NCBI GenBank assembly: GCA_026005015.1
Contig: BPKG01000001.1
Location: 124,001-188,000, forward strand
Length of the DNA: 64,000 bases
From: Burkholderiales bacterium
Lineage (GTDB): Bacteria; Pseudomonadota; Gammaproteobacteria; Burkholderiales; UBA6910
Direction of reading: 5' to 3'
Both the position numbers and the translations under genes were made by a program. Positions 1-64,000 of this stretch are shown here, in pieces; the first letter of the stretch is position 1, and each line of letters begins with the position of its first letter. The notes under the pieces were generated by a model. That model was not told the DNA's origin and did not search any database. It saw only the letters and a list, made by a program, of their open reading frames with translations.

Positions 1-572
1 ATCAGTCCCAGATCGAGCACAAGGTGAAGGGCAACCTTACGTCCCCCGCGGGAACCACGCCGGCTAAGGCGGAAGTCACCCTGCCCGACATCGTCACCTT
101 GAGCTTCGTGCACCAGCTCAATCCCCGGTGGGAGCTGCTGGGGGACGTCGCCTGGACCAACTGGAGCAAGTTCGATCGGCTCGACATCGTGAACCGCGAC
201 ACGGGCGCCCTTTTAAGCTCCACCCCCGAGAACTGGGACGACTCCTGGCGCTTCGCCCTGGGGGTGAACTACCGGCACAGCCAGGCGTGGAAACTCCGCG
301 CCGGCGTGGCCTACGACGAGACGCCGGTGCCCGACGCGTTCCGCACGGTGCGCATTCCGGACGAAAGCCGCTACTGGGTGGCCATCGGCGCCCAGTACCG
401 GTTCGCTCCGGGCACGGCCATCGACGTGGGTTACGCGCACTTGTTCGTGCGCGATTCCTCCATCAATAAAACGGAGCCGATCCCGGGCGCGCCGGCTTTC
501 ACCACCACGGTGCGCGGCGAATATGACAACAAGGTGGACATCATCGGGGTGCAGCTCTCCCATACCTTCTGA
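1..572 (+). CDS. fadL: FadL/OmpP1-family outer membrane protein, C-terminal part
   Basis: The open frame runs in from the left edge without a start, so only about the last 190 residues are present. They form amphipathic beta-strand repeats, for example a strand with LLGDVAWTNWSKFD, later VAIGAQYRFAPGTAIDVGY, and the chain ends in SHTF with a terminal Phe, as expected of an outer membrane barrel. This matches the C-terminal half of the FadL/OmpP1 long-chain fatty-acid channel. The next gene, for beta-oxidation, starts 2 bases after the stop, so the two are almost certainly co-transcribed and the substrate is probably a long-chain fatty acid. The GTG at 24 is internal, since coding continues upstream of it. 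Confidence 0.85.
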   Translation, partial: QSQIEHKVKGNLTSPAGTTPAKAEVTLPDIVTLSFVHQLNPRWELLGDVAWTNWSKFDRLDIVNRDTGALLSSTPENWDDSWRFALGVNYRHSQAWKLRAGVAYDETPVPDAFRTVRIPDESRYWVAIGAQYRFAPGTAIDVGYAHLFVRDSSINKTEPIPGAPAFTTTVRGEYDNKVDIIGVQLSHTF

Positions 573-574
573 TC

Positions 575-3067
575 ATGACAACCGCTGAAAACCTCCGGAT
601 CCGCCGGGTGGCGGTGCTGGGCGCTGGCGTGATGGGCGCCCAGATCGCCGCCCATCTGGCCAACGCCCGGGTCGAGCCCATCCTGTTCGAGCTCGCCGCC
701 AAGGAAGGCGATCCCAACGCCAACGTCCTCAAGGCGATCGAAGGGCTGAAAAAGCTGGACCCGAGCCCCCTGGCGCTCCCCGGCTACGCCGCTCACATCT
801 TGCCCGCCAACTACGACCAGCACCTGGCGCTTCTGCGAGAGTGCGACCTCGTGATCGAGGCGATCTCCGAGCGCATGGACTGGAAAGCGGACCTCTACCG
901 CAAGGTGGCGCCCCATCTCTCCGAACAGGCGATTCTCGCCACCAACACTTCGGGACTTTCCATCAACAGGCTGGCGGAGGTACTGCCCGAAGACCGGCGG
1001 CCCCGCTTCTGCGGCGTGCACTTCTTCAACCCGCCGCGCTACATGCACTTGGTGGAGCTGATCCCCGCCCAGGCGACGGCCGCGGCGATCCTGGACGCCC
1101 TCGAGGGCTTCCTGGTCACCACCCTGGGCAAGGGGGTGATCCGGGCCAAGGACACGCCCAACTTTATCGCCAACCGGGTGGGGGTGTTTTCGCTCCTCGC
1201 CACCCTCCACCACGCCGAGCGGCTGGGCCTGCGCTTCGACCTGGTGGACAAGCTCACCGGACCCCTCATCGGGCGGCCCAAGAGCGCCACCTTCCGCACG
1301 GCGGACGTGGTCGGGCTGGATACCTTCGCCCACGTGGTGCAGACCATGCGGGAGGCACTCCCCACCGATCCATGGCACCGGTACTACCAGATCCCCGGGT
1401 GGCTCCAAGGGCTGATCGACCAGGGCGCGCTCGGGCAGAAGACCAGGCGGGGAATTTACCGGAAGGTGGGCAGCGACATCCAGGTCCTGGACCTGAAGAA
1501 GAATGACTACGTGCCGGCCGATGCCGAGGCCGACCAGGAGGTGGTGGCGATCCTGAAGGGCAAGGACATGGCGGAGAAATTTGCCCGGCTGCGCGCGAGC
1601 AGCCACCCCCAGGCCCAGTTCATCTGGTCCATCTACCGGGACGCCTGGCACTACTGCGCGGTGCACCTGGCGGAGATCGCCGATAGCGCCCGGGACGTGG
1701 ACCTGGCGATCCGCTGGGGCTTCGGCTGGGACCGGGGTCCCTTCGAGATCTGGCAGGCGGCCGGCTGGGCCCAGGTGGCGAAGTGGATCGGCGAGGACAT
1801 CGCTGCCGGCAAGACCATGGCCGGCGTGCCCCTTCCCGGCTGGGCGACCGACCCGAACCGCACCGGCGTGCACGCGGCCCAGGGCTCCTATTCGCCCGGC
1901 GCCAACGCCTACCGGGGGCGCTCGACGCTTCCCGTGTACAAGCGCCAGCCGTTCCCGGAGCGGGTGATCGGCGAGGAGGTGCGCTACGGGGAGACCATCT
2001 TCGAGACCGACGCGGTGCGCTGCTGGCACACGGGGGATGACATCGCCATCCTCTCGTTCAAGACCAAGATGCACGCCATCGGCGACGACGTGCTGGAGGG
2101 GACCCTGCGGGCCATCGACGAGGCTGAGCGCCGCTTCATGGGCCTCATCCTCTGGCAGACCGAGCCGCCTTTCTCGGTGGGCGCGAACCTGGCCAAGGTG
2201 TCGGACAGCATGAAGAACAAAGGCGAGCCGCCGTCCGCGCTGGACAAGATGGTGAAGCGCTTCAAGCGGGAAGCGGCGAGTCTTCTCATGAAGGCAGCGC
2301 GCAAGCTCAATGTGGCCGACAAGCTCCAGGCCCCTGTGCTGGCGCGAATCGAGAAGGTGGTGGAGCAATTCCAGGAGACCACCCAGGCGCTCAAGTACTC
2401 CTTGGTGCCCACGGTGGCGGCGGTGGACGGCCTGGCCCTGGGCGGGGGCTGCGAGTTCGTCATGCACTGCGACCGGGCGGTCGCTTCCCTGGAGAGCTAC
2501 ATCGGCCTGGTGGAAGTGGGCGTGGGGCTCTTGCCCGCAGGCGGAGGGTGCAAGGAGTTCGCCCTGCGGGCGGCCCGGGAAGCCAAGGGGGGCGACCTGT
2601 TCCCGTTCCTCAAGCGGGCCTTCGAGACCATCGCCACCGGCCAGGTGGGCAAGAGCGCCGAGCACGCCCGGGATCTGGGTTACCTGAGCCCCTGCGACCC
2701 GGTGGTGATGAACCGCTTCGAGCTCCTGCACGCGGCCAAGCATGAGTTGCGGGCCCTGGCCGAGGCGGGCTATCGGCCGCCGCTGCGGCCCAAGGAAATC
2801 CCCGTGGCCGGGGAGTCCGCCATCGCCACCTTTAAGGCCCACATGGTGAACCTCTTGGAGGGGGGGTTCATTTCCGAGCACGATTTCCTGGTGGGGAGCA
2901 AAGTGGCCCACGTGCTGTGCGGCGGAGAGTTAAGCCCGGGCAGCACGGTGGACGAACAGTGGTTCCTGGACCTGGAGCGGGAAGCGTTCATGGAACTGCT
3001 GGCCACGGAGAAGACCCAGGCCCGCATCGAGCACATGCTCAAGACCGGCAAACCCCTGAGGAATTGA
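575..3067 (+). CDS. fadN: 3-hydroxyacyl-CoA dehydrogenase / enoyl-CoA hydratase, FadN type
   Basis: A bifunctional beta-oxidation enzyme of 830 residues. The N-terminus has a Rossmann NAD site (GAGVMGAQIAAHLA, about residues 16-29) and the 3-hydroxyacyl-CoA dehydrogenase signature HFFNPPRYMHLVELIP near 150, followed by the dehydrogenase C-terminal domain. The hydratase module lies in the C-terminal third, with GLALGGGCE and GLVEVGVGLLPAGGG; both glutamates used by crotonases are present. This order (dehydrogenase first, hydratase last) is that of Bacillus FadN rather than E. coli FadB. It sits between the fatty-acid channel and a thiolase, making a complete beta-oxidation operon apart from the acyl-CoA dehydrogenase and ligase. 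Confidence 0.93.
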   Translation: MTTAENLRIRRVAVLGAGVMGAQIAAHLANARVEPILFELAAKEGDPNANVLKAIEGLKKLDPSPLALPGYAAHILPANYDQHLALLRECDLVIEAISERMDWKADLYRKVAPHLSEQAILATNTSGLSINRLAEVLPEDRRPRFCGVHFFNPPRYMHLVELIPAQATAAAILDALEGFLVTTLGKGVIRAKDTPNFIANRVGVFSLLATLHHAERLGLRFDLVDKLTGPLIGRPKSATFRTADVVGLDTFAHVVQTMREALPTDPWHRYYQIPGWLQGLIDQGALGQKTRRGIYRKVGSDIQVLDLKKNDYVPADAEADQEVVAILKGKDMAEKFARLRASSHPQAQFIWSIYRDAWHYCAVHLAEIADSARDVDLAIRWGFGWDRGPFEIWQAAGWAQVAKWIGEDIAAGKTMAGVPLPGWATDPNRTGVHAAQGSYSPGANAYRGRSTLPVYKRQPFPERVIGEEVRYGETIFETDAVRCWHTGDDIAILSFKTKMHAIGDDVLEGTLRAIDEAERRFMGLILWQTEPPFSVGANLAKVSDSMKNKGEPPSALDKMVKRFKREAASLLMKAARKLNVADKLQAPVLARIEKVVEQFQETTQALKYSLVPTVAAVDGLALGGGCEFVMHCDRAVASLESYIGLVEVGVGLLPAGGGCKEFALRAAREAKGGDLFPFLKRAFETIATGQVGKSAEHARDLGYLSPCDPVVMNRFELLHAAKHELRALAEAGYRPPLRPKEIPVAGESAIATFKAHMVNLLEGGFISEHDFLVGSKVAHVLCGGELSPGSTVDEQWFLDLEREAFMELLATEKTQARIEHMLKTGKPLRN

Positions 3068-3081
3068 TTCGGAGGTTCATC

Positions 3082-4281
3082 ATGACCAGGCAAGTCGAAG
3101 ACGCGTACATCGTGGCGGTGGCCCGCACGCCGGTCGGGCGCGCGCCGCGGGGGATGATGAAGACCGTGCGCCCGGATGCCATGCTGGCCCACGTGCTCAA
3201 GGCGGTGCTGCAGCGGGCCCCGGGCCTGGACCCGGCGACGGTGGAGGACGTGATCGTGGGCTGCGCCATGCCGGAGGGGGAGCAGGGATTGAACGTGGCC
3301 CGCATCGCCCTTCTGCTGGCGGGGCTGCCCGACTCGGTGCCGGGCATGACCATCAACCGCTTCTGCGCCTCCGGGCTGCAAGCGGTGGCCCTGGCGGCGG
3401 ACCGCATCCGCCTGGGCGAAGCCCAGGTGATGATCGCCGGCGGCACCGAGAGCATGAGCATGGTGCCCATGGGGGGCAACAAGCCGTCCTATAACCCGGA
3501 CATCTTCGCCGGGAACGAGCACGTGGCCATCGCCTACGGCATGGGGATCACAGCGGAGAAAGTGGCGAGCCGCTGGCAGGTGAGCCGGGAAGACCAGGAC
3601 ACCTTCGCCCTGGGCAGTCACCAGAAAGCCGTCGCCGCCATCGACGGGGGCGAGTTCCGGGACGAGATCGCCCCCTATACGGTGGTGGAAAAGCGCCCGG
3701 GGCTCGAAGACCGGGAGGTCCACCGGGACACCCGGGAAGTCTCCCTGGACGAGGGGCCCCGGCGGGAGACGTCCCTGGAAGCCCTCTCCAGGTTGAAGCC
3801 CGTCTTCGCCGCCCGGGGCACCATCACCGCAGGCAACAGCTCCCAGACCTCGGACGGGGCGGCGGCGGTGTTGCTCGCGAGCGGCGCGGCCTGCAAGCGG
3901 TTCAATTTGACGCCCATGGGCCGCTTCCTGGGCTACGCGGTGGCCGGCGTGCCCCCCGAGATCATGGGTATCGGCCCGGTGAAGGCGATCCCCAAGGTGC
4001 TCGCGCGCCTGGGCCTCCGGCAGGAGGACCTGGACTGGATCGAGCTGAACGAGGCCTTCGCCGCCCAGGCGCTGGCCGTGATCCGCGACCTGGGCCTCGA
4101 TCCGGACAAGGTGAATCCCCTGGGCGGCGCCATCGCCCTGGGGCACCCCCTGGGAGCGACGGGGGCGATCCGCACCGCGACCCTGATGTGTGGCCTCAAG
4201 CGCCGCAAAAAGAAGTACGGCATGGTGACCATGTGCATCGGCACCGGCATGGGGGCCGCCGGCGTGTTCGAGGCCCTGTAA
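3082..4281 (+). CDS. fadA: Acetyl-CoA C-acyltransferase (thiolase)
   Basis: A 399-residue thiolase that cleaves 3-ketoacyl-CoA in the last step of beta-oxidation. The three catalytic signatures are visible: acyl-accepting Cys in NRFCASGLQ (about residue 92), His in [15 protein letters not shown], and the second Cys in [11 protein letters not shown] near the C-terminus. The start is the ATG at 3082 because GGAGG lies 6 bases upstream and the family begins shortly before [11 protein letters not shown]. The open frame extends back to 2917, but that part overlaps the preceding gene. The spacing of 14 bases after the fadN-like gene supports one transcript. Confidence 0.94.
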
Positions 4282-4326
4282 CCGCTCCTTCATCCCGGCG
4301 AGGCGAAAGGAACCCGGCGGAGGCCG

Positions 4327-4911
4327 ATGATGGAGAACACGATGACCCGACTGATCGGCGGCGTGCTGGCGCTGCTCCTCGCGGCGGCCCCCTGGGCCCA
4401 GGGCGCCGAAGTGGCCGGCGTGAAGGTGGAGGAGACGGCGAGGGTGGGGGAAGCGGAGTTGGTGCTCAATGGCGCTGGCGTGCGCACCCGGTTGTTTTTC
4501 AAGGTGTACGTGGCCGCGCTCTATCTCCCCGCCAAGACGGCGGACGCCCGGGCGGCGATCGCCGGGCCAGGGCCGAAACGGGTGTGGATGCACATGTTGC
4601 GGGACCTGGACTCGGCGGCGCTTGCCTCCGCCCTCAAGGAAGGCCTGCAGAACAACCACAGCGCGGCGGAGCTTGAGGCCCTCGAGCCCCGGATCCGGGC
4701 GCTCACCGGGCTCCTCACGGCGGACAAGGAAATCAAGACCGGGACGGTGATCTTGCTGGACCACTTGCCGGGGCGGGGCACCCGGGTGAGCGCCGACGGC
4801 CAGGTGCGGGGGATCGTGGCCGGCGAGGACCTGTACCCGGCGCTGCTCAGGGTATGGCTCGGAGACAGGCCCGCCGACCCGGCGTTGAAACAGGCCATGC
4901 TAGGGGGATAA
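4327..4911 (+). CDS. Secreted chalcone-isomerase-like domain protein
   Basis: A 194-residue protein with an N-terminal signal peptide (MTRLIGGVLALLLAAAPWAQG, cleavage after AQG likely) followed by a chalcone-isomerase-like fold. Recognisable features are VNGAGVRTR-like turn (LNGAGVRTRLFFKVYVAALYL) early in the mature chain and the later GEDLYPALLRVWLGD. Bacterial members of this family have no established enzyme activity and are usually periplasmic. GGAGG at 4319-4323 precedes two adjacent ATGs at 4327 and 4330; a third at 4342 starts exactly at the signal peptide, so the start is uncertain by up to 15 bases. It follows the beta-oxidation genes in the same direction, 45 bases downstream. Confidence 0.8.
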   Translation: MMENTMTRLIGGVLALLLAAAPWAQGAEVAGVKVEETARVGEAELVLNGAGVRTRLFFKVYVAALYLPAKTADARAAIAGPGPKRVWMHMLRDLDSAALASALKEGLQNNHSAAELEALEPRIRALTGLLTADKEIKTGTVILLDHLPGRGTRVSADGQVRGIVAGEDLYPALLRVWLGDRPADPALKQAMLGG

Positions 4912-5032
4912 TCCCTTGCCCTAGATCTTCATCAGTCCACCCGAAGGTGGCAGACGGCCCAGAGCGATGGAGAAGTCCTTGGCCGGATGCTCTCTTGCCA
5001 AGCGGATGCCCTTGGTCTCTCCGTCGCGAGTG

Positions 5033-6253
5033 TTAACCCCCCGTGGCTACCACGGCTCCCCCGCCTAGGGCGGTGAGCAATACCACGAGCCACGGGGGCC
5101 ACTTCCAGAAGACCAGCAGGGCGAAGGCGACCAGCCCCAGGCCGAAGTTCCCTGGGGAGCGGATCGCGCTGGTCCAGACCGGGTGGTAAAGGGCGGCAAG
5201 GAGCAGTCCCACCACCGCCGCGTTGACGCCCATCAATGCCGACTGGATCCCTTGCACGCGGCGCAGCCGGTCCCAGAAGGGCATGACGCCGAAGACCAAC
5301 AGAAACGAAGGCAGAAAGATGGCGAGCAGGCACAGGATCCCCCCGGGCCACCCGCCGCCCAAGGGTTCCATCAGGGTGCCCAGGTAAGCGGCGAAGGTGA
5401 AGAGGGGGCCGGGGATCGCTTGCGCGGCCCCATAGCCTGCCAGGAACTCGTCCGTGGTGACCCAGCCCGGCGGCACCACCACCGACTGCAGCAGGGGCAG
5501 CATCACGTGCCCGCCGCCGAAAACCAGGGACCCGGTGCGGTAGAAGCCGTCGAAGATGGCGAGCGCCGGCGTCCCGGTGGCCGCCGCCAGCAGCGGCAGC
5601 CCTCCGAGCAGCAGGAAGAAGGCGACCAGGTTCACTGCCGCGAAGCCCCGGCTCACCGGCACGGGCATTTCCACGTGCCCCCGGGTCTCCGGGGGCTTGA
5701 GCAGCAGCCAACCAGCGAGCCCTCCGCCTAGGATGGCGCCGATCTGCCCCAGGGCCGTGGGGACCGCCAGCACCAACAGAGTGGCGGCAGCGGCCAGGGT
5801 GAAGCGTTCCCGGTCGGGGCAGAGGGTCCGGGCCATGCCCCAGACCGCCTGGGCCACTACGGCCACCGCCACCACCTTGAGGCCGTGGAGCCAGCCGCTC
5901 CCCAAGGCCTCCCAGTAGCTCTCCACGCCGTAGGCGAAGGCCAGCATGACGAGGGCCGAGGGCAGGGTGAATCCCGCCCAGGCCGCCAGCGCGCCGGCGA
6001 CCCCGGCCTTGATGAGGCCGATGCCGAGCCCCACCTGGCTGCTGGCAGGCCCGGGGAGGAACTGGCACAGGGCCACCAGGTCGGCGTAACCGCGCTCGTC
6101 GATCCAGCGCCGCCGCACCACGAACTCGTCGCGGAAATAGCCCAGATGGGCGATGGGACCGCCGAAGGAGGTGAGGCCCAGCTTGAGAAAAGCCCGGAAC
6201 ACCTCGGCGCTGGAGGCGGCGCGGATGGTCGCCTGGGGACTCGGGGCATCCAT
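5033..6253 (-). CDS. chrA: Chromate transporter, long-chain ChrA
   Basis: A 406-residue, very hydrophobic protein with the two homologous halves of the CHR superfamily. The first half carries LTSFGGPIAHLGYFRDEFV and FLPGPASSQ; the second carries SLVFGGGHVMLPLLQ and AIPGPLFTFAAYLG. About ten membrane segments can be read. Characterised long-chain ChrA proteins export chromate in the inner membrane. The start is taken at the ATG at 6253 (MDAPSPQ), since the open frame further upstream has a basic, low-complexity composition and runs over the end of typA. It is a stand-alone gene with no chrB regulator beside it, so its real substrate in this organism is not certain. Confidence 0.88.
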   Translation of the reverse strand: MDAPSPQATIRAASSAEVFRAFLKLGLTSFGGPIAHLGYFRDEFVVRRRWIDERGYADLVALCQFLPGPASSQVGLGIGLIKAGVAGALAAWAGFTLPSALVMLAFAYGVESYWEALGSGWLHGLKVVAVAVVAQAVWGMARTLCPDRERFTLAAAATLLVLAVPTALGQIGAILGGGLAGWLLLKPPETRGHVEMPVPVSRGFAAVNLVAFFLLLGGLPLLAAATGTPALAIFDGFYRTGSLVFGGGHVMLPLLQSVVVPPGWVTTDEFLAGYGAAQAIPGPLFTFAAYLGTLMEPLGGGWPGGILCLLAIFLPSFLLVFGVMPFWDRLRRVQGIQSALMGVNAAVVGLLLAALYHPVWTSAIRSPGNFGLGLVAFALLVFWKWPPWLVVLLTALGGGAVVATGG

Positions 6254-6362
6254 TGTTGTTCTCGACGGGGTGTTGCCCCGATTATGCCCGGAGCTTGCCC
6301 CGGGGCGAAGCGGACGTCTTACGGGCGGGCCGGGGAGCGACGCCCGGGAAATGGCTTCTGGG

Positions 6363-8198
6363 TCACGAAGCGGGTATCCGTTCGGCCTCGCGGCCGGCAC
6401 GTTTGCGCTCATGCTCCTTGAGGAAGCGCTTGCGGATGCGGATCGACTTGGGCGTGATCTCCACCAGCTCGTCGTCCTCGATGAATTCCACCGCGTACTC
6501 CAAGGTGAGCTGCACGGGCGGGGTGAGGATGACGTTTTCGTCCTTGCCGGCGGCGCGGATGTTGGTGAGCTTCTTTTCCTTGATGGGGTTCACCACCAGG
6601 TCGTTGTCCCGGCTGTGGATGCCGATCACCATTCCCTCGTACACCGGGTCGCCGGGCTTCACGAACAGCCGTCCCCGCTCCTGCAGGTTGAAGAGGGCGT
6701 AGGCCACCGCCGCGCCGTTTTCCTGGGACACCAGCACGCCGTTGCGCCGGCCCGGGAGGTCGGCCTTCATGGGGCCGTAGCCGTCGAACACGTGGCTCAT
6801 GAGGCCACCGCCCCGGGTCAGGTTGAGGAACTCGTTCTGGAAGCCGATCAGGCCGCGGGCAGGGACGCGGTATTCGAGGCGTACGCGCCCGGCCCCGTCG
6901 GGGATCATGTCCAGGAGCTCCCCCCGGCGCAGCCCCAGGGCCTCCATGACTGGGCCCTGGTGGGCTTCCTCCAGGTCCAGGGTGAGGACTTCGTAGGGCT
7001 CAAACACCCCGCCGTCGATCACTTTGGTGATGACCCGGGGACGGCCCACCGCTAGCTCGTAGCCTTCCCGGCGCATGTTCTCGAGAAGGATCGTCAGGTG
7101 CAGCTCCCCGCGGCCCGAGACCAGAAAAACGTCCGCATCCTCGGTGTCCTCCACCCGTAGCGCCACGTTGGTGCGGAGCTCCCGGACGAGCCGCTCGCGC
7201 AGTTGACGCGAGGTGACGAACCTGCCCTCCCGGCCGGCGAGGGGCGAGGTGTTCACGTGGAAGCTCATGGTGAGGGTGGGTTCGTCCACCGCCAGGGCCG
7301 GCAGCGCCTCGGGGCGTTCGGGATCGGCCAGGGTGGCGCCGATGGCCACCGTCTCGATGCCCGTCACCTGCACGATGTCGCCAGCCGCCGCCTCTTGCAG
7401 GGGAACGCGTTCCAGCCCCCGGAAGCCGAAGACCTGGCCAACCCGGGCCTTGAGGGGTGCTTCCTCCGGGCGCAGCACCGCCACCTCCTGTCCCGGCCGA
7501 AGCCGCCCGCGGGCGATGCGGCCCACGCCGATGCGGCCCACGTAGGAGGAATGGTCGAGGGCGCAGATGCGCAACTGGAGGGCTCCATCCGGGTCTCCCG
7601 CGGGCGGTGGCACGTGGCGCAGGATGGCCTCGAACAGGTCGCGCAGATCCGGACGGGGCTCGACGCAACGGGCGTTGGCCCAGCCCTGGAGGGCGGAGGC
7701 GTACACCACGGGAAAGTCGAGCTGGTCCTCGCTGGCCCCCAGCTTGTCGAACAGCTCGAAGGTCCGGTTGACCACCCAGTCGGGCCGGGCCCCGTCCCGA
7801 TCCACCTTGTTTACCACCACGATGGGCTTGAGGCCTTGGGCCAGGGCCTTGCGGGTGACGAAACGGGTCTGGGGCATGGGACCCTCCACCGCGTCCACCA
7901 GGAGCAGCACCCCGTCCACCATGGAGAGCACCCGCTCCACTTCGCCGCCGAAGTCCCGGTGGCCGGGCGTATCCACGATGTTGATGTGCACGCCCTGGTA
8001 ATCCACCGCGGTGTTCTTGGCGAGGATGGTGATGCCCCGCTCCCGCTCCAGCTCGTTCATGTCCATCACCCGCTCCTGCACCTGCTGGTGGGCGGCGAAG
8101 ACGCCCGCCTGGTGGAGCAGCTTGTCTACCAGGGTGGTCTTGCCGTGGTCCACGTGGGCGATGATGGCGATGTTGCGAACGGGGCGCGGGGAGCTCAT
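6363..8198 (-). CDS. typA: Translational GTPase TypA/BipA
   Basis: An 611-residue ribosome-associated GTPase. G1 is [15 protein letters not shown] (about residues 14-28), the switch region has [13 protein letters not shown]3 is [14 protein letters not shown] and G4 is NKVDR. These are followed by the EF-Tu domain II-like barrel, EF-G-like domains and the BipA C-terminal domain ending in an Arg/Lys-rich tail. Length matches the family (about 600). TypA acts in 50S subunit assembly and stress adaptation. The upstream region contains a short AGGA ribosome site about 7 bases before the ATG and a near-palindrome described separately. Confidence 0.96.
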
Positions 8199-8219
8199 AG
8201 CGTGTCCTGAAAAGGCGCG

Positions 8220-8239
8220 AATTCTACCATAGTGGAATT
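8220..8239. promoter_or_regulatory. 20-bp near-palindrome upstream of typA
   Basis: AATTCTACCATAGTGGAATT is symmetrical at 8 of 10 base pairs and lies 21-41 bases before the typA start codon (typA reads leftward). The position fits an operator or promoter overlap, but no regulator family could be assigned from sequence. Confidence 0.3.
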
Positions 8240-8386
8240 ACGGAGCCGAGGACACGCTCCGCCGGGGAAGGGCCGCACCGGGCACAGGCCAGAACGACGG
8301 CGGCATGGGGATGTCTAAATAAATGTAAAACTCTTCGGCACATTTCGCCGTGGGGCGCGAAGAAGCGCGTGAAGGGCGAGGAAGGC

Positions 8387-9070
8387 ATGGGACGGCCCGC
8401 CGGAGATCGCGCCGGCTTAGCGGATGGAAAGGGGAAGGTGCGCCTCCTGCTGGTGGAAAGCCAGGCGCTGATGCGGGAAGGGCTCAAGCGCATCCTGTCG
8501 GATGCGCCCGACGTGGAAGTGACCGGAGAGGCGGGCAACGCCGGGCTGGCGCTGCGGCTGGCCCGGGACCGGGAATGGGACGTGGCGCTCCTGGGCTTGC
8601 CGCTGGAAGATCAAAGCGGGCTTGAGGTACTAAAGGCGATCAGGGCCGAGAAACCGAAGTTGCCGGTGCTGGTCTTGAGCGCTTACCCCGAAGACTCGTT
8701 TGCACTTTGCATGATCAAAGCGGGAGCGGCCGGCTACCTGACCAAGGCGTGCGAGTCTACCCGCCTGCTGGACGCGATCCGCAAGGTCGCCCGCGGCCGC
8801 AAGTACCTCAGCGAGGTCGTGGCCGAAAGGCTGGCCCTGGCCAGCGGAGTGAACGGAGCCCGGTTACCCCATGAGAAGCTTTCCGACCGGGAGTTGGAAG
8901 TGCTCTGCCGCATCGCCGGAGGCAAGTCCCGGGCCCAGATCGCCCAGGAGCTTCATCTGAGCGTCAAGACCGTAGCCACCTACCGGGCGCGGCTTCTGGA
9001 AAAGATGGAGCTCAAGAGCAACGCCGAGCTGGTGCGCTACGCGATCCAGCATGGGCTGGTGAGGACTTAG
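8387..9070 (+). CDS. NarL/LuxR-family regulator with a degenerate receiver domain
   Basis: A 227-residue protein with a CheY-like receiver (about residues 18-135) and a C-terminal LuxR helix-turn-helix (LSDRELEVLCRIAGG, QIAQELHLSVKTVATYRARL). The DNA-binding half looks intact. The receiver is not: the acidic pair is Glu24-Ser25 (VESQ) instead of Asp-Asp, and the phosphoacceptor position is Gly70 (LLGLPLEDQSG, where relatives have LLDxxxPxxxG). Ser98 and the conserved Lys120 remain. It is therefore unlikely to be switched by aspartyl phosphorylation. The start at ATG 8387 is preferred; GTG 8369 would add six residues. No sensor kinase is adjacent. Confidence 0.87.
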   Translation: MGRPAGDRAGLADGKGKVRLLLVESQALMREGLKRILSDAPDVEVTGEAGNAGLALRLARDREWDVALLGLPLEDQSGLEVLKAIRAEKPKLPVLVLSAYPEDSFALCMIKAGAAGYLTKACESTRLLDAIRKVARGRKYLSEVVAERLALASGVNGARLPHEKLSDRELEVLCRIAGGKSRAQIAQELHLSVKTVATYRARLLEKMELKSNAELVRYAIQHGLVRT

Positions 9071-9127
9071 GGAAGCCGAAAGCATATCCCCGCTCGTTCA
9101 GCGTTCCCCTTGGTACCGACCGGCGAC

Positions 9128-9160
9128 TCGGCGAAGGGCGCCGGTAGCGCCCTTCGCCGA
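9128..9160. terminator. Perfect 14-bp hairpin between convergent genes
   Basis: Left arm 9128-9141 and right arm 9147-9160 are perfectly complementary with a 5-base loop (CGGTA). It lies between the ends of the LuxR-type regulator and the CBS gene, the usual place for a bidirectional terminator. There is no clear T-run on either strand (the right arm is followed by AAAAGG), so the terminator role is inferred. Confidence 0.5.
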
Positions 9161-9188
9161 AAAGGCCAATCCTGGCGTTCTCCGCCAG

Positions 9189-9779
9189 CTAGGCCAGGGC
9201 CGCCTCCACCTCGGCGAAGCTGCGGGCGATTTCGGTGGTATGGATGGGCTCTCCCAGTTGCCGGGCGATTTGGGTGGTGGAGAACAAGCCTCGCAGCACG
9301 TCGTTTCCGTGCTCGTCCACTTCCGCTACCGCCGCGTGCTGGCGGCCCACGTGCCGCAAGGTGGCCACGATGTGCCCCACTTTGGCGACCCGCACGTCTT
9401 CCATGTTGAGTACTTCCAGTTGATCATGGGGGGTCATGATGTCCCGCACCCGGATTTCGTCCCGGGTGCCGCCATGGGACTGGATGAATTGCATCGGCTT
9501 CTCGCCCAGGATGTCGGTGGCGGTGATGATACCCAGCAGGTAGTTGTTCACGTCCACCACCAGGAGTAGCCGCACCCCCCGCCGGATCATGACCCGGTTC
9601 GCGTTCTCGATGCTCGCCTCTGGGTCGATGGTGACGGCCACCACCTGTTTCAGGTCGGTCATCACGTCCACCGCCGGGTCGTCCAGGGTCACGCGGGGAG
9701 GCAAATACTGGGTGGGCCGAGCGAAAGTGGCTTTCGCCTTCAAGTGGCGCGAAGGCAGGGGCAGGTATTCCCGGGCCAT
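9189..9779 (-). CDS. CBS-domain-pair protein
   Basis: A 196-residue soluble protein with two CBS motifs: VDVMTDLKQVVAVTIDPEAS with LLVVDVNNYLLGIITATDIL in the first, and IRVRDIMTPHD with HAAVAEVDEHGNDVLRGLFS in the second. CBS pairs bind adenosine nucleotides and usually regulate a partner, but there is no attached enzyme or channel domain here. It is followed by no partner in the same operon, so the function is unknown. The ATG at 9779 has AGGAAAGGAGAA immediately upstream on the coding strand, a strong ribosome site. Confidence 0.85.
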   Translation of the reverse strand: MAREYLPLPSRHLKAKATFARPTQYLPPRVTLDDPAVDVMTDLKQVVAVTIDPEASIENANRVMIRRGVRLLLVVDVNNYLLGIITATDILGEKPMQFIQSHGGTRDEIRVRDIMTPHDQLEVLNMEDVRVAKVGHIVATLRHVGRQHAAVAEVDEHGNDVLRGLFSTTQIARQLGEPIHTTEIARSFAEVEAALA

Positions 9780-9939
9780 CTATTTTCTCCTTTCCTGTCG
9801 GTGGCTGCTTGTTGGTTAGTCGGGGCGGGGCCGGCGCGGTTTCATGGACGACCACTCCGCCTTTACTCATATTTGGACGAGGCTGGTCCAGCGTCAAGGG
9901 TCGGCCGCTGATGGCCGAATAAGCCTCTTTAATCCGTCT

Positions 9940-10035
9940 TTGATGGAGCCCGCCCAAAGCATAAGAAAAAATCATAAAAACGGTAAGGAAAGCTTATACT
10001 TCTTGCGCTATCATATGTTGCGTCGCTCTTTCATA
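9940..10035. promoter_or_regulatory. AT-rich segment, probable promoter region
   Basis: This stretch (AAAGCATAAGAAAAAATCAT and onward to TTGCGTCGCTCTTTCAT) is sharply AT-rich in otherwise GC-rich DNA and sits between the divergent CBS gene and the rightward genes from 10090. TTATACT at 9994-10000 and TATCAT at 10009-10014 could serve as -10 elements, but no matching -35 element is convincing. Apart from this and the small frame at 10090, the 9780-10376 interval shows nothing recognisable. Confidence 0.35.
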
Positions 10036-10089
10036 TCGTGAAAAGAGCGGCGGAAGCCCGCGCCACGAGCGCGGACGAGGAGACCCGAG

Positions 10090-10278
10090 ATGAGCGCAGT
10101 GTTGAAGAGCATCGAAGACCGGCTCCCCCGGCCGGTCGAAGAGGAGGCGTCCTTCGGCGACGCCTCCGGGGAGTACCGGGCGTGCGGCTGCTGGCGGGAA
10201 GAGCGCCATCCGCGCACCTTTCCGAGCCGGCTGCAGGGCGATCCGCGCACCATCGAAAATCCTTTCGGCGATCTTTGA
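10090..10278 (+). CDS. Possible small hypothetical protein (62 aa)
   Basis: An ATG frame of 62 codons with GAGGAG 7 bases upstream and an AT-rich promoter-like region before it. The product starts MSAVLKSIEDRL, is acidic at first and then rich in Arg, with a CGC motif in the middle. No family was recognised and it has no membrane segment. It could be real, or a chance frame in the leader of the following dehydrogenase gene. Confidence 0.35.
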   Translation: MSAVLKSIEDRLPRPVEEEASFGDASGEYRACGCWREERHPRTFPSRLQGDPRTIENPFGDL

Positions 10279-10376
10279 ACGGCACCGGGCGGCCGGAGAT
10301 CCTCCCGCCGTTTGAGCCCTGCAGAGGTTCCTCGGCACAGGAAACGAGAGTGATTGCTATTTCCAATCAGGGGGAT

Positions 10377-11456
10377 ATGACACCCATGGGCGCAACCCGC
10401 AGAATCCTCATCCTGGGTGCATCCTATGGATCGCTCCTCGGCGCCAAGCTCGCCCTGGCGGGGCACGACGTGGACCTGGTGTGCCGGTCTGAGGAGGCGG
10501 AGCTGATCAACCGGGCGGGCGCCGTCGTGCGCCTGCCGGTCAGGGGACGCGAGGGGCGGGTGGAGATCAACTCGAAAAAACTGCCGGGCCGGGTCTACGC
10601 CGGCGGCCCCGGGGCATTCCAACCGGCCGGCTACGACTTGATCGTCCTGGCCATGCAGGAGCCCCAGTACCGGGCCCCCGGCGTGCGGGAGCTCATGGAA
10701 GCGATCGCCCGGTCCCGGGTGCCGTGCCTGTCCCTCATGAACATGCCGCCCCTGCCGTACCTCGCCCGCCTCCCGGGTATCGATGTGAACGCGTGCAGGA
10801 GCTGCTACACCGATGCCACGGTCTGGGACGGTTTCGATCCCCCTCTGATGACCCTGTGCAGCCCGGATCCCCAGGCGTTTCGACCCCCGGGGGAGCCGGT
10901 CAACGTGCTGCAAGTGACGCTGCCGACGAATTTTAAGGCGGCGCGTTTCGAGTCCGGGGCCCACACCGCCCTGCTGCGGGGGCTCGAGGCGGACGTCGAG
11001 GCGGCCCGGTTCGACGGGGACGGGGAGAGCATCGAGCTGCCGGTCAAGCTCAGGGTCCACGACTCCCTGTTCGTGCCCCTCGCCAAGTGGGCCATGCTGA
11101 TCGCCGGCAACTACCGCTGCGTGACGGAGGAGGGAGTGCGTTCCATCCGGGACGCCGTGCACGGCGACCCGGCGGCCTCGCGGACGGTGTACGAATGGGT
11201 GGTGGAGCTTTGCCTGTCCCTCGGCGCGGACGAGAAAGACCTGGTGCCGTTCGAGAAATACGCCAGCGCGGCGTTGTCCCTCGAGAGCCCCTCGGCCGCG
11301 GCACGGGCCGTGGCCGCCGGGGCGACAGACATCGAACGGGTGGACCGGCTGGTTCAGGCGATCGCGCGCCAAAAGGGCATGCGCTGGGAGGCCCTCGACC
11401 GCCTCGTCGCCCTGATCGACGAGCGGCTCGAGGCGAATCGCAGGAAGGCCGCTTGA
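10377..11456 (+). CDS. ApbA/PanE-like NAD(P)-binding dehydrogenase
   Basis: About 359 residues. The N-terminus carries a dinucleotide-binding fold of the ketopantoate-reductase type: RRILILGASYGSLLGAKLAL, then AGHDVDLVCR. The rest is longer and different from PanE (about 300 residues), so the substrate cannot be named. The start is placed at ATG 10377, or 10386, after the AGGGGG at 10369-10374. The open frame reaches back to 10038, but that extension is Arg/Pro-rich and reads over a different small frame. The gene ends one base before the end of the convergent ETF-QO gene. Confidence 0.75.
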   Translation: MTPMGATRRILILGASYGSLLGAKLALAGHDVDLVCRSEEAELINRAGAVVRLPVRGREGRVEINSKKLPGRVYAGGPGAFQPAGYDLIVLAMQEPQYRAPGVRELMEAIARSRVPCLSLMNMPPLPYLARLPGIDVNACRSCYTDATVWDGFDPPLMTLCSPDPQAFRPPGEPVNVLQVTLPTNFKAARFESGAHTALLRGLEADVEAARFDGDGESIELPVKLRVHDSLFVPLAKWAMLIAGNYRCVTEEGVRSIRDAVHGDPAASRTVYEWVVELCLSLGADEKDLVPFEKYASAALSLESPSAAARAVAAGATDIERVDRLVQAIARQKGMRWEALDRLVALIDERLEANRRKAA

Positions 11457-11457
11457 C

Positions 11458-13101
11458 TCACATATTGGGGTAGTTGGGCCCACCGCCCCCTTCGGGCGTC
11501 ACCCAGACGATGTTCTGGGTGGGATCCTTGATGTCGCAGGTCTTGCAGTGCACGCAGTTCTGGGCGTTGATCTGCAGGCGCCAGTCGCCTGCGGCCTGGA
11601 CGAACTCGTAGACCCCGGCCGGGCAGTAGCGGCTCTCGGGCCCATCGTAGAGCGCGAGATTCACCTTGAGCGGTACTTCCGGATCCCGCAGCTTCAGGTG
11701 GCAGGGCTGGTTTTCCTCGTGGTTGGTGTTGGAGAGGTACACCGACGAGAGCCGGTCGAAGGTGAGCACCCCGTCGGGCTTCGGATAGGCGATGGGCGCG
11801 GCCTCGGTCTTCTTTTTCAGGGTTTCGTGGTCGGCGCGGCGATGGTGGAGGGTCCACGGCGCCTTCCCCCGGAAGAGAAGCTGGTCGATCCCGAACATGA
11901 GGGAGCCGAGGTAGAGGCCTTTGGACATCCAGGGCTTGAAGTTGCGGGCGCGGTACAGCTCCTCGTACAGCCAGCTCGAGCGGAAGGCCTCGGTGTAGGC
12001 GGTGAGCTCCACCCCGGCCCGGTCGGCCTTCAAGGCCTCGAAGGCCGCTTCCGCTGCCAGCATCCCCGACTTGATGGCCGCGTGGCTGCCCTTGATGCGG
12101 GAGGCGACGAGAAAGCCCGCGTCGTCGCCGATCAGGGTGCCGCCCGGAAAGGTGAGCTTGGGCAGGGACTGGAGCCCGCCGGCGGCGAGGGCCCGGGCGC
12201 CGTAGGCGACGCGCTTGCCTCCCTCCAGGAAACCGCGGATTGCCGGATGGGTCTTCCAGCGCTGCATCTCCTCGAAGGGGGAGAGGTAGGGGTTGGCGTA
12301 GGACAGGCCCACTACCAGCCCCAGGGACACGAGCCGATCGGCGTCGTGGTACATCCAGGAGCCGCCGTAGGTGTCCGGATCCAAGGGCCAGCCGGCGGTG
12401 TGCAGCACGAGACCCGGCTGGTGTCGCTCGGGCTGCACCTCCCATAGCTCCTTGACGCCGAGGCCGTAGACCTGGGGGGCCCGTCCGGCCCGCAACCCGA
12501 AGCGCTCCTCGAGCTGCCTGCCCAGGTGGCCGCGGCAGCCTTCGGCGAAGAAGGTGTACTTGGCGTGGAGCTCGATGCCCGGCTGGTAGCGGGGCGTGGG
12601 ACGGCCTTCCCTGTCCACGCCCATGTCGCCGGTGGCCACGCCCTTGACCCAGCCCTCGTCGTTGTAGAGCACTTCGGCCGCGGGGAAACCGGTGAAGATC
12701 TCGACCCCCAGGGATTCCGCCTCCCTGGCGAGCCAGCGGCACACGTTGCCCAGGCTCACGACGTAGTTGCCCTGGTTCTTGAAGCAAGCGGGCAAAAGGG
12801 AATCGGGAACCCGCAGAGACCCTTTTTCCGTGAGAAAAAGGAACCGATCCTCGCTGACCGGCACGGTGAGGGGTGCCCCCTTGTCCTTCCAGTCGGGGAT
12901 CAGCTCGGTCAGGGCCCGGGGGTCCATCACCGCGCCGGAGAGAATGTGCGCCCCCACCTCCGAGCCCTTTTCCAGCACGCACACCGAGACCTCGTGGCCG
13001 TGGGCCTGGGCCAGTTGCCTGAGGCGTATGGCCGCGGCGAGCCCCGCCGGACCGGCACCGACGATCACCACGTCATAGGATAGGGACTCGCGCTCGGGCA
13101 T
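11458..13101 (-). CDS. etfD: Electron transfer flavoprotein-ubiquinone oxidoreductase
   Basis: A 547-residue membrane-associated flavoprotein that passes electrons from electron transfer flavoprotein, reduced by acyl-CoA dehydrogenases, to the quinone pool. The FAD dinucleotide motif is VVIVGAGPAGLAAAIRLRQL near the N-terminus. The 4Fe-4S cluster is at the C-terminus: RYCPAGVYEF followed by NCVHCKTCDIKDP. Length and domain order match the family. Its role links directly to the beta-oxidation genes at the left end of the window, although it is not in the same operon. Confidence 0.95.
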   Translation of the reverse strand: MPERESLSYDVVIVGAGPAGLAAAIRLRQLAQAHGHEVSVCVLEKGSEVGAHILSGAVMDPRALTELIPDWKDKGAPLTVPVSEDRFLFLTEKGSLRVPDSLLPACFKNQGNYVVSLGNVCRWLAREAESLGVEIFTGFPAAEVLYNDEGWVKGVATGDMGVDREGRPTPRYQPGIELHAKYTFFAEGCRGHLGRQLEERFGLRAGRAPQVYGLGVKELWEVQPERHQPGLVLHTAGWPLDPDTYGGSWMYHDADRLVSLGLVVGLSYANPYLSPFEEMQRWKTHPAIRGFLEGGKRVAYGARALAAGGLQSLPKLTFPGGTLIGDDAGFLVASRIKGSHAAIKSGMLAAEAAFEALKADRAGVELTAYTEAFRSSWLYEELYRARNFKPWMSKGLYLGSLMFGIDQLLFRGKAPWTLHHRRADHETLKKKTEAAPIAYPKPDGVLTFDRLSSVYLSNTNHEENQPCHLKLRDPEVPLKVNLALYDGPESRYCPAGVYEFVQAAGDWRLQINAQNCVHCKTCDIKDPTQNIVWVTPEGGGGPNYPNM

Positions 13102-13181
13102 GGGGAGAAATTTTCGAGTCCGGCCTCGACGGCCCCATTATAATTCACCCCTCCCGGGTTTCCTCTGACCGGCGGCACGTC

Positions 13182-13589
13182 ATGGAAAAGAAACGCAGGC
13201 TGATCTACATCGAGCGCATCCCGATCCGCTGGGGCGACATGGATGCGTACGGGCACGTGAACAATACCGTGTATTTCCGCTTCATGGAGCAGGCGAGGGT
13301 GGGATGGATGCAGGAGCTCGGCCTGGACCTGGTGGCGCCGGAGCAGGGGCCCGTCATCGTCACCGCGAGCTGCGCCTTCCTCAAGCAGCTCGACTACCCG
13401 GGCACGGTGGAGGTGCGCATGTACGCGGGCGAACTGGGCCGCTCCAGCCTGATGTCCTATTACGAGCTGCGCCGGGAGGGGGAAGAGGAACTGTGCGCCA
13501 CCGGGGAGGCGAAGATCGTCTGGGCGGACCAGCGGGTGAGGAAATCCATGCCCATCCCGCCCCATATTCGCCGCCTGCTGGAGGCTTGA
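13182..13589 (+). CDS. Acyl-CoA thioesterase, 4-hydroxybenzoyl-CoA thioesterase fold
   Basis: A 135-residue hotdog-fold protein. The catalytic Asp motif WGDMDAYGHVNNTVYFRFME (about residues 17-36) is typical of the 4HBT/YbgC class of acyl-CoA thioesterases. The rest fits one hotdog domain, with a basic C-terminus. It is divergent from the ETF-QO gene across 80 bases, which likely hold both promoters. Its acyl-CoA substrate is not determined by sequence. Confidence 0.87.
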   Translation: MEKKRRLIYIERIPIRWGDMDAYGHVNNTVYFRFMEQARVGWMQELGLDLVAPEQGPVIVTASCAFLKQLDYPGTVEVRMYAGELGRSSLMSYYELRREGEEELCATGEAKIVWADQRVRKSMPIPPHIRRLLEA

Positions 13590-13625
13590 GGCGCGGGGGG
13601 ATCGGCGATCGTTCGTTCTTGCCGC

Positions 13626-14387
13626 TCAACCCTCGCCGTCCGTCCCGGGCCGGCTGCAGTCGAAGACCCTTCCCGTGATCCCCCGGCTGTCGGGGCCCAT
13701 GAGGTAGAGGTACCAGGGCATCAGGTCGGCAGGGCCGGGAAGCCGCCGGCGGTCTTCCCCCGGATGGGTGGCCAGCCGCTGGGGCGAGCGCACCGGACCG
13801 GGGATCACCGCGTTGATCCTGAGCTGGGGATGGAGTTCCCATTCCTGCGCCTGGATTTTCACCAGGGCTTCCACCCCGGCCTTGGACACGGCGAAGGCCC
13901 CCCAGTAGGCCTTCGGGCGGTGGCCGTGGGTCTCGGAGGTCATGACCACCGAAGCGTCCGGGGCGGCCTTGAGCAGGGGGGCGCAGACCCGGGTGATGGC
14001 GGCGGCCGCCGCCAGGTTGACCCGCAGGTGCCCGAGCCAGTGGTCCAGGGACTGCAGCTCCAGGGGTGCGGGCCGGTAGCGTTCCGCGGCGTTGTGCAGG
14101 ATCCCGTCCAGGCGGCCGAGCTGGTCGCCGATGGCCTGGGCCATGGCCCGGAACTCGGTCTCCCCCGCGCTCATGAGGTCCAGGGAGAAAAGGGCGGGTT
14201 TCGGGTAGCCGGCCCCCTCGATCTCGTCGTAGACCGCATTCAAGGGCGCTTCCCTGCGGCCGTGGAGGATGACCGTGGCGCCGTGGGCAGCGAAGGCCAG
14301 GGCGGCCGCCCGCCCGAGGCCGTGGGCGGCGCCGGTGACCAGTATCACCCGGTTCTCAAGCAGGTCGGAGGCGGGCTGATAGTTCAT
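13626..14387 (-). CDS. YciK-like short-chain dehydrogenase with altered catalytic residues
   Basis: A 253-residue SDR-fold protein closely resembling YciK from its first residues (MNYQPASDLLENRVILVTGA). The cofactor motif TGAAHGLG (18-25) and the structural LHNAAE motif are present. The catalytic signature is changed: where YxxxK is expected the sequence is FAVSK (Phe165, Lys169), and the position 13 residues before it, normally Ser, is Glu152 in TSET. The fold is probably intact and can bind NAD(P), but normal SDR chemistry is doubtful. The ATG at 14387 is chosen by similarity to YciK; a TTG at 14399 is possible. Confidence 0.83.
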   Translation of the reverse strand: MNYQPASDLLENRVILVTGAAHGLGRAAALAFAAHGATVILHGRREAPLNAVYDEIEGAGYPKPALFSLDLMSAGETEFRAMAQAIGDQLGRLDGILHNAAERYRPAPLELQSLDHWLGHLRVNLAAAAAITRVCAPLLKAAPDASVVMTSETHGHRPKAYWGAFAVSKAGVEALVKIQAQEWELHPQLRINAVIPGPVRSPQRLATHPGEDRRRLPGPADLMPWYLYLMGPDSRGITGRVFDCSRPGTDGEG

Positions 14388-14420
14388 GGCAGAGGCCAAG
14401 GAAAAAAGGTCCAGGGAGGG

Positions 14421-15254
14421 TCAGCCGAAGTTCCAGGTCCTCCAGGCGATCCAGAGTTTCTGCAGCGGTGTGAGATCGACCCGGGCCGAGAGCACTTGGG
14501 CGGGATCCCCGCGGATCTCGTCCAACAGAGCGCGGGCGATGGCCGCCAGGGCCAGGGCCGGTCGCTGGGAGCAGCGGTCGGCCGGGGGAAGCTCTTCCAG
14601 GGCCTGGGCGTAGAGCCGGTCGCAGCGCTCGATCTGGCGGCCCAGGAATTCGCCCACGCGGGTCCCGGCGGGACAGGAGACGAGCTCCCGAGCGCCGATG
14701 CCGTGGGCCGCCAGCTCGTCCTCGGGAAGGGTGAGGCGGCCCCGGCGCGCCTCCGCCCCCACGTCCAGCACGAGGGTGGTGAGCTGCAGGGCCAGGCCCA
14801 GGTCGTGGGCGAACTTGAGGGTGCGCCGGTCCTGGTAACCGTAAACTTCCGCCGCCAGGACGGCGGGGGTGCTGCCTAGGCGGTGGCAGTGGAGCTGGAG
14901 CGCCTTGAAGTCGGGGAAGCCTCTGGCGGCCAGCTCCGTCTCCACGCCGTCGATGATCTCCTGGAACTGCTCCTGGGGCAGGGCGTAATCGGCCACCACC
15001 CGCGCTAAGGCCTGGGCCACGGGGTGCTGGGGCTTGCCTTCAAACGCTTGGGCGGTCTCCGTGCGCCACCAGGCGAGGCGTGCCCGGGCGACGCCGGGGT
15101 CCGAGCAATCCCGCGCCGCGTCCTGGGTTTCCCGTACGAAGGCGTAGATGGCGGTCGCCGCCCGGCGCTTTTCCGGGGCCAGGAAACGCAGGCTGTAGTA
15201 GAGTGCCGAACCCCGCCGAGCGGCTTTCTGGGCGCAGTACTCGTCCGGTGTCAT
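14421..15254 (-). CDS. Squalene/phytoene synthase family, HpnD-like, with degenerate Asp motifs
   Basis: A 277-residue protein that aligns along its length with presqualene diphosphate synthase HpnD (MTPDEYCAQKAA, SLRFLAPEKRRAATAIYAF, LPEDEL). HpnD normally joins two farnesyl diphosphates on the way to squalene and hopanoids. The first aspartate motif, usually DDxxD, reads Q44-D-A-A-R48. The second, usually NxxRDxxED, reads T160-LVL-D164-VGA-E168. Only one Asp of each motif remains. No other hopanoid genes are nearby. It may be an inactive or repurposed paralogue. It lies 33 bases upstream of the SDR gene on the same strand and is probably in one operon with it. Confidence 0.82.
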   Translation of the reverse strand: MTPDEYCAQKAARRGSALYYSLRFLAPEKRRAATAIYAFVRETQDAARDCSDPGVARARLAWWRTETAQAFEGKPQHPVAQALARVVADYALPQEQFQEIIDGVETELAARGFPDFKALQLHCHRLGSTPAVLAAEVYGYQDRRTLKFAHDLGLALQLTTLVLDVGAEARRGRLTLPEDELAAHGIGARELVSCPAGTRVGEFLGRQIERCDRLYAQALEELPPADRCSQRPALALAAIARALLDEIRGDPAQVLSARVDLTPLQKLWIAWRTWNFG

Positions 15255-15364
15255 CGGGCGGGACGTTTCTTCGTTGGATGGAGGGCAAGTTCTGGGAATA
15301 GGGCGGGCGCGGCTCGCCCGGGTCGATTGCTCAGCGCTCCGGGCGACTGCACCCGGAGGCCGGG

Positions 15365-15393
15365 CTGACTGACAGTAAACTCGTAATTATATT
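15365..15393 (+). promoter_or_regulatory. Sigma-70 type promoter for tRNA-Leu
   Basis: A -35 element CTGACT (15365-15370) and a -10 element TATATT (15388-15393) are separated by 17 bases in an AT-rich patch. The predicted start is near 15400, just before the tRNA at 15408. Confidence 0.6.
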
Positions 15394-15407
15394 ACAATTG
15401 CTTCGTT

Positions 15408-15492
15408 GCGAAAGTGGCGGAACCGGTAGACGCACCAGATTTAGGATCTGGCGCCGCAAGGCGTGAGAGTTCGAGTCTCTCCTTTCGCACCA
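15408..15492 (+). tRNA. tRNA-Leu (anticodon UAG)
   Basis: An 85-base gene including an encoded CCA. The acceptor stem GCGAAAG pairs with CTTTCGC, the anticodon arm CCAGA-TTTAGGA-TCTGG gives anticodon TAG, a long variable arm (GCGCCGCAAGGCGT) marks it as class II, and the T arm contains GTTCGAG. It reads CUA and related leucine codons. Confidence 0.97.
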
Positions 15493-15524
15493 GGAGGAAT
15501 GATCATACGCGATCTCCCGGTTGT

Positions 15525-15545
15525 TCTGGTGGCCAGACTTTTTTT
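15525..15545 (+). terminator. Short hairpin with T-run after tRNA-Leu
   Basis: TCTGG-TGG-CCAGA forms a 5-bp stem followed by C and seven Ts (15539-15545), 33 bases downstream of the tRNA. It is short but in the right place to end tRNA transcription before tig. Confidence 0.5.
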
Positions 15546-15634
15546 GCTCTTCCGACCCGGTTTGGATGGGACGCGGCGGGCAGGCTTTTGTCCCACCGCC
15601 TCACTGTGAACCCCGATAAGAGGTGGATGTAAGC

Positions 15635-16936
15635 ATGCAGATTCATCTGGAGAACCTGGGGGCGCTGAAGCGCCGTCTGGACGTGACGCTTCCCCAGTCG
15701 CAGATCGAGGCCGAGGTGGAAAGCCGGCTCAAGCGCATCGCCCGCACAGCCAGGATGCACGGCTTTCGCCCGGGAAAGGTCCCGCTCAAGGTGATCGCCC
15801 AGACCTATGGGCCCCAGGTCCGCCAGGAAGTGCTGGGGGACGCCGTGCAGAAGAGCTTTGCCGAGGCGGTGCGCAGCCGTAACCTCAGGGTGGCGGGCTT
15901 CCCCCACTTCGAACCCAAGCCCTCCCCTGAAAGCGGCGCCGATTTCCAGTACAGCGCTATATTCGAAGTCTATCCGGAAGTGCAGCTCGGGGACCTGAGC
16001 GGCGTCACCCTCGAGCGGCCGGTCCACGAAGTCACCGAGGCCGACGTGGACCAGACCCTTCAAGTCCTGCGCAAGCAGCGGACGACTTTTACCCCGGTGG
16101 AACGGGGAGCGGCCCGGGGCGACCGGCTCACCCTCGACTTCCAGGGAACCCTGGACGGGCAGCCCTTCGAGGGCGGTCAAGGCCAGGGCGTCACGGTGAT
16201 CCTGGGCGAGGGGCGGCTCCTGCCGGCGTTCGAGGACAATCTCCTCTCCGTGAAGGCGGGGGAGACCAAGCGCTTCGAGGTGGGTTTTCCGGAGGACTAT
16301 CACGGGAAGGAAGTCGCCGGAAAAACAGTCACTTTCGAAGTGACCGTGCACGCCGTGGAGGAACCCCGGCTGCCCCCGGTGGATGCCGACTTCGCCAAGG
16401 CCTTGGGGATCGCGGACGGGGATCTGGAAAAGATGCGCTCGGAAATCCGGGCCAACGTGGAACGGGAAGTAAAGCGGCGCCTCCAGACGCGACTCAAGGA
16501 GCGGGTGATGGAGGCGCTTCTCGCCGTCGCCAGCCTGGAGCTTCCCGAAGCCCTGGTGGAGGCCGAGCAGCGCCGGCTGGCCGACGCCGCCCGCCGGGAC
16601 CTGGAGGGCCGGGGCGTGCGGGTGCAGGGCGCGCCCCTGCCTCCGGAAATGTTCGCCGAGCAGGCTGAGCGCCGGGTGAAACTGGGCTTGATTCTTGCTG
16701 AGCTGGTCAAGGCCCACAGCCTCCACGCCCGGCCGGAACAGGTGCGGGCCATCGTGGAGGATTTCGCCCAGAGCTACGAGCGTCCGGAGGAGGTGGTGAA
16801 GTGGTACTATTCCAAACCGGAGCGATTGAACGATGCCGAGGCTTTGGCGCTCGAAGAAAATGTGGTCCGCTGGGTGCTGGGCCAGGCGAAGGTGGTGGAC
16901 AAACCGGTCGGCTTCGACGAACTGACGGGGAAGTGA
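15635..16936 (+). CDS. tig: Trigger factor
   Basis: A 433-residue ribosome-bound chaperone and prolyl isomerase. The N-terminal ribosome-docking loop is [14 protein letters not shown] (about residues 46-59). The FKBP-type domain has [20 protein letters not shown] and [13 protein letters not shown], followed by the helical C-terminal substrate cradle. The ATG at 15635 is chosen over the GTG at 15623 because AGAGGTGG sits 9 bases before it and the family starts MQ(I/V). It is the first gene of the tig-clpP-clpX group. Confidence 0.95.
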
Positions 16937-16940
16937 CTGT

Positions 16941-17582
16941 ATGTCGGACGTACGCGTAATGGAACCGCAAGCCCTCGGGCTCATCCCGATGGTCGTCGAG
17001 ACCAGCGGGCGGGGGGAGCGCGCCTATGACATCTATTCCCGGCTACTCAAGGAACGGGTGGTGTTTCTGGTGGGCCCTGTGAACGACGCGACCGCCAACC
17101 TGGTGGTGGCGCAGCTGTTGTTCCTCGAGTCGGAGAACCCGGACAAGGACATTCATTTCTACATCAACTCCCCGGGCGGCTCGGTGTCGGCGGGGCTAGC
17201 GATCTACGACACCATGCAGTTCATCAAGCCCGACGTCTCCACCCTGTGCGTGGGCATGGCGGCCAGCATGGGAGCCCTGCTGCTGGCGGCGGGCGCCAAG
17301 GGCAAACGCTACTGCCTACCCAATTCCCGGATCATGATCCATCAGCCGATGGGCGGGTTCCAGGGACAGGCCTCCGACGTGGAGATCCATGCGCGGGAGA
17401 TCCTGTACCTCAAGCAGCGGCTGAACGAGATCCTGGCCAGACATACCGGCCAACCCGTAGACAAGGTCGCCCGGGACACCGACCGGGACAATTTCCTGGG
17501 TGCCGAAGACGCGGTAAAGTATGGTTTGGTGGACAGGGTCCTGGAGAGCCGGGAGGCGATCCTGAAGGAAAAGGCGGCCTGA
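16941..17582 (+). CDS. clpP: ATP-dependent Clp protease proteolytic subunit
   Basis: A 213-residue serine peptidase. The catalytic Ser is in [14 protein letters not shown], His in [11 protein letters not shown] and Asp in [14 protein letters not shown] short N-terminal propeptide-like segment ([18 protein letters not shown]) precedes the core. It starts 4 bases after the tig stop, and ClpX follows 36 bases later, so tig, clpP and clpX likely share a transcript. Confidence 0.97.
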
Positions 17583-17618
17583 CGGGCCGACTCCCCGGGA
17601 CGGCAAGGGAAAGGATGT

Positions 17619-18887
17619 ATGTCGGATAAGATCGGCGGCGAAAAACTCCTCTATTGCTCCTTCTGCGGAAAGAGCCAGCACGAGGTGCGCAAGCTCATCG
17701 CCGGACCGTCCGTGTTCATCTGCGACGAATGCATCGAGCTGTGCAACGACATCATCCGCGAGGAGACCCAGGGCGAGCAGAAGGCCAAGGGCGCGCGCGC
17801 CGATCTGCCCACGCCCCATGAGATCCGCGACATTCTGGACCAGTACGTGATCGGCCAGGACGTGGCGAAGAAAATTTTGTCGGTCGCCGTCTACAACCAT
17901 TACAAGCGCCTCAAGAACATCGGCAAGCCCTCCGACGACATCGAGCTCGCCAAGTCCAACATCCTGCTGATCGGGCCCACCGGCTCCGGCAAGACCCTGC
18001 TCGCCCAGACGCTGGCGCGACTGCTCAACGTGCCCTTCGTCATGGCCGACGCCACCACCCTCACGGAAGCGGGCTACGTGGGCGAGGACGTGGAAAACAT
18101 CATCCAGAAGCTGCTGCAGAAGTGCGACTACGACGTGGAGAAGGCCCAGCGCGGCATCGTCTACATCGACGAGATCGACAAGATCTCGCGCAAGAGCGAG
18201 AACCCGTCCATCACCCGCGACGTGTCCGGCGAGGGGGTGCAGCAGGCGCTGTTGAAGCTCATCGAGGGCACCATCGCCTCGGTGCCGCCCCAGGGCGGGC
18301 GCAAGCATCCGAACCAGGAGTTCGTCCAGGTGGACACCACCAACATCCTGTTCATCTGCGGCGGCGCCTTCGACGGGCTGGACAAGATCATTCGCAACCG
18401 CTCGGAGAAGAGCGGCATCGGTTTCGGCGCCGAGGTGCGCAGCCGGGACAACCGCAAGGACATCACCGAGATCCTGCGCACGGTGGAGCCGGAGGACCTG
18501 ATCAAGTACGGCCTAATTCCCGAGTTCGTCGGGCGCCTGCCGGTGGTGGCGACCCTGGAGGAGCTGGACGAGACGGCGCTCATCGAGATCCTCACCAAGC
18601 CCAAGAACGCGCTGGTGAAGCAGTACCAGAAGATGTTCGCCATGGAGGGCGTGGAGCTGGAGGTGCGGGAGCCCGCCCTGCGCTCGATCGCCCGTAAGGC
18701 GCTGGCGCGCAAGACGGGGGCCCGGGGGCTGCGCTCCATCCTGGAGCAGGCCCTCCTCGACACCATGTACGACCTGCCTTCCATGGAAAACGTCGCCAAG
18801 GTGGTGATCGACGAGAACGCCGCCACCGGCGACGCTCAGCCGATCCTGATCTACTCGGACCAGCCCAAGGTGGCCAAATCGGTATAG
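17619..18887 (+). CDS. clpX: ATP-dependent Clp protease ATP-binding subunit ClpX
   Basis: A 422-residue AAA+ unfoldase that feeds substrates to ClpP. The N-terminal zinc domain has the Cys pairs CSFCGK and CDECIELC. The Walker A motif is [12 protein letters not shown] (about 117-128), the Walker B is [10 protein letters not shown], and the pore loop [10 protein letters not shown] is present. The ClpP-contacting loop is the IGF of KSGIGFGAE. Length equals the family norm. Confidence 0.97.
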
Positions 18888-18977
18888 CCCGGGCCCGCAA
18901 CTCTCGACCCCTGGCGAGGTCTGTAATAGAGAAGGGGGTCGGAAAGCGCCGGGCGGCCGTCCGAGCGGCCCGATGTG

Positions 18978-19007
18978 CTTGAGTTTGCTCCCAAGCGTCC
19001 CCACAAT
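18978..19007 (+). promoter_or_regulatory. Sigma-32-like heat-shock promoter of lon
   Basis: CTTGAG at 18978-18983 and CCCCACAAT from 18999 are 15 bases apart, close to the heat-shock consensus CTTGAA / CCCCAT. The predicted start lies about 27 bases before the lon ATG, which is where a heat-shock promoter for lon is expected. Confidence 0.55.
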
Positions 19008-19038
19008 CAGGGGATTAGTTAGCTTCTAGGTGACCGAC

Positions 19039-21447
19039 ATGCTGAACGCTCCAGAACGCGCTGGCGAAGAAATCCTCCTGCCGCTCCTCCCGTTGCGGGA
19101 CGTGGTGGTCTTCCCCCATATGGTGATTCCGCTCTTCGTCGGGCGCCCGAAGTCGATCAAGGCCCTCGATACGGCGATGGAGGCCGGCAAGAGCATCCTG
19201 CTGGTGGCGCAGAAATCGGCGGCCAAAGACGAGCCCGGTCCGGACGATCTGTACCACATCGGCTCGGTGGCCAATATCCTGCAGATGCTCAAGCTTCCCG
19301 ACGGCACGGTGAAGGTGCTGGTGGAGGGGGCGGCCCGGGCGCGGCTGCTGGAGGTCCTGGATTACAAGACCCACTTTAGCGCCAGGGCCGAGGTGGTAGC
19401 GCCGGAATCCCGGCCGGACACCGAGACCGAGGCCATGCGGCGCACCATCATGAGCCAGTTCGACCAGTACGTGAAGCTCAACAAGAAGATCCCGCCCGAG
19501 ATCCTCACCTCCCTCGCCGGGATCGACGAGCCTGGGCGCCTGGCCGACACCATCGTGGCCCATTTGCCCCTGAAGCTGGAGCAGAAGCAGAAGGTGCTGG
19601 AGATCTTCGATCTCAACAAGCGCCTGGAGCACCTGCTCGCGCTGCTGGAAACCGAGCTGGACATCCTGCAGGTGGAAAAGCGCATCCGCGGCCGCGTGAA
19701 GCGGCAGATGGAGAAGAGCCAGCGCGAGTACTACCTGAACGAGCAGGTCAAGGCGATCCAGAAGGAGCTGGGAGAGGACGAAGGCGACCTGGACGAGATA
19801 GCCAAGCGCATCAAGGCCGCCCACATGCCCAAGGAGGCGCGCCAGAAGGCGGAGGCCGAGCTCAAGAAGCTCAAGCTCATGTCGCCCATGTCGGCGGAAG
19901 CGACGGTGGTGCGCAACTACATCGACACCCTGGTGTCGCTTCCCTGGAAGAAGAAGAGCAAGGTGTCCAACGACCTGCGGCTCGCCCAGGAAATCCTGGA
20001 CAAGGACCACTACGGCCTGGAGAAGGTGAAGGAGCGCATCGTCGAGTACCTGGCGGTGCAGCAGCGGGTGGACAAGCTCAAGGCCCCCATCCTGTGCCTG
20101 GTGGGGCCGCCCGGCGTGGGCAAGACCTCCCTGGGCCAATCCATCGCCCGCGCGACCGGCCGCAAGTTCGTGCGCATGTCCCTGGGCGGCGTGCGGGACG
20201 AAGCGGAAATCCGCGGCCACCGGCGGACCTACATCGGCTCCATGCCCGGCAAGATTCTGCAGAACATGGCTAAGGTGGGGGTGAAGAACCCCCTGTTCCT
20301 GCTGGACGAAGTGGACAAGATGGGGATGGATTTCCGCGGGGATCCAGCCTCCGCCCTGCTGGAAGTGCTGGATCCTGAGCAGAACCACACCTTCGTGGAC
20401 CACTACGTCGAGGTGGAGTACGACCTTTCCGACGTGATGTTCGTGTGCACGGCGAACACCTTCAACATCCCGCCGGCCCTGCTCGACCGGATGGAGGTGA
20501 TCCGTCTCTCTGGTTACACCGAGGACGAGAAGGTGAACATCGCCATGCGCTACCTGTTGCCCAAGCAGATGAAGAGCCACGGCCTGAAGGAGAACGAGTT
20601 GCGCGTTTCCGAGAGCGCCATCCGTGACATCATCCGCTACTACACCCGGGAAGCGGGGGTGCGCAGCCTGGAGCGGGAGATCTCCAAGATCTGCCGCAAG
20701 GTGGTGAAGGCGCTGCTGCTCAACAAGAAGAGCGAGGCGGTGACCGTCACCTCCCGCAACCTGGACAAGTTCCTCGGTGTCCGGCGCTACACCTTCGGCA
20801 TCGCCGAGAAGACCAACCAGGTGGGCCAGGTCAACGGCCTGGCGTGGACCGAGGTGGGCGGAGAGCTGCTCACCATCGAGGCGGTGATGCTGCCCGGCAA
20901 GGGCAAGACCATCACCACCGGCAAGCTGGGCGAGGTCATGCAGGAATCGATCCAGGCGGCCCTGTCCGTCGTGCGCAACCGGGCCCGCCGGCTCGGCATC
21001 CACGACGACTTCCACCAGAAATACGACCTGCACGTGCACCTCCCGGAAGGGGCGACGCCCAAGGACGGCCCGAGCGCCGGCATCGGCATCTGCACCGCCA
21101 TGGTGTCTGCGCTGACCGCGATCCCGGTGCGGGCGGACGTGGCGATGACCGGCGAGATCACCCTACGGGGCGAGGTGCTGCCCATCGGCGGGCTCAAGGA
21201 GAAGCTGCTGGCGGCCCACCGCGCCGGCGTCAAAATCGTGCTCATTCCCCAGGAGAACGTGAAGGACCTGGCCGAGATTCCGGACAACATCAAGAACCGG
21301 TTGGAGATTCATCCGGTGCGCTGGATCGAGCAGGTCCTGGACATGGCCCTGGAGCGCAAGCCCGAGCCGCTGCCGGAGCAGGAAGAAGTCAGGGAGCTTC
21401 CGGCGCAGGTGGAAGAAAAGCCGGCCGCTCTCATCACCAAGCACTGA
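19039..21447 (+). CDS. lon: ATP-dependent protease Lon
   Basis: A protease of about 802 residues. The N-terminal substrate domain begins [21 protein letters not shown] coiled-coil segment leads to the AAA+ module with Walker [13 protein letters not shown] and Walker [12 protein letters not shown]. The C-terminal Ser-Lys protease domain has the catalytic Ser in [15 protein letters not shown] and the Lys in [12 protein letters not shown]. The ATG at 19039 is preferred because TAGGTGA precedes it by about 8 bases; the frame also has a GTG at 19030 without a ribosome site. It is followed by a strong terminator, so it is probably a single-gene unit with its own heat-shock promoter. Confidence 0.96.
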
Positions 21448-21465
21448 TCGGGTTGCACAAGGCGA

Positions 21466-21500
21466 CGGCGCGGCGCATGACGCCGCGCCGTTTTTTTTTT
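21466..21500 (+). terminator. Intrinsic terminator of lon
   Basis: A perfect 10-bp GC stem, CGGCGCGGCG paired with CGCCGCGCCG across the loop CATGA, is followed directly by ten Ts (21491-21500), 19 bases after the lon stop. Confidence 0.95.
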
Positions 21501-21545
21501 GGCCGATCTCTCCCGGCATTGCGCCCGCGGGCGCCTGCGTCCCGG

Positions 21546-21574
21546 TTGACCGGGGTGGAAGCGCTTGCTATAAA
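21546..21574 (+). promoter_or_regulatory. Sigma-70 promoter of hupB
   Basis: TTGACC (21546-21551) and TATAAA (21569-21574) are 17 bases apart, near-consensus for the housekeeping sigma factor. The predicted start is about 50 bases before the HU start codon. Confidence 0.8.
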
Positions 21575-21633
21575 GCCGGGGCGACCCGGCGTTCGTTTTC
21601 CCTCACGCGAAGCGACGGAAAGGAGGGGCAGAC

Positions 21634-21906
21634 ATGAACAAGGCGGAACTCATCGATGCCATCGCGGCACGCGCCGACGTGTCCAAGGCGACCGCCGGGC
21701 GGGCGCTGGACGCGGTGATCGATGCCGTGACCGGAGCCCTGAAGAAGGGCGGCACGGTGACCCTGGTCGGCTTTGGCACGTTCTACGTGAGCAAGCGGCC
21801 GGCCCGCACGGGCCGCAATCCGCGCACCGGCGCGGAGATCAAGATCCGCGCCACCCGCTCGCCCAAGTTCCGGGCTGGCAAGGCTTTGAAGGATGCGGTA
21901 AACTAA
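21634..21906 (+). CDS. hupB: DNA-binding protein HU
   Basis: A 90-residue nucleoid protein. It begins [19 protein letters not shown] and carries the HU/IHF signature [20 protein letters not shown] that forms the DNA-gripping arm, ending in [21 protein letters not shown] lies 7 bases upstream. The position after lon and before tRNA-Val/tRNA-Asp and ppiD is standard for Betaproteobacteria. Confidence 0.97.
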
Positions 21907-21950
21907 AAAATTTGGAAGAGCGCCAGCGGGCATCCTGCGACAGGCGCACC

Positions 21951-22026
21951 GGGTGCTTAGCTCAGTCGGTAGAGCGTCGCCCTTACAAGGCGAAAGTCGG
22001 GAGTTCGAACCTCTCAGCACCCACCA
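21951..22026 (+). tRNA. tRNA-Val (anticodon UAC)
   Basis: A 76-base gene with encoded CCA. Acceptor GGGTGCT pairs with AGCACCC, the anticodon loop CTTACAA gives TAC, and the T arm holds GTTCGAA. Confidence 0.97.
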
Positions 22027-22051
22027 GCCAGGATGGGAGTTTCGATTTTCA

Positions 22052-22128
22052 GGAGTGGTAGTTCAGTCGGTTAGAATACCGGCCTGTCACGCCGGGGGTC
22101 GCGGGTTCGAGTCCCGTCCACTCCGCCA
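22052..22128 (+). tRNA. tRNA-Asp (anticodon GUC)
   Basis: A 77-base gene with encoded CCA, 25 bases after tRNA-Val and probably in the same precursor. Acceptor GGAGTGG pairs with CCACTCC, the anticodon arm CCGGC-CTGTCAC-GCCGG gives GTC, and the T arm has GTTCGAG. Confidence 0.97.
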
Positions 22129-22138
22129 ACCTATGCTC

Positions 22139-22166
22139 AGGGGCGAACGCAAGTTTGCCCCTTTTT
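22139..22166 (+). terminator. Intrinsic terminator after tRNA-Asp
   Basis: AGGGGCGAAC pairs with GTTTGCCCCT (one G-U pair) around a GCAA tetraloop and runs into five Ts. It lies 10 bases after the tRNA. Confidence 0.85.
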
Positions 22167-22273
22167 GTTCCGCGACGGGGGAAGAACGCCCGGTCGCGGG
22201 CCGCCAGGCCGCGGACCCTGCCCGGCCCGGTGGGGCCTCACCGTGGAGCGTTCACCGTTTGCCGAGTTGACCC

Positions 22274-24178
22274 ATGTTCGATTTCGTCCGCAACCGCAAG
22301 CGCATCGTCCAGATCATTCTGGCCCTCATCATCATCCCGTTCGCCCTGTGGGGCGTGGAGTCCTACCGCACGTCGGGGGAGACCGGGGCGGTGGCGGAGG
22401 TGGACGGCGATCCCATTACCCGGCGGGAGTTCGAGGAAACGCTCCGGGAGCAGCAGGCGCGGCTGCGGGAGGCCCTGGGAGGGCAGGTGGATGCATCGGT
22501 GCTCGCGAGCCCCCAGGTACGGCAGGCGGTGCTGGACCAGCTCGTGGAGCAGCGGCTGCTGCTCGCCCACGCCCGCGGGCTGGGCATCGCCGTTCCCGAC
22601 GCCCAGCTTGCGGGCGTGATCCAGGAGATCGAAGCCTTCCACCAGGACGGGCGGTTCTCCCGGGAACGCTACGAATTTCTGTTGCGCCAGCGGGGGCTCA
22701 CGCCGATCGCCTTCGAGGAGCGGGTGCGCCAGGAGCTCATGCTCCGGCAACTGGCCGAGCCCTTCACCGGCGCCGGTTTCGTGACCCGGCCCTTGGTGGA
22801 ACGACTGGCCCGCCTGGCGGAGCAGAAGCGGGAAGTGAGCCAGTATGCCGTCTCTCCCGAGCAGTATCTCTCCAAGGTGTCGGTGGAGGAGGCGGAGGCG
22901 AAGCGCTACTACGAGGCCCATGGGGAAGCGTTTCGCCTGCCCGAGCAGGTGAAGGTGGAATACGTGGTGCTGTCCCCCGACACCCTGGGGGCCGGGGTGC
23001 AGGTGAGCGAGGAGGAGATCGGGGCCTACTACGAGGCGCACAAAGCCGAGTTCGGCACCCCCGAGGAACGGGCTGCCAGCCACATCCTGGTGAAGCTCGA
23101 CGCCGATGCGGGCGCCGAGGAGCGGGCGGCCGCGCGGCGCAAGGCGGAGGACCTCCTGGCCCAGGCGCAGAAAGCGCCGGAACGCTTTGCCGAGCTGGCG
23201 AAAAAACATTCCGACGACCCGGGCTCCCGGGACCAGGGCGGGGCGCTGGGCTTGTTCCAGCGCGGCACCATGGTGAAATCCTTCGACGAGGCGGTCTTCG
23301 GCATGAAGCCCGGGGAGATCCGGGGTCCGGTGGAGACCCAGTTCGGTTATCACGTGATCAAGCTGGACGAAATCAAGGCGGGCACGGTGCGCCCTCTGGC
23401 CGAGGTGCGAAGCGCCATCGAACAGGAGCTCAAGCGCCAGAAGGCGGGCCGGCGCCTGGCCGAAGTGGCGGAGCAGTTCAGCAACCTGGTCTACGAACAG
23501 GGCGAAAGCTTGAGGCCTGCGGCGCAGGCCCTGGGGCTTGAGGTGCAGGTGAGCGGATGGATCGGGCGCGACGGCACGGGCGCCCCTTTCCCGGCGAACG
23601 ATCGGCTGCTGGAGGCCATGTTCTCGGCGCAGGCGATCAAGGAGCGCAGGAACACCGAGGCGATCGAGGTTCGCCCCAACACCCTGGTGGCGGTGCGGGT
23701 GGTGGAGCACAAGCCCGCGGCGGACCGCCCGTTCGCCGATGTGAAGGACGAGATCATGGAACGGCTCAGGCGCGAGCGCGCCGCGGAAGCGGCGAAGCGG
23801 CAGGGCCAGGCGCTGCTCGAGCGGCTCGCCAAAGGGGAGGCGGTGGAGCTGTCCTGGAGCCCGCCCGTCACCGTGAGCCGACAGGAACCGCGCGGGCTGC
23901 CGCTGGCGGCCCTGCGGGACGTGTTCCGCGTGGCCCCGGAACGGCTTCCCGCCTACGTGGGCGGTGAAGCGCCCGACGGCGGTTTCGTGCTCTACCGGGT
24001 GAGCAAGGTGATCGACGCGACCGAGATCGACGCCTCCCGGCGCCAGGCGTGGGCGGCGCAGCTCAGCCAGTTGCTCGCCCAGGAGGAGTACAAGGCGTTC
24101 CTGGAGAGCGTGCGCAGCCGGGCCGAGATCAAGGTCAACCGGGCCCTGGTCCGGGGCGAGGGGCAGCCGGGAAGCTAA
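22274..24178 (+). CDS. ppiD: Peptidyl-prolyl isomerase PpiD (membrane-anchored periplasmic chaperone)
   Basis: A 634-residue protein with a single N-terminal membrane anchor (IVQIILALIIIPFALWGV, about residues 13-30) that leaves the rest in the periplasm. SurA-like helical regions flank one parvulin domain (RAASHILVKL, then FAELAKKHSDDPGSRDQGG and FDEAVFGMKPGEI, about 268-360). PpiD works at the exit of the Sec translocon on outer membrane and periplasmic clients. It is the expected neighbour of hupB and the two tRNAs, and it converges on fabI with only 13 bases between. Confidence 0.94.
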   Translation: MFDFVRNRKRIVQIILALIIIPFALWGVESYRTSGETGAVAEVDGDPITRREFEETLREQQARLREALGGQVDASVLASPQVRQAVLDQLVEQRLLLAHARGLGIAVPDAQLAGVIQEIEAFHQDGRFSRERYEFLLRQRGLTPIAFEERVRQELMLRQLAEPFTGAGFVTRPLVERLARLAEQKREVSQYAVSPEQYLSKVSVEEAEAKRYYEAHGEAFRLPEQVKVEYVVLSPDTLGAGVQVSEEEIGAYYEAHKAEFGTPEERAASHILVKLDADAGAEERAAARRKAEDLLAQAQKAPERFAELAKKHSDDPGSRDQGGALGLFQRGTMVKSFDEAVFGMKPGEIRGPVETQFGYHVIKLDEIKAGTVRPLAEVRSAIEQELKRQKAGRRLAEVAEQFSNLVYEQGESLRPAAQALGLEVQVSGWIGRDGTGAPFPANDRLLEAMFSAQAIKERRNTEAIEVRPNTLVAVRVVEHKPAADRPFADVKDEIMERLRRERAAEAAKRQGQALLERLAKGEAVELSWSPPVTVSRQEPRGLPLAALRDVFRVAPERLPAYVGGEAPDGGFVLYRVSKVIDATEIDASRRQAWAAQLSQLLAQEEYKAFLESVRSRAEIKVNRALVRGEGQPGS

Positions 24179-24191
24179 GGATCCCGAGCGG

Positions 24192-24974
24192 CTAGACTTC
24201 GCCGAAAGCGGTAACGTGGAATCCGGCGTCTACGTAGAGGGTCTCGCCGGTGATGCCGCTCGCCAGGTCGCTGCACAGAAAGGCAGCGGCGTTGCCCACT
24301 TCTTCGATGGTGACGTTGCGCCTGAGGGGCGCCCATTGCTCGGCGGCGTTGAGGAGCTTGCCGAAGCCCGAAATGCCGGCGGCGGCCAGGGTCTTGATGG
24401 GGCCGGAGGAGATGGCGTTGACGCGGATGCCCCTGGGGCCAAGGGAGAGGGCCATGAAGCGGACGTTGGCCTCCAGGCTCGCCTTGGCCGGTCCCATCAC
24501 GTTGTAGTTGGGCATGGCCCGCACCGCCCCCAGGTAGGACAGGGTGAGGAGGGCGGCGGGGCGGCCCTCCATCAAGGGCAGCCCTGCTTTGGCCAGGGCG
24601 GCGAAGGAATAGCTGGAAACGTCGTGGGCAATGCGGAAGGCTTCCCGGGTGAGGGTTTCCAGGTAATCGCCGGAAAGGGCCTCCCGGGGCGCGTAGGCGA
24701 TGGAATGGACGATCCCGTCCAGTCCGTCCCAGCGGCGGCCCAGGGCCTCGAATAGCCGGTCGATCTCCTCGTCCCTCGCCACGTCGCAGGGGAAGAGGAG
24801 GTCGCTGCCCAGCTCCCGGGCGAGGGGCTCCACCCGCTCCCGCACTTTTTCGTTCTGATAAGTGAAGGCGAGCTCCGCCCCCTCCCGCTTCATGGCGGTG
24901 GCGATGCCGTAGGCGATGGAGCGCTGGCTGAGCAGGCCGCAGATCAGGATACGTCGTCCAGCTAGAAATCCCAT
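24192..24974 (-). CDS. fabI: Enoyl-[acyl-carrier-protein] reductase (NADH)
   Basis: A 260-residue reductase completing each fatty-acid elongation cycle. The start [25 protein letters not shown] is typical of FabI, and the active-site pair is in [16 protein letters not shown] (Tyr and Lys separated by six residues). [12 protein letters not shown] forms the substrate loop. FabI of this type is the enzyme inhibited by triclosan in other bacteria; sensitivity here is not predictable by eye. Confidence 0.95.
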
Positions 24975-25035
24975 GGAGGGCCTTTACGGGAATCGTGGTC
25001 GTTTCCCCGGAACGGGAGCCACGCGGCAGGTTCAA

Positions 25036-25041
25036 ATTATA
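25036..25041 (-). promoter_or_regulatory. Consensus -10 box upstream of fabI
   Basis: On the fabI strand this reads TATAAT, a perfect -10 element, in a short AT-rich patch 62 bases before the start codon. The -35 region is weak. The same patch may also serve the divergent binding-protein gene. Confidence 0.45.
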
Positions 25042-25119
25042 ACTTAAGGAACCGCTAGAGGTTTCCCGCCTGCCCGCGCATAGCGGGGCGGGGGGATTTT
25101 CGCTAGACTGCTTCCGTCC

Positions 25120-27330
25120 ATGAGATTTCCCGGCCGGCTGCTCGCGGTAGTGGCGGCGTTCGCGCTCGCCGCCTGCGGCGATTCCCCCTGGAACAACCCA
25201 TACCCCGCCTCCGAATCGGGGAAGAACATCCTCTACTCGGCCTTTACCGAGCGGCCCAAGCACCTGGATCCGGTCCAGTCGTACTCGGAGAACGAGTACG
25301 TGTTCGTCAACCAGATCTACCAGCCCCCCCTGCAGTACCACTACTTCAAGCGGCCCTACGAGCTCATCCCCTTCGCCGCCGAGGCGGTGCCCGTGCCCCA
25401 ATACCTGGATGCCGAGGGCCGACGGCTGCCCCAGGACGCGGACGCCGCCCGGGTCGCGGAGACCGTCTACGAGATCCGCATCCGTTCCGGCATCCTGTAC
25501 CAGCCCCATCCCGCCTTCGCCCGCAACGGGCAGGGGGAGCCCCTTTACTTCCGGCTCACGCCGGCGGACCTGAAGAGCATCGACACCCTGGGCGACTTCG
25601 AGCATACGGGCACCCGGGAGCTGACGGCCGAGGACTACGTGTATCAGATCAAGCGGCTTGCTCATCCCCGGCTCCACTCCCCCATCCTGGGGCTCATGAG
25701 CAACTACATCGTGGGCATGGGGGAGTACGCCCAGACGCTCAAGCAGGCCGCCGGGCAGCTCGGGGAGCGGGACGGTTTCCTGGACCTGCGCCGCTATTCC
25801 CTTCCCGGCGTCGAGCTGGTGGACCGTTATACCTACCGCATCCGCATCCGGGGCAAGTACCCCCAGTTCGTGTACTGGCTGGCGATGCCCTTTTTCGCCC
25901 CAGTGCCCTGGGAGGCGGACTTCTTCTACTCCCAGCCCGGGATGGCGGAGAAGAACATCACCCTGGACTGGTATCCGGTGGGCACGGGCCCGTACATGCT
26001 CACGGTGAACGATCCCAACCGGAAGATGGTGCTGGTGCGCAACCCCCATTACAAGGGCGAGGTCTACCCTTCGGAGGGGGAACCGGGCGACCGGGAGGCT
26101 GGGCTGCTGGCGGACGCGGGCAAGCCCTTGCCCTTCATCGACAAGGTGGTCTTCAGCCTGGAGAAGGAGAGCATTCCCTACTGGAACAAGTTCCTGCAGG
26201 GCTACTACGACGCCTCGGGCATCGCCTCCGACATCTTCGACCAGGCGGTGCAATTCACCAGCGGCGGAGAGATCACCCTGACCGAAGAGATGCGCCGCCG
26301 GGGCATCCAGCTCCAGACATCGGTCGCCACCAGCGTGTTCTACATGGGCTTCAACATGCTGGACCCGGTGGTGGGCGGGCTGGACGAGCGCGCCCGCAAG
26401 CTCCGGCAGGCCATCTCCATCGCCTTCGACGTGGAGGAATTCATTTCCATCTTCCTTAACGGCCGCGGCATTCCCGCCCAGGGACCCATTCCGCCGGGGA
26501 TCTTCGGCTACCGGGAAGGGCCGGAGGCGATCAACCCCTACGTCTACGACTGGGGGGACGGCGGGCCGAGGCGCAAGCCCCTGGAGGAGGCGAAGCGGCT
26601 GCTCGCCGAGGCGGGTTATCCGAACGGCCGCGACGCCCGCACTGGGCAACCCCTCACCCTGCACTTCGACACCACCGCCCGGGGCCCCGGGGACAAGCCC
26701 CGGCTGGACTGGCTGGCCAAGCAGTTCCAGAAGCTGGACATCCAGCTCGTGATCCGCGCCACCGACTACAACCGCTTCCAGGACAAGGTGCGAAACGGCG
26801 CCGTGCAAGTCTTCTTCTACGGCTGGAACGCCGACTACCCGGATCCGGAGAACTTTTTCTTCCTGTTGAACGGCGCCGAGGGCGCGGTCAAGACCGGCGG
26901 CAACGGCCCCAACTATTCCAACTACGACAATCCGGAATTCAATCGCCTGTTCGACCGGATGAAGAACATGGACAACGGGCCGGAGCGCCAGGTCCTGATC
27001 GACCGCATGCTGGCGATCGTGCGCCGGGACGCCCCCTGGATGTGGTTCTTCTATCCCAAGGACTACACCCTGCACCACGGCTGGGTCTACAACCGCAAGC
27101 CGAACCAGATGGCCAACAACGGGCTCAAGTACCAGCGGATCGATCCCCTGTTGCGGGAGGTGAAGCGACGGGAATGGAACCAGCCGGTGATCTGGCCCCT
27201 CGCCCTGATGGCGGGATTGCTGGCGGCGAGCGTGCTGCCGGCGGTGGCGGTGTACCGGCGGCGCAACCGCAGCACGGCCCGGGGTACCGGGAAACCGGCA
27301 GCGGCCGGGGAAAAGGGGGCGAGCGCGTGA
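25120..27330 (+). CDS. Peptide ABC transporter substrate-binding lipoprotein, family 5
   Basis: A 736-residue oligopeptide-type binding protein. The N-terminus has a lipoprotein signal (VVAAFALAACGD, lipobox LAAC with Cys at about 22). The family 5 core follows, with LTAEDYVYQIKRL, GTGPYMLTVNDP, and YGWNADYPDPENFFFLLN. Unusually, a hydrophobic segment near the C-terminus (WPLALMAGLLAASVLPAVAVY) is followed by a basic tail, so the protein may be anchored at both ends. It is the first gene of a complete YejABEF/Opp-like importer; the permease gene start overlaps its stop. Confidence 0.9.
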   Translation: MRFPGRLLAVVAAFALAACGDSPWNNPYPASESGKNILYSAFTERPKHLDPVQSYSENEYVFVNQIYQPPLQYHYFKRPYELIPFAAEAVPVPQYLDAEGRRLPQDADAARVAETVYEIRIRSGILYQPHPAFARNGQGEPLYFRLTPADLKSIDTLGDFEHTGTRELTAEDYVYQIKRLAHPRLHSPILGLMSNYIVGMGEYAQTLKQAAGQLGERDGFLDLRRYSLPGVELVDRYTYRIRIRGKYPQFVYWLAMPFFAPVPWEADFFYSQPGMAEKNITLDWYPVGTGPYMLTVNDPNRKMVLVRNPHYKGEVYPSEGEPGDREAGLLADAGKPLPFIDKVVFSLEKESIPYWNKFLQGYYDASGIASDIFDQAVQFTSGGEITLTEEMRRRGIQLQTSVATSVFYMGFNMLDPVVGGLDERARKLRQAISIAFDVEEFISIFLNGRGIPAQGPIPPGIFGYREGPEAINPYVYDWGDGGPRRKPLEEAKRLLAEAGYPNGRDARTGQPLTLHFDTTARGPGDKPRLDWLAKQFQKLDIQLVIRATDYNRFQDKVRNGAVQVFFYGWNADYPDPENFFFLLNGAEGAVKTGGNGPNYSNYDNPEFNRLFDRMKNMDNGPERQVLIDRMLAIVRRDAPWMWFFYPKDYTLHHGWVYNRKPNQMANNGLKYQRIDPLLREVKRREWNQPVIWPLALMAGLLAASVLPAVAVYRRRNRSTARGTGKPAAAGEKGASA

Positions 27331-28304
27331 TCGCCTACATCGTCCGGCGGCTCCTGTACGCGATCCCGATCCTGATCGGGGTCAACGTGATCACCTTCAC
27401 CCTGTTCTTCGTGGTCAACTCGCCGGACGACATGGCGCGCCTCCACCTCGGGGTGAAGCGGGTGACGCCCGAGGCGATCCAGAAGTGGAAGGAAGAGCGG
27501 GGCTACGACAAGCCGCTCCTCTACAACGCGCAAGCCCAGGGTCCGGCGAAGCTCACCGACACGATCTTCTTCCAGAAGTCGGTGAAGCTGTTCCGCTTCG
27601 AGTTCGGCCGCTCCGACGCCGGGCGCGACATCGGCTACGACATCCGTACCCGCATGGGGCCCAGCCTGGCGATCGCGCTCCCGGTGTTCGCCATCGGGCT
27701 GGTCACCTACGTGAGCTTCGCCCTGCTGATGGCGTTCTTCCGCGCCACCTACCTGGACTTCTGGGGGGTGGTGCTGTGCGTGGTGATGATGTCCATCTCC
27801 ACCCTGTTCTACATCATCGGCGGCCAGTACCTGGTGGGCAAGGTGTGGAAGCTGGTTCCCATTTCCGGGTACGAGGGCGGGCTGTCGGCCATCAAGTTCC
27901 TGATCCTTCCCATCGCCATCGGCATCATCGCCGGCGTCGGGGCGAGCAGCCGCTGGTACCGCACCATCTTCCTGGAGGAGATGAGCAAGGAGTACGTGCG
28001 CACCGCCCGGGCCAAGGGGCTTTCCGAGACGACCGTGCTGTTCAAGCACGTGCTCAAGAACGCCATGATCCCGATCCTGACGGGCGTGGTGGTGGTGATC
28101 CCGGCGCTTTTTCTGGGAAGCCTCATCTTCGAGTCCTTTTTCGGCATCCCGGGCCTCGGCAGCTACACCATCGACGCTATCAATTCCCAGGACTTCGCCG
28201 TCGTGCGGGCGATGGTGTTCCTGGGCTCGGTGCTCTACATCGCCGGCTTGATCCTCACCGACGTCTCCTACACCCTGGTGGACCCGCGGGTGAGGTTCGA
28301 ATGA
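27327..28304 (+). CDS. Peptide ABC transporter permease, YejB/OppB type
   Basis: A 325-residue inner membrane permease with about six segments. It begins with IAYIVRRLLYAIPILIGVNV, the standard DppB/OppB start, and carries the ATPase-coupling EAA loop EEMSKEYVRTARAKGLSE. The GTG at 27327 overlaps the TGA of the binding-protein gene, and the first membrane segment begins at once, which fixes the start. The open frame upstream of it is a different reading of the binding-protein gene. Confidence 0.93.
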   Translation: MIAYIVRRLLYAIPILIGVNVITFTLFFVVNSPDDMARLHLGVKRVTPEAIQKWKEERGYDKPLLYNAQAQGPAKLTDTIFFQKSVKLFRFEFGRSDAGRDIGYDIRTRMGPSLAIALPVFAIGLVTYVSFALLMAFFRATYLDFWGVVLCVVMMSISTLFYIIGGQYLVGKVWKLVPISGYEGGLSAIKFLILPIAIGIIAGVGASSRWYRTIFLEEMSKEYVRTARAKGLSETTVLFKHVLKNAMIPILTGVVVVIPALFLGSLIFESFFGIPGLGSYTIDAINSQDFAVVRAMVFLGSVLYIAGLILTDVSYTLVDPRVRFE

Positions 28305-28314
28305 GGAGGCGGCG

Positions 28315-29763
28315 TTGACGGGATTCAAGCCCGAGATTCTCTACACCGACGCCCTGGTGTTCGCCCTCCTGGCGGTGGTGCTCGCCTTCGCCTGGTTCGC
28401 CCGCCGCCACGAGCACCTGCGCCAGCCCTGGCGCCGGGTGGCGGCGAGCCGCAGCGGCATGGCGGCGGCCACGGTGCTCGCCTTCTACGCCGCCGTGGGG
28501 CTGCTGGACACCCTGCACTACCGGCCCCAGCTTCCAGGAGAACCGGGCAAGCCGCCGGTCTATTCGGTGGAGGTGCTGTCGCTCCTGGACTGGATCGCCG
28601 AGCCCCTGCGCACCCGCAAGGAAAAGACCTATTCGGCCCCGTTCGCCACCCACTTGTACGCCAAGGAAACCATCGAGCTGCCCGACGGGCGGCAGGTGCG
28701 GGATTTTCCCCGCTTGAAGTATGGCGGTGCCCATCTGGCCGATCCCGCCCGGGACCGGGCGGCGGACATCGCGACGCGGGCGGCGAAGGGCTTGCTCGCC
28801 GCCGCCGCCCTGTGGCTGGCGGCGGCGGGGCTGATCACGGCGCGGGTGGCGCGCCGCCGCGGCGCCGGGCTCGCCGGGGGCTGGCGCGCCCTGTGGCGGG
28901 GCGAGACGGGGGTGCAATGGAACGCGGTCCTCGTTTCCCTAGCCGTGATCCTGGCGCTGGCGGGCCCCCTCGCTGCCTTGTGCACCCACTACCACGTGCT
29001 GGGCACCGACAAGGTGGGGCAGGATGTGTTCTACCTCTCCTTGAAGAGCATCCGCACGGGGCTGGTGATCGGCACCCTCACCACCTTGGTGATGCTGCCC
29101 TTCGCCCTGCTGCTCGGGATCATGGCGGGCTACTTCCGCGGCTGGGTGGACGACGTGATCCAGTACGTCTACACCACCCTGTCCTCCATTCCCGGGGTGC
29201 TGCTGATCGCGGCGGCGGTGCTGATGGTGCACGTCTACATCGAAACCCGCCCGGAGCTGTTCCCCACCATCACCCAGCGCCAGGACATGCGCCTTCTCTT
29301 CCTGTGCCTCATCCTCGGCATCACCAGCTGGACCGGCCTGTGCCGGCTGCTCAGGGGAGAGGCGCTGAAGATGCGGGAGCTGGAATTCATCCAGGCGGCC
29401 CACGCCTTCGGCGTGCCCCATCTGCGGGTCATCACCCGGCACATCCTGCCTAACGTGATGCACATCGTGCTGATCGCCATGGTGCTGGATTTCAGCGTGC
29501 TGGTGCTGGCGGAGGCCGTGCTGTCCTATATCGGGGTCGGGGTCGATCCCACCATGATCAGCTTCGGCACCATGATCAACGCCGCGCGGCTGGAGATGGC
29601 GCGGGAACCCATGGTGTGGTGGTCCCTGGCCTCGGCCTTCGTCTTCATGTTTCTGCTGGTGCTGGCGGCGAACCTCTTTGCCGACGCGGTGCGCGACGCG
29701 TTCGATCCCCGGCTGCGGGTGCGGGGCGCAGAAGGCGCCGCCCTGGCGGGGGGAGCGGCGTGA
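28315..29763 (+). CDS. Peptide ABC transporter permease, YejE/OppC type, extended N-terminus
   Basis: A 482-residue permease, longer than the usual 300-340. The N-terminal 190 residues hold two extra membrane segments and a periplasmic loop (about 65-150). The conserved permease part follows (VLGTDKVGQDVFYLSLKSIR; EAA loop EALKMRELEFIQAAHAFG). The start is an apparent TTG at 28315 with GAGGAGG 5 bases upstream. The ATPase gene overlaps its last bases, so all four transporter genes are translationally coupled or nearly so. Confidence 0.9.
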   Translation: MTGFKPEILYTDALVFALLAVVLAFAWFARRHEHLRQPWRRVAASRSGMAAATVLAFYAAVGLLDTLHYRPQLPGEPGKPPVYSVEVLSLLDWIAEPLRTRKEKTYSAPFATHLYAKETIELPDGRQVRDFPRLKYGGAHLADPARDRAADIATRAAKGLLAAAALWLAAAGLITARVARRRGAGLAGGWRALWRGETGVQWNAVLVSLAVILALAGPLAALCTHYHVLGTDKVGQDVFYLSLKSIRTGLVIGTLTTLVMLPFALLLGIMAGYFRGWVDDVIQYVYTTLSSIPGVLLIAAAVLMVHVYIETRPELFPTITQRQDMRLLFLCLILGITSWTGLCRLLRGEALKMRELEFIQAAHAFGVPHLRVITRHILPNVMHIVLIAMVLDFSVLVLAEAVLSYIGVGVDPTMISFGTMINAARLEMAREPMVWWSLASAFVFMFLLVLAANLFADAVRDAFDPRLRVRGAEGAALAGGAA

Positions 29764-31823
29764 GCGATCCGCTGCTGCGGGTGGAAAACCTACGGACCTG
29801 GATCGACACCGACCGGGCCCCGGTGCGGGCGGTGGACGGGGTGGATTTCCAGATCGCCCGGGGCGAGACCTTCGCCCTGCTGGGGGAATCCGGCTGCGGC
29901 AAGTCCATGACCGCCGTCAGCATCATGCGGCTTCTGCCGGAGGCGGCCCGCATCGTCAGTGGCTCGGTGCTCCTCAACGGGCTGGATCTTTTCGCCTTGC
30001 CCGAGATGGAGATGCGGGGCGTGCGCGGCCGGCGCCTGGCCATGATCTTCCAGGAGCCCGCCCTGAGCTTGAACCCGGTGCTGACCGTGGGGAGCCAGGT
30101 GGGCGAAGCGGTGAGGCGCCACACGTCCCTGAGGGGGGAGGCGGCCCGGCGCCGCGCCGTCGAGCTGCTGGCCCAGGTAGGCATGCCGGACCCGGAGCGC
30201 AGGCTGGGGGAGTATCCCTTCCAGCTCTCCGGCGGCATGAAGCAGCGGGTTATGATCGCCATGGCCCTCGCCGGGGAGCCGGATCTTCTCATCGCCGACG
30301 AGCCCACCACGGCGCTGGACGTGACCATCCAGGCCCAGGTGCTGGAGCTGCTCCAGCGGCTGCAGGCGCAAACTGGTATGGCCATCCTGCTGGTGACCCA
30401 CGACCTGGGCGTGGTCGCCCAGATGGCCCACACGGTGGCCGTCATGTACGCGGGGCAGATCGTGGAAACGGCCCGGGCGAGGGAGTTCTTCCGCCATCCC
30501 AGGCACCCGTACTCGAGGAAGCTTTTCGCCTCGATCCCGAGCGAGCGCAGCCGCCGCCAGCCCCTGGCGGTTATTCGCGGGACGGTGCCCGCCCTCGACC
30601 GGGAATTCGTCGGCTGTCGCTTCGCCGACCGCTGCGACGACGCGTGGGACCGGTGCCGGCGCGAGACACCCGCCTGGATCAAGACGGGGGACGGGTCAGG
30701 GGTGAGCTGCCATCTATATCAGGGATCAGGGATCAGGGATCAGGGATCAGAGGTCAGGGATCAAGGATCGGACACGGGCGAAAGGGTACCACCCAGTAGC
30801 GTGTCCGCCGGAGCATGGGAGGGATCCGCGGTGAATCCCGGACCCCAGGCCGCGAATCCGCTCCTGCAGGTCTCCGATCTCAAGGTACATTTCCCCATCC
30901 ACAAAGGGGTGCTAAAACGGGTGGTGGGCCACGTCAAGGCGGTGGACGGGGTGTCCTTCGAGCTGGAGCAGGGCAGGACCCTGGCGGTGGTGGGGGAATC
31001 GGGCTCCGGGAAAACCACCATCGGCAAGGCAATCTTGCAGTTGATCCGGCCCACCGCCGGCCGGGTGTTGTTCCGGGGCGCCGACCTTACGGGGCTTTCC
31101 CGGCGTCGGCTGCGGCCCTTGCGGCGCGCTCTCCAGATCGTTTTCCAGGACCCCTACGGCTCCCTCAACCCGCGCATGCGGGTCGCCGACATCCTGCTGG
31201 AAGGCATGCGGGCCTTGAAAGTGGGCGCAACCGACGCGGAGCGGGCGCAGCGGGTCGTGGAGCTCTTGGCCCAGGTGGGCCTGCCGGCAGAAGCGCGGCT
31301 GCGCTATCCCCACGAGTTCTCCGGCGGCCAACGGCAGCGCATCGCCATCGCCCGGGCCCTCGCCGTGGAACCCCAGCTCATCGTGTGCGACGAGCCCACC
31401 AGCGCCCTGGACCTGTCGGTGCAGGCCCAGATCCTCAACCTGTTGCGGGAGCTGCAAGAGCGGCTAGGCCTCGCCTATCTCTTCATCACCCACAACATGG
31501 GCGTGGTGGCCCACCTGGCCCATCGGGTGGCGGTGGTTTACCTGGGCCGGATCGTAGAGCAGGGCAGCGTGGACGAGGTGCTCAAGGCGCCGCAGCACCC
31601 GTACACCCAGGCGCTGCTCTCCGCGGTGCCCGTCATCGACCCCGCCTCCCGGCGGGAAGTCGTCCGGCTTCGGGGGGATCTACCTTCCCCCGTCCATCCT
31701 CCCGCGGGCTGCCATTTCCATCCCCGCTGCCCCAAGGCCATGGACGTCTGCCGCCAGGCCTACCCCGCCGAGACGCGCCTTTCCGCCACCCGTTCGGTGC
31801 ACTGTCACCTGTACGGCGGATAG
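29760..31823 (+). CDS. Peptide ABC transporter ATPase with two fused nucleotide-binding domains, YejF type
   Basis: A 687-residue fusion of OppD-like and OppF-like ATPases. Domain 1 has Walker A GESGCGKSM, signature LSGGMKQR and Walker B LLIADEPTTALD. Domain 2 has GESGSGKTT, FSGGQRQR and LIVCDEPTSALD. Each ends with the oligopeptide-ATPase Cys-containing C-terminal motif (CRFADRCDDAWDRC and CHFHPRCPKAMDVC). The GTG at 29760 overlaps the permease stop. The linker between the two halves (about residues 320-355) is encoded by a 7-bp tandem repeat reported separately and is poor in any conserved residue. Confidence 0.94.
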   Translation: MSDPLLRVENLRTWIDTDRAPVRAVDGVDFQIARGETFALLGESGCGKSMTAVSIMRLLPEAARIVSGSVLLNGLDLFALPEMEMRGVRGRRLAMIFQEPALSLNPVLTVGSQVGEAVRRHTSLRGEAARRRAVELLAQVGMPDPERRLGEYPFQLSGGMKQRVMIAMALAGEPDLLIADEPTTALDVTIQAQVLELLQRLQAQTGMAILLVTHDLGVVAQMAHTVAVMYAGQIVETARAREFFRHPRHPYSRKLFASIPSERSRRQPLAVIRGTVPALDREFVGCRFADRCDDAWDRCRRETPAWIKTGDGSGVSCHLYQGSGIRDQGSEVRDQGSDTGERVPPSSVSAGAWEGSAVNPGPQAANPLLQVSDLKVHFPIHKGVLKRVVGHVKAVDGVSFELEQGRTLAVVGESGSGKTTIGKAILQLIRPTAGRVLFRGADLTGLSRRRLRPLRRALQIVFQDPYGSLNPRMRVADILLEGMRALKVGATDAERAQRVVELLAQVGLPAEARLRYPHEFSGGQRQRIAIARALAVEPQLIVCDEPTSALDLSVQAQILNLLRELQERLGLAYLFITHNMGVVAHLAHRVAVVYLGRIVEQGSVDEVLKAPQHPYTQALLSAVPVIDPASRREVVRLRGDLPSPVHPPAGCHFHPRCPKAMDVCRQAYPAETRLSATRSVHCHLYGG
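30721..30769 (+). repeat. Heptanucleotide tandem repeat inside the ATPase gene
   Basis: Seven consecutive 7-bp units: AGGGATC four times, then AGAGGTC, AGGGATC and AAGGATC. They encode a Gly/Ser/Asp/Arg/Gln-rich linker between the two ATPase domains. Since 7 is not a multiple of 3, gain or loss of one unit would shift the frame. Confidence 0.95.
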
Positions 31824-31862
31824 CCGGGCTTTTCCCCGGCAGCCGGCAGACGGGCGCAGGCC

Positions 31863-32627
31863 TCAGAACCGATCCTTCCAGGCCCGCAGCACGGCGAAGA
31901 CTTCCACCGGGTCATGGAGGGGACGGCCTTGCCGGCGGGCCGCGGCCGCCTGGATCGCCGGCTCAGCGCAGCGGAGGAAAGGATTGGTGGCCCGCTCCAG
32001 GGCGATGGTGGAGGGCAGGGTGGGGGCGTCCCGCTCCCGCAGGGCTTTTTCCCTCCGTTCCCGCTCGACGAGGGCCGCATTGTCCGGTTCCGCCGCCTTG
32101 GCGAAGCGGATGTTGGAGAGGGTGTACTCGTGGGCGCAGTAGACCCGCGTGTCCCCCGGGAGGCCGGCCAGCTTCTCCAGGGAGCTGTACATCTGGGCCG
32201 GCGTGCCTTCGAAGAGGCGCCCGCAGCCGCAGGCGAACAGGGTGTCGCCGCAGAAGAGCCACCCGTGGCCGTAGTAGGCGATGTGTCCCGCCGTGTGCCC
32301 CGGCACTTCCAGGACCTGGAACGTGAGGCCCAGCTCGGGAAAGGTGACCCGGTCGCCTTCGACGAGGGGCCGGGTGACGGTGGAGATGGACTCGCTGCGA
32401 GGGCCATATACCGGAACCCGCTCCTCCCTCAGCAGCGCCGGGATGCCCCCCACGTGATCGCCGTGGTGATGGGTGACCAGGACAGCCGCCAGGTCCAGCT
32501 TGTGGCGAGCGAGGAAATCGCGCACCGGCGCCGCGTCGCCGGGGTCGACCACCACCGCATGCTGTCCGTCGTGGAGGACCCAGATATAATTGTCCTTGAA
32601 CGCGGGAACGGGAACGACTTCGACCAT
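31863..32627 (-). CDS. gloB: Hydroxyacylglutathione hydrolase (glyoxalase II)
   Basis: A 254-residue metallo-beta-lactamase-fold hydrolase that releases lactate and glutathione from S-lactoylglutathione in methylglyoxal detoxification. The metal motif is [10 protein letters not shown] (about residues 53-62), followed by [10 protein letters not shown] and [18 protein letters not shown], with the C-terminal glutathione-binding helices ([14 protein letters not shown]). Length matches the family. It is divergent from the methyltransferase gene. Confidence 0.95.
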
Positions 32628-32703
32628 GGTGACTGTGGGTGTGGCTGGAAAAGCGCGCGCCCGAGGACGCCGACAACTCCTTGCCGTGCGGCTGCCCGCT
32701 TTC

Positions 32704-32770
32704 GAGCGTCATAAAAATGAGACGCTCAGCCCCTCTCCCCTTCCCCTCTCCCAGCGGGAGAGGGGAAGGG
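32704..32770. repeat. Two inverted repeats in the gloB/methyltransferase gap, including a perfect 15-bp hairpin
   Basis: GAGCGTC (32704-32710) pairs with GACGCTC (32721-32727). Just beyond, CCCTTCCCCTCTCCC (32738-32752) and its exact reverse complement (32756-32770) flank the 3-base loop AGC. The second, purine/pyrimidine-skewed hairpin has the look of the short dispersed palindromic elements common in proteobacterial intergenic DNA. It lies between divergent genes, so a terminator role is unlikely. Confidence 0.7.
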
Positions 32771-32835
32771 CACGGCGGTAAATGGGTGACGACCCATTTA
32801 CCTCAGGGGTGTAATGGTGGTGAAGGACGAGAACC

Positions 32836-33600
32836 GTGTCAACCGATCATCTAAGAAACTGGCTTCAAACGCCCCTGGGCGCCTACCTCCTGGAACGGGA
32901 ACAGGCCTATTACGATCAGGCGGTGGCGGACGTGTTCGGTTTCAACGCGGTCCAGCTCGGCCTGACTGGCGTCGACTTCCTGCGTGCGTGCCGCATTCCC
33001 CTGCGTTTCACCCTGAGCCCCGGTCCGGACGCCGACGTGCGAGGCGAGCTGTGCCAGATCCCCCTGGAAAGTAACACCATCGATCTGATCGTCATGCCCC
33101 ACGTCCTGGAATTCAGCGCCAATTCCCATCAGATACTGCGGGAAGTGGAGCGGTGCCTGCGGCCGGAAGGGCACGTCCTGGTCTCCGGCTTCAACCCCCG
33201 CAGCCTGTGGGGCTTGCGCCGACTGCTCGCCCGGGAGCCGCGGGCTTTTCCGTGGACCGGCGAGTTCATTTCCCTGCCCCGGCTCAAGGACTGGCTGCAG
33301 CTGCTGGGCTTCGAGGTCTCGGCGGGGCGCTTCGTCTGCTATGCGCCTCCCGTCACCACCGAGCCATGGCTTGCCCGCTTCGGTTTCCTGGAAAAGGCGG
33401 GGGACCGGTGGTGGCCCATCTCGGGCGGCGTGTACCTGCTGGAAGCCATCAAGCGGGTTCCGGGCATGCGGGTCATCCGGCCGGAATGGGCGGCGCGGCC
33501 CGCTACCAAGCCGAGCCTCGCTTCCCTCACCCATAAGCTGGAGAGCGGCGGCCGTCGCCTCGCTGCCCGGGAGGCGCTGGAGTGGGAGGAAGCGGCTTGA
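32836..33600 (+). CDS. SAM-dependent methyltransferase, class I-like
   Basis: A 254-residue protein. The methyltransferase core is recognised from [25 protein letters not shown] and [20 protein letters not shown], which correspond to motif II and post-II regions of type 11 methyltransferases; the glycine-rich motif I is weak. The substrate is unknown. Its place between gloB and rnhA-dnaQ is a conserved betaproteobacterial arrangement. A GTG start at 32836 follows AAGGACGAG. Its stop overlaps the rnhA start. Confidence 0.82.
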
Positions 33601-34055
33601 GCGCGCCACCCGGTGTGGTGGAGATCTACACCGACGGGGCATGCAAAGGCAATCCAGGCGTGGGCGGCTGGGGAGCGCTCCTCGCCTGGGGGACCCACCG
33701 GCGGGAGCTCTTCGGCGGGGAGCCCATGACCACCAACAACCGGATGGAGCTCATAGCCGTGATCCGGGCGCTGGAGGCGCTGAAACGTCCCTCCCGGGTG
33801 CGGCTGCATACCGACTCCGCTTACGTGCAGCAAGGCATCACCCGCTGGATTCACGACTGGAAACGGCGCGGCTGGAAGACGGCCGACAGGAAGCCGGTCA
33901 AGAACGAGGACCTGTGGCGGCGCCTGGCGGAGCTCGCCGAGCGGCACGAGATCGATTGGGTCTGGGTGCGGGGCCACGCCGGCGATCCGGGCAACGAGGC
34001 GGCCGACCGCCTGGCCAATCGGGGCGTGCAGTCAGTGCTTGCATCCGTCCGATGA
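33597..34055 (+). CDS. rnhA: Ribonuclease HI
   Basis: A 152-residue nuclease that removes the RNA strand of RNA-DNA hybrids. The four catalytic acids are visible: Asp in [14 protein letters not shown], Glu in [10 protein letters not shown], Asp in LHTDSAYV and Asp in GNEAADRLA. The basic handle ([18 protein letters not shown]) is present. The start is probably the TTG at 33597, with GGGAGGA 6 bases upstream and overlap with the preceding TGA; a GTG at 33582 would add five residues. Confidence 0.94.
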
Positions 34056-34138
34056 CGAACCTATGACCGCAGGGGCGCAGAGAAAAGAACCTTTCTTTCC
34101 GTTTCTTCCACGCTCCTGCCGTTGAATCGGGAAACCCA

Positions 34139-34849
34139 GTGCGCCAGATCGTTCTGGATACGGAAACCACCGGCCTGGAAGTCGCCCTCGGCCACCGGGT
34201 GATCGAGCTGGCGGCGGTGGAGATCAGCAACCGCAGGATCACCGACCACCACTTCCACTGTTATCTCAATCCGGAGCGGGAGATCGACAGCGGTGCCCTG
34301 GCGGTCCACGGCATCACCGACGAGTTCCTGCGGGACAAGCCCCGTTTCGCGGACATTGCCCCGGAGTTCCTGGACTTCATCGCGGGCGCCGAGCTCATCA
34401 TCCACAACGCCCCCTTCGACGTGGGGTTTCTCAACCACGAGCTGGGCTTGATCGGGCGGCCGCCCCTGGAGCGCTTCTGCGCCAAGATCACCGACACCCT
34501 GCGCATGGCGAAGGACCTGCACCCGGGCAAGCGCAACAGCCTGGATGCCTTGTGCGAGCGCTACCAGGTGGACAATTCCCAACGCAGCCTCCATGGGGCC
34601 CTGCTCGACGCTCGGCTACTGGCGGAAGTCTACTTGGCCATGACCCGCGGCCAGGACAGTCTCATGATCGATCTTCCCGAGGAAAGGGTGGTTCCGGGCC
34701 AGGAGGGAGGCGAGGGGTCGGGCGGCGAGCTGGTGGTGCTGCGCCCGAGCGCCGAAGAGCTGGCGGCCCACGAGGCGCAGCTTGCCGCCATCGACCGGGC
34801 GAGCGGCGGCCGCTGTGTCTGGCTGCGCCTGGACGAGAAGCCGGGCTGA
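34139..34849 (+). CDS. dnaQ: DNA polymerase III epsilon subunit (3'-5' proofreading exonuclease)
   Basis: A 236-residue DEDDh exonuclease. ExoI is IVLDTETTGLE, ExoII is IIHNAPFDVGFLNHEL and ExoIII is HGALLDARLLAEVY with the catalytic His. The C-terminal tail of about 60 residues, which binds the polymerase alpha subunit, is present. The GTG start at 34139 gives the normal N-terminus (MRQIVLDTETTG). The rnhA-dnaQ pairing is standard. Confidence 0.94.
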   Translation: MRQIVLDTETTGLEVALGHRVIELAAVEISNRRITDHHFHCYLNPEREIDSGALAVHGITDEFLRDKPRFADIAPEFLDFIAGAELIIHNAPFDVGFLNHELGLIGRPPLERFCAKITDTLRMAKDLHPGKRNSLDALCERYQVDNSQRSLHGALLDARLLAEVYLAMTRGQDSLMIDLPEERVVPGQEGGEGSGGELVVLRPSAEELAAHEAQLAAIDRASGGRCVWLRLDEKPG

Positions 34850-34883
34850 CGGGGCCTGTTGCCGCGCCCGCCGCTGTGCAGGG

Positions 34884-35830
34884 TCAGAGCACCAGGGGCT
34901 GGGTGAGGTCGACTCCCGGAAGGAGCCAGTCGAGCAGTCGCTGCAACTGGCGCTCGGCAGAAGGCGTAAGCCCTACGCCGGGATGGCGCACCCGGTTAGA
35001 CGCCAGTAGACCCCGACGGCGCAGGATCTCCTTGCGGATCGCCACCCCCGACTGTTGCTCGAACACGATGAGGGGCAGGAACCGGGCGTAGAGCGAGCGC
35101 ACCCGTGCCCAGTCGTTCTCCCCCTTGGCGCGGACCATGGCCAGGAGAACCTCGGGGAACGCGAAGCCGGTGTTGAACCCGTCCGCTCCTTCTTCCAGAT
35201 CGAAGAGCCCGTATAGGGCGCCCAGGCCGGTGAGAACGGGCACTCGCCGTCGCGTCATGCCCGCCACCAGGGCGGCGATCCGGGCCGGGGTGGGAAGCCC
35301 TTCCTCCTTGATGCGGCCACGCCGGGAACTTTCTCCACGATGCGGATCAAAAGGGAAACGGGCATGTGTACCTGGGTGGAGGCCGGATGATCCTGCACGA
35401 CCAGCGGAAGGGAGAGGGCTTTGCCGATGCGCTCGTAGTATTCCAGCAACCGCTCGTCGCTGGGCACCGGCTCGTGGGAGGGCGCCACCATCACGGCGGA
35501 GGCGCCCGATTTCGCGGCCATCCCCGCCAGCTCGATGGTGGCCCGGGTTCCGGGATGGCTGGCGCCTACGATGACCGGCATTCCCCCCGCCGCGGCCACC
35601 GCCGCCCGGACGACCTGCTCTCGCTCCCGATCGGTCAGGCGGTTCGATTCGCCCAGTACGCCCAGAACCGTGATGCCGTCGACCCCGATTGACTTCATGA
35701 AGCGGATCGTGCGCTCGAGGGAATCAAGATCCAGGCGCTCGTCGTCGTGGAAAGGGGTGGCGAGGATCGGATAGACTCCGGTGAGCGGGGAAATGGTCTG
35801 CCTTCCGGAAATGCCCTGGGGCTCGATCAT
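34884..35830 (-). pseudogene. DapA-family aldolase/lyase gene broken by a 1-base frameshift
   Basis: Two overlapping frames together make a full-length dihydrodipicolinate-synthase-family protein of about 315 residues. The first (from ATG 35830, MIEPQGISGRQ) covers the N-terminal barrel, with GVYPILATPFHDDE and GVDGITVLGVLGESNRL. The second begins near 35315 and runs to 34884 (AGMTRRRVPVLTGLGALYGL). The join falls where the family has VKEE or IKEE, the Schiff-base lysine; inserting one base in GCCGCATCAAGG restores AAIKEEGLPTPAR. The family Tyr region reads QDHPAST, as in uncharacterised DapA-like branches. It is either a recent pseudogene or a sequencing error. Confidence 0.8.
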
Positions 35831-36012
35831 GGGCTGGGCGGACCGGGTCGTCAACCTGTGCGCCGCCCGCGGGCTGGTCACGGGGGCGCATCGGCCCGGA
35901 GCGGCCAGGACCCGTGCGGCGCCGGCGCTTCCGCGCGCGCGCGAGGGTGGGGTGTCGGCCGGCGCGACGACCAAGTGCAGGAGATTCCCGTGGGCGAGCA
36001 AAGGTGACATTC

Positions 36013-36786
36013 GTGACGGCCAGGATACTCGCGTTCGTGACGATGCTGGGTGGATGGGCCTGCGCCATGGCGCAGGGCGCGGCCCACGATGTATGGCCGG
36101 TCGGCGCGTTCTCCCGGGCCGAGCCGGGGCAGGCCATGCCGGCCGGATGGGAACCCTTGACCTTCGAAAAAATCCCCAGGCATACCCGCTACGCCATCGT
36201 GATGGACGGAGACGTACCGGTGCTGAAAGCCGTCGCGCGGGGCTCGGCCTCTGGACTAATCCGGCGCGTCCGCATTGATCCGCGGGAATATCCCGTCGTC
36301 GAGTGGCGCTGGAAGGTGGAAAACCTGATCCACGGGGCGGATCCCCGTACCAAGGAAGGGGACGACTTTCCGGCGCGGTTTTACGTCGCCTTCGCCTACG
36401 ACCCGAAGAGAGCGGGACCGCTAGAGGCCATCGCCTATGAAGCGGCAAAGCTTGCCTACGGGCAATACCCGCCTTACCGGAGCTTGAACTACGTGTGGGA
36501 CGCCCGACTGCCCGCCGGTACCGGTTTCCCCAGCGCCTATACGGAGCGCAATTGGGTGATCGTCGTGGAATCCGGCGCTGCCCGGCTCGGTCAGTGGGTG
36601 TGGGTGCGGCGCAACGTGGCGGAGGACTACCGCCGGGCCTTCGGCACCGAGCCACCTCCTATCGAGGGGATCGGAGTGATGACGGACGGGGACAACACCG
36701 GCGACGCCGTCACCGCGTACTATGGGGACATCGTCTTCCACAAAGGCGCTCTCCGGGCGGGCGAGACCCCGACGGCGGTGCATTGA
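36013..36786 (+). CDS. DUF3047-type secreted protein
   Basis: About 257 residues with an N-terminal signal peptide (TARILAFVTMLGGWACAMAQG). The mature part matches the DUF3047 pattern: PAGWEPLTFEKIPRHTRY, then VEWRWKVENLI, LNYVWDARLP and GVMTDGDNTGDAVTAYYGDI. The function is unknown, but a periplasmic location is likely. A GTG at 36013 with AAAGG at 36000-36004 is chosen; GTG 36004 is also possible. Upstream the frame is Arg-rich and overlaps the divergent DapA-like gene region. Confidence 0.75.
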   Translation: MTARILAFVTMLGGWACAMAQGAAHDVWPVGAFSRAEPGQAMPAGWEPLTFEKIPRHTRYAIVMDGDVPVLKAVARGSASGLIRRVRIDPREYPVVEWRWKVENLIHGADPRTKEGDDFPARFYVAFAYDPKRAGPLEAIAYEAAKLAYGQYPPYRSLNYVWDARLPAGTGFPSAYTERNWVIVVESGAARLGQWVWVRRNVAEDYRRAFGTEPPPIEGIGVMTDGDNTGDAVTAYYGDIVFHKGALRAGETPTAVH

Positions 36787-36973
36787 GCGCCGGGGCTTCG
36801 ATGGATCAGGTACCGGAATCCAGGACGCCAACGGCTTCAGGAAGCCAGGCGCCGACCCTCGAGGCCGCAACGACCAAGCATAGATCTTTACCCTGACGCC
36901 GGGGAGCTGCTTAAACCCGCGGATGGGCGGCAGCTCGCCGGCAGGATCGGTCCGGGAGTCCAGGATCTCAAGC

Positions 36974-37870
36974 GTGGGAAACCTCTTTCCAGAAAGCTTG
37001 CGCCGGGCGATTGTCCGGCAGACAGAGCACGCCCTTCGCAGTGGCGCGCTTCAGCCGATCGTCACGGAGAAGCGCTTCATCGAAGACGCGGGGGTGCGCT
37101 TCCTGGTGCGCGTGGTTCCCGCGCTTCAGCGCAAGGACGCGGAACGAGAGCAGCGTGCCGCCGGGGCGAAGCCGGCAAACCCGTTCCTTCCCCCCGAGCC
37201 GGACCTTCTGGTGGGAGAGGTGAGCCCTACCCACCGGGCAGTGCTAAACAAGTTCAACGTCATCGAGCACCATTTGCTCCTCGTCACCCGGGACTTTCAG
37301 CCCCAGGAGCGGCTGCTCGATCAGGCGGACTTCGACGCCCTCGCCCGGTGCATGGGCGAGCTGGACGGCCTCGGGTTCTATAACGGGGGCGAGGCGGCGG
37401 GGGCGAGCGAAGCCCACAAGCATCTGCAGATGGTTCCCTTGCCCTTGGCCGAGGAGGGACCGCCCGTCCCCGTGGCACCCCTGATCACTAGGGCGCGGGG
37501 CGAAGGCCCCATCCTCACTGTGCCGGACTTTCCTTTTCGGCATGCCCTCGCTCGGCTCGAGCCGGCCGTGTGGGACGCGGCGGAGGTGGCCGTTCGGCTC
37601 CTCGAAGCCTATCGACGCCTGCTGGCGGCGGTGGGCATCCACGAGGTCCCGGGGAAGGAGGGCCCGCGCCAGTCCGGGCCGTACAATCTCCTCCTCACCC
37701 GGGACTGGATGCTGGCCGTCCCCCGCTCGCGGGAATGCTGCGAGGGGATTTCGGTCAACGCGCTGGGCTTCGCCGGCTCGTTGTTTCTGCGTAGGCCCGA
37801 AGCCCTGGAACCCTTGAAGCGTTTAGGGCCCATGAAGCTTCTGGCCCGGGTCGGGCTGCCCCCGGCCTGA
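36974..37870 (+). CDS. Ap4A phosphorylase / ATP adenylyltransferase, APA2 type
   Basis: A protein of about 298 residues of the HIT-like ATP adenylyltransferase family, which phosphorolyses diadenosine tetraphosphate to ATP and ADP. The catalytic region is EAHKHLQMVPLPL, matching the HxHxQ pattern of APA2, preceded by VLNKFNVIEHHLLLVTRDF. A C-terminal segment with GPYNLLLTRDWMLAVPRS fits the APA2 C-terminal domain. The GTG at 36974 with AGGA 8 bases upstream is preferred; an ATG at 36923 would add 17 residues. Confidence 0.87.
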   Translation: MGNLFPESLRRAIVRQTEHALRSGALQPIVTEKRFIEDAGVRFLVRVVPALQRKDAEREQRAAGAKPANPFLPPEPDLLVGEVSPTHRAVLNKFNVIEHHLLLVTRDFQPQERLLDQADFDALARCMGELDGLGFYNGGEAAGASEAHKHLQMVPLPLAEEGPPVPVAPLITRARGEGPILTVPDFPFRHALARLEPAVWDAAEVAVRLLEAYRRLLAAVGIHEVPGKEGPRQSGPYNLLLTRDWMLAVPRSRECCEGISVNALGFAGSLFLRRPEALEPLKRLGPMKLLARVGLPPA

Positions 37871-37972
37871 TCGGGCATGGGGGCGTTCGGCGTGCGCCCG
37901 TGGAGTCCGGCGGCACCACCTTGCCGCTGCTCGCCATCACCGCGGCCTGACGACGCGCGGGCGATTCACCGG

Positions 37973-38107
37973 TCAACGGCAACCCCGCTTTTCCGCATCG
38001 CGTAGTTCTTGCGTGTAAAAACCGCCGAGCTTCAGTCCCTGGAGGGCTTCGGCCACGCGCCGAATCACCGCGGTCTTGCCTATGCCGGCCGCCCGTCCTC
38101 GCTCCAT
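37973..38107 (-). pseudogene. Remnant of a THEP1-type nucleoside triphosphatase
   Basis: A 44-codon frame on the minus strand reads MERGRAAGIGKTAVIRRVAE, then ALQGLKLGGFYTQELRDAEK, and stops. This matches the first 40 residues of THEP1 NTPases (P-loop GxxGxGKT, then LKGLKxGGFYTxExR). The P-loop is missing its first glycines and the rest of the family (about 170 residues) is absent, so this is a decayed or truncated gene. No other trace was found in 37871-37972. Confidence 0.6.
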
Positions 38108-38488
38108 GGCGTGCGCCCTTCGAGCGCCGGGCGGCGTCCGCAAGGCGCCCCGGCCGCTTTGCGGCGCCGTGTCCGGGCGGCTGCGAGTCAGTACGCGAAG
38201 CGCCGGTGAGAAGGAGCGCCCGTAGGGGATTCCATCTTTGATTCATGACCTAACCGCCGCGCGAGGGCATGGTTCGGATTGAAACACGATCCCTGCTGGG
38301 CCGTGGTGCCTCCCGCGCGGAGAAACCCTGCTTCGGGCTATCGGGTAAAGCCGGAGTGTCGCCGCCGCGGTGGTGAACACCCTGCGCCGCGAAATCCTGC
38401 ACCTCGTTCAGGCTCGTTTGAACGGGGAAGCCCTTCGCGTTAGATTCGCGTTTTCGGCGCTGTCCCAGCGCCCTCTTCCCTGTTGCCG
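38108..38488. other. Non-coding stretch before the MFS gene
   Basis: No convincing gene or RNA was seen. A short frame near 38370 (VVNTLRREILHLVQARLNGE) runs into the MFS start but has no recognisable family. The DNA is GC-rich with scattered short inverted repeats. A promoter for the MFS gene is expected here but could not be placed. Confidence 0.4.
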
Positions 38489-39754
38489 ATGATCGACTCC
38501 CGGTTGACCGACGCCCGCTGGCTCCTGCTCCTGTGCTTGAGCCGCATGAGCTTTTCCTTGATCTTCACCGTCTACTCGGGGATCCTGCCCCTGGTGCGGG
38601 AAGCGTGGGGAATGTCGGCGACCCAGGCGGGCCTGATCCAGAGTGCCTGGCACGCCGGGTTCCTGGTGTCCCTGTTCGCCGCCGGGATGATCAGCGACCG
38701 CAAGGGGGCTCGCTGGACATTTCTCCACATGAGCTATGGCGCGGTGGCGAGCGCGGCGCTGTTCGCCCTGCTGGCGGACGGTTTCCTCTCGGCGCTAATC
38801 CTCTACGGGCTGGCCGGCCTGTGCTCGGGGGGCTCCTACACGCCCGGCCTTACCCTCATCAGCGAGCGCTTCGAGCCCCACCGCCGCGGCCGGGCGATGG
38901 GGTTTTATCTCGCCGCCGCATCGCTGGGCTACGCCCTGTCCCTGTTTCTGGGCAGCTTCATAGCGCCGGCGGCCGGGTGGCGTGCCGCGCTAGCGGCGAG
39001 CGCGGCGGGCACCGTGATCGGGCTCACCCTCGGCGCCTGGGTGCTCCGGGATACCCCCAACCGGGTGAGCCGCCACGACCGGGCTCCGGTCCAGGGCAAC
39101 GGCCTCATGGAGGTGTGGCGCAACCGTCCGGCGCGGCTGATCATCCTCGCCTACTCGTTCCACGCCTGGGAACTGCTGGGGCTTTGGGCCTGGCTGCCCA
39201 CCTTCCTGGTGACCGCGATGGCCGCCAACGGGGGCGTGAGCCCCGGAAACGTGGGCACCGGCGTGCTGATTGCCGGGGTGTGCCACCTGCTTAGCGTGGC
39301 GGGCTCCGTGTCCGGCGGGACCCTGTCCGACCGCTACGGGCGCACCGCGGTGATCTTGCTGTTCGCCGGGACCAGCGCCGCCTGCTCCCTGATCTACGGC
39401 TGGCTCATCACCGCGCCCCTGTGGCTGCTGACGGTGGTGGCGATCGTCTACAACCTGGCAGCCATCGCCGACTCGTCGGTGTTCTCCACCGGGCTCACCG
39501 AGCTGGTCCCCCACCACTCCATCGGCGCGGCCTATTCCCTGCGCTCGGTGATCGGCTTCAGCATGGGAGCGGCCAGTTCCTGGGTCTTCGGGCTGACCCT
39601 GGATCTGGCAGGGGAACAACCGGGAGAGCCCCGCATGCTGGCCTGGGGGCTGGCCTTCTCCAGCCTGGGGGCGGCAGGACTCGCGGCCACTTATTTCACG
39701 TGGCGGCTGCGGCGCTCGGCCGAGAGCCGGCGCATGGCCGGTGGGCTGCGATGA
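38489..39754 (+). CDS. Major facilitator superfamily transporter
   Basis: A 421-residue transporter with about twelve membrane segments. The MFS loop 2-3 motif appears as AAGMISDRKGARW, and the second half has the matching GGTLSDRYGRTAV. The N-terminus (SRMSFSLIFTVYSGILPLVREAWG) resembles CynX/nitrate-type and sugar-phosphate-type carriers, but the substrate cannot be named. The ATG at 38489 is used; an in-frame TTG at 38483 has no better ribosome site. It is alone in its direction and converges on the GGDEF-EAL gene. Confidence 0.85.
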   Translation: MIDSRLTDARWLLLLCLSRMSFSLIFTVYSGILPLVREAWGMSATQAGLIQSAWHAGFLVSLFAAGMISDRKGARWTFLHMSYGAVASAALFALLADGFLSALILYGLAGLCSGGSYTPGLTLISERFEPHRRGRAMGFYLAAASLGYALSLFLGSFIAPAAGWRAALAASAAGTVIGLTLGAWVLRDTPNRVSRHDRAPVQGNGLMEVWRNRPARLIILAYSFHAWELLGLWAWLPTFLVTAMAANGGVSPGNVGTGVLIAGVCHLLSVAGSVSGGTLSDRYGRTAVILLFAGTSAACSLIYGWLITAPLWLLTVVAIVYNLAAIADSSVFSTGLTELVPHHSIGAAYSLRSVIGFSMGAASSWVFGLTLDLAGEQPGEPRMLAWGLAFSSLGAAGLAATYFTWRLRRSAESRRMAGGLR

Positions 39755-39838
39755 TCTTGAAGCCCGATCGCCCCGCCGTGCTACGACGCCGGACAGGGTT
39801 GCCCGAGCTGTATGAGCCGTTGGAGCTCTTGGGGACGG

Positions 39839-42664
39839 CTATTCTTTCAGCGCCGGTATGTATAGCGCCTTTTCCATCCGGCGCGGCGCACGTCGTGAAA
39901 TGTTCGGCAGGGGCCACCGGTGATCGGACCGCAGCAGGCTAAGAACCGCCTCAGACTCGCCTGGTTTCGCGAAGTAATAGCCCTGGGCCTGGTCGCAGCG
40001 GTGGGCGATGAGGAAGCGCACCTGGGCTTCCGTCTCGACGCCTTCCGCCGTGACCGCCAGGCCCAAGCTGTGGGCCAGGGAAATGATCGTCCGGGGGACG
40101 GTCGTATCTCCGCCTTCGGAGCCGATGCCCTGGAGGAAGAAGCGGTCGATCTTGAGCTCGTCGATGGGAAAGCGGTGGAGGTAGCTCAAGCTGGAGTAGC
40201 CCGTGCCGAAATCGTCGATGGCCAGCTTCAAGCCAAGATCCTTGAGCGCTCCGAGAACCGAGATGAAATCCTCCGCGCCGCACATGATGAGGCTTTCCGT
40301 AATCTCGAGCTTCAAGCGTCGCGGATCGAACCCGGTCTCGCCCAGGATGCGGTGAACCGCCTGTACGAAGTCTTTCTGCCGAAACTGGCGCGCCGAGACG
40401 TTGACCGCGAGGTGGACCGGCGGAAGGCCTTCCCGGTCCCACTCGATCGCCTGGGCGCAGGCCGCCCGCAGCACCCATTCTCCGAGGGGCACGATGAAAC
40501 CGTTCTGCTCCGCTACCGGAATGAAGCGCCCTGGCGAGAGCGGCCCGAGCTCGGGGTGGTTCCAGCGGACGAGGGCCTCGAGACCGGACATCCGGCCGGA
40601 ACGCAGGTCCACGATGGGCTGGAAGTGCAGGACCAGCTCGTTGCGGTCGAGGGCCCGGTGCAAGGCGTCCTCCAGGGCGGCGCGCTCCAGCGCGGCCGCG
40701 CTCATCTCCGGGGTATAGAAAGCGCCCCCATTGCCTCCCGCTTCCTTCGCCTGGTACATGGCCAGGTCCGCCCGGCTGAGGAGGGTGTCGGCATCCTCTC
40801 CGTGGATCGGGTAGCAGGCGAAACCGATGCTGCATGTCAGGCGCACTTCTTTGCCTGCGATGGAAAAAGGCGAGGCGAAGGCGTCGAAAATTTTCTGTAA
40901 AACCACCTCCGCATCCCGGCGGGTCTTCAAGTCCGGCGCCAGAACCACGAATTCGTCGCCGCCGAGCCGCGCCACGGTGTCGCTCGAGCGCAGGATGCGG
41001 CGCAGCCGTGCCGCGACCTCCCGGAGAATCCTGTCGCCGAAGGAGTGGCCGTGGTTGTCGTTGGCGACCTTGAGGCGGTCCAGGTCAAGGAACGCCACCC
41101 CCAGCATATTCCCCAAACGCGCGGCGCGGGTCATCGCCTGCTGTAGACGGTCTTGGAGCAGGATCCGGTTGGGAAGCTCGGTCAGCGGGTCATGGGTGGC
41201 GAGGTACTGGATATGTTTTTGCTGTTCCTTGCGCTCGGTGATGTCGGTCACCACGCCGATGCACACGCAGGCGCCGGGCTTGGATCCGCTCACCAGGCTG
41301 AGCCGCAGCCAGCCGATGTAGGGCGTGCCGTCCTTGCGCAGGGTGAACACCTCGCCTTCCCATCGACCGGCCGGGCCGAGGTCCTCCGCCGCCTGCGGAT
41401 ACCCTTGCCCGTCGTTGATCACGTGCATGATCTGCTGCAGCGGTCGGCCCACGCACTCCGCCGTCCCGTAGCCGGTGATGCGGGCCAGCGCGTCGTTCGC
41501 CCGCACTATCCGCAAGCCCTCGTCCAAAAGGAAAATGCCCTCCGAGCCGCTGTCGAACACCTTGGCGGCCAGGCGAAGCTCCGCGAGGTGTTTTTCCATC
41601 TTTCTGTAGGCGACCCGCAGCCGGTTCACCATCAGGGCGAGAGTCGTACCCAGCCGGCCCACCTCGTCGCGGCCCGCGACGGGCACGGCGAAGCCGTCGA
41701 GGTTTTCCAGGGTGGCCCGTTCGGCGGCGTCGCTGAGGGCAAGGAGAGGCGCGGTGAGGCGGCGCGAGATGCGGATGGAACCCCAGACCACCCACAGCAG
41801 GATCAAAGGCCACGCCCCCAGATAGGCTACGCTCAGGGAATCGAGGGGCAGATCCGCCGCCGCCTCTGGCGCGGACACCACCACTTTGAGTTGGAGAGCA
41901 GCGTAACGGGGCGGAAACTCGAGCGCCGCGACGGCTTCGGTCCGTGTCTGGCTGGAGGGGACGGAGCCGGCCTGGGCGAGCAGGTGATCGCGACCGGCCA
42001 CGAGCCGATGGGAAACGGGGAATAGCTCCAGAACGTCGTGGGCCACGAAAATACCGTCGAGCTCCACCTCGGCCAGCAGGAAACCTTCCGTGGTTCCCGT
42101 CGCCGGGTAGATCACCGGATGGATGATGAGCAGCCTTCGCCCGCTGGAGCCATGGGGCTCCAGCTCCACGTGGGGCTTGCCTTTGGCGAGGACGGAAGGA
42201 ACCCATGGGGCACCTCGATAGGAAAACGCCAGGCCGTCGGGCGGGAAAACCAAGGGTTTTCCCTGGAAGTCCAGCAGGCGGATCCGCACCGAGGTGCCAG
42301 GAGGCGCGCGGTAATCCGCAAGAAAAGGCGCCAGGTACTGCTCCCGGCCCACCGAGTCGCTCAACGCGTTGGTGACTAGGGTGGTGGAGGCGAGGCGGAC
42401 GAGATCCCGGTCGATGGCATCCAGGACGGAGGCGATCTGGGCAGCACGTATGTGGGCGTGGCTTTCCAACTGCATCTCGAAACGCTGCGCCATGAGATTC
42501 GAGATGACCAGGTAGGAGATGGCGCCGGTCAGGGCCATGACGCCCAGCGCTAGCGTCGCGGCTGCCGCCATGATGCGGTTGGCGATGCTGGCGGTAAGCC
42601 AGCTTTTTAGCCATCGCCACGGGGAAGCAAGAGGTAACCAGGATCGCGATGTCCAGACGCTCAT
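39839..42664 (-). CDS. Membrane PAS-GGDEF-EAL protein (c-di-GMP turnover)
   Basis: A 941-residue protein. Membrane segments at about 32-55 and 285-303 enclose a periplasmic sensor of 230 residues. A HAMP-like region (SIRISRRLTAPLLALSDAAE), a PAS domain (about 375-490), a GGDEF domain and an EAL domain follow. Both enzymes look active: ARLGGDEFVVL with an upstream RSSD inhibitory site, and EALVRW, NVSARQF, EITES, DDFGTGYSS, ELKID and AEGVET in the EAL part. Its ATG overlaps the stop of an upstream periplasmic binding-protein gene (ATGA), so the binding protein may deliver a ligand signal to this sensor. Confidence 0.93.
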   Translation of the reverse strand: MSVWTSRSWLPLASPWRWLKSWLTASIANRIMAAAATLALGVMALTGAISYLVISNLMAQRFEMQLESHAHIRAAQIASVLDAIDRDLVRLASTTLVTNALSDSVGREQYLAPFLADYRAPPGTSVRIRLLDFQGKPLVFPPDGLAFSYRGAPWVPSVLAKGKPHVELEPHGSSGRRLLIIHPVIYPATGTTEGFLLAEVELDGIFVAHDVLELFPVSHRLVAGRDHLLAQAGSVPSSQTRTEAVAALEFPPRYAALQLKVVVSAPEAAADLPLDSLSVAYLGAWPLILLWVVWGSIRISRRLTAPLLALSDAAERATLENLDGFAVPVAGRDEVGRLGTTLALMVNRLRVAYRKMEKHLAELRLAAKVFDSGSEGIFLLDEGLRIVRANDALARITGYGTAECVGRPLQQIMHVINDGQGYPQAAEDLGPAGRWEGEVFTLRKDGTPYIGWLRLSLVSGSKPGACVCIGVVTDITERKEQQKHIQYLATHDPLTELPNRILLQDRLQQAMTRAARLGNMLGVAFLDLDRLKVANDNHGHSFGDRILREVAARLRRILRSSDTVARLGGDEFVVLAPDLKTRRDAEVVLQKIFDAFASPFSIAGKEVRLTCSIGFACYPIHGEDADTLLSRADLAMYQAKEAGGNGGAFYTPEMSAAALERAALEDALHRALDRNELVLHFQPIVDLRSGRMSGLEALVRWNHPELGPLSPGRFIPVAEQNGFIVPLGEWVLRAACAQAIEWDREGLPPVHLAVNVSARQFRQKDFVQAVHRILGETGFDPRRLKLEITESLIMCGAEDFISVLGALKDLGLKLAIDDFGTGYSSLSYLHRFPIDELKIDRFFLQGIGSEGGDTTVPRTIISLAHSLGLAVTAEGVETEAQVRFLIAHRCDQAQGYYFAKPGESEAVLSLLRSDHRWPLPNISRRAPRRMEKALYIPALKE

Positions 42665-43859
42665 TTCGCGTCCTGCTCAAGGGGCGCAAGCGCTCCGTCT
42701 TCCGGTACCGGGCGATGAACAGGTCCCTGGGTTCGAGCGCTTCGTGACGGACGGGGGAGAAGGGCTGGGCATAGCGCTTGATGAGGCCGTCGTAGTCGCG
42801 CACCGCCTCCAGCGCCGCCCGCACCTTTGGGCGGTCGGTGGATCCGGCAAGATCGATGGCGCGGGCGAGGATGTGGGTAAGGTCGTAGGCATGGCCGAGC
42901 CCCACGGGAGACAGAACGCTCTCGGGGCTGCGCAGCCCATAGCGGCTCTCCAGGGCAGCGAGGACGCGCGTCGCCCGGGGGCTGCGGTTGCCGACCAAGG
43001 AAAAGGTCTGAACGACGGAAAAGTCCACCCGATGCAGGGCCTCCCCGGCCAGCGCGGCAAGATCGCCGCCGGTCACGCCCCAGTGGGCCAGAATGGGGCG
43101 CTGCTCCGTCTTGGGAAGTTGGGCGACTTCCTTGATCAACTGGGCGCCTTCGCCTTCGTTGGCAACGAGCACGATCGCCTCGGCGCCCGCCTGTGCCAGA
43201 CTCCGGTACTTGGGCGCGAGGGGCTTTTCGTCCCAGTTGAACCAATGGATGCCGACGCTGTGAATGCGAGCGCTTTCGGAAAGATAGGTCTCGATGGCGC
43301 CCTGGTTGCTCCTGCCCCAACTCGTGTTGGGAAGGAGGAAACCTACGCGCCGGAAGCCGCGGTTCTCGGCATGCCCGAGGAGGCTGGCGATCGCCCAGCG
43401 GTCCCGAAGGGAGAGGCGGAACACGTAGTTGGGGTCATAGCCGTTGTCGATGATGTTGTCGGCGGCCGCCCAGGGATTTAGCACGATGAGCTTGTGTTCG
43501 TGGATCAAGGGTAGCACCTCCAGGACCGTCGGGCTGAACTTGCCGCAGAACACGGCGACCAGGTCCGGCACCTTCAGGAGGTCCAGGAGATTGGCGCGGG
43601 CACGGGCCGGGATGGAGCGGTTGTCCCGTACCAGCAGCTTCAATGGCCGGCCGCCGAGGACGCCGCCCGCCGCGTTGATTTCCTCGATGGCGATCTCGAT
43701 GCCCTGCTGGATGGCCTGGGCGGAGGTGCTGGTCCTGTGGCCGAATTCCGCGTCCAGGCCGATGAATACGGGAGGTTGCCCCGTGGCCAGGGACAGATGA
43801 GGGAAAAGGAGAGCGAAGCACAGGCCGCTCAAGGTCATCCACCTTCGGACACCACCCAT
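42661..43859 (-). CDS. Periplasmic amino-acid-type ABC binding protein, probable 1-base frameshift near the end
   Basis: About 398 residues. The signal peptide is MTLSGLCFALLFPHLSLATG, and the mature chain follows the LivJ/urea-type binding fold (PPVFIGLDAEFGHRTSTSAQ, then INAAGGVLGGRPLKLLVRDN). The ATG at 43859 has AGGAGG 4 bases upstream. Near 42703 the frame that carries the fold fails to stop; adding one base in CGGTACCGGAAG would give RYRxEDGALAPLEQDAK and a TGA at 42661 that overlaps the next ATG. No ABC permease or ATPase gene is nearby, so its partner is more likely the GGDEF-EAL protein. Confidence 0.8.
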
Positions 43860-44104
43860 ACCGCCTCCTATTGAAGTCTGGGGTCTTGCCCACCGCTGCG
43901 ATTTAACCTCTGGGCAGACGGGTGAACATGCTTCGAGGAAACCGCTTACGCGGAGAAAGCACAAACCGCGCCACTCGTTCTTTGCTCGATCGGTAAAGCC
44001 TAACAGGGTGTTGATAAATGCCCCGTAACATCAAGTTGCGTGTCTCTCGACGCGTCCCGGACTGCCGGATCGGTGCCGGCAGGGGCGTTGTTTTGTTCCT
44101 TCAT

Positions 44105-45112
44105 GGTAATCCCGTTACCTTTTTGGCTTTTCGGGCGGACTCATCCCGTCGCGGCCGTATGCAATCGCGCCATTCTCAGCCGGTGGTAGGCTGCCCCGAC
44201 CAGGTAGGCGGCCATCTGGGTCTTGGCCTGCCCGATGAAGCGGGTCTTTCGCCATCCCCCGATGGGCTTCATCCAGCCGAAGATCTCCTCGATGCGTTTG
44301 CGCTGACCGATGGCGTAACCGCTGTGCCGGGTGGTGCGGGCATCGAGGCCCGGGGTGACGCGGCCCGCGATGCGGGCGACGTGCGGGGCAATGCCTCGAC
44401 CGCGCAGCCGCTTCACGAACGCCTTGGTGTGATAGCCCTTGTCGGCGCCGAGCGTGCGCAGGCGGCTTCGGGCCCGGCGCCGTCGGTCCACCAGCGCTGC
44501 TCCCGCTTGGGGTTCGGCGAGGGTGGCCTCGGTAATCGCGATGTCCACAAGCAGCCCGTGGCGGTTCTCCATGAGCGCGTGCGCCCCGTCGGCCAGTTTC
44601 GCCGGCTGGCCGCCGCCCTTCCGCATGAGCTTGGCCTCGGGATCGGTCGTGGATTCGCGGGTCGAGTTGCTGCGCCGTTCGCCGCGGAAGTCGACCATGC
44701 CGCTGCCGTCGTCCCCGTCCCGGGGCGGCGTGCCCTCCTTCCTTTTGAAGCTCTTGCACGAGTCCCAGGCCTCGATCGGCGTGCCGTCCACGGTGAAGTG
44801 CTCATAAGCGCGCGCGGTTCAAGGAGAAGGTCGAAGGGTCGAAGGCTCGTGCCTCGAGCTCCATGTCGAGAAACCAGCGAAACAGCATGTTGTAGTCGAG
44901 CCTCCCGCAGAAGAGCCGCTCGGATCGGACCGAGGAGAGCGCAATCAGCGGGCTTGCCTGCAGCAGCCGCTCGGGCGCGATCGAGGGCCTCCTCCCTCGG
45001 CCTACATCGCGTCAAAGGCCGCGCTCATCGAGGCGAGGACCGCATCGGCTTGGCGCTTGATCGCCCGCAGCGGATGCTCGGCCGGAATGCGCTCTTCGAT
45101 CGAGACAACCTG
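44105..45112 (-). mobile_element. Decayed IS5-family insertion sequence
   Basis: The interval holds a recognisable but broken IS5-type transposase reading leftward. Ends are approximate: no terminal inverted repeat pair or target duplication could be identified. The nearest genes are the binding-protein gene on the left and flhD on the right, so the element marks a junction between the accessory and flagellar regions. Confidence 0.7.
44141..45112 (-). pseudogene. IS5-family transposase, several disabling mutations
   Basis: The C-terminal DDE part is open from 44791 to 44141 (DGTPIEAWDSCKSFKRKEG; LGADKGYHTKAFVKRLRGRG; KRIEEIFGWMKPIGG). The N-terminal part can be followed in other frames: VVSIEERIPAEHPLRAIKRQ, then FDAM and a TAG at 45002-45004, a frameshift in the following GGAGGAGG run, then RSERLFCGRLDYNMLFRWFL and FSLNRARL. 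The middle segment before EHFTVDGTPIEAW is missing. Nonsense, frameshift and internal deletion together mean it cannot make a working enzyme. There is also no start codon in the expected position. Confidence 0.85.
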
Positions 45113-45711
45113 CTAATGCCGACACGGGGCGACCTAACCGATGGGTGAAGGAGACTGCGTTCGGGCTTGGGGCGACAAACGAGAGCATGCAGGGGCACGG
45201 TGGCTGACGAAAACGGAGACAGGAAATGTCGAGATCCGGACGGTGCGAAAAGCGACGCTTCTTGGGCTCGCCCCTGACCGTGGGGGGGCAGCTTTCGTGG
45301 GTCTGCGTTCCCGGCCTTGACGAGCTTGATGCCAGGAAGAGGGGCTACGGCCGGTTGGCAGCGGTCTCGAGTTGAGGCATAAGTCAAGATCGCTGCGGCC
45401 CGCCAGGCCTGTACCCGCGAAGCCTGGGTCTTGCGCTAAAGATTATCGATCTTTCGCCGTAAACCCGGTGGACGCGACCGCCGAAAATCGTCGCATCCGA
45501 CGCGTGATCATGGCCTTGCTTGCGCCGCCAGCGCGAAGCGTGGGACGCGCGCGTCCTGCGTTTGTCAGAAAAATTCCTATCCGTTGTGCCGGCACGATTC
45601 GTACGCGAGATACCGTCGCCTTCCGATTGGCCCATTGCGGGTTCTTTCGCAAAGTGTGGCCGTCGGTCCGCCCGTGCGGGCTGAAAATGACCACATGAAG
45701 GGAGGCAAACC
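45113..45711. other. Long leader region of flhDC
   Basis: About 600 bases with no gene recognised. It contains the sigma-28-like site at 45437-45463, an embedded inverted repeat (AAAGAT, 5 bases, ATCTTT) and a strong GGGAGG ribosome site for flhD at the end. Such long leaders are usual for the flagellar master operon, where many regulators act. Confidence 0.5.
45437..45463 (+). promoter_or_regulatory. Sigma-28 (FliA)-like promoter upstream of flhDC
   Basis: TAAA (45437-45440), 15 bases, then GCCGTAAA (45456-45463), against the consensus TAAA-N15-GCCGATAA. It lies 248 bases before the flhD start on the same strand. The -10 half differs from consensus at two positions. Confidence 0.5.
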
Positions 45712-46032
45712 ATGGACCAGAATCGATGGATGGAGGAGATTCGCGAGCTCAACCTTGCTTATTTGCTGCTTGCCCAGCAGATGGTCCGGCAAGATCGGGC
45801 AGCGGCTTTGTTGCGTCTGGGCATCGGCGAGGAGATGGCCGATATCCTCGCCGCGCTAACGCCTGGACAAATCAGCAAGATGGCAGGCTCCAACCTGTTG
45901 CTGTGCCGTTTCCGCTTCGACGACAGCCTGATTCTCGATATGCTTTCCAGCTACACCAAGGACCGCATGCTGGGGGCTTCCCATGCCGCAATCCTGCTTT
46001 CCGGCCAACCGGCGCCGGCGGTGACTGCCTGA
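45712..46032 (+). CDS. flhD: Flagellar transcriptional activator FlhD
   Basis: A 106-residue helical protein that forms the FlhD4C2 master activator with FlhC. Characteristic segments are IRELNLAYLLLAQQMVRQDR and LAALTPGQISKMAGSNLLLC. GGGAGG lies about 8 bases upstream. It heads the flagellar region and is followed by flhC after 17 bases. FlhDC-controlled flagella are found in Betaproteobacteria and enteric bacteria, not in Alpha- or most Gammaproteobacteria with polar flagella. Confidence 0.95.
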   Translation: MDQNRWMEEIRELNLAYLLLAQQMVRQDRAAALLRLGIGEEMADILAALTPGQISKMAGSNLLLCRFRFDDSLILDMLSSYTKDRMLGASHAAILLSGQPAPAVTA

Positions 46033-46049
46033 GCTTGGAGTGAAAAGCG

Positions 46050-46586
46050 ATGAAAGGCAAGAGCATCGTATCCGACGCGGCCGAGGTGCAACTGGCGGTG
46101 GAGCTGATCCGTCTCGGCGCGCGCATGCAGCTTCTGGAGGCGGAAACCTGCTTAAGCCGCGAGCGGCTGCTCAAGCTTTACAAGGAAGTGACGGGCACCT
46201 CCCCGCCAAAGGGTATGCTGCCCTATTCTACCGATTGGTTTATGGCCTGGCTGCCCAATGTCCACGCTTCCCTGTTCGCCAATATCTACCGTTATCTGGT
46301 GCACAACGCCCACCTCGAGGGCATTCGGGCCATCATGACGGCCTACCGTCTGTATCTGGAGCACGTACAAGCCTACGGGCTTACCCGGGAGCTATCTCTC
46401 ACCCGGGCCTGGACCCTAGTGCGCTTCATGCTTGCGGATTTGCTCACCACCACCCCGTGCAAGCGCTGCGGCGGCCACTTCGTGGTCCACACCCACGAGC
46501 TCTATGACCGCTATGTGTGCGGGCTGTGTTTTGTTCCGTCCAGAGCCGGCAAGACCCGTCGCGCAGCCGAGGCTGCGGCGGCCTAG
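46050..46586 (+). CDS. flhC: Flagellar transcriptional activator FlhC
   Basis: A 178-residue partner of FlhD. The C-terminal zinc site is visible as CKRCGGHFVV and CGLC (four cysteines). The N-terminal helical part (VQLAVELIRLGARMQLLEAE, then RERLLKLYKEVTG) matches the family. Residues SPPKGMLPYSTDWF are strongly conserved in FlhC. The two regulators are translated from one message. Confidence 0.95.
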   Translation: MKGKSIVSDAAEVQLAVELIRLGARMQLLEAETCLSRERLLKLYKEVTGTSPPKGMLPYSTDWFMAWLPNVHASLFANIYRYLVHNAHLEGIRAIMTAYRLYLEHVQAYGLTRELSLTRAWTLVRFMLADLLTTTPCKRCGGHFVVHTHELYDRYVCGLCFVPSRAGKTRRAAEAAAA

Positions 46587-46669
46587 ATCCCTTAAGCCGT
46601 CAGTACCTTTGACCCTGTTCGTTCTGGGCCGGCTGGCCTGGCGGGGGGCATAGCTTGGCGGGAAAAAAA

Positions 46670-46684
46670 GACCGGTAACCGGTC
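46670..46684. promoter_or_regulatory. Palindrome in the flhC-motA gap
   Basis: GACCGGT-A-ACCGGTC is a perfect 7-bp inverted repeat with one central base, about 100 bases before motA. It could be an operator or part of a short hairpin between flhDC and motAB; it is preceded by a run of seven As. Confidence 0.4.
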
Positions 46685-46783
46685 GCTATTTCCCTGATCG
46701 CCATCAGCCTTCCCTTGCTACGCTGCGGTTGCGCTAAAACCAAACCCTTGCGCGCGGCCGATTGGCCGCCATTGGAAACACCC

Positions 46784-47644
46784 ATGCTGGTGATCCTCGG
46801 CTACATCGTAGTAATGGCATCGGTCTTCGGAGGCTACGCCCTGGCAGGCGGCCACCTGGGCGCCATGTTTCAGCCGATCGAGCTGCTCATCATCGGTGGG
46901 GCGGCGCTGGGTGCCTTTGTCGTGGGCAACTCGGGCAAGGTGATCAAAGCAACGCTCAAGGCGCTGCCCGAGGCGCTCAAGGGGGCGAAGTACGACAAGG
47001 CGGTGTACATGGAGCTCATGGGCTTGTTGTACGAAGTGCTGGCCAAAGTGCGCAAAGAAGGGTTGATGTCCATCGAGAACGACGTCGACAACCCGAGGCA
47101 GAGTGCGCTATTCGCCAAGTATCCCAAGATCCTCGCCGATCAGCATGTGCTGGAGTTTCTCTCTGACTACCTGCGGCTGATGGTGGGCGGCAATCTGAAT
47201 GCCGTGGAGCTGGAAAGCCTTATGGACAGCGAGATCGAGACCCACCACCACGAGGGCGAGATCCCACCGCGCGCCGTGCAGAGGGTCGCAGACGGCTTGC
47301 CGGCATTCGGCATCGTCGCGGCGGTGATGGGCGTGGTGCACACCATGGGTTCAGTGGGGCTACCGCCTTCGGAGCTCGGGGTGCTGATCGCCAAGGCGCT
47401 GGTCGGCACCTTCCTCGGCGTCTTGCTCGCTTATGGCTTCGTCGGGCCTCTGGCGGGCGTGTTGGAGCAGCGGGCCCAGGAATCCAGCAAGCTCCTGCAG
47501 TGCGTCAAGGTGACGTTGCTCGCCAGCCTGAACGGGTACGCGCCGGCGCTGGCGGTGGAGTTCGGGCGCAAGGTCCTCTACTCGACGGAGCGGCCGTCGT
47601 TCTACGAGCTGGAAGAGCACGTCAAACAGGTCAAAACGCGCTGA
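46784..47644 (+). CDS. motA: Flagellar motor stator protein MotA
   Basis: A 286-residue, four-helix stator subunit that with MotB conducts protons. It starts MLVILGYIVVMASVFGGYAL, and the C-terminal cytoplasmic and membrane parts carry VADGLPAFGIVAAVMGVVHT and VGTFLGVLLAYGFVGPL, with the conserved prolines at the ends of helices 3 and 4. The ATG at 46784 agrees with the family; the frame upstream is not homologous. MotB begins 13 bases after the stop. Confidence 0.95.
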   Translation: MLVILGYIVVMASVFGGYALAGGHLGAMFQPIELLIIGGAALGAFVVGNSGKVIKATLKALPEALKGAKYDKAVYMELMGLLYEVLAKVRKEGLMSIENDVDNPRQSALFAKYPKILADQHVLEFLSDYLRLMVGGNLNAVELESLMDSEIETHHHEGEIPPRAVQRVADGLPAFGIVAAVMGVVHTMGSVGLPPSELGVLIAKALVGTFLGVLLAYGFVGPLAGVLEQRAQESSKLLQCVKVTLLASLNGYAPALAVEFGRKVLYSTERPSFYELEEHVKQVKTR

Positions 47645-47657
47645 GAAAGGCGGTCCC

Positions 47658-48638
47658 ATGGCGGGAGAAGCGGAGCGGACCTTCGTCATCAAACGCCCGA
47701 AGAGGGTGGTGCACGGCCATCACGGCGGTCAGTGGAAGATCGCATATGCGGATTTCGTCACCGCCATGATGGCGTTTTTTTTGCTAATGTGGCTGCTCGG
47801 CTCCACGACCAAAGGCGATCTTGAGGGCATCGCTGAGTACTTCCGAACGCCGCTCAAAGTGGCGCTCATGGGAGGATCCGGCAGCGGCGACAGCTCCAGC
47901 GTGATCAAGGGAGGAGGCCAGGATCTCACCCGTTCTGTGGGACAGGTCAAGCGAGGAGATCTCCCCAGCGAGAAGCGAATCATCAACCTCCAGGCCGCCG
48001 AGGCCGAGTTGGCGCGCGCCGAGCTGGAGCGGTTAAAGGCCCTCAAGGCAAAAATCGAGCGGGCTATCGAGGCGAGCTCCCTGCTCAAACAATTCCGAAG
48101 CCAGATCCGTCTCGATCTCACGGACGAAGGCCTGCGTATACATATCGTGGACGAGCACAACCGCCCCATGTTCGACCTCGGCAGCGCACGGCTGAAACCA
48201 TACACCCGTGAGATCCTGCACGAAATCGGTCGAGTCTTAAACGAAGTAGACAATCGGGTGAGTATCTCCGGGCATACCGACAACAAGCCTTACGCGCTAG
48301 GCGAGCGCGGCTACAGCAACTGGGAACTTTCCGCCGACCGGGCCAACGCCTCGCGCCGCGAGCTCATCGCCGGTGGCATGCGCGATGACAAGGTATTCCG
48401 AGTGGTGGGCGTGGCCGATTCGATCCCCCTGGATAAGTCTGACCCGTCGAATCCGGCCAATCGGCGCATCAGCATCGTTGTCCTGAACAAAAAGACCGAA
48501 ATCTCGCTGCTCGAGGAGCGGGCTGCGATCGGCGTGGGCCAGGGGGAGGCCGCAGTCCAGCTGTTGCCGGAAAAGGGCGGAGCGGCGGAAGCGGGGCCTA
48601 AAGAAACGACTCCGGCGGCCGATAAACAGACCATGTAA
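47658..48638 (+). CDS. motB: Flagellar motor stator protein MotB
   Basis: A 326-residue stator subunit. The single membrane helix contains the proton-carrying Asp ([20 protein letters not shown]). A linker with the plug leads to an OmpA-like peptidoglycan-binding domain ([40 protein letters not shown]). The last codons contain a sigma-28 promoter for the genes that follow. Confidence 0.95.
48599..48625 (+). promoter_or_regulatory. Consensus sigma-28 (FliA) promoter inside the end of motB
   Basis: TAAA (48599-48602), 15 bases, GCCGATAA (48618-48625): an exact match to the sigma-28 consensus. It lies 55-80 bases before the mcp start, so it probably drives the mcp-cheV-cheV-cheY-cheZ-cheA operon. 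Confidence 0.88.
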
Positions 48639-48679
48639 TTGGAAGGCCAAGCACGGTCGAGACAGAAGGGGGAAAGCTG

Positions 48680-50335
48680 ATGAAATGGATCAACGATGCA
48701 CCGCTGCGTATGAAATTGTTCGTACCACTAGCGCTGATCATTGTCATGCTGGCGGCCTTGAGCGCCGTGGGCGTCACGCGGCTTGCGCTGCTCAACGGCA
48801 AGGTCAAGGATCTGTCCGAGGTGTATATCGTCGCCCTGGATAAGCTAGTGCAGGCGGACCGGGATCTGCAGCAAGCGCTGGTGGCAGAGCGCAGCTTGCT
48901 GTCGGTGGAAACAGACAGCGAATTTTTCGCCAAGTTCGAAAAAGATTACCGCGACAACATAGCCCAAGCCCGGGACCGGGTGCAGCAATACACCAAACTG
49001 ATCGGTGACGAAAAGGCCAACCAGGCACAGCGAAAGTTCGAAGCGTTGCTGGAGGCGTGGAACAAGACGTCCATGGCCACCCTGGAGATGGTACGCAAGG
49101 CTGATTATGCTAACCGCTTCGCAGCGATGACTACTTCGGTGTACAAGGGAACCGCAGAATTCGATGAGATGCGCAAAGTGCTGGACGACGAGGAAGGCCG
49201 GCTTGAAGCTACAGTGGCAAACCACCGCCAGCAAGCTCGGGAGGCTTACCATTCCGCGCGCCATGCGCTCATCGCAACAGCGATCGCAGGCCTGGTGGTC
49301 TGCGTGCTGGTGACGGTTTTCTTGCCCATGGGTATCGTGCGGCCGGTGCGCGCCATCAGCCAGGTGATGGCCGAGCTCGCCGATGGCCACGGGGACCTTA
49401 CCAAGCGTATGCCTGCGGGGCGCAAGGACGAGATCGGGCGGCTCGCCCAGGATTTCAACCGCTTCATGGATAACCTGCACGAAATCGTGCAACAGGTGCA
49501 CGCAAGCTCCGAGCAGGTTTCCAGCGCCGCGACCCAGCTCTCAGTCTCCTCGTCCCAGGTAGCGAGCGGCTCGCAGAACCAGAGTGAGGCCGCCTCCGCC
49601 ACCGCCGCGGCGGTCGAGCAGATCACCGTGAGCATCTCGGCAGTGGCGCAAAGCGCCGAGGAAGTGCACCAGATGTCCCGTGACGGTCTGGAGCGAACCC
49701 GCAAGAGCAACGAAGGGCTGAGCCAGCTCCTGGGCGAAGTTAGCCGCGTGGAGGCGGCGGTCAAAGCCATTGCCGCGGCTGTCGAGCAGTTCGTGCGCAG
49801 CACCCAGGCCATCACCGGCATGACAAAGCAGGTGAAAGATATCGCGGAACAGACTAATCTTCTGGCGCTCAACGCTGCCATCGAGGCGGCCAGGGCAGGC
49901 GAGCAAGGAAGGGGTTTTGCCGTGGTGGCCGACGAAGTGAGAAAGCTGGCGGAAAAATCCGGACAGGCGGCAAACGAGATCGATGGCGTCACCCAGATTT
50001 TGGGCGAGCAGTCAGCGCACGTGGAGAAGAGTATTGCCCAGGGTTTGGCCTCCCTCGCCTCCAGCCAGGAACACGTGGAGCGGGTGGTGGCGTTGCTCGC
50101 TGAGGCCAACCAGGCGGTGGAGCGAGCGAGCCAGGGGGTGAACGACATCACTACCTCGGTCAAGGAACAGACCGCGGCAAGCAACGACATCGCGCGCAAC
50201 GTGGAGAGCATCGCTCAGATGGCGGAGCAGAACAGCGCCGCGGTACGCGAAACCTCCGAGGCTGCCCAGCACCTGGAGAATCTGGCAGCGACGCTGAAGT
50301 CCTTGGTTTCCCGTTTCCGCATCGCTGCGGCCTGA
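48680..50335 (+). CDS. Methyl-accepting chemotaxis protein
   Basis: A 551-residue receptor. Membrane segment 1 (about 12-33) and segment 2 (about 198-218) enclose a four-helix-bundle periplasmic sensor. A HAMP domain (about 219-271) precedes a long coiled-coil signalling domain with the conserved tip [20 protein letters not shown] and [18 protein letters not shown]. It lacks the C-terminal NWETF-type tail used to tether CheR. No ligand can be predicted. It is the first gene after the FliA promoter. Confidence 0.92.
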
Positions 50336-50353
50336 GGCGTTGGGGAGGGAGCC

Positions 50354-51319
50354 GTGTCGGAGCTGCTGCGAAGCGTTGATGCCCGCACTCGCCTGGCGGG
50401 TACCAATCAGCTGGAGATTCTGCTGTTCACGCTGGGGCAGGACGTCGCCACCGGCCGGCGGGAAACCTTTGGCATCAACGTGTTCAAAGTACGGGAGGTG
50501 ATGCGGGCACCGCAGATCACCCGCGCCCCCGAGATGCCCGAGGGGATTGAGGGCATGGTGAGCCAGCGGGGACAGCTCGTTCCGGTGATCGATCTCGCCC
50601 ATTTCGCCGGCATCGTCCACGAGATGCCTCCTCGGATCCTGGTGGTGACGGAGTATAACGCCCACGTGCAGGGATTCTTGGTGGAGGGGGTGGATCGCAT
50701 TCTGCGTCTGGACTGGGGCGCCGTAAAGGCGCCGCCGGAAATGCTTATTTCCCGTCACGGAGGGCTGGTGACCGCGGTGATCGAGCTCGGTGGCGGACGG
50801 CTGGTAATGATGCTGGACGTCGAGCGCATTCTGTCCGAAACCACCCGCTACGACGAGGGACACTTGTATCAGGGTATCGAGCCGGTGGATTTGTCCGGTT
50901 GCACCGTGCTTTTCGCCGACGATTCCTCGGTTGCGCGCAGGCAGATCGAACGCACGCTGGATACCATGGGCGTGCGAGGACTTGGCGCGGTGAACGGGCG
51001 CAAGGCATGGGAAGAGCTGAACCGGCTCGCCGAAGCCGCCGAGGCGACGGGGCAGAGGCTTGCCGACACACTGCACGCGGTGGTCACCGATATCGAGATG
51101 CCGGAGATGGACGGATTCATCCTCACCCGAAAGATCAAAAGCGATCCACGTTTCTCCGGCATCCCGGTGATCATGCATTCATCTCTATCGGGTAGCTCTA
51201 ATCGGCAATTGGGTAGCTCGATGGGCGCTGACGACTACGTGTTCAAGTTTGAGCCGCGCCTGCTGGCGCAGGCACTGGTGCGGCTGCTGAGGCGGCGGTC
51301 GCTCCAGGCACACGCTTGA
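50354..51319 (+). CDS. cheV: Chemotaxis protein CheV (first copy)
   Basis: A 321-residue coupling protein with an N-terminal CheW domain (EILLFTLGQD, FGINVFKVREV, PVIDLAHFAG) and a C-terminal receiver. The receiver has FADDSSVARRQIERTL, phosphoacceptor Asp in VVTDIEMPEMDGF, and the C-terminal Lys in DDYVFKFEP. CheV couples receptors to CheA and is tuned by phosphorylation. The GTG start has GGAGGGAG upstream. A second cheV follows after 10 bases. Confidence 0.94.
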   Translation: MSELLRSVDARTRLAGTNQLEILLFTLGQDVATGRRETFGINVFKVREVMRAPQITRAPEMPEGIEGMVSQRGQLVPVIDLAHFAGIVHEMPPRILVVTEYNAHVQGFLVEGVDRILRLDWGAVKAPPEMLISRHGGLVTAVIELGGGRLVMMLDVERILSETTRYDEGHLYQGIEPVDLSGCTVLFADDSSVARRQIERTLDTMGVRGLGAVNGRKAWEELNRLAEAAEATGQRLADTLHAVVTDIEMPEMDGFILTRKIKSDPRFSGIPVIMHSSLSGSSNRQLGSSMGADDYVFKFEPRLLAQALVRLLRRRSLQAHA

Positions 51320-51329
51320 GGGGGTGGCG

Positions 51330-52274
51330 ATGAACTCGATGCAGCACTCTCAGGATTCCGCGTCCGCTGGCGCGGTTATAAACCGTGCGCGATCGGCCGG
51401 CTACAACCGGATGGAGATATTGCTCTTCACCCTGGGCAGCGGCGAGATCTTCGGCATCAACGTGTTCAAGGTGAGGGAAGTCAGCAAAGCACCGAAGATC
51501 ACCCCCGCTCCTTACGCCCCGCGGGGCGTAGAGGGAGTCATCTCCCTGCGAGGCCACGTCATCCCGGTGATCGACCTAGCCGCCTTCGTCGCGCCCAGAG
51601 TAGGAGCACCAAAGGGCGCGACCATGCTGGTAACGGAGTTCAGCCGCCATACCCAAGGATTCCTGGTGGAGGCGGTTGATCGCATTGTGCGGGTGGACTG
51701 GGACCAGGTGAAGCAGCCAGAGGACATCGTGGCGGTGGAGGGAAACTTTATCACTGCTCTTACTCGGCTTCCCGACGGGCGGTTGGTGTCTATCCTGGAC
51801 GTGGAGCAGGTGCTGGCAGTCGCCCTCGGCGAGCCTACGGTGCCAGAGCTTGTGCCGCTTGCCGCGCCCATGGAAGGGATGCTCTTCTTTGCCGACGATT
51901 CTGGCACTGCCCGGCGGATGATCGTACAAGTGCTCGAACGTCTCGGCGCGCGCTATCAACAGGCCAGGAACGGAGCGGAAGCCTATGCCCGCCTGAAAGC
52001 CATGGCCGACCAAGCCGAGCGGCAGGGGGTGCCACTCAAGCGCGAGTTAAAGCTCGTGCTTACCGATGCCGAAATGCCAGAAATGGATGGCTACGCCCTC
52101 ACCCGCCAGTTGCGGGCCGACACGCGTTTCGACGGTGTCCCGGTGATCATGCACTCGTCGCTGTCTTCATCGGCCAACCGGGCCCTGGGGCAAAGCGTGG
52201 GTGTAGACGCTTACGTAAGCAAATTCGACCCCACGGTGTTGGCGGACACCTTGCGACCATATCTCTCCCGTTGA
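51330..52274 (+). CDS. cheV: Chemotaxis protein CheV (second copy)
   Basis: A 314-residue CheW-receiver fusion, clearly related to the preceding gene (EILLFTLGSGEIFGINVFKV; PVIDLAAFVA; GFLVEAVDRIVRVDW). The receiver has FADDSGTARRMIVQVL, LTDAEMPEMDGYALTR and the Lys in DAYVSKFDP. The two copies differ enough to suggest distinct tuning, not a recent duplication. The ATG at 51330 sits 6 bases after GAGGGGG, so it is preferred over the GTG at 51324. Confidence 0.93.
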   Translation: MNSMQHSQDSASAGAVINRARSAGYNRMEILLFTLGSGEIFGINVFKVREVSKAPKITPAPYAPRGVEGVISLRGHVIPVIDLAAFVAPRVGAPKGATMLVTEFSRHTQGFLVEAVDRIVRVDWDQVKQPEDIVAVEGNFITALTRLPDGRLVSILDVEQVLAVALGEPTVPELVPLAAPMEGMLFFADDSGTARRMIVQVLERLGARYQQARNGAEAYARLKAMADQAERQGVPLKRELKLVLTDAEMPEMDGYALTRQLRADTRFDGVPVIMHSSLSSSANRALGQSVGVDAYVSKFDPTVLADTLRPYLSR

Positions 52275-52310
52275 GAGCTGCTCGACCGATCATTAACTGG
52301 AGCAAAGGCG

Positions 52311-52706
52311 ATGAGCGACCCGAACACAAAATTCCTGGTGGTGGACGACTTTTCCACCATGCGCCGCATCGTCAAGAACCTGCTCAAGGAGCTTGGGTTC
52401 AACAACGTGGAGGAGGCCGAAGACGGTGCCGAAGCTCTCGCCAAATTGCGCGCTGGCGGCTTCGGTTTCGTCATCTCCGACTGGAATATGCCCAACATGG
52501 ACGGCCTGACCCTGCTCAAGGAGGTGCGTGCCGACAGCCGGCTAAAGGATCTGCCCGTCCTCATGGTAACTGCCGAGGCGACCAAAGACAATATCATCGC
52601 TGCAGCCCAGGCAGGCGCGAGTGGCTACGTGGTCAAACCTTTCACTGCCGCCACTCTGGGAGAGAAGCTGGAGAAGATTTTTAAGAAAATGGAACAGGCG
52701 GCTTGA
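52311..52706 (+). CDS. cheY: Chemotaxis response regulator CheY
   Basis: A 131-residue single-domain receiver. The acidic pair is in [14 protein letters not shown], the phosphoacceptor Asp in [13 protein letters not shown], the conserved Thr in LMVTAEATK and Lys in [11 protein letters not shown]. Phospho-CheY binds the flagellar switch. CheZ follows at once, overlapping or abutting the stop. Confidence 0.96.
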
Positions 52707-52708
52707 TC

Positions 52709-53464
52709 ATGAATGCTATCGACGCAGGCGCCACGGGCGCCGAGGATCTGGAGGCGCTGTTTGACGCTGTGGCCGAGCAGCGCAGGCACAATGCTTCTGC
52801 CCCGGTAGCCCAAGGCAAGGAGCCGGCGGCCCATGATGCCCAATCCTGTCCGGCGGGGGAGGTGATGAGCCGGTTGGGGCAGCTCACGCGGGCGTTTCAC
52901 GATGCGCTGCGACAGTTGGGCTACGACCGTCTGCTGGAGCAGGCTGCCCAGACCATCCCAGACGCGCGGGACCGGCTGAACTACGTTGCTGCCATGACCG
53001 AACAGGCGGCGGAAAGGGTGCTGAACGCCATCGAAGCGGCCAAACCTATCCAGGAGCGGCTGGGCAGACAGGCCGAGGACTTGGCCACGCGCTGGGACGC
53101 CCTGTACGAGGGACGGCTTGACGTGGAGGGCTTCAAGCGGCTCGCGGCCGAGACCCGCACGTACCTGAAAGAAGCCACTGTGGACGCGTACGCCACGGGG
53201 GAAAAACTGTTGGAGATCATGATGGCCCAGGACTTCCAGGACCTTACTGGCCAGGTGATCAAACGCATCGTGGAGTTGGCGCGTAACCTGGAGAGCCAGC
53301 TCGTGCAACTGCTGCTGGATATTTCCCAAGGAGAGATCAAGCCGGCCGCGCCGCTTGGAGCCGATCGCCTGCTCAATGGGCCGGTCGTCAATCCCGGCGG
53401 GCGCGATGACGTGATGACCAGCCAAGACCAGGTGGACGAGCTGTTGGAAAGCCTGGGATTCTGA
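52709..53464 (+). CDS. cheZ: CheY-P phosphatase CheZ
   Basis: A 251-residue, mostly helical protein. The phosphatase motif MMAQDFQDLTGQVIKR holds Asp178 and Gln182, equivalent to the E. coli Asp143 and Gln147. The C-terminal CheY-docking peptide is QDQVDELLESLGF. The ATG at 52709 is used; an in-frame TTG at 52703 overlaps the cheY stop. CheZ is restricted mostly to Beta- and Gammaproteobacteria, in keeping with the organism. Confidence 0.95.
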   Translation: MNAIDAGATGAEDLEALFDAVAEQRRHNASAPVAQGKEPAAHDAQSCPAGEVMSRLGQLTRAFHDALRQLGYDRLLEQAAQTIPDARDRLNYVAAMTEQAAERVLNAIEAAKPIQERLGRQAEDLATRWDALYEGRLDVEGFKRLAAETRTYLKEATVDAYATGEKLLEIMMAQDFQDLTGQVIKRIVELARNLESQLVQLLLDISQGEIKPAAPLGADRLLNGPVVNPGGRDDVMTSQDQVDELLESLGF

Positions 53465-53492
53465 GTCTACCACGACGAACGGGAGAGAGGCG

Positions 53493-55268
53493 ATGAGCGG
53501 ATTCTCTGGCATGGAGGACATGCTGCAGGAGTTCCTGCAAGAGGCAACCGAACTCCTCAATGAGGTGGATCTGAAGCTGGTGGATTTGGAGCGGCGACCC
53601 GACGACCGGGGGCTGCTCAACGAAATCTTCCGCGGTTTTCACACCATCAAGGGCGGAGCGGGTTTTTTGAACCTGACGGCGCTGGTGGAGCTGTGCCACC
53701 GCACTGAAAATCTATTCGATAAGCTGCGCAGTGGAACCCTCACCCTCACTCCGGAAATGCTGGATGTGATTCTCTGGGCCACGGCGTCGGTGCGCGCCAT
53801 GTTCGACGAGCTGACCCAGGGCCGGCCGCCGGCCGAGCCGGAGGCGGCACTGCTCTCGGCACTGGAGAGCGCTGCCGAAGGCGATGCACGCCCTCGCGAG
53901 CCGTTGCCCGGCCCTCGTGAAGACATCGACTGGGCGGCGTTGCACAAGGCGGTGGCCGAGGACGCAGTTCCCACAGGCGCGGCGCCCGATCAGGCGGCAG
54001 ATGGGCAGGCGCCCGGCCGAGCAGCGCGCAACGACGCCGAACGGATGCCGTCCGCCAAGGACACGAGCATCCGGGTCGATACCGACCGGCTCGACTACGT
54101 GCTTACCCTGTCTGGGGAGATCGGGCTCACCAAGAACCGCTTGACGGCGCTGCGCAATGATCTCCTCAAGGGGCGCGTCGATGCGCACACCCTGAAGGCG
54201 CTCGACGAGGCGGTGAACCAGTTGGATCTGATGGTGGGCAATTTGCAGAGCGCGGTGATGAAGACCCGCATGCAGCCCATCGGCCGGCTGTTCCGCAAAT
54301 ATCCCCGTGTTGCCCGGGACCTGGCGCGCCAGCTCGGCAAACAGTGCGAGCTCATTCTTTGCGGCGAGGATACAGAGATCGACAAGACCATGATCGAGGA
54401 TCTGAACGATCCGCTGGTACACTTAGTGCGTAACGCCGTGGACCACGGAGTGGAGCCACCCGAGGAGCGGGTGCGACTTGGCAAGCCGGCGAAGAGCGAA
54501 ATCCGGTTAGAGGCGCGACAGGAGGGCGACCACATCCTTATTGCCGTTTCCGATGACGGCCGGGGCATGCGTCCAGAGGTGATCCGCGCCAAGGCAGTGG
54601 CAAAGGGCCTGATTTCTGCGGAGGAGGCGGACGCGCTGGATGAACGCCAGGCCTTGAACCTGATCTTTCTTCCCGGCTTCTCTACCAAGGATCAGGCCTC
54701 GGACGTCTCGGGTCGCGGCGTGGGCATGGATGTGGTGAAGACCAACATCGAGAAGCTCAATGGTGCAATCAGCATCGAATCCGAGCCCGGCAAGGGCTCC
54801 TGCTTTACCATCCGCCTTCCCCTCACGCTCGCGATTCTGCCCGTACTGGTGGTGCGCCTCGGCGGACAGCCGTTTGCCCTGCCCCTATCCCTGGTGCAGG
54901 AGATCCTGACGGTAGCTCCAGGGGACGTACAACGGGTGGGAGGCCGCCCCACCATGGTCATACGTGGAGAGGTATTGCCGGTGCTGTCGCTCGCTGACCT
55001 CCTCCAGTGGCCAGAAGGCCGCGCGGGCGAGGTGGGCGTGGTCATTCACTTGGGAGGACGGCAGTTCGTGCTTACGGTGGATGGCTTTGCCGGACGCGAT
55101 GACGTGGTAATCAAGTCGCTCGATTCGTTCCGGCCCAAAGGGGTCGCCGGCGCCACTCTGTCCAGCGAAGGGGAGGTGGTGCTGATCCTGGATCTGTCTC
55201 AGCTCCTTGCCGGTCGCGAAGGGCTGGTCGCCAGTCGCGCCCCCGTGCCGATGTCCCTCGCCGCCTGA
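53493..55268 (+). CDS. cheA: Chemotaxis histidine kinase CheA, without a P2 domain
   Basis: A 591-residue kinase. The HPt domain has the phosphorylated His50 in RGFHTIKGGAGFL. A low-complexity linker of about 80 residues (Pro/Ala/Glu-rich, about 108-188) takes the place of the CheY-binding P2 domain. P3 dimerisation, the ATP domain (HLVRNAVDHGVE; SDDGRGM; GRGVGMDVV; GKGSCFTIRL) and the CheW-like P5 domain follow. No cheW gene is present in this cluster, so the two CheV proteins probably supply coupling. It is the last gene of the operon that starts at mcp. Confidence 0.94.
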   Translation: MSGFSGMEDMLQEFLQEATELLNEVDLKLVDLERRPDDRGLLNEIFRGFHTIKGGAGFLNLTALVELCHRTENLFDKLRSGTLTLTPEMLDVILWATASVRAMFDELTQGRPPAEPEAALLSALESAAEGDARPREPLPGPREDIDWAALHKAVAEDAVPTGAAPDQAADGQAPGRAARNDAERMPSAKDTSIRVDTDRLDYVLTLSGEIGLTKNRLTALRNDLLKGRVDAHTLKALDEAVNQLDLMVGNLQSAVMKTRMQPIGRLFRKYPRVARDLARQLGKQCELILCGEDTEIDKTMIEDLNDPLVHLVRNAVDHGVEPPEERVRLGKPAKSEIRLEARQEGDHILIAVSDDGRGMRPEVIRAKAVAKGLISAEEADALDERQALNLIFLPGFSTKDQASDVSGRGVGMDVVKTNIEKLNGAISIESEPGKGSCFTIRLPLTLAILPVLVVRLGGQPFALPLSLVQEILTVAPGDVQRVGGRPTMVIRGEVLPVLSLADLLQWPEGRAGEVGVVIHLGGRQFVLTVDGFAGRDDVVIKSLDSFRPKGVAGATLSSEGEVVLILDLSQLLAGREGLVASRAPVPMSLAA

Positions 55269-55409
55269 AGACGGCGGTCCTACCCGGCGCCGCGCATCGC
55301 TGAATTGACGCCCGATCCCAGGCCTATTCTGCGTATGGAGGTTTTTGCCTTCTCGCCATAATCGTCGGCACCAGGGGCGTTCGAGCTTCGCCCCGTCACT
55401 GCATACATC

Positions 55410-56564
55410 ATGGCCGACGAGAACGATCTCGAACGTACAGAACCGGCCTCGCCAAGGCGCCGCGAGGAGGCCCGCAACCAAGGGCAGGTGCCCCAGTCGC
55501 GGGAACTGGTCAGCCTGGCGATGGTGGGTGGCGTAGGCGCACTGCTGTGGCTCGCGGGCGCCTCATTGGTCTCTCGCGTCGGCGCCACCCTGGCCCACGG
55601 TCTTACCGTGGAACGGGAGCTCGCCTTCGACGCACACCTGCTGCTGCCGCGCCTTGCCCGTTTGACGGTCGAGGCGCTGGTGGCACTGCTGCCCATTGCA
55701 GGGGCAGCGCTTGTCTGCGCTCTGGTGGCGCCCATCGCGCTGCGCGGCTGGATCCTGAGCGCCAAGGCCCTTACTCCGGATTGGAACCGCTTGGATCCCG
55801 TTAAGGGTCTGAGCCGCATGTTTTCCCTGAGCAGCCTCGTGGAGCTCGCGATGTCGGTGGCCAAAGCGCTGCTGGTGGGTGGGGCTGGCGCTTGGGCCCT
55901 GTGGAGTCAGCGCGACACCCTGGTCGGCCTTGCTTTCCAGAGGCCGGGCGCTGCTTTTTCGAGCCTTGCCGCGGTGCTCGTTCTCAGCTTTTTCTGCCTG
56001 GTAGGAGCGATTGCCCTGGTGGCCCTGGTGGACGTGCCCTTTCAGCTTTGGAACTACGGTCGCCGGTTGCGGATGAGCCGCGAGGAGGTAAAGCGCGAGC
56101 ACAAGGAGACCGAAGGGGATCCCCAGATCAAAGCGCAGGTGCGCGCTCGCCAGCGGGAGGCGGCGCGCCGTCGGATGATGGCGGAAGTCCCGAAGGCGGA
56201 TGTGGTGGTGGTGAACCCCACCCATTACGCCGCGGCGCTTGCCTACCAGGAAGGTCGCATGCGGGCGCCGCGGGTGGTGGCCAAGGGCGCGGGGCTGCTC
56301 GCCGCGCGCATCCGTGAGGTGGCGCAGGCGCATCAAGTGCCAGTGCTTTCGGCTCCGGCGCTCGCCCGTGCCCTGTACTATCATGCGGAGCTGGGCGAGG
56401 AGATTCCCGAGGCCCTCTATACCGCCGTGGCTGAGGTACTGGCCTACGTGTATCAGCTGCGGCATGCCCGCGTCTACGGTCGGGCGTTGCCACCTTTCGG
56501 AGAAGTGCCGATCCCCCAGGGAATGGACCCTCACGCTGAGGATCCTGAGCGGAAGAGCGGGTAA
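55410..56564 (+). CDS. flhB: Flagellar export apparatus protein FlhB
   Basis: A 384-residue export-gate protein. It begins ENDLERTEPASPRRREEARN, with four membrane segments, and carries the autocleavage motif NPTH in VVVNPTHYAAAL, where cleavage between Asn and Pro switches export specificity. Its C-terminal tail is long and Pro-rich. No clear ribosome site precedes the ATG. It starts a second set, flhB-flhA-flhF-flhG-fliA, after a 140-base gap in which no promoter could be identified. Confidence 0.95.
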   Translation: MADENDLERTEPASPRRREEARNQGQVPQSRELVSLAMVGGVGALLWLAGASLVSRVGATLAHGLTVERELAFDAHLLLPRLARLTVEALVALLPIAGAALVCALVAPIALRGWILSAKALTPDWNRLDPVKGLSRMFSLSSLVELAMSVAKALLVGGAGAWALWSQRDTLVGLAFQRPGAAFSSLAAVLVLSFFCLVGAIALVALVDVPFQLWNYGRRLRMSREEVKREHKETEGDPQIKAQVRARQREAARRRMMAEVPKADVVVVNPTHYAAALAYQEGRMRAPRVVAKGAGLLAARIREVAQAHQVPVLSAPALARALYYHAELGEEIPEALYTAVAEVLAYVYQLRHARVYGRALPPFGEVPIPQGMDPHAEDPERKSG

Positions 56565-56569
56565 AAGCC

Positions 56570-58642
56570 GTGACCACTGCCGCACAGCCTTCTTTCCTCC
56601 AGTTGGCACGGGCTTCCAGCACCGTTGCCGCGCCCGTGGTCATCATCCTCATCCTGGCGATGATGGTCTTGCCCCTACCGCCTCTGGTCCTGGACATGCT
56701 GTTCACGTTCAACATCGCCTGCGCCATCATGGTGCTGCTGGTCGCCCTGAATACCGTCAAACCCCTCGATTTTGCGGTCTTCCCCACGGTGTTGCTCCTC
56801 ACCACGCTGCTGCGGTTGTCGCTCAACGTGGCGTCCACCCGGGTGGTGCTTCTGGAGGGCCACACCGGACCGGATGCTGCGGGCCGGGTGATCGAGGCTT
56901 TCGGTCACTTCATCGTGGGGAGCAACTATGCCGTGGGCTTCGTGGTGTTCGTGATCCTAGTGGTTATCAATTTCGTGGTGATCACCAAGGGCGCTGGGCG
57001 TATCGCGGAAGTGTCGGCGCGTTTCACTTTGGACGCCATGCCCGGCAAGCAGATGGCGATCGACGCCGACCTGAACGCGGGGTTGATCGGCGAGGAGGAG
57101 GCGCGCCGCAGGCGGGCCGCCGTCGCCCAGGAGGCGGACTTCTACGGGGCTATGGATGGGGCCAGCAAGTTCGTGCGCGGCGATGCGGTGGCCGGGATCC
57201 TGATCCTGCTGATCAACGTCGTGGGGGGGCTGGTGGTGGGGATCTTCCAGCACGGTATGGATTTCAGCCAGGCGGCGCAGAACTACACCCTGCTTACCAT
57301 CGGTGATGGCCTGGTGGCCCAGGTCCCGGCACTGGTGATCTCTACGGCCGCTGGCGTGGTGGTCTCCCGGGTTGGCACTGGCGAGGACGTCACCCAGCAG
57401 GTCAAGGGCCAGCTCTTCCACAACCCCCAACCTCTCGCTCTCACCGCCGCGATCCTGGGGGTGTTGGGGCTCACGCCCGGCATGCCCCATGCGGCATTCC
57501 TGCTGCTCGCCGCAGCGCTGGGTGCGCTCGCCTACGCTTTGGCTCGGCCCCGTCCGTCGCCTGCTGCCTCGGCTCCTTCTGAGCCTGGGCCCGAGACCCA
57601 GGAGGCGAGCTGGGACGATGTCACCCCGGTCGATACGCTAGGGCTGGAAGTGGGCTATCGCCTGATTCCCCTGGTGGATCAGGGCCAGCAAGGGGAGCTG
57701 CTACGACGGATCAAAGCGTTGCGCAAGAAATTCGCCCAGGAAGTGGGTTTTCTGCCGCCGGCGGTGCACATCCGTGACAACCTGGAGCTAAAGCCGGGGG
57801 GCTACCGCATTCTGCTCAAGGGGGTGGAAATGGGGCGGGGCGAAGCCCATCCGGAGCAATACCTCGCGATCGACCCGGGCCGCGGCGCGCCGGCGTTGCC
57901 GGGCACGGCGGCCCGGGATCCGGCCTTCGGGCTGCCGGCCACGTGGATCGAGGCGAGCTTGCGCGAGCAAGCTCTGGCCCAGGGCTACACGGTGGTGGAT
58001 GCGGCCAGCGTGATCGCCACCCACTTCAATCAGGTGATGCGCACCCACGCGCAAGAATTGCTGGGGCGCCAGGAAGTGCAACAGCTCCTCGATTACCTGG
58101 GCCGCGTGAGCCCCAAGCTGGTGGAAGACTTGGTGCCGAAGACGCTTTCCCTCACCACGTTGCAAAAGGTGCTGCAAAACCTGCTGGAGGAGGGCCTCCA
58201 CATCCGGGATGCACGCACCATCGTGGAGACGCTGGCCGAGCATGCATCCAGAACCCAGGACAGCGCCGAGCTCACCGCCCTCGTGCGGATCTCCCTCGGC
58301 CGTTCCATCGTCCAGGGCTTGTTCGGGCCGGTGGCTGAGCTGCCGGTGATCGCCCTCGAGCCCGAACTGGAAAGTCTGTTGCTGCAGGCAGTGCAGGGTG
58401 CGGCGCCCGCAGACGGCTTCGAGCCGGGCCTCGCCGATCGGCTCCTCGCCGGGGCGAAGGCAGCCCTGGCCCAGCAGGAGCGGGGCGGATACCCGCCGGT
58501 TCTGCTCACGCCCCCGCCACTGCGGCCGCTGCTCGCCCGCTTCCTGCGGCAGACGCTGCCCCAACTCCAGGTGCTATCCCACGCCGAAATTCCCGACTCG
58601 CGGTCTATCCGCGTCACGGCCGTCATCGGAGGTAGAGCATGA
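56570..58642 (+). CDS. flhA: Flagellar export apparatus protein FlhA
   Basis: A 690-residue protein with about eight membrane segments in the first 330 residues and a large cytoplasmic domain. The conserved cytoplasmic FHIPEP-type loop region is present (LSLNVASTRVVLLEGHTG; DAMPGKQMAIDADLNAGLI). It forms the export-gate ring that docks chaperone-substrate complexes. GTG start 5 bases after the flhB stop; its last bases overlap the flhF ATG (ATGA). Confidence 0.95.
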   Translation: MTTAAQPSFLQLARASSTVAAPVVIILILAMMVLPLPPLVLDMLFTFNIACAIMVLLVALNTVKPLDFAVFPTVLLLTTLLRLSLNVASTRVVLLEGHTGPDAAGRVIEAFGHFIVGSNYAVGFVVFVILVVINFVVITKGAGRIAEVSARFTLDAMPGKQMAIDADLNAGLIGEEEARRRRAAVAQEADFYGAMDGASKFVRGDAVAGILILLINVVGGLVVGIFQHGMDFSQAAQNYTLLTIGDGLVAQVPALVISTAAGVVVSRVGTGEDVTQQVKGQLFHNPQPLALTAAILGVLGLTPGMPHAAFLLLAAALGALAYALARPRPSPAASAPSEPGPETQEASWDDVTPVDTLGLEVGYRLIPLVDQGQQGELLRRIKALRKKFAQEVGFLPPAVHIRDNLELKPGGYRILLKGVEMGRGEAHPEQYLAIDPGRGAPALPGTAARDPAFGLPATWIEASLREQALAQGYTVVDAASVIATHFNQVMRTHAQELLGRQEVQQLLDYLGRVSPKLVEDLVPKTLSLTTLQKVLQNLLEEGLHIRDARTIVETLAEHASRTQDSAELTALVRISLGRSIVQGLFGPVAELPVIALEPELESLLLQAVQGAAPADGFEPGLADRLLAGAKAALAQQERGGYPPVLLTPPPLRPLLARFLRQTLPQLQVLSHAEIPDSRSIRVTAVIGGRA

Positions 58643-59826
58643 ACGTTTCCCGTTTCGTTGCAAAAACATCGCGCGAGGCCTTGCGCCAAGTAAAGGAGAC
58701 CCTTGGCCCGGACGCAGTGGTCCTGTCCAACCGCACGGTGGAAGGCGGGGTCGAGATCGTGGCGATGCGCTCCGAGGAGATCGCCCCCCTGGTGACGCCG
58801 TCCAGGCCGGCGATTGGGGGCGATACCGGCGAAGCGAGCGAGCCGCCGGCCCCGGCTTCTGCGCTCCCATGGATCCAGACACTCGTGGCGGAGATCAAGA
58901 CGTTGCGCGGCATGGTGGAGGAGCAGTTGGCGGGGCTTGCCTGGGGCGGCGTTGCCCAGCAGGATCCGACACGGGGTGCTGTGCTGCGCAAGCTGCTCGC
59001 CGCCGGCTTCAGTCCGTGCCTCGGGAAAAAAATCCTGGAGCGGCTACCCCGCGGGCGCTCGCCCGACCAGGCGCTGGAATGGGTACGGGCAGCCCTGGTG
59101 CACAACCTCTCCGTACTGAAGGACGAGGGGGAGGTGCTGGAGAGGGGAGGCGTGTACGCGCTCATGGGCCCCACGGGCGTGGGCAAGACCACTACCACCG
59201 CAAAGCTGGCGGCTCGCTACGTGGTGCGCCACGGTGCCCAGCGCCTCGGGCTCGTGACCACCGACAGCTACCGCATCGGCGGCCACGACCAGCTCAGGCT
59301 CTACGGGCAGATTCTTGGAGTGCAGGTGCACTGTGCCCGGGATGCCGAAGAACTGGCAGCGGTGCTCGAACGCCTGCAGCACAAGCATCTTATCCTGATC
59401 GACACGGTGGGCATGAGCCAGCGCGATCGCCTGGTATCGGAGCAGGTGGCCATGCTGCGCTCGCAAGGACAATCGGTGCGCCGGCTGCTGCTGCTCAACG
59501 CGACCTGCCACGGGGACACCTTGGAGGACGTCTATCTGGCTTACAGGGATGGGCTCGCAGGCTGCGTGCTTACCAAGCTTGACGAAGCCATTACCGCTGG
59601 CGCCGGGCTGGACGTGGCGATCCGCCACAAGCTCAAGGTGTTCTACGTGGCCACGGGCCAGCGGGTTCCAGAGGACCTGCATCTGCCCGATGCCCGGGCA
59701 CTCATCCAGCACGCGTTCGACGATCTCTCCTTGCGTTCCCCCCATGCGCCGGCAGAGGACGATCTGGCGGCGTTCATGGCCTGTGGAGCGGCACGCCGGG
59801 CGGCGGTGGAAGCGGCCTATGGCTGA
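58639..59826 (+). CDS. flhF: Flagellar biosynthesis GTPase FlhF
   Basis: A 395-residue SRP-type GTPase. The basic N-terminal domain and a variable linker precede an N domain and the G domain: G1 is MGPTGVGKTTTTAKLA (about 176-191), then TTDSYRIGGHDQLRLYG, LIDTVGMSQRD and the specificity motif TKLDEA. FlhF sets the position and number of polar flagella in other bacteria together with FlhG. Overlaps flhA and flhG by short sequences, so translation is coupled. Confidence 0.95.
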   Translation: MNVSRFVAKTSREALRQVKETLGPDAVVLSNRTVEGGVEIVAMRSEEIAPLVTPSRPAIGGDTGEASEPPAPASALPWIQTLVAEIKTLRGMVEEQLAGLAWGGVAQQDPTRGAVLRKLLAAGFSPCLGKKILERLPRGRSPDQALEWVRAALVHNLSVLKDEGEVLERGGVYALMGPTGVGKTTTTAKLAARYVVRHGAQRLGLVTTDSYRIGGHDQLRLYGQILGVQVHCARDAEELAAVLERLQHKHLILIDTVGMSQRDRLVSEQVAMLRSQGQSVRRLLLLNATCHGDTLEDVYLAYRDGLAGCVLTKLDEAITAGAGLDVAIRHKLKVFYVATGQRVPEDLHLPDARALIQHAFDDLSLRSPHAPAEDDLAAFMACGAARRAAVEAAYG

Positions 59827-60694
59827 GTGCTATGGGGACCAAGCCGCAGGCCTGCGGAAACTACTGGCTTCCCAAGGGCCGCGGGTCGTGGCCGTGGCTG
59901 CAGGAGTCGACGGGGTCGGCCGGAGCACCACCGTGGCCCACTTGGCCATGACCCTTTCTCGGCTGGGACGGCGGGTGGTGGTACTCGACGGCAACTCAAA
60001 CGCTGGCAACCTGAATGATCTTCTGCAGGCCAAGGCCCGCTTTGATCTGGCTCATGCCCTCTGCGGCGAGCGTTCCTTGCGGCAGGTACTAGTGCGCAGC
60101 CCCCACGGGTGCATCGTGCTGCCGGCGGCGCGGGGTCTCGCCCAATTATCCAAGCCGGGCTGCTGGGGTGGGGACGGGCTGCTCAAGCGGCTGATGGACC
60201 TGAATGTCGGGGCGGATTTCGTTCTGGTGGATGCGGCCGCTCGCGCGAGCGGCCTGCTGCTGCCGGTGGATGCGATCTGCCAGGAATTACTCCTGACGAT
60301 CTCTCCGGAGGCCGGCTCCATCACCCAGGGCTATGGGTTGATCAAACGCCTCGTGTGGCGCGGCACTCCGCCGCCGTGCCGGCTCCTGGTGTGCCAGGTC
60401 GCTGATGCTGCCCAGGCGCAGGCGATCCACGGCAATGTCGCCGATGTGGCGCGCCGTCATCTGGGGGTGAGGCTGCCCCTGGCCGGCTGGATGCCCACCG
60501 ATTCGACGGTGAGTCATGCCGTTGCCCGCCATGGCTCGGCGACAGGGGCTTTGCGCGGGGGTGCCTTCCTCCATGCGGTGGAGCGGCTGGCCGAGACGCT
60601 GCTTGAGCCGGTGGCAGAGGGAGACAACCGCCCGCAAGGGGTGGTGCCAGCAGCGGCGGGCCGTCGGGCCCGGGTGATAACGGCCGCATGCTGA
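59819..60694 (+). CDS. flhG: FlhG/FleN-type MinD-like ATPase with a substituted P-loop
   Basis: A 291-residue protein in the position of FlhG, which controls flagellar number and works with FlhF. The MinD-type P-loop normally reads KGGVGK(T/S)T; here it is VDGVGRSTT (residues 30-38), with both lysines replaced (Val30 and Arg35). The DFVLVDAAAR Walker-B-like strand is present. It begins DQAAGLRKLLAS, a FlhF-activating-helix-like start found in FlhG. ATP hydrolysis may be impaired. The ATG at 59819 lies within the end of flhF. Confidence 0.85.
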   Translation: MAECYGDQAAGLRKLLASQGPRVVAVAAGVDGVGRSTTVAHLAMTLSRLGRRVVVLDGNSNAGNLNDLLQAKARFDLAHALCGERSLRQVLVRSPHGCIVLPAARGLAQLSKPGCWGGDGLLKRLMDLNVGADFVLVDAAARASGLLLPVDAICQELLLTISPEAGSITQGYGLIKRLVWRGTPPPCRLLVCQVADAAQAQAIHGNVADVARRHLGVRLPLAGWMPTDSTVSHAVARHGSATGALRGGAFLHAVERLAETLLEPVAEGDNRPQGVVPAAAGRRARVITAAC

Positions 60695-60770
60695 TCCCTA
60701 CAGACTGGCCCCGGACGGCTGTGGCAATCATCCTGAGCGGCCATGGGGATCAAGGAAGGAGGAAGGTGGG

Positions 60771-61481
60771 ATGTACACCGCAACAGGGTTGAGCGATCGG
60801 GAGTACTGGGTCGAGCGCTACATGCCCCTGGTCAAGCGCATCGCCTATCACATGATGGCGCGGCTGCCCGCGAGCGTGCAGGTGGAGGATTTGATACAGG
60901 CAGGGATGCTCGGTTTGCTGGACGCGATCCAGCGCTTCCAGGAAGGACAGGGTGCTCAGTTTGAGACCTATGCTACCCAGCGTATCCGAGGCGCGATCCT
61001 CGATGAGCTGCGGGCCGCAGATTGGATGCCACGCAGCGTGCGCCGCAGTCTGAGGCGCATCGAGCAGGCGATGGCGAGCTTGGAACAGCGCCTGCAACGG
61101 CCGCCCAGCGAGCAGGAACTGGCGCGGGCGCTGGGGGTTTCCCTGGAGGAGTATCAGGCAATGCTGTCCGAGGCGCGCGGCGTGCAAATCGTCCACTACG
61201 ACGATTTTCACGAAAGCGAGGAGGAACACTTCCTCGACCGCCACGCGGCCGACCCCCATCCGTCTGCTCTCGAGCGCATCATCGACGAGGACTTCCGCAG
61301 GCGGCTTGCGGCGGCGATCGATGAGCTACCGGAGCGGGAGAAGCTGGTCATGGCGCTCTACTACGAGCAGGAGCTTAACCTCAAGGAAATCGGCGCAGTG
61401 CTCGGGGTTACCGAGTCCCGGGTGTGCCAAATTCATAGCCAGGCTGTGGCGCGATTGCGCGCCAGACTCAGAGACAGATAG
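60771..61481 (+). CDS. fliA: Flagellar sigma factor 28 (FliA)
   Basis: A 236-residue sigma factor. Region 2 has YMPLVKRIAYHMMARLP and VEDLIQAGMLGLLDAIQRF, region 3 LELQRPPSEQELARALGVSL-like sequence, and region 4 LPEREKLVMALYYEQELNLK with the helix-turn-helix VTESRVCQIHSQAV. AGGAGG precedes the ATG. It recognises the TAAA-N15-GCCGATAA promoters listed in this window and is opposed by FlgM, whose gene is 800 bases away on the other strand. Confidence 0.96.
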   Translation: MYTATGLSDREYWVERYMPLVKRIAYHMMARLPASVQVEDLIQAGMLGLLDAIQRFQEGQGAQFETYATQRIRGAILDELRAADWMPRSVRRSLRRIEQAMASLEQRLQRPPSEQELARALGVSLEEYQAMLSEARGVQIVHYDDFHESEEEHFLDRHAADPHPSALERIIDEDFRRRLAAAIDELPEREKLVMALYYEQELNLKEIGAVLGVTESRVCQIHSQAVARLRARLRDR

Positions 61482-61821
61482 CGGTGCCCTAGCGGTGGAT
61501 TTTTTTAACCTTCACGGGCCTGCTTTCCTACTTGTCGCGCTCCTAGAGGCGGTTGCTGAACCTGGTTCTGGATCGCGGTAGAGCCAAAGGTTTCCTACTG
61601 TCCCGTTGCTGGTGACGAAACGCCAGAGAGCCGAGCGCCACAGCCGCCGTGTGACGGTGATGACCCTGGCCGAAAGCGTGGAAGAAGCAGAGCTGGCTCC
61701 TTCCGGGCACGTCGAGGCAAAGCCCTGGGTTCCGCATCCATCCCATGGCTCGAGGCTTCCCAACTCGGACAGCAGGGCCGGAGGCTGACCGCCTGGAGGG
61801 GACCGGTCGCGGGCGTGGAGC
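61482..61821. other. Gap between fliA and flgN without a recognised gene
   Basis: Short frames exist on both strands. The longest, on the minus strand to 61512, reads ALWRFVTSNGTVGNLWLYRD near its end, but no family was recognised and it overlaps flgN. A run of seven Ts at 61499-61505 lies just after fliA without a clear stem. No terminator or promoter could be assigned with confidence. Confidence 0.4.
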
Positions 61822-62307
61822 TCAGGCCCGAACGGCCTCGCAGGGGCGGCTTGCGGGAAGGAGGCGTCCGGTCTGATCGTAGAGGTTTGCCTCGCCGGAG
61901 CGGGCCAAAAGGGCAAGCCCCTGGCGGCAGAGGGCTAGGCGCTGGCCGATGAGCCGCCCGTTGAGGCGGTTCAGATCCCGAAGCCGGGCCGCCTCGGCAA
62001 GCAAGGATTCCCAGGCAGCGCGCACCGTATCCGGCTGCCGCGCAAGCCAGGCGTTTTGTCGGGTGCGCACATCCGGGGGGGCGCCTTCCCCGCCAAGTGC
62101 GGCGAAGCGCTCAGCCAAGAGCCGCTCCAGAGCCTCGACGGACGCTTCTTTTTCCGCCGCGAGGCACGTCAGGGTCTCCAAGTCTCCGGCCACCAGCGTC
62201 TCCCGCTCCCGGGTGAGAAGGGCAGCCAGGGCAGCGAGGGCGCGACGCTCGGCAGTGAAGTCCTGCGCGGGGTTTTCTTCAGCTCCGGGGGCGGGCGAGC
62301 AGCTCAC
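61822..62307 (-). CDS. flgN: Flagellar export chaperone FlgN
   Basis: A 161-residue helical protein matching the FlgN chaperone for the hook-filament junction proteins FlgK and FlgL. Typical are the long helices (ERRALAALAALLTRERETLV; LEALERLLAERFAAL) and the RDLNRLNGRLIGQRLALCRQ segment. The GTG at 62307 follows GGAGG closely and overlaps the end of flgM by 29 bases, indicating coupled translation. Confidence 0.85.
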   Translation of the reverse strand: MSCSPAPGAEENPAQDFTAERRALAALAALLTRERETLVAGDLETLTCLAAEKEASVEALERLLAERFAALGGEGAPPDVRTRQNAWLARQPDTVRAAWESLLAEAARLRDLNRLNGRLIGQRLALCRQGLALLARSGEANLYDQTGRLLPASRPCEAVRA

Positions 62308-62587
62308 GGGCCTCCTCGATTAACTTGTCGGCAATGGCCTGTGGATCGATGCGCAAGCGCCCTTCGGCGATAGCAACCCTGAGCTCGGCTACCCTGGTGG
62401 TGTCCATCCCCTCGGTGTCGGCAATTCCTTGCGCCAGGCGCTGAAGTCGGGCAGAAAGGGAGGAGAGTTCGACACTATCTGCCTCGGAGGTTCGGGGAGC
62501 GGGTGCTGGGCCATTTGTCGGCCGGGCTTGTCCCTCGCCCACGGGGGCGATGCCGGGGAGCTGCTTCACCGAATGGTCGATTTTCAT
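62279..62587 (-). CDS. flgM: Anti-sigma-28 factor FlgM
   Basis: A 102-residue, largely unstructured protein that binds FliA and is exported when the hook is complete. It begins MKIDHSVKQLPGI and carries the C-terminal sigma-binding part (DSVELSSLSARLQRLAQ; RVAELRVAIAEGRLRIDPQA; IADKLIEEARELL). The ATG at 62587 has GGAAGGA 6 bases upstream. A near-consensus FliA promoter lies about 32 bases before it. Confidence 0.93.
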   Translation of the reverse strand: MKIDHSVKQLPGIAPVGEGQARPTNGPAPAPRTSEADSVELSSLSARLQRLAQGIADTEGMDTTRVAELRVAIAEGRLRIDPQAIADKLIEEARELLARPRS

Positions 62588-62618
62588 GGGTGTCCTTCCG
62601 TCTCCTGGGGGCAACTGG

Positions 62619-62645
62619 ATTACGGCTTCGGTTCCGGAAACTTTA
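62619..62645 (-). promoter_or_regulatory. Sigma-28 (FliA) promoter of flgM-flgN
   Basis: Read on the minus strand: TAAAGTTT, 11 bases, GCCGTAAT, against the consensus TAAAGTTT-N11-GCCGATAA. The -35 half is perfect and overlaps the flgA stop codon. It lets FliA make its own inhibitor. Confidence 0.85.
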
Positions 62646-63374
62646 ATGCGTCACCTCCACCATGGCTCCCGGGCGGGCGATCCCCGAGACCAGCTGCCCG
62701 CTCCCCAGGCGCACCTGGACGAGCTGACCCTCGGCGGCGGAGGACAGAGACCGGCCCTCGGCGCTGACGGAAAACCCCCGTCCTCGGGCGATTACCTTTA
62801 CTGTCTGGCCCTGCATCACAACGGGCGTTGCCTTCAGCTGATCTGAGCGCAACAGTTGTCCGGCGGCGATGGGGGAGGTCACCGTCTTGCCCAAGGCGTC
62901 CCGGGGGTCGCTCACCACGGCGGCCGGCAATTGGGTCAGGTCGGCGGCAACAGGGACGAGGTCCGCATCGCTTAATCGCATTCCGGGAGCGAGGGGACGA
63001 GCGGCGGCCAATACCTCGCCCTCGACGCGCACAGTGACCGGCAGATAGACGGTCCAGGCGGTGGGCGCCACGCAGCGCACACCTACCGAAGCGTTGCCCC
63101 ACAACCGCTGGCCGGGCGGCAGAAAGGGCTCGAGGACCCCACAGGCCGGCAGGACAAGCCGCTCGTCGAGCCCGCCCACCTGCACGCTCACCCGACCGGA
63201 TAGTGACCGCGTTTCCTGCAGCACGAATTCCTGGGCTGCCTGGGCGATCGCTCCCGGTGCTTGGCGTAGGACCTCAGCACTCACCGGCCCGAGGGCGAGG
63301 GCGAGGGCAAGGCCCGCCATCCTGTGTTGGACCACAGGGCGTTGGAAGATGCTGGCACGCTCCATAGGCACCAT
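62643..63374 (-). CDS. flgA: Flagellar P-ring assembly chaperone FlgA
   Basis: A 243-residue periplasmic protein. The signal peptide is near GLALALALGPVSA (about 20-33). The C-terminal SAF-type domain has PLAPGMRLSDADLVPV and ATPVVMQGQTVKVIARGRGF, ending in RPGAMVEVTH. It assists polymerisation of the FlgI P ring. The ATG at 63374 is chosen. It is upstream of flgM on the same strand and divergent from cheR. Confidence 0.93.
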   Translation of the reverse strand: MVPMERASIFQRPVVQHRMAGLALALALGPVSAEVLRQAPGAIAQAAQEFVLQETRSLSGRVSVQVGGLDERLVLPACGVLEPFLPPGQRLWGNASVGVRCVAPTAWTVYLPVTVRVEGEVLAAARPLAPGMRLSDADLVPVAADLTQLPAAVVSDPRDALGKTVTSPIAAGQLLRSDQLKATPVVMQGQTVKVIARGRGFSVSAEGRSLSSAAEGQLVQVRLGSGQLVSGIARPGAMVEVTH

Positions 63375-63501
63375 GGTGCCACCGGGAAGAGCAGCCCAGA
63401 GACGGAAAAAGGGGCGGCTTTGCCGGCTTTTTCTCGTCTTTTGCCCTGCCGGTACCGGGCGAAGATGGGCAAGATCGCCGGTCGCAGTGCAGCGAAGCGT
63501 T

Positions 63502-63528
63502 TAAGCTCCGAGACACGAGCGCCGTTAA
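63502..63528 (+). promoter_or_regulatory. Sigma-28 (FliA)-like promoter upstream of cheR
   Basis: TAAGCTCC, 11 bases, GCCGTTAA: the -10 half matches the consensus GCCGATAA at seven of eight positions and the -35 has TAAG for TAAA. It faces cheR, which starts 114 bases downstream. Confidence 0.65.
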
Positions 63529-63641
63529 TGGGATCGTCGGTTTCGCGGAGAGAAGGCAGCCTCCGGCCCGGGTGGTTTACGGGGACCCTTCGGCTCCGGG
63601 AGGCCCTGGCTTAAGACGGGCACGTCGATAGGTCATCCACA

Positions 63642-64000
63642 GTGGGATCGCTTCGAGGGGAAGAAAGAGAGTTCGTCTACCAGGACCGCGACTTCGAGCG
63701 GGTGCGCACCCTCATTCAACAGCGGGCAGGTATATGCCTTTCGCCTGCCAAGAAGGATATGGTCTACAGCCGCCTGGCCCGCCGGTTGCGCTCCTTGGGC
63801 CTGAGGTCTTTCGGCGATTATCTGGCTCGGCTGGAACAAGGCGACGAAGCGGAGTGGGAAGCCTTCACCAATGCCTTGACCACCAACTTGACAGCCTTTT
63901 TCCGGGAAGCCCACCACTTCGACTTGCTGGCGCGCCACGTGGCGGAGCATCGCGGCGGTCGTCCTGTGCGCTTGTGGAGCGCGGCCACCTCCACCGGCGA
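63642..64000 (+). CDS. cheR: Chemotaxis methyltransferase CheR, N-terminal part
   Basis: The frame opens at GTG 63642 and runs off the right edge. About 120 residues are present: the helical N-terminal domain that contacts the receptor (ERVRTLIQQRAGICLSPAKK, then MVYSRLARRLRSLG) and the conserved NLTAFFREAHHFDLL that leads into the methyltransferase core. Relatives have NxTxFFRExxHF. It methylates receptor glutamates and would act with the MCP encoded in this window. cheB and cheD are not visible here. Confidence 0.93.
   Translation, partial: MGSLRGEEREFVYQDRDFERVRTLIQQRAGICLSPAKKDMVYSRLARRLRSLGLRSFGDYLARLEQGDEAEWEAFTNALTTNLTAFFREAHHFDLLARHVAEHRGGRPVRLWSAATSTG

Follow-up and report, generated by a model that had tools for sequence, protein, structure and literature searches.

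We suggest that two adjoining genes in the window (the whole stretch of 64,000 nucleotides analysed here) encode a two-protein sensory receptor, in which the ligand state of a solute-binding protein (SBP) would be read by a membrane-bound GGDEF–EAL receptor and the SBP would not act as a transporter subunit. We put the probability of this reading at roughly 75%. The receptor gene lies directly downstream of the SBP gene on the same strand (Table 1), and the close relatives of the SBP mostly adjoin signalling receptors and not transporters, which makes a sensory role of the pair probable.

Table 1. Features of the SBP–receptor locus (positions in the window)
Feature	Position	Strand	Basis
AGGAGG, likely ribosome-binding site of the SBP gene	43864–43869	−	Sequence
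SBP (Peripla_BP_6, PBP type I fold)	42675–43859	−	Pfam, alignments, model, PDB matches
AGGA, likely ribosome-binding site of the GGDEF–EAL gene, at the SBP gene end	42671–42674	−	Sequence
ATGA, start of the GGDEF–EAL gene; TGA out of the SBP frame as assembled	42661–42664	−	
Membrane receptor, 941 aa: TM, dCache-like periplasmic domain, TM, HAMP, PAS, GGDEF, EAL	39839–42664	−	
dCache-like periplasmic sensor, residues ~55–275	41840–42502	−	AlphaFold model, PDB matches
HAMP, residues 299–350	41615–41770	−	PF00672
PAS, residues 375–477	41234–41542	−	PF13426
GGDEF diguanylate cyclase domain with RxxD I-site	40730–41200	−	PF00990, motifs
EAL phosphodiesterase domain	39962–40669	−	PF00563, motifs

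The gene pair and its genomic setting

The SBP gene starts with the ATG at position 43859 of the minus strand. The predicted protein carries a signal-like stretch at its N-terminus and matches only the Pfam families Peripla_BP_6 (E 9e-38), ANF_receptor and Peripla_BP_5, in agreement with the first-pass annotation, which had recognized a binding protein of the LivJ/urea superfamily. Its homology to relatives extends to about residue 395 (position 42675). The structure model (pLDDT 97) is closest to the PDB entry 4q6w (Z 42.8, 360 residues aligned, rmsd 2.2), and LivJ, UrtA and AmiC are further matches. A second copy of the SBP gene in the same genome (L022) has lost its C-terminal part and is fused to a TraB/GumN C-terminus.

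The receptor has two hydrophobic segments, near residues 36–49 and 285–288, and the modelled domain between them appears to have a dCache-like fold, as would be expected of the membrane protein with a periplasmic sensor that had been proposed. The match to the Pfam family dCache_1 is weak (20.1 bits, below the gathering cut-off of 45); the AlphaFold model of the sensor (mean pLDDT 89.8) finds its best PDB match in the sensor of sporulation kinase D (4jgp; Z 17.5, 199 residues aligned, rmsd 2.6), with 2p7j and DctB among the other matches, and compares with the sensor domains of sporulation kinase D, DctB and the PctA type at Z values of about 14–17.5. The synthase and phosphodiesterase motifs are complete, as had been noted: RxxD(5)GGDEF at residue 559, which includes the I-site, and EALVRW, NVSARQ, EITES, DDFGTG, KID and EGVE in the EAL domain, which we take to be the catalytic set and all of which are intact.

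The claim that both genes overlap by ATGA does not stand for the sequence as assembled. These bases are present, but the TGA falls in the third frame; the SBP ORF (41190–43964) passes this point without a stop and continues for another ~1.47 kb inside the receptor gene, in a different frame, to end at 41190. An assembly indel is the likely cause, since frame changes also break two other conserved genes of the same genome, one of the dihydrodipicolinate-synthase family and another SBP at C1:109 kb, both in the same direction as the change that would lead the SBP to the ATGA stop, although decay could also explain these frameshifts. Two stops lie nearby: when the count starts at the arginine of the RY-like motif, the predicted tail of the SBP would comprise 16 residues with the ATGA stop and 10 with the other one. 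In the 79 relatives whose tail could be read it has 12–62 residues (78 of them 12–28; L051 was read as 0), and this range favours the ATGA stop as the true end of the gene. A single fused polypeptide was rejected, as a stop in the receptor frame lies just upstream of the receptor ATG and, among the matches listed, none of the 80 related loci described below has an ORF matching SBP as well as receptor references.

As stated earlier, there are no transporter genes of the expected type at the SBP: among the seven flanking ORFs scanned none is of the LivH/M/F/G type. One flanking ORF encodes an MFS transporter (38483–39754). The earlier placement of the pair close upstream of the flagellar region agrees with the distance (flhD at 45712), but a transposase ORF (44141–44791, PF01609) lies between the SBP and flhD, 0.3 kb upstream of the SBP, and the sister genome G001 keeps flhDC–motAB, lacks the SBP–receptor pair and has a different GGDEF–EAL gene at the corresponding site. 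For these reasons we discarded the proximity to flhDC as functional evidence.

The transposase ORF, the absence of the pair from G001, the fused second copy and the overrun of the SBP frame into an out-of-frame stretch would all suit a pair that is decaying, with a truly broken SBP frame, so that only the GGDEF–EAL protein, or neither protein, still works. We regard this as unlikely, as the remaining 395 residues of the SBP are intact, as is the entire receptor, likely ribosome-binding sites are present, and the two same-direction frame changes elsewhere in the genome point to assembly errors, though decay might have produced them as well.

Conserved pairing with signalling receptors

The relatives of the SBP are neither always next to permeases nor devoid of a conserved partner, the two outcomes that had been named as speaking against a signalling pair, since receptors adjoin nearly all close relatives and permeases most of the distant ones read. 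Eighty loci were kept from 174 relatives by patterns derived from three signalling members, a selection that leans to close relatives. In 78 of these 80 nearest relatives a receptor ORF starts at most 700 bp downstream of the SBP; 63 of the receptors are histidine kinases, 12 are GGDEF or GGDEF–EAL proteins and three are cut by contig ends. These labels derive from BLAST against reference domains with up to six matches listed per ORF, and Pfam checks covered nine receptors, the neighbour of L041, L023 and L024; the kinase label of L067 comes from Pfam. No receptor adjoins the SBP in L041, where Pfam identifies the neighbour as a dapD-like gene, and in L079. Among the matches listed, no LivH match occurs in the neighbourhood of the 80 loci; ATPase-like matches are found near the SBP in L049, L068 and L079, in the latter directly after the SBP on the opposite strand. 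A sensor-like stretch of at least 280 aa was detected in 53 of the 80 loci. In L078 some 0.6 kb separate the SBP from the start of the receptor ORF, and in L047, L069 and L090 sensor and output are split into separate ORFs. The neighbour-ORF clusters listed, whose sequences were judged by eye, contain receptors, response regulators, Azospirillum synteny and apparent out-of-frame shadows, and no third partner gene beyond the pair.

A check independent of the patterns covered 59 other relatives, 368 other genomes of the class and 18 distant loci that were read. Long matches of at least 44% identity were obtained, among the matches listed, in two of the 59 relatives (the last 25 residues of this query being the out-of-frame tail), and the pattern-free search at E ≤ 1e-90 gave matches in six of the 368 genomes. 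The long matches at this level, again among the matches listed, fall into seven other genomes (one found twice), and a receptor ORF comes next to the SBP in all seven; the sole exception is the truncated copy L022 of the window's own genome, which no receptor adjoins. At the 18 more distant loci (24–35% identity; L005–L021 and L026, with L027 left out as it is cut at a contig end) a LivH-type permease follows directly downstream in 13 cases, and no reference match adjoins the SBP in L011, L018, L019 and L020. An EAL-domain ORF lies upstream of the SBP in L021.

When 398 genomes were searched from the sensor side, seven other genomes matched, with the SBP directly upstream in five; none was found in the stretch read upstream of the other two (L130 and L131), so that the sensor could sometimes work alone. 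The adjacency proposed for checking is thus found in other genomes, and the conserved pairing supports the suggested coupling of ligand sensing to a c-di-GMP receptor. It is compatible with contact between SBP and receptor but no proof of it.

Proposed mechanism and competing explanations

In our model the SBP would be secreted to the periplasm and capture a small molecule there, and by binding of the SBP to the adjoining receptor its ligand state would be read by the dCache-like domain. From there HAMP and PAS would relay the signal to the two enzymatic domains, GGDEF and EAL, which, provided that both are active, may shift the balance of making and breaking c-di-GMP in one direction or the other.

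The two partners have diverged to different degrees. The mean identity is 47% among the SBPs and 23% among the sensors, and 13 residues are invariant in 48 SBP sequences versus two in 45 sensor sequences; such a difference would be expected if the SBP is the partner that recognizes the ligand. These numbers bear on the view that the dCache-like domain senses the ligand directly and that the SBP is independent or serves ligand delivery only. Direct ligand binding is established for dCache domains of known receptors (among the PDB matches are PctA and sporulation kinase D), and SpdE, likewise a c-di-GMP enzyme with a dCache-type domain, is a precedent: its ligands are amino acids, bound without an intermediary, and the available text of the review PMC8846402 mentions no SBP partner for it. 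The two sensor relatives lacking an upstream SBP would also fit. Nevertheless, direct sensing seems quite unlikely to us, as the sensors vary so widely while the paired SBPs are held, and two invariant columns do not resemble a conserved ligand pocket. The distances between SBPs and between their sensors are correlated (r 0.69 over 38 loci, a value that none of 5000 permutations reached; r 0.48 when the 661 more distant pairs are taken), which speaks for the two-protein receptor but may stem from shared organism history.

That the SBP works for an ABC importer whose genes lie elsewhere and adjoins the GGDEF–EAL gene incidentally is very improbable: the genome does hold ten LivH/M-type permease matches over the cut-off, and the more distant relatives, which are ordinary subunits of transporters, resemble the SBP in pocket signature (three transporter-type relatives share 36 of its 50 near-invariant positions; two of them adjoin permeases and the third is cut at a contig end), but the permease matches form five groups that each have their own Peripla_BP_6 protein within ~1.5 kb, and the close relatives adjoin receptors in place of permeases.

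Returning to the two-protein receptor, the SBP tree implies about six switches of its output type (88 rows, built by a quick method, with L100 on a long branch; L030, L032, L041, L052, L079 and the three transporter-type rows have no output label), of which the starred branches force only two GGDEF-label changes. We see an even chance that the pair belongs to a widespread, apparently undescribed family with a conserved SBP whose pocket signature is almost invariant, hence perhaps a single ligand, fast-diverging dCache-like receptors and outputs swapped several times, in which exchanges between phosphorelay kinases and c-di-GMP enzymes would span Pseudomonadota, Thermodesulfobacteriota, Myxococcota and Campylobacterota.

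Related systems and the ligand

NspS resembles PotD and differs from the window SBP in Pfam family and type of fold. Its ligands are polyamines; the window SBP belongs to Peripla_BP_6 with the PBP type I fold. In the NspS–MbaA system of Vibrio cholerae and Sinorhizobium meliloti a periplasmic binding protein is likewise combined with a membrane GGDEF–EAL protein, and the ligand state of NspS decides whether MbaA makes or degrades c-di-GMP (PMC8967002 for the latter point; PMC8967002 and PMC9993111 for the former). By analogy, the window pair would work like NspS–MbaA with another SBP family. It differs in that its receptor carries HAMP and PAS and that histidine kinases are the output in most relatives of the pair. 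In the ScrB–ScrC system of Vibrio parahaemolyticus a periplasmic solute-binding protein acts on a GGDEF–EAL membrane protein; the signal is reportedly quorum sensing, going by a title of Trimble and McCarter from 2011. This work is cited for SBP-activated cyclases and phosphodiesterases in PMC9602780.

The LivJ-, UrtA- and AmiC-type proteins, which serve ABC transporters or regulators, share the fold and the Pfam family with the window SBP, which in contrast to them has no ABC-transporter genes in the scanned flanking ORFs and has close relatives with receptors beside them. LuxP–LuxQ combines a binding protein of PBP type I with a dCache-type receptor domain, responds to AI-2 and has a hybrid kinase as output. 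Foldseek lists LuxQ (2hje, 2hj9, 3c30) as a weak match to the sensor model (TM by target 0.45–0.52), and LuxQ is absent from the best 50 matches of a second structure aligner. The hybrid kinase output is not shared by the window receptor with its GGDEF–EAL domains; hybrid-kinase relatives such as L023 are closer to LuxPQ in this respect.

No title or abstract joining a Peripla_BP_6 SBP to a GGDEF protein was found in a literature search that left most subscription papers outside. For many c-di-GMP receptors no signal has been identified so far. According to the available text of a review on c-di-GMP sensing, SBP_bac_3 is the only domain of the periplasmic-binding-protein clan that has been studied in c-di-GMP proteins, and NspS does not appear in the main text as available (PMC8846402). 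A hint to the ligand, and only a hint, is the 3-hydroxybenzoate bound in 4q6w. The gene paaA lies downstream in seven of the 80 loci, all from Azospirillum; we rejected it as a lead, as the same genomes also have OsmC, rimO and a helix-turn-helix gene in comparable locations, which looks like plain synteny, and a PaaA_PaaC match is absent from the window's genome.

Given the conservation of the SBP, one ligand found for any cultured member, for example from Thiocystis violacea DSM 207 (L031) or Formivibrio citricus DSM 6150 (L028), could hold for many SBPs. Conserved SBPs with paired receptors that differ in output form a tractable set, and if our reading is true, ligand discovery would show how one shared signal from the environment is connected to several kinds of response. 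The conserved pairing further points to a signalling function for close relatives that carry the annotation 'ABC transporter substrate-binding protein', as on four Azospirillum plasmids.

Conservation of the pair and its outputs

The first-pass annotation had read the solute-binding protein (SBP) and the adjoining GGDEF-EAL membrane protein, here called the receptor, as a signalling pair, and this reading is good as a prediction. A three-sequence SBP profile run over 84,980 species genomes gave 174 relatives; 80 were kept by a scan that relied on patterns from signalling members, and for this reason pattern-free searches served as a check. In 78 of the 80 a receptor reading frame of the same strand starts no farther than 700 bp downstream of the SBP, the two others being L041 and L079. 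The pattern-free search of 59 other genomes (order or nearer) gave, among the matches listed, long matches of at least 44% in G051 and G005, both with an adjoining receptor, and the only match at this level without one is a second SBP copy in the window's own genome. A search of 368 other genomes from the class gave a match at E ≤ 1e-90 in six of them (45–58% identity, G051 being common to both sets), all six with a sensor or receptor frame next to the SBP. At distant SBP loci (24–35% identity) a LivH-like permease is the neighbour in 13 of the 18 whose surroundings were read. When 398 other genomes of the order were searched with the sensor domain, seven matches appeared at E ≤ 1e-12; the SBP lies directly upstream in five of the seven genomes, but not at L130 and L131.

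The receptors of the 78 loci carry a histidine kinase output in 63 cases and GGDEF or GGDEF-EAL in 12, and three are cut by a contig end. SBP-gated receptors are a class already known. PMC9602780 describes SBP binding to several receptor types, cyclases and phosphodiesterases included, as general and widespread. New here are the SBP family employed, the breadth of this family and the exchange of outputs.

Some further arrangements were seen. At L139:4685-11536 an SBP, a PAS-GGDEF receptor and a GGDEF-EAL protein follow each other on one strand, and at L021 a distant SBP (26%) has an EAL-domain frame upstream on the same strand. On plasmid AZO_p4 of Azospirillum lipoferum 4B (L142) the SBP, listed there as an ABC transporter substrate-binding protein, and a kinase, listed as an ATP-binding protein, lie upstream of paaABCDE.

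Structure of the two proteins and proposed signalling order

Features of the pair in the window and loci by receptor output
Feature	Position	Strand	Remarks
SBP gene	ATG at 43859	minus	Peripla_BP_6 match; AGGAGG precedes ATG
Receptor gene	39839-42664	minus	941 residues; adjoins SBP gene
Receptor hydrophobic segments	residues ~36-49 and ~285-288
Receptor HAMP	residues 299-350
Receptor PAS	residues 375-477
Receptor GGDEF	residues 489-645
Receptor EAL	residues 666-901
GGDEF or GGDEF-EAL loci	L028, L029, L031, L035, L040, L046, L047, L048, L074, L093, L096, L100
Output hidden by contig end	L030, L032, L052

The receptor sequence shows the motifs of the EAL domain as well as GGDEF and an inhibitory RxxD site; we presume that they have their usual functional meaning. 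Between the membrane segments dCache_1 scores only 20.1 bits against a cut-off of 45. Nevertheless, a sensor model (mean pLDDT 89.8) based on an alignment of 45 sequences matches the sensor domains of known receptors, best that of sporulation kinase D (4jgp, Z 17.5), and also 2p7j from a GGDEF protein (Z 16.7) and DctB (3e4o, Z 16.5). The SBP model (pLDDT 97) matches 4q6w with Z 42.8 over 360 aligned residues. The sensor model is also matched by residues 352–593 of PDB entry 5ere (Z 16.4), an 'extracellular ligand binding receptor' of 540 residues from Desulfohalobium retbaense; the remaining half of 5ere is possibly a binding protein, in which case the entry would be a fused form of the pair.

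By analogy with NspS–MbaA, a known pair of this build on which the proposal is modelled, signalling would most likely run as follows: the SBP would bind a putative ligand in the periplasm, the dCache-like domain would read its ligand state, HAMP and PAS would relay the signal inward, and the balance of GGDEF and EAL would shift. According to PMC8967002, norspermidine-bound NspS favours synthesis by MbaA, and with apo or spermidine-bound NspS MbaA remains degrading c-di-GMP.

Descent of the SBP and the sensor

Over the 38 loci having both parts, mean identity is 47% for the SBP and 23% for the sensor. Their distances correlate (r 0.69, reached in none of 5000 permutations; 0.48 when only the 661 pairs at larger distances are taken), a correlation that can also stem from shared organism history. 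On the tree of 88 SBPs the kinase/GGDEF label needs six changes, and well-supported branches force at least two changes of the GGDEF label.

Thirteen SBP columns are invariant across 48 sequences, including W130, R148, W181-G182, H259-W260-G261, G265 and Q284 (full-length numbering), and the invariant residues presumably line the pocket. Since the listed residues are also present in three transporter-type relatives, the pocket may be old and common to a transporter family. R183, W206, R343 and E351 are not kept in these relatives and may be special to the signalling branch.

The second SBP copy (L022:6510-7835, about 65 kb from the pair) is 98.55% identical to window 43035-43793 over 759 bp. 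It has its own diverged signal region, its C-terminal part is the in-frame end of a TraB/GumN protein, and it lies next to genes for an EAL-HDOD protein and one of the PilZ/YcgR type. Because a near-identical stretch is followed by a TraB/GumN part, the SBP gene has been either copied or converted inside the genome, or else misassembled.

The junction and its surroundings

The overlap of both genes by ATGA, as first annotated, does not hold for the assembled sequence: no stop interrupts the SBP frame between 43964 and 41190, and it crosses the receptor start in a different frame; the receptor frame has a stop immediately ahead of its ATG, and the TGA within ATGA lies in the third frame. Measured from an arginine in the RY-like motif, the SBP tail has 12–28 residues in 78 of the 80 relatives, 62 in one and an unreadable length in one; the window SBP keeps their pattern as far as ...RLRPL and loses it beyond. 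Two further conserved genes of this genome are frame-broken in the same direction as the change that would take the SBP to the ATGA stop. One, of the dihydrodipicolinate-synthase family (window ~34900-35900, minus strand), is split near 35.2 kb, its Pfam match ending at profile position 159 of 289 with the remainder in another frame. The other, a transporter-type SBP gene near 109 kb of contig C1 of this genome (L167, 108900-112500), gives two overlapping half matches, and its break in that direction suggests recurrent assembly indels. An assembly error seems more likely than decay. Tight coupling of the two genes is usual in the family: if the first ATG or GTG in frame is taken as the start, the genes overlap by 4 bases at 13 of the 76 loci scored and are separated by 0–30 bases at 37.

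In the sister genome G001 the pair was not found at the match level used; flhDC-motAB is retained there at 81–85% protein identity, with a different GGDEF-EAL gene upstream of flhDC (L136:4128-5528). In the window a DDE transposase frame (PF01609, profile 38–198 of 200; 44141-44791, minus strand) separates the pair from flhDC.
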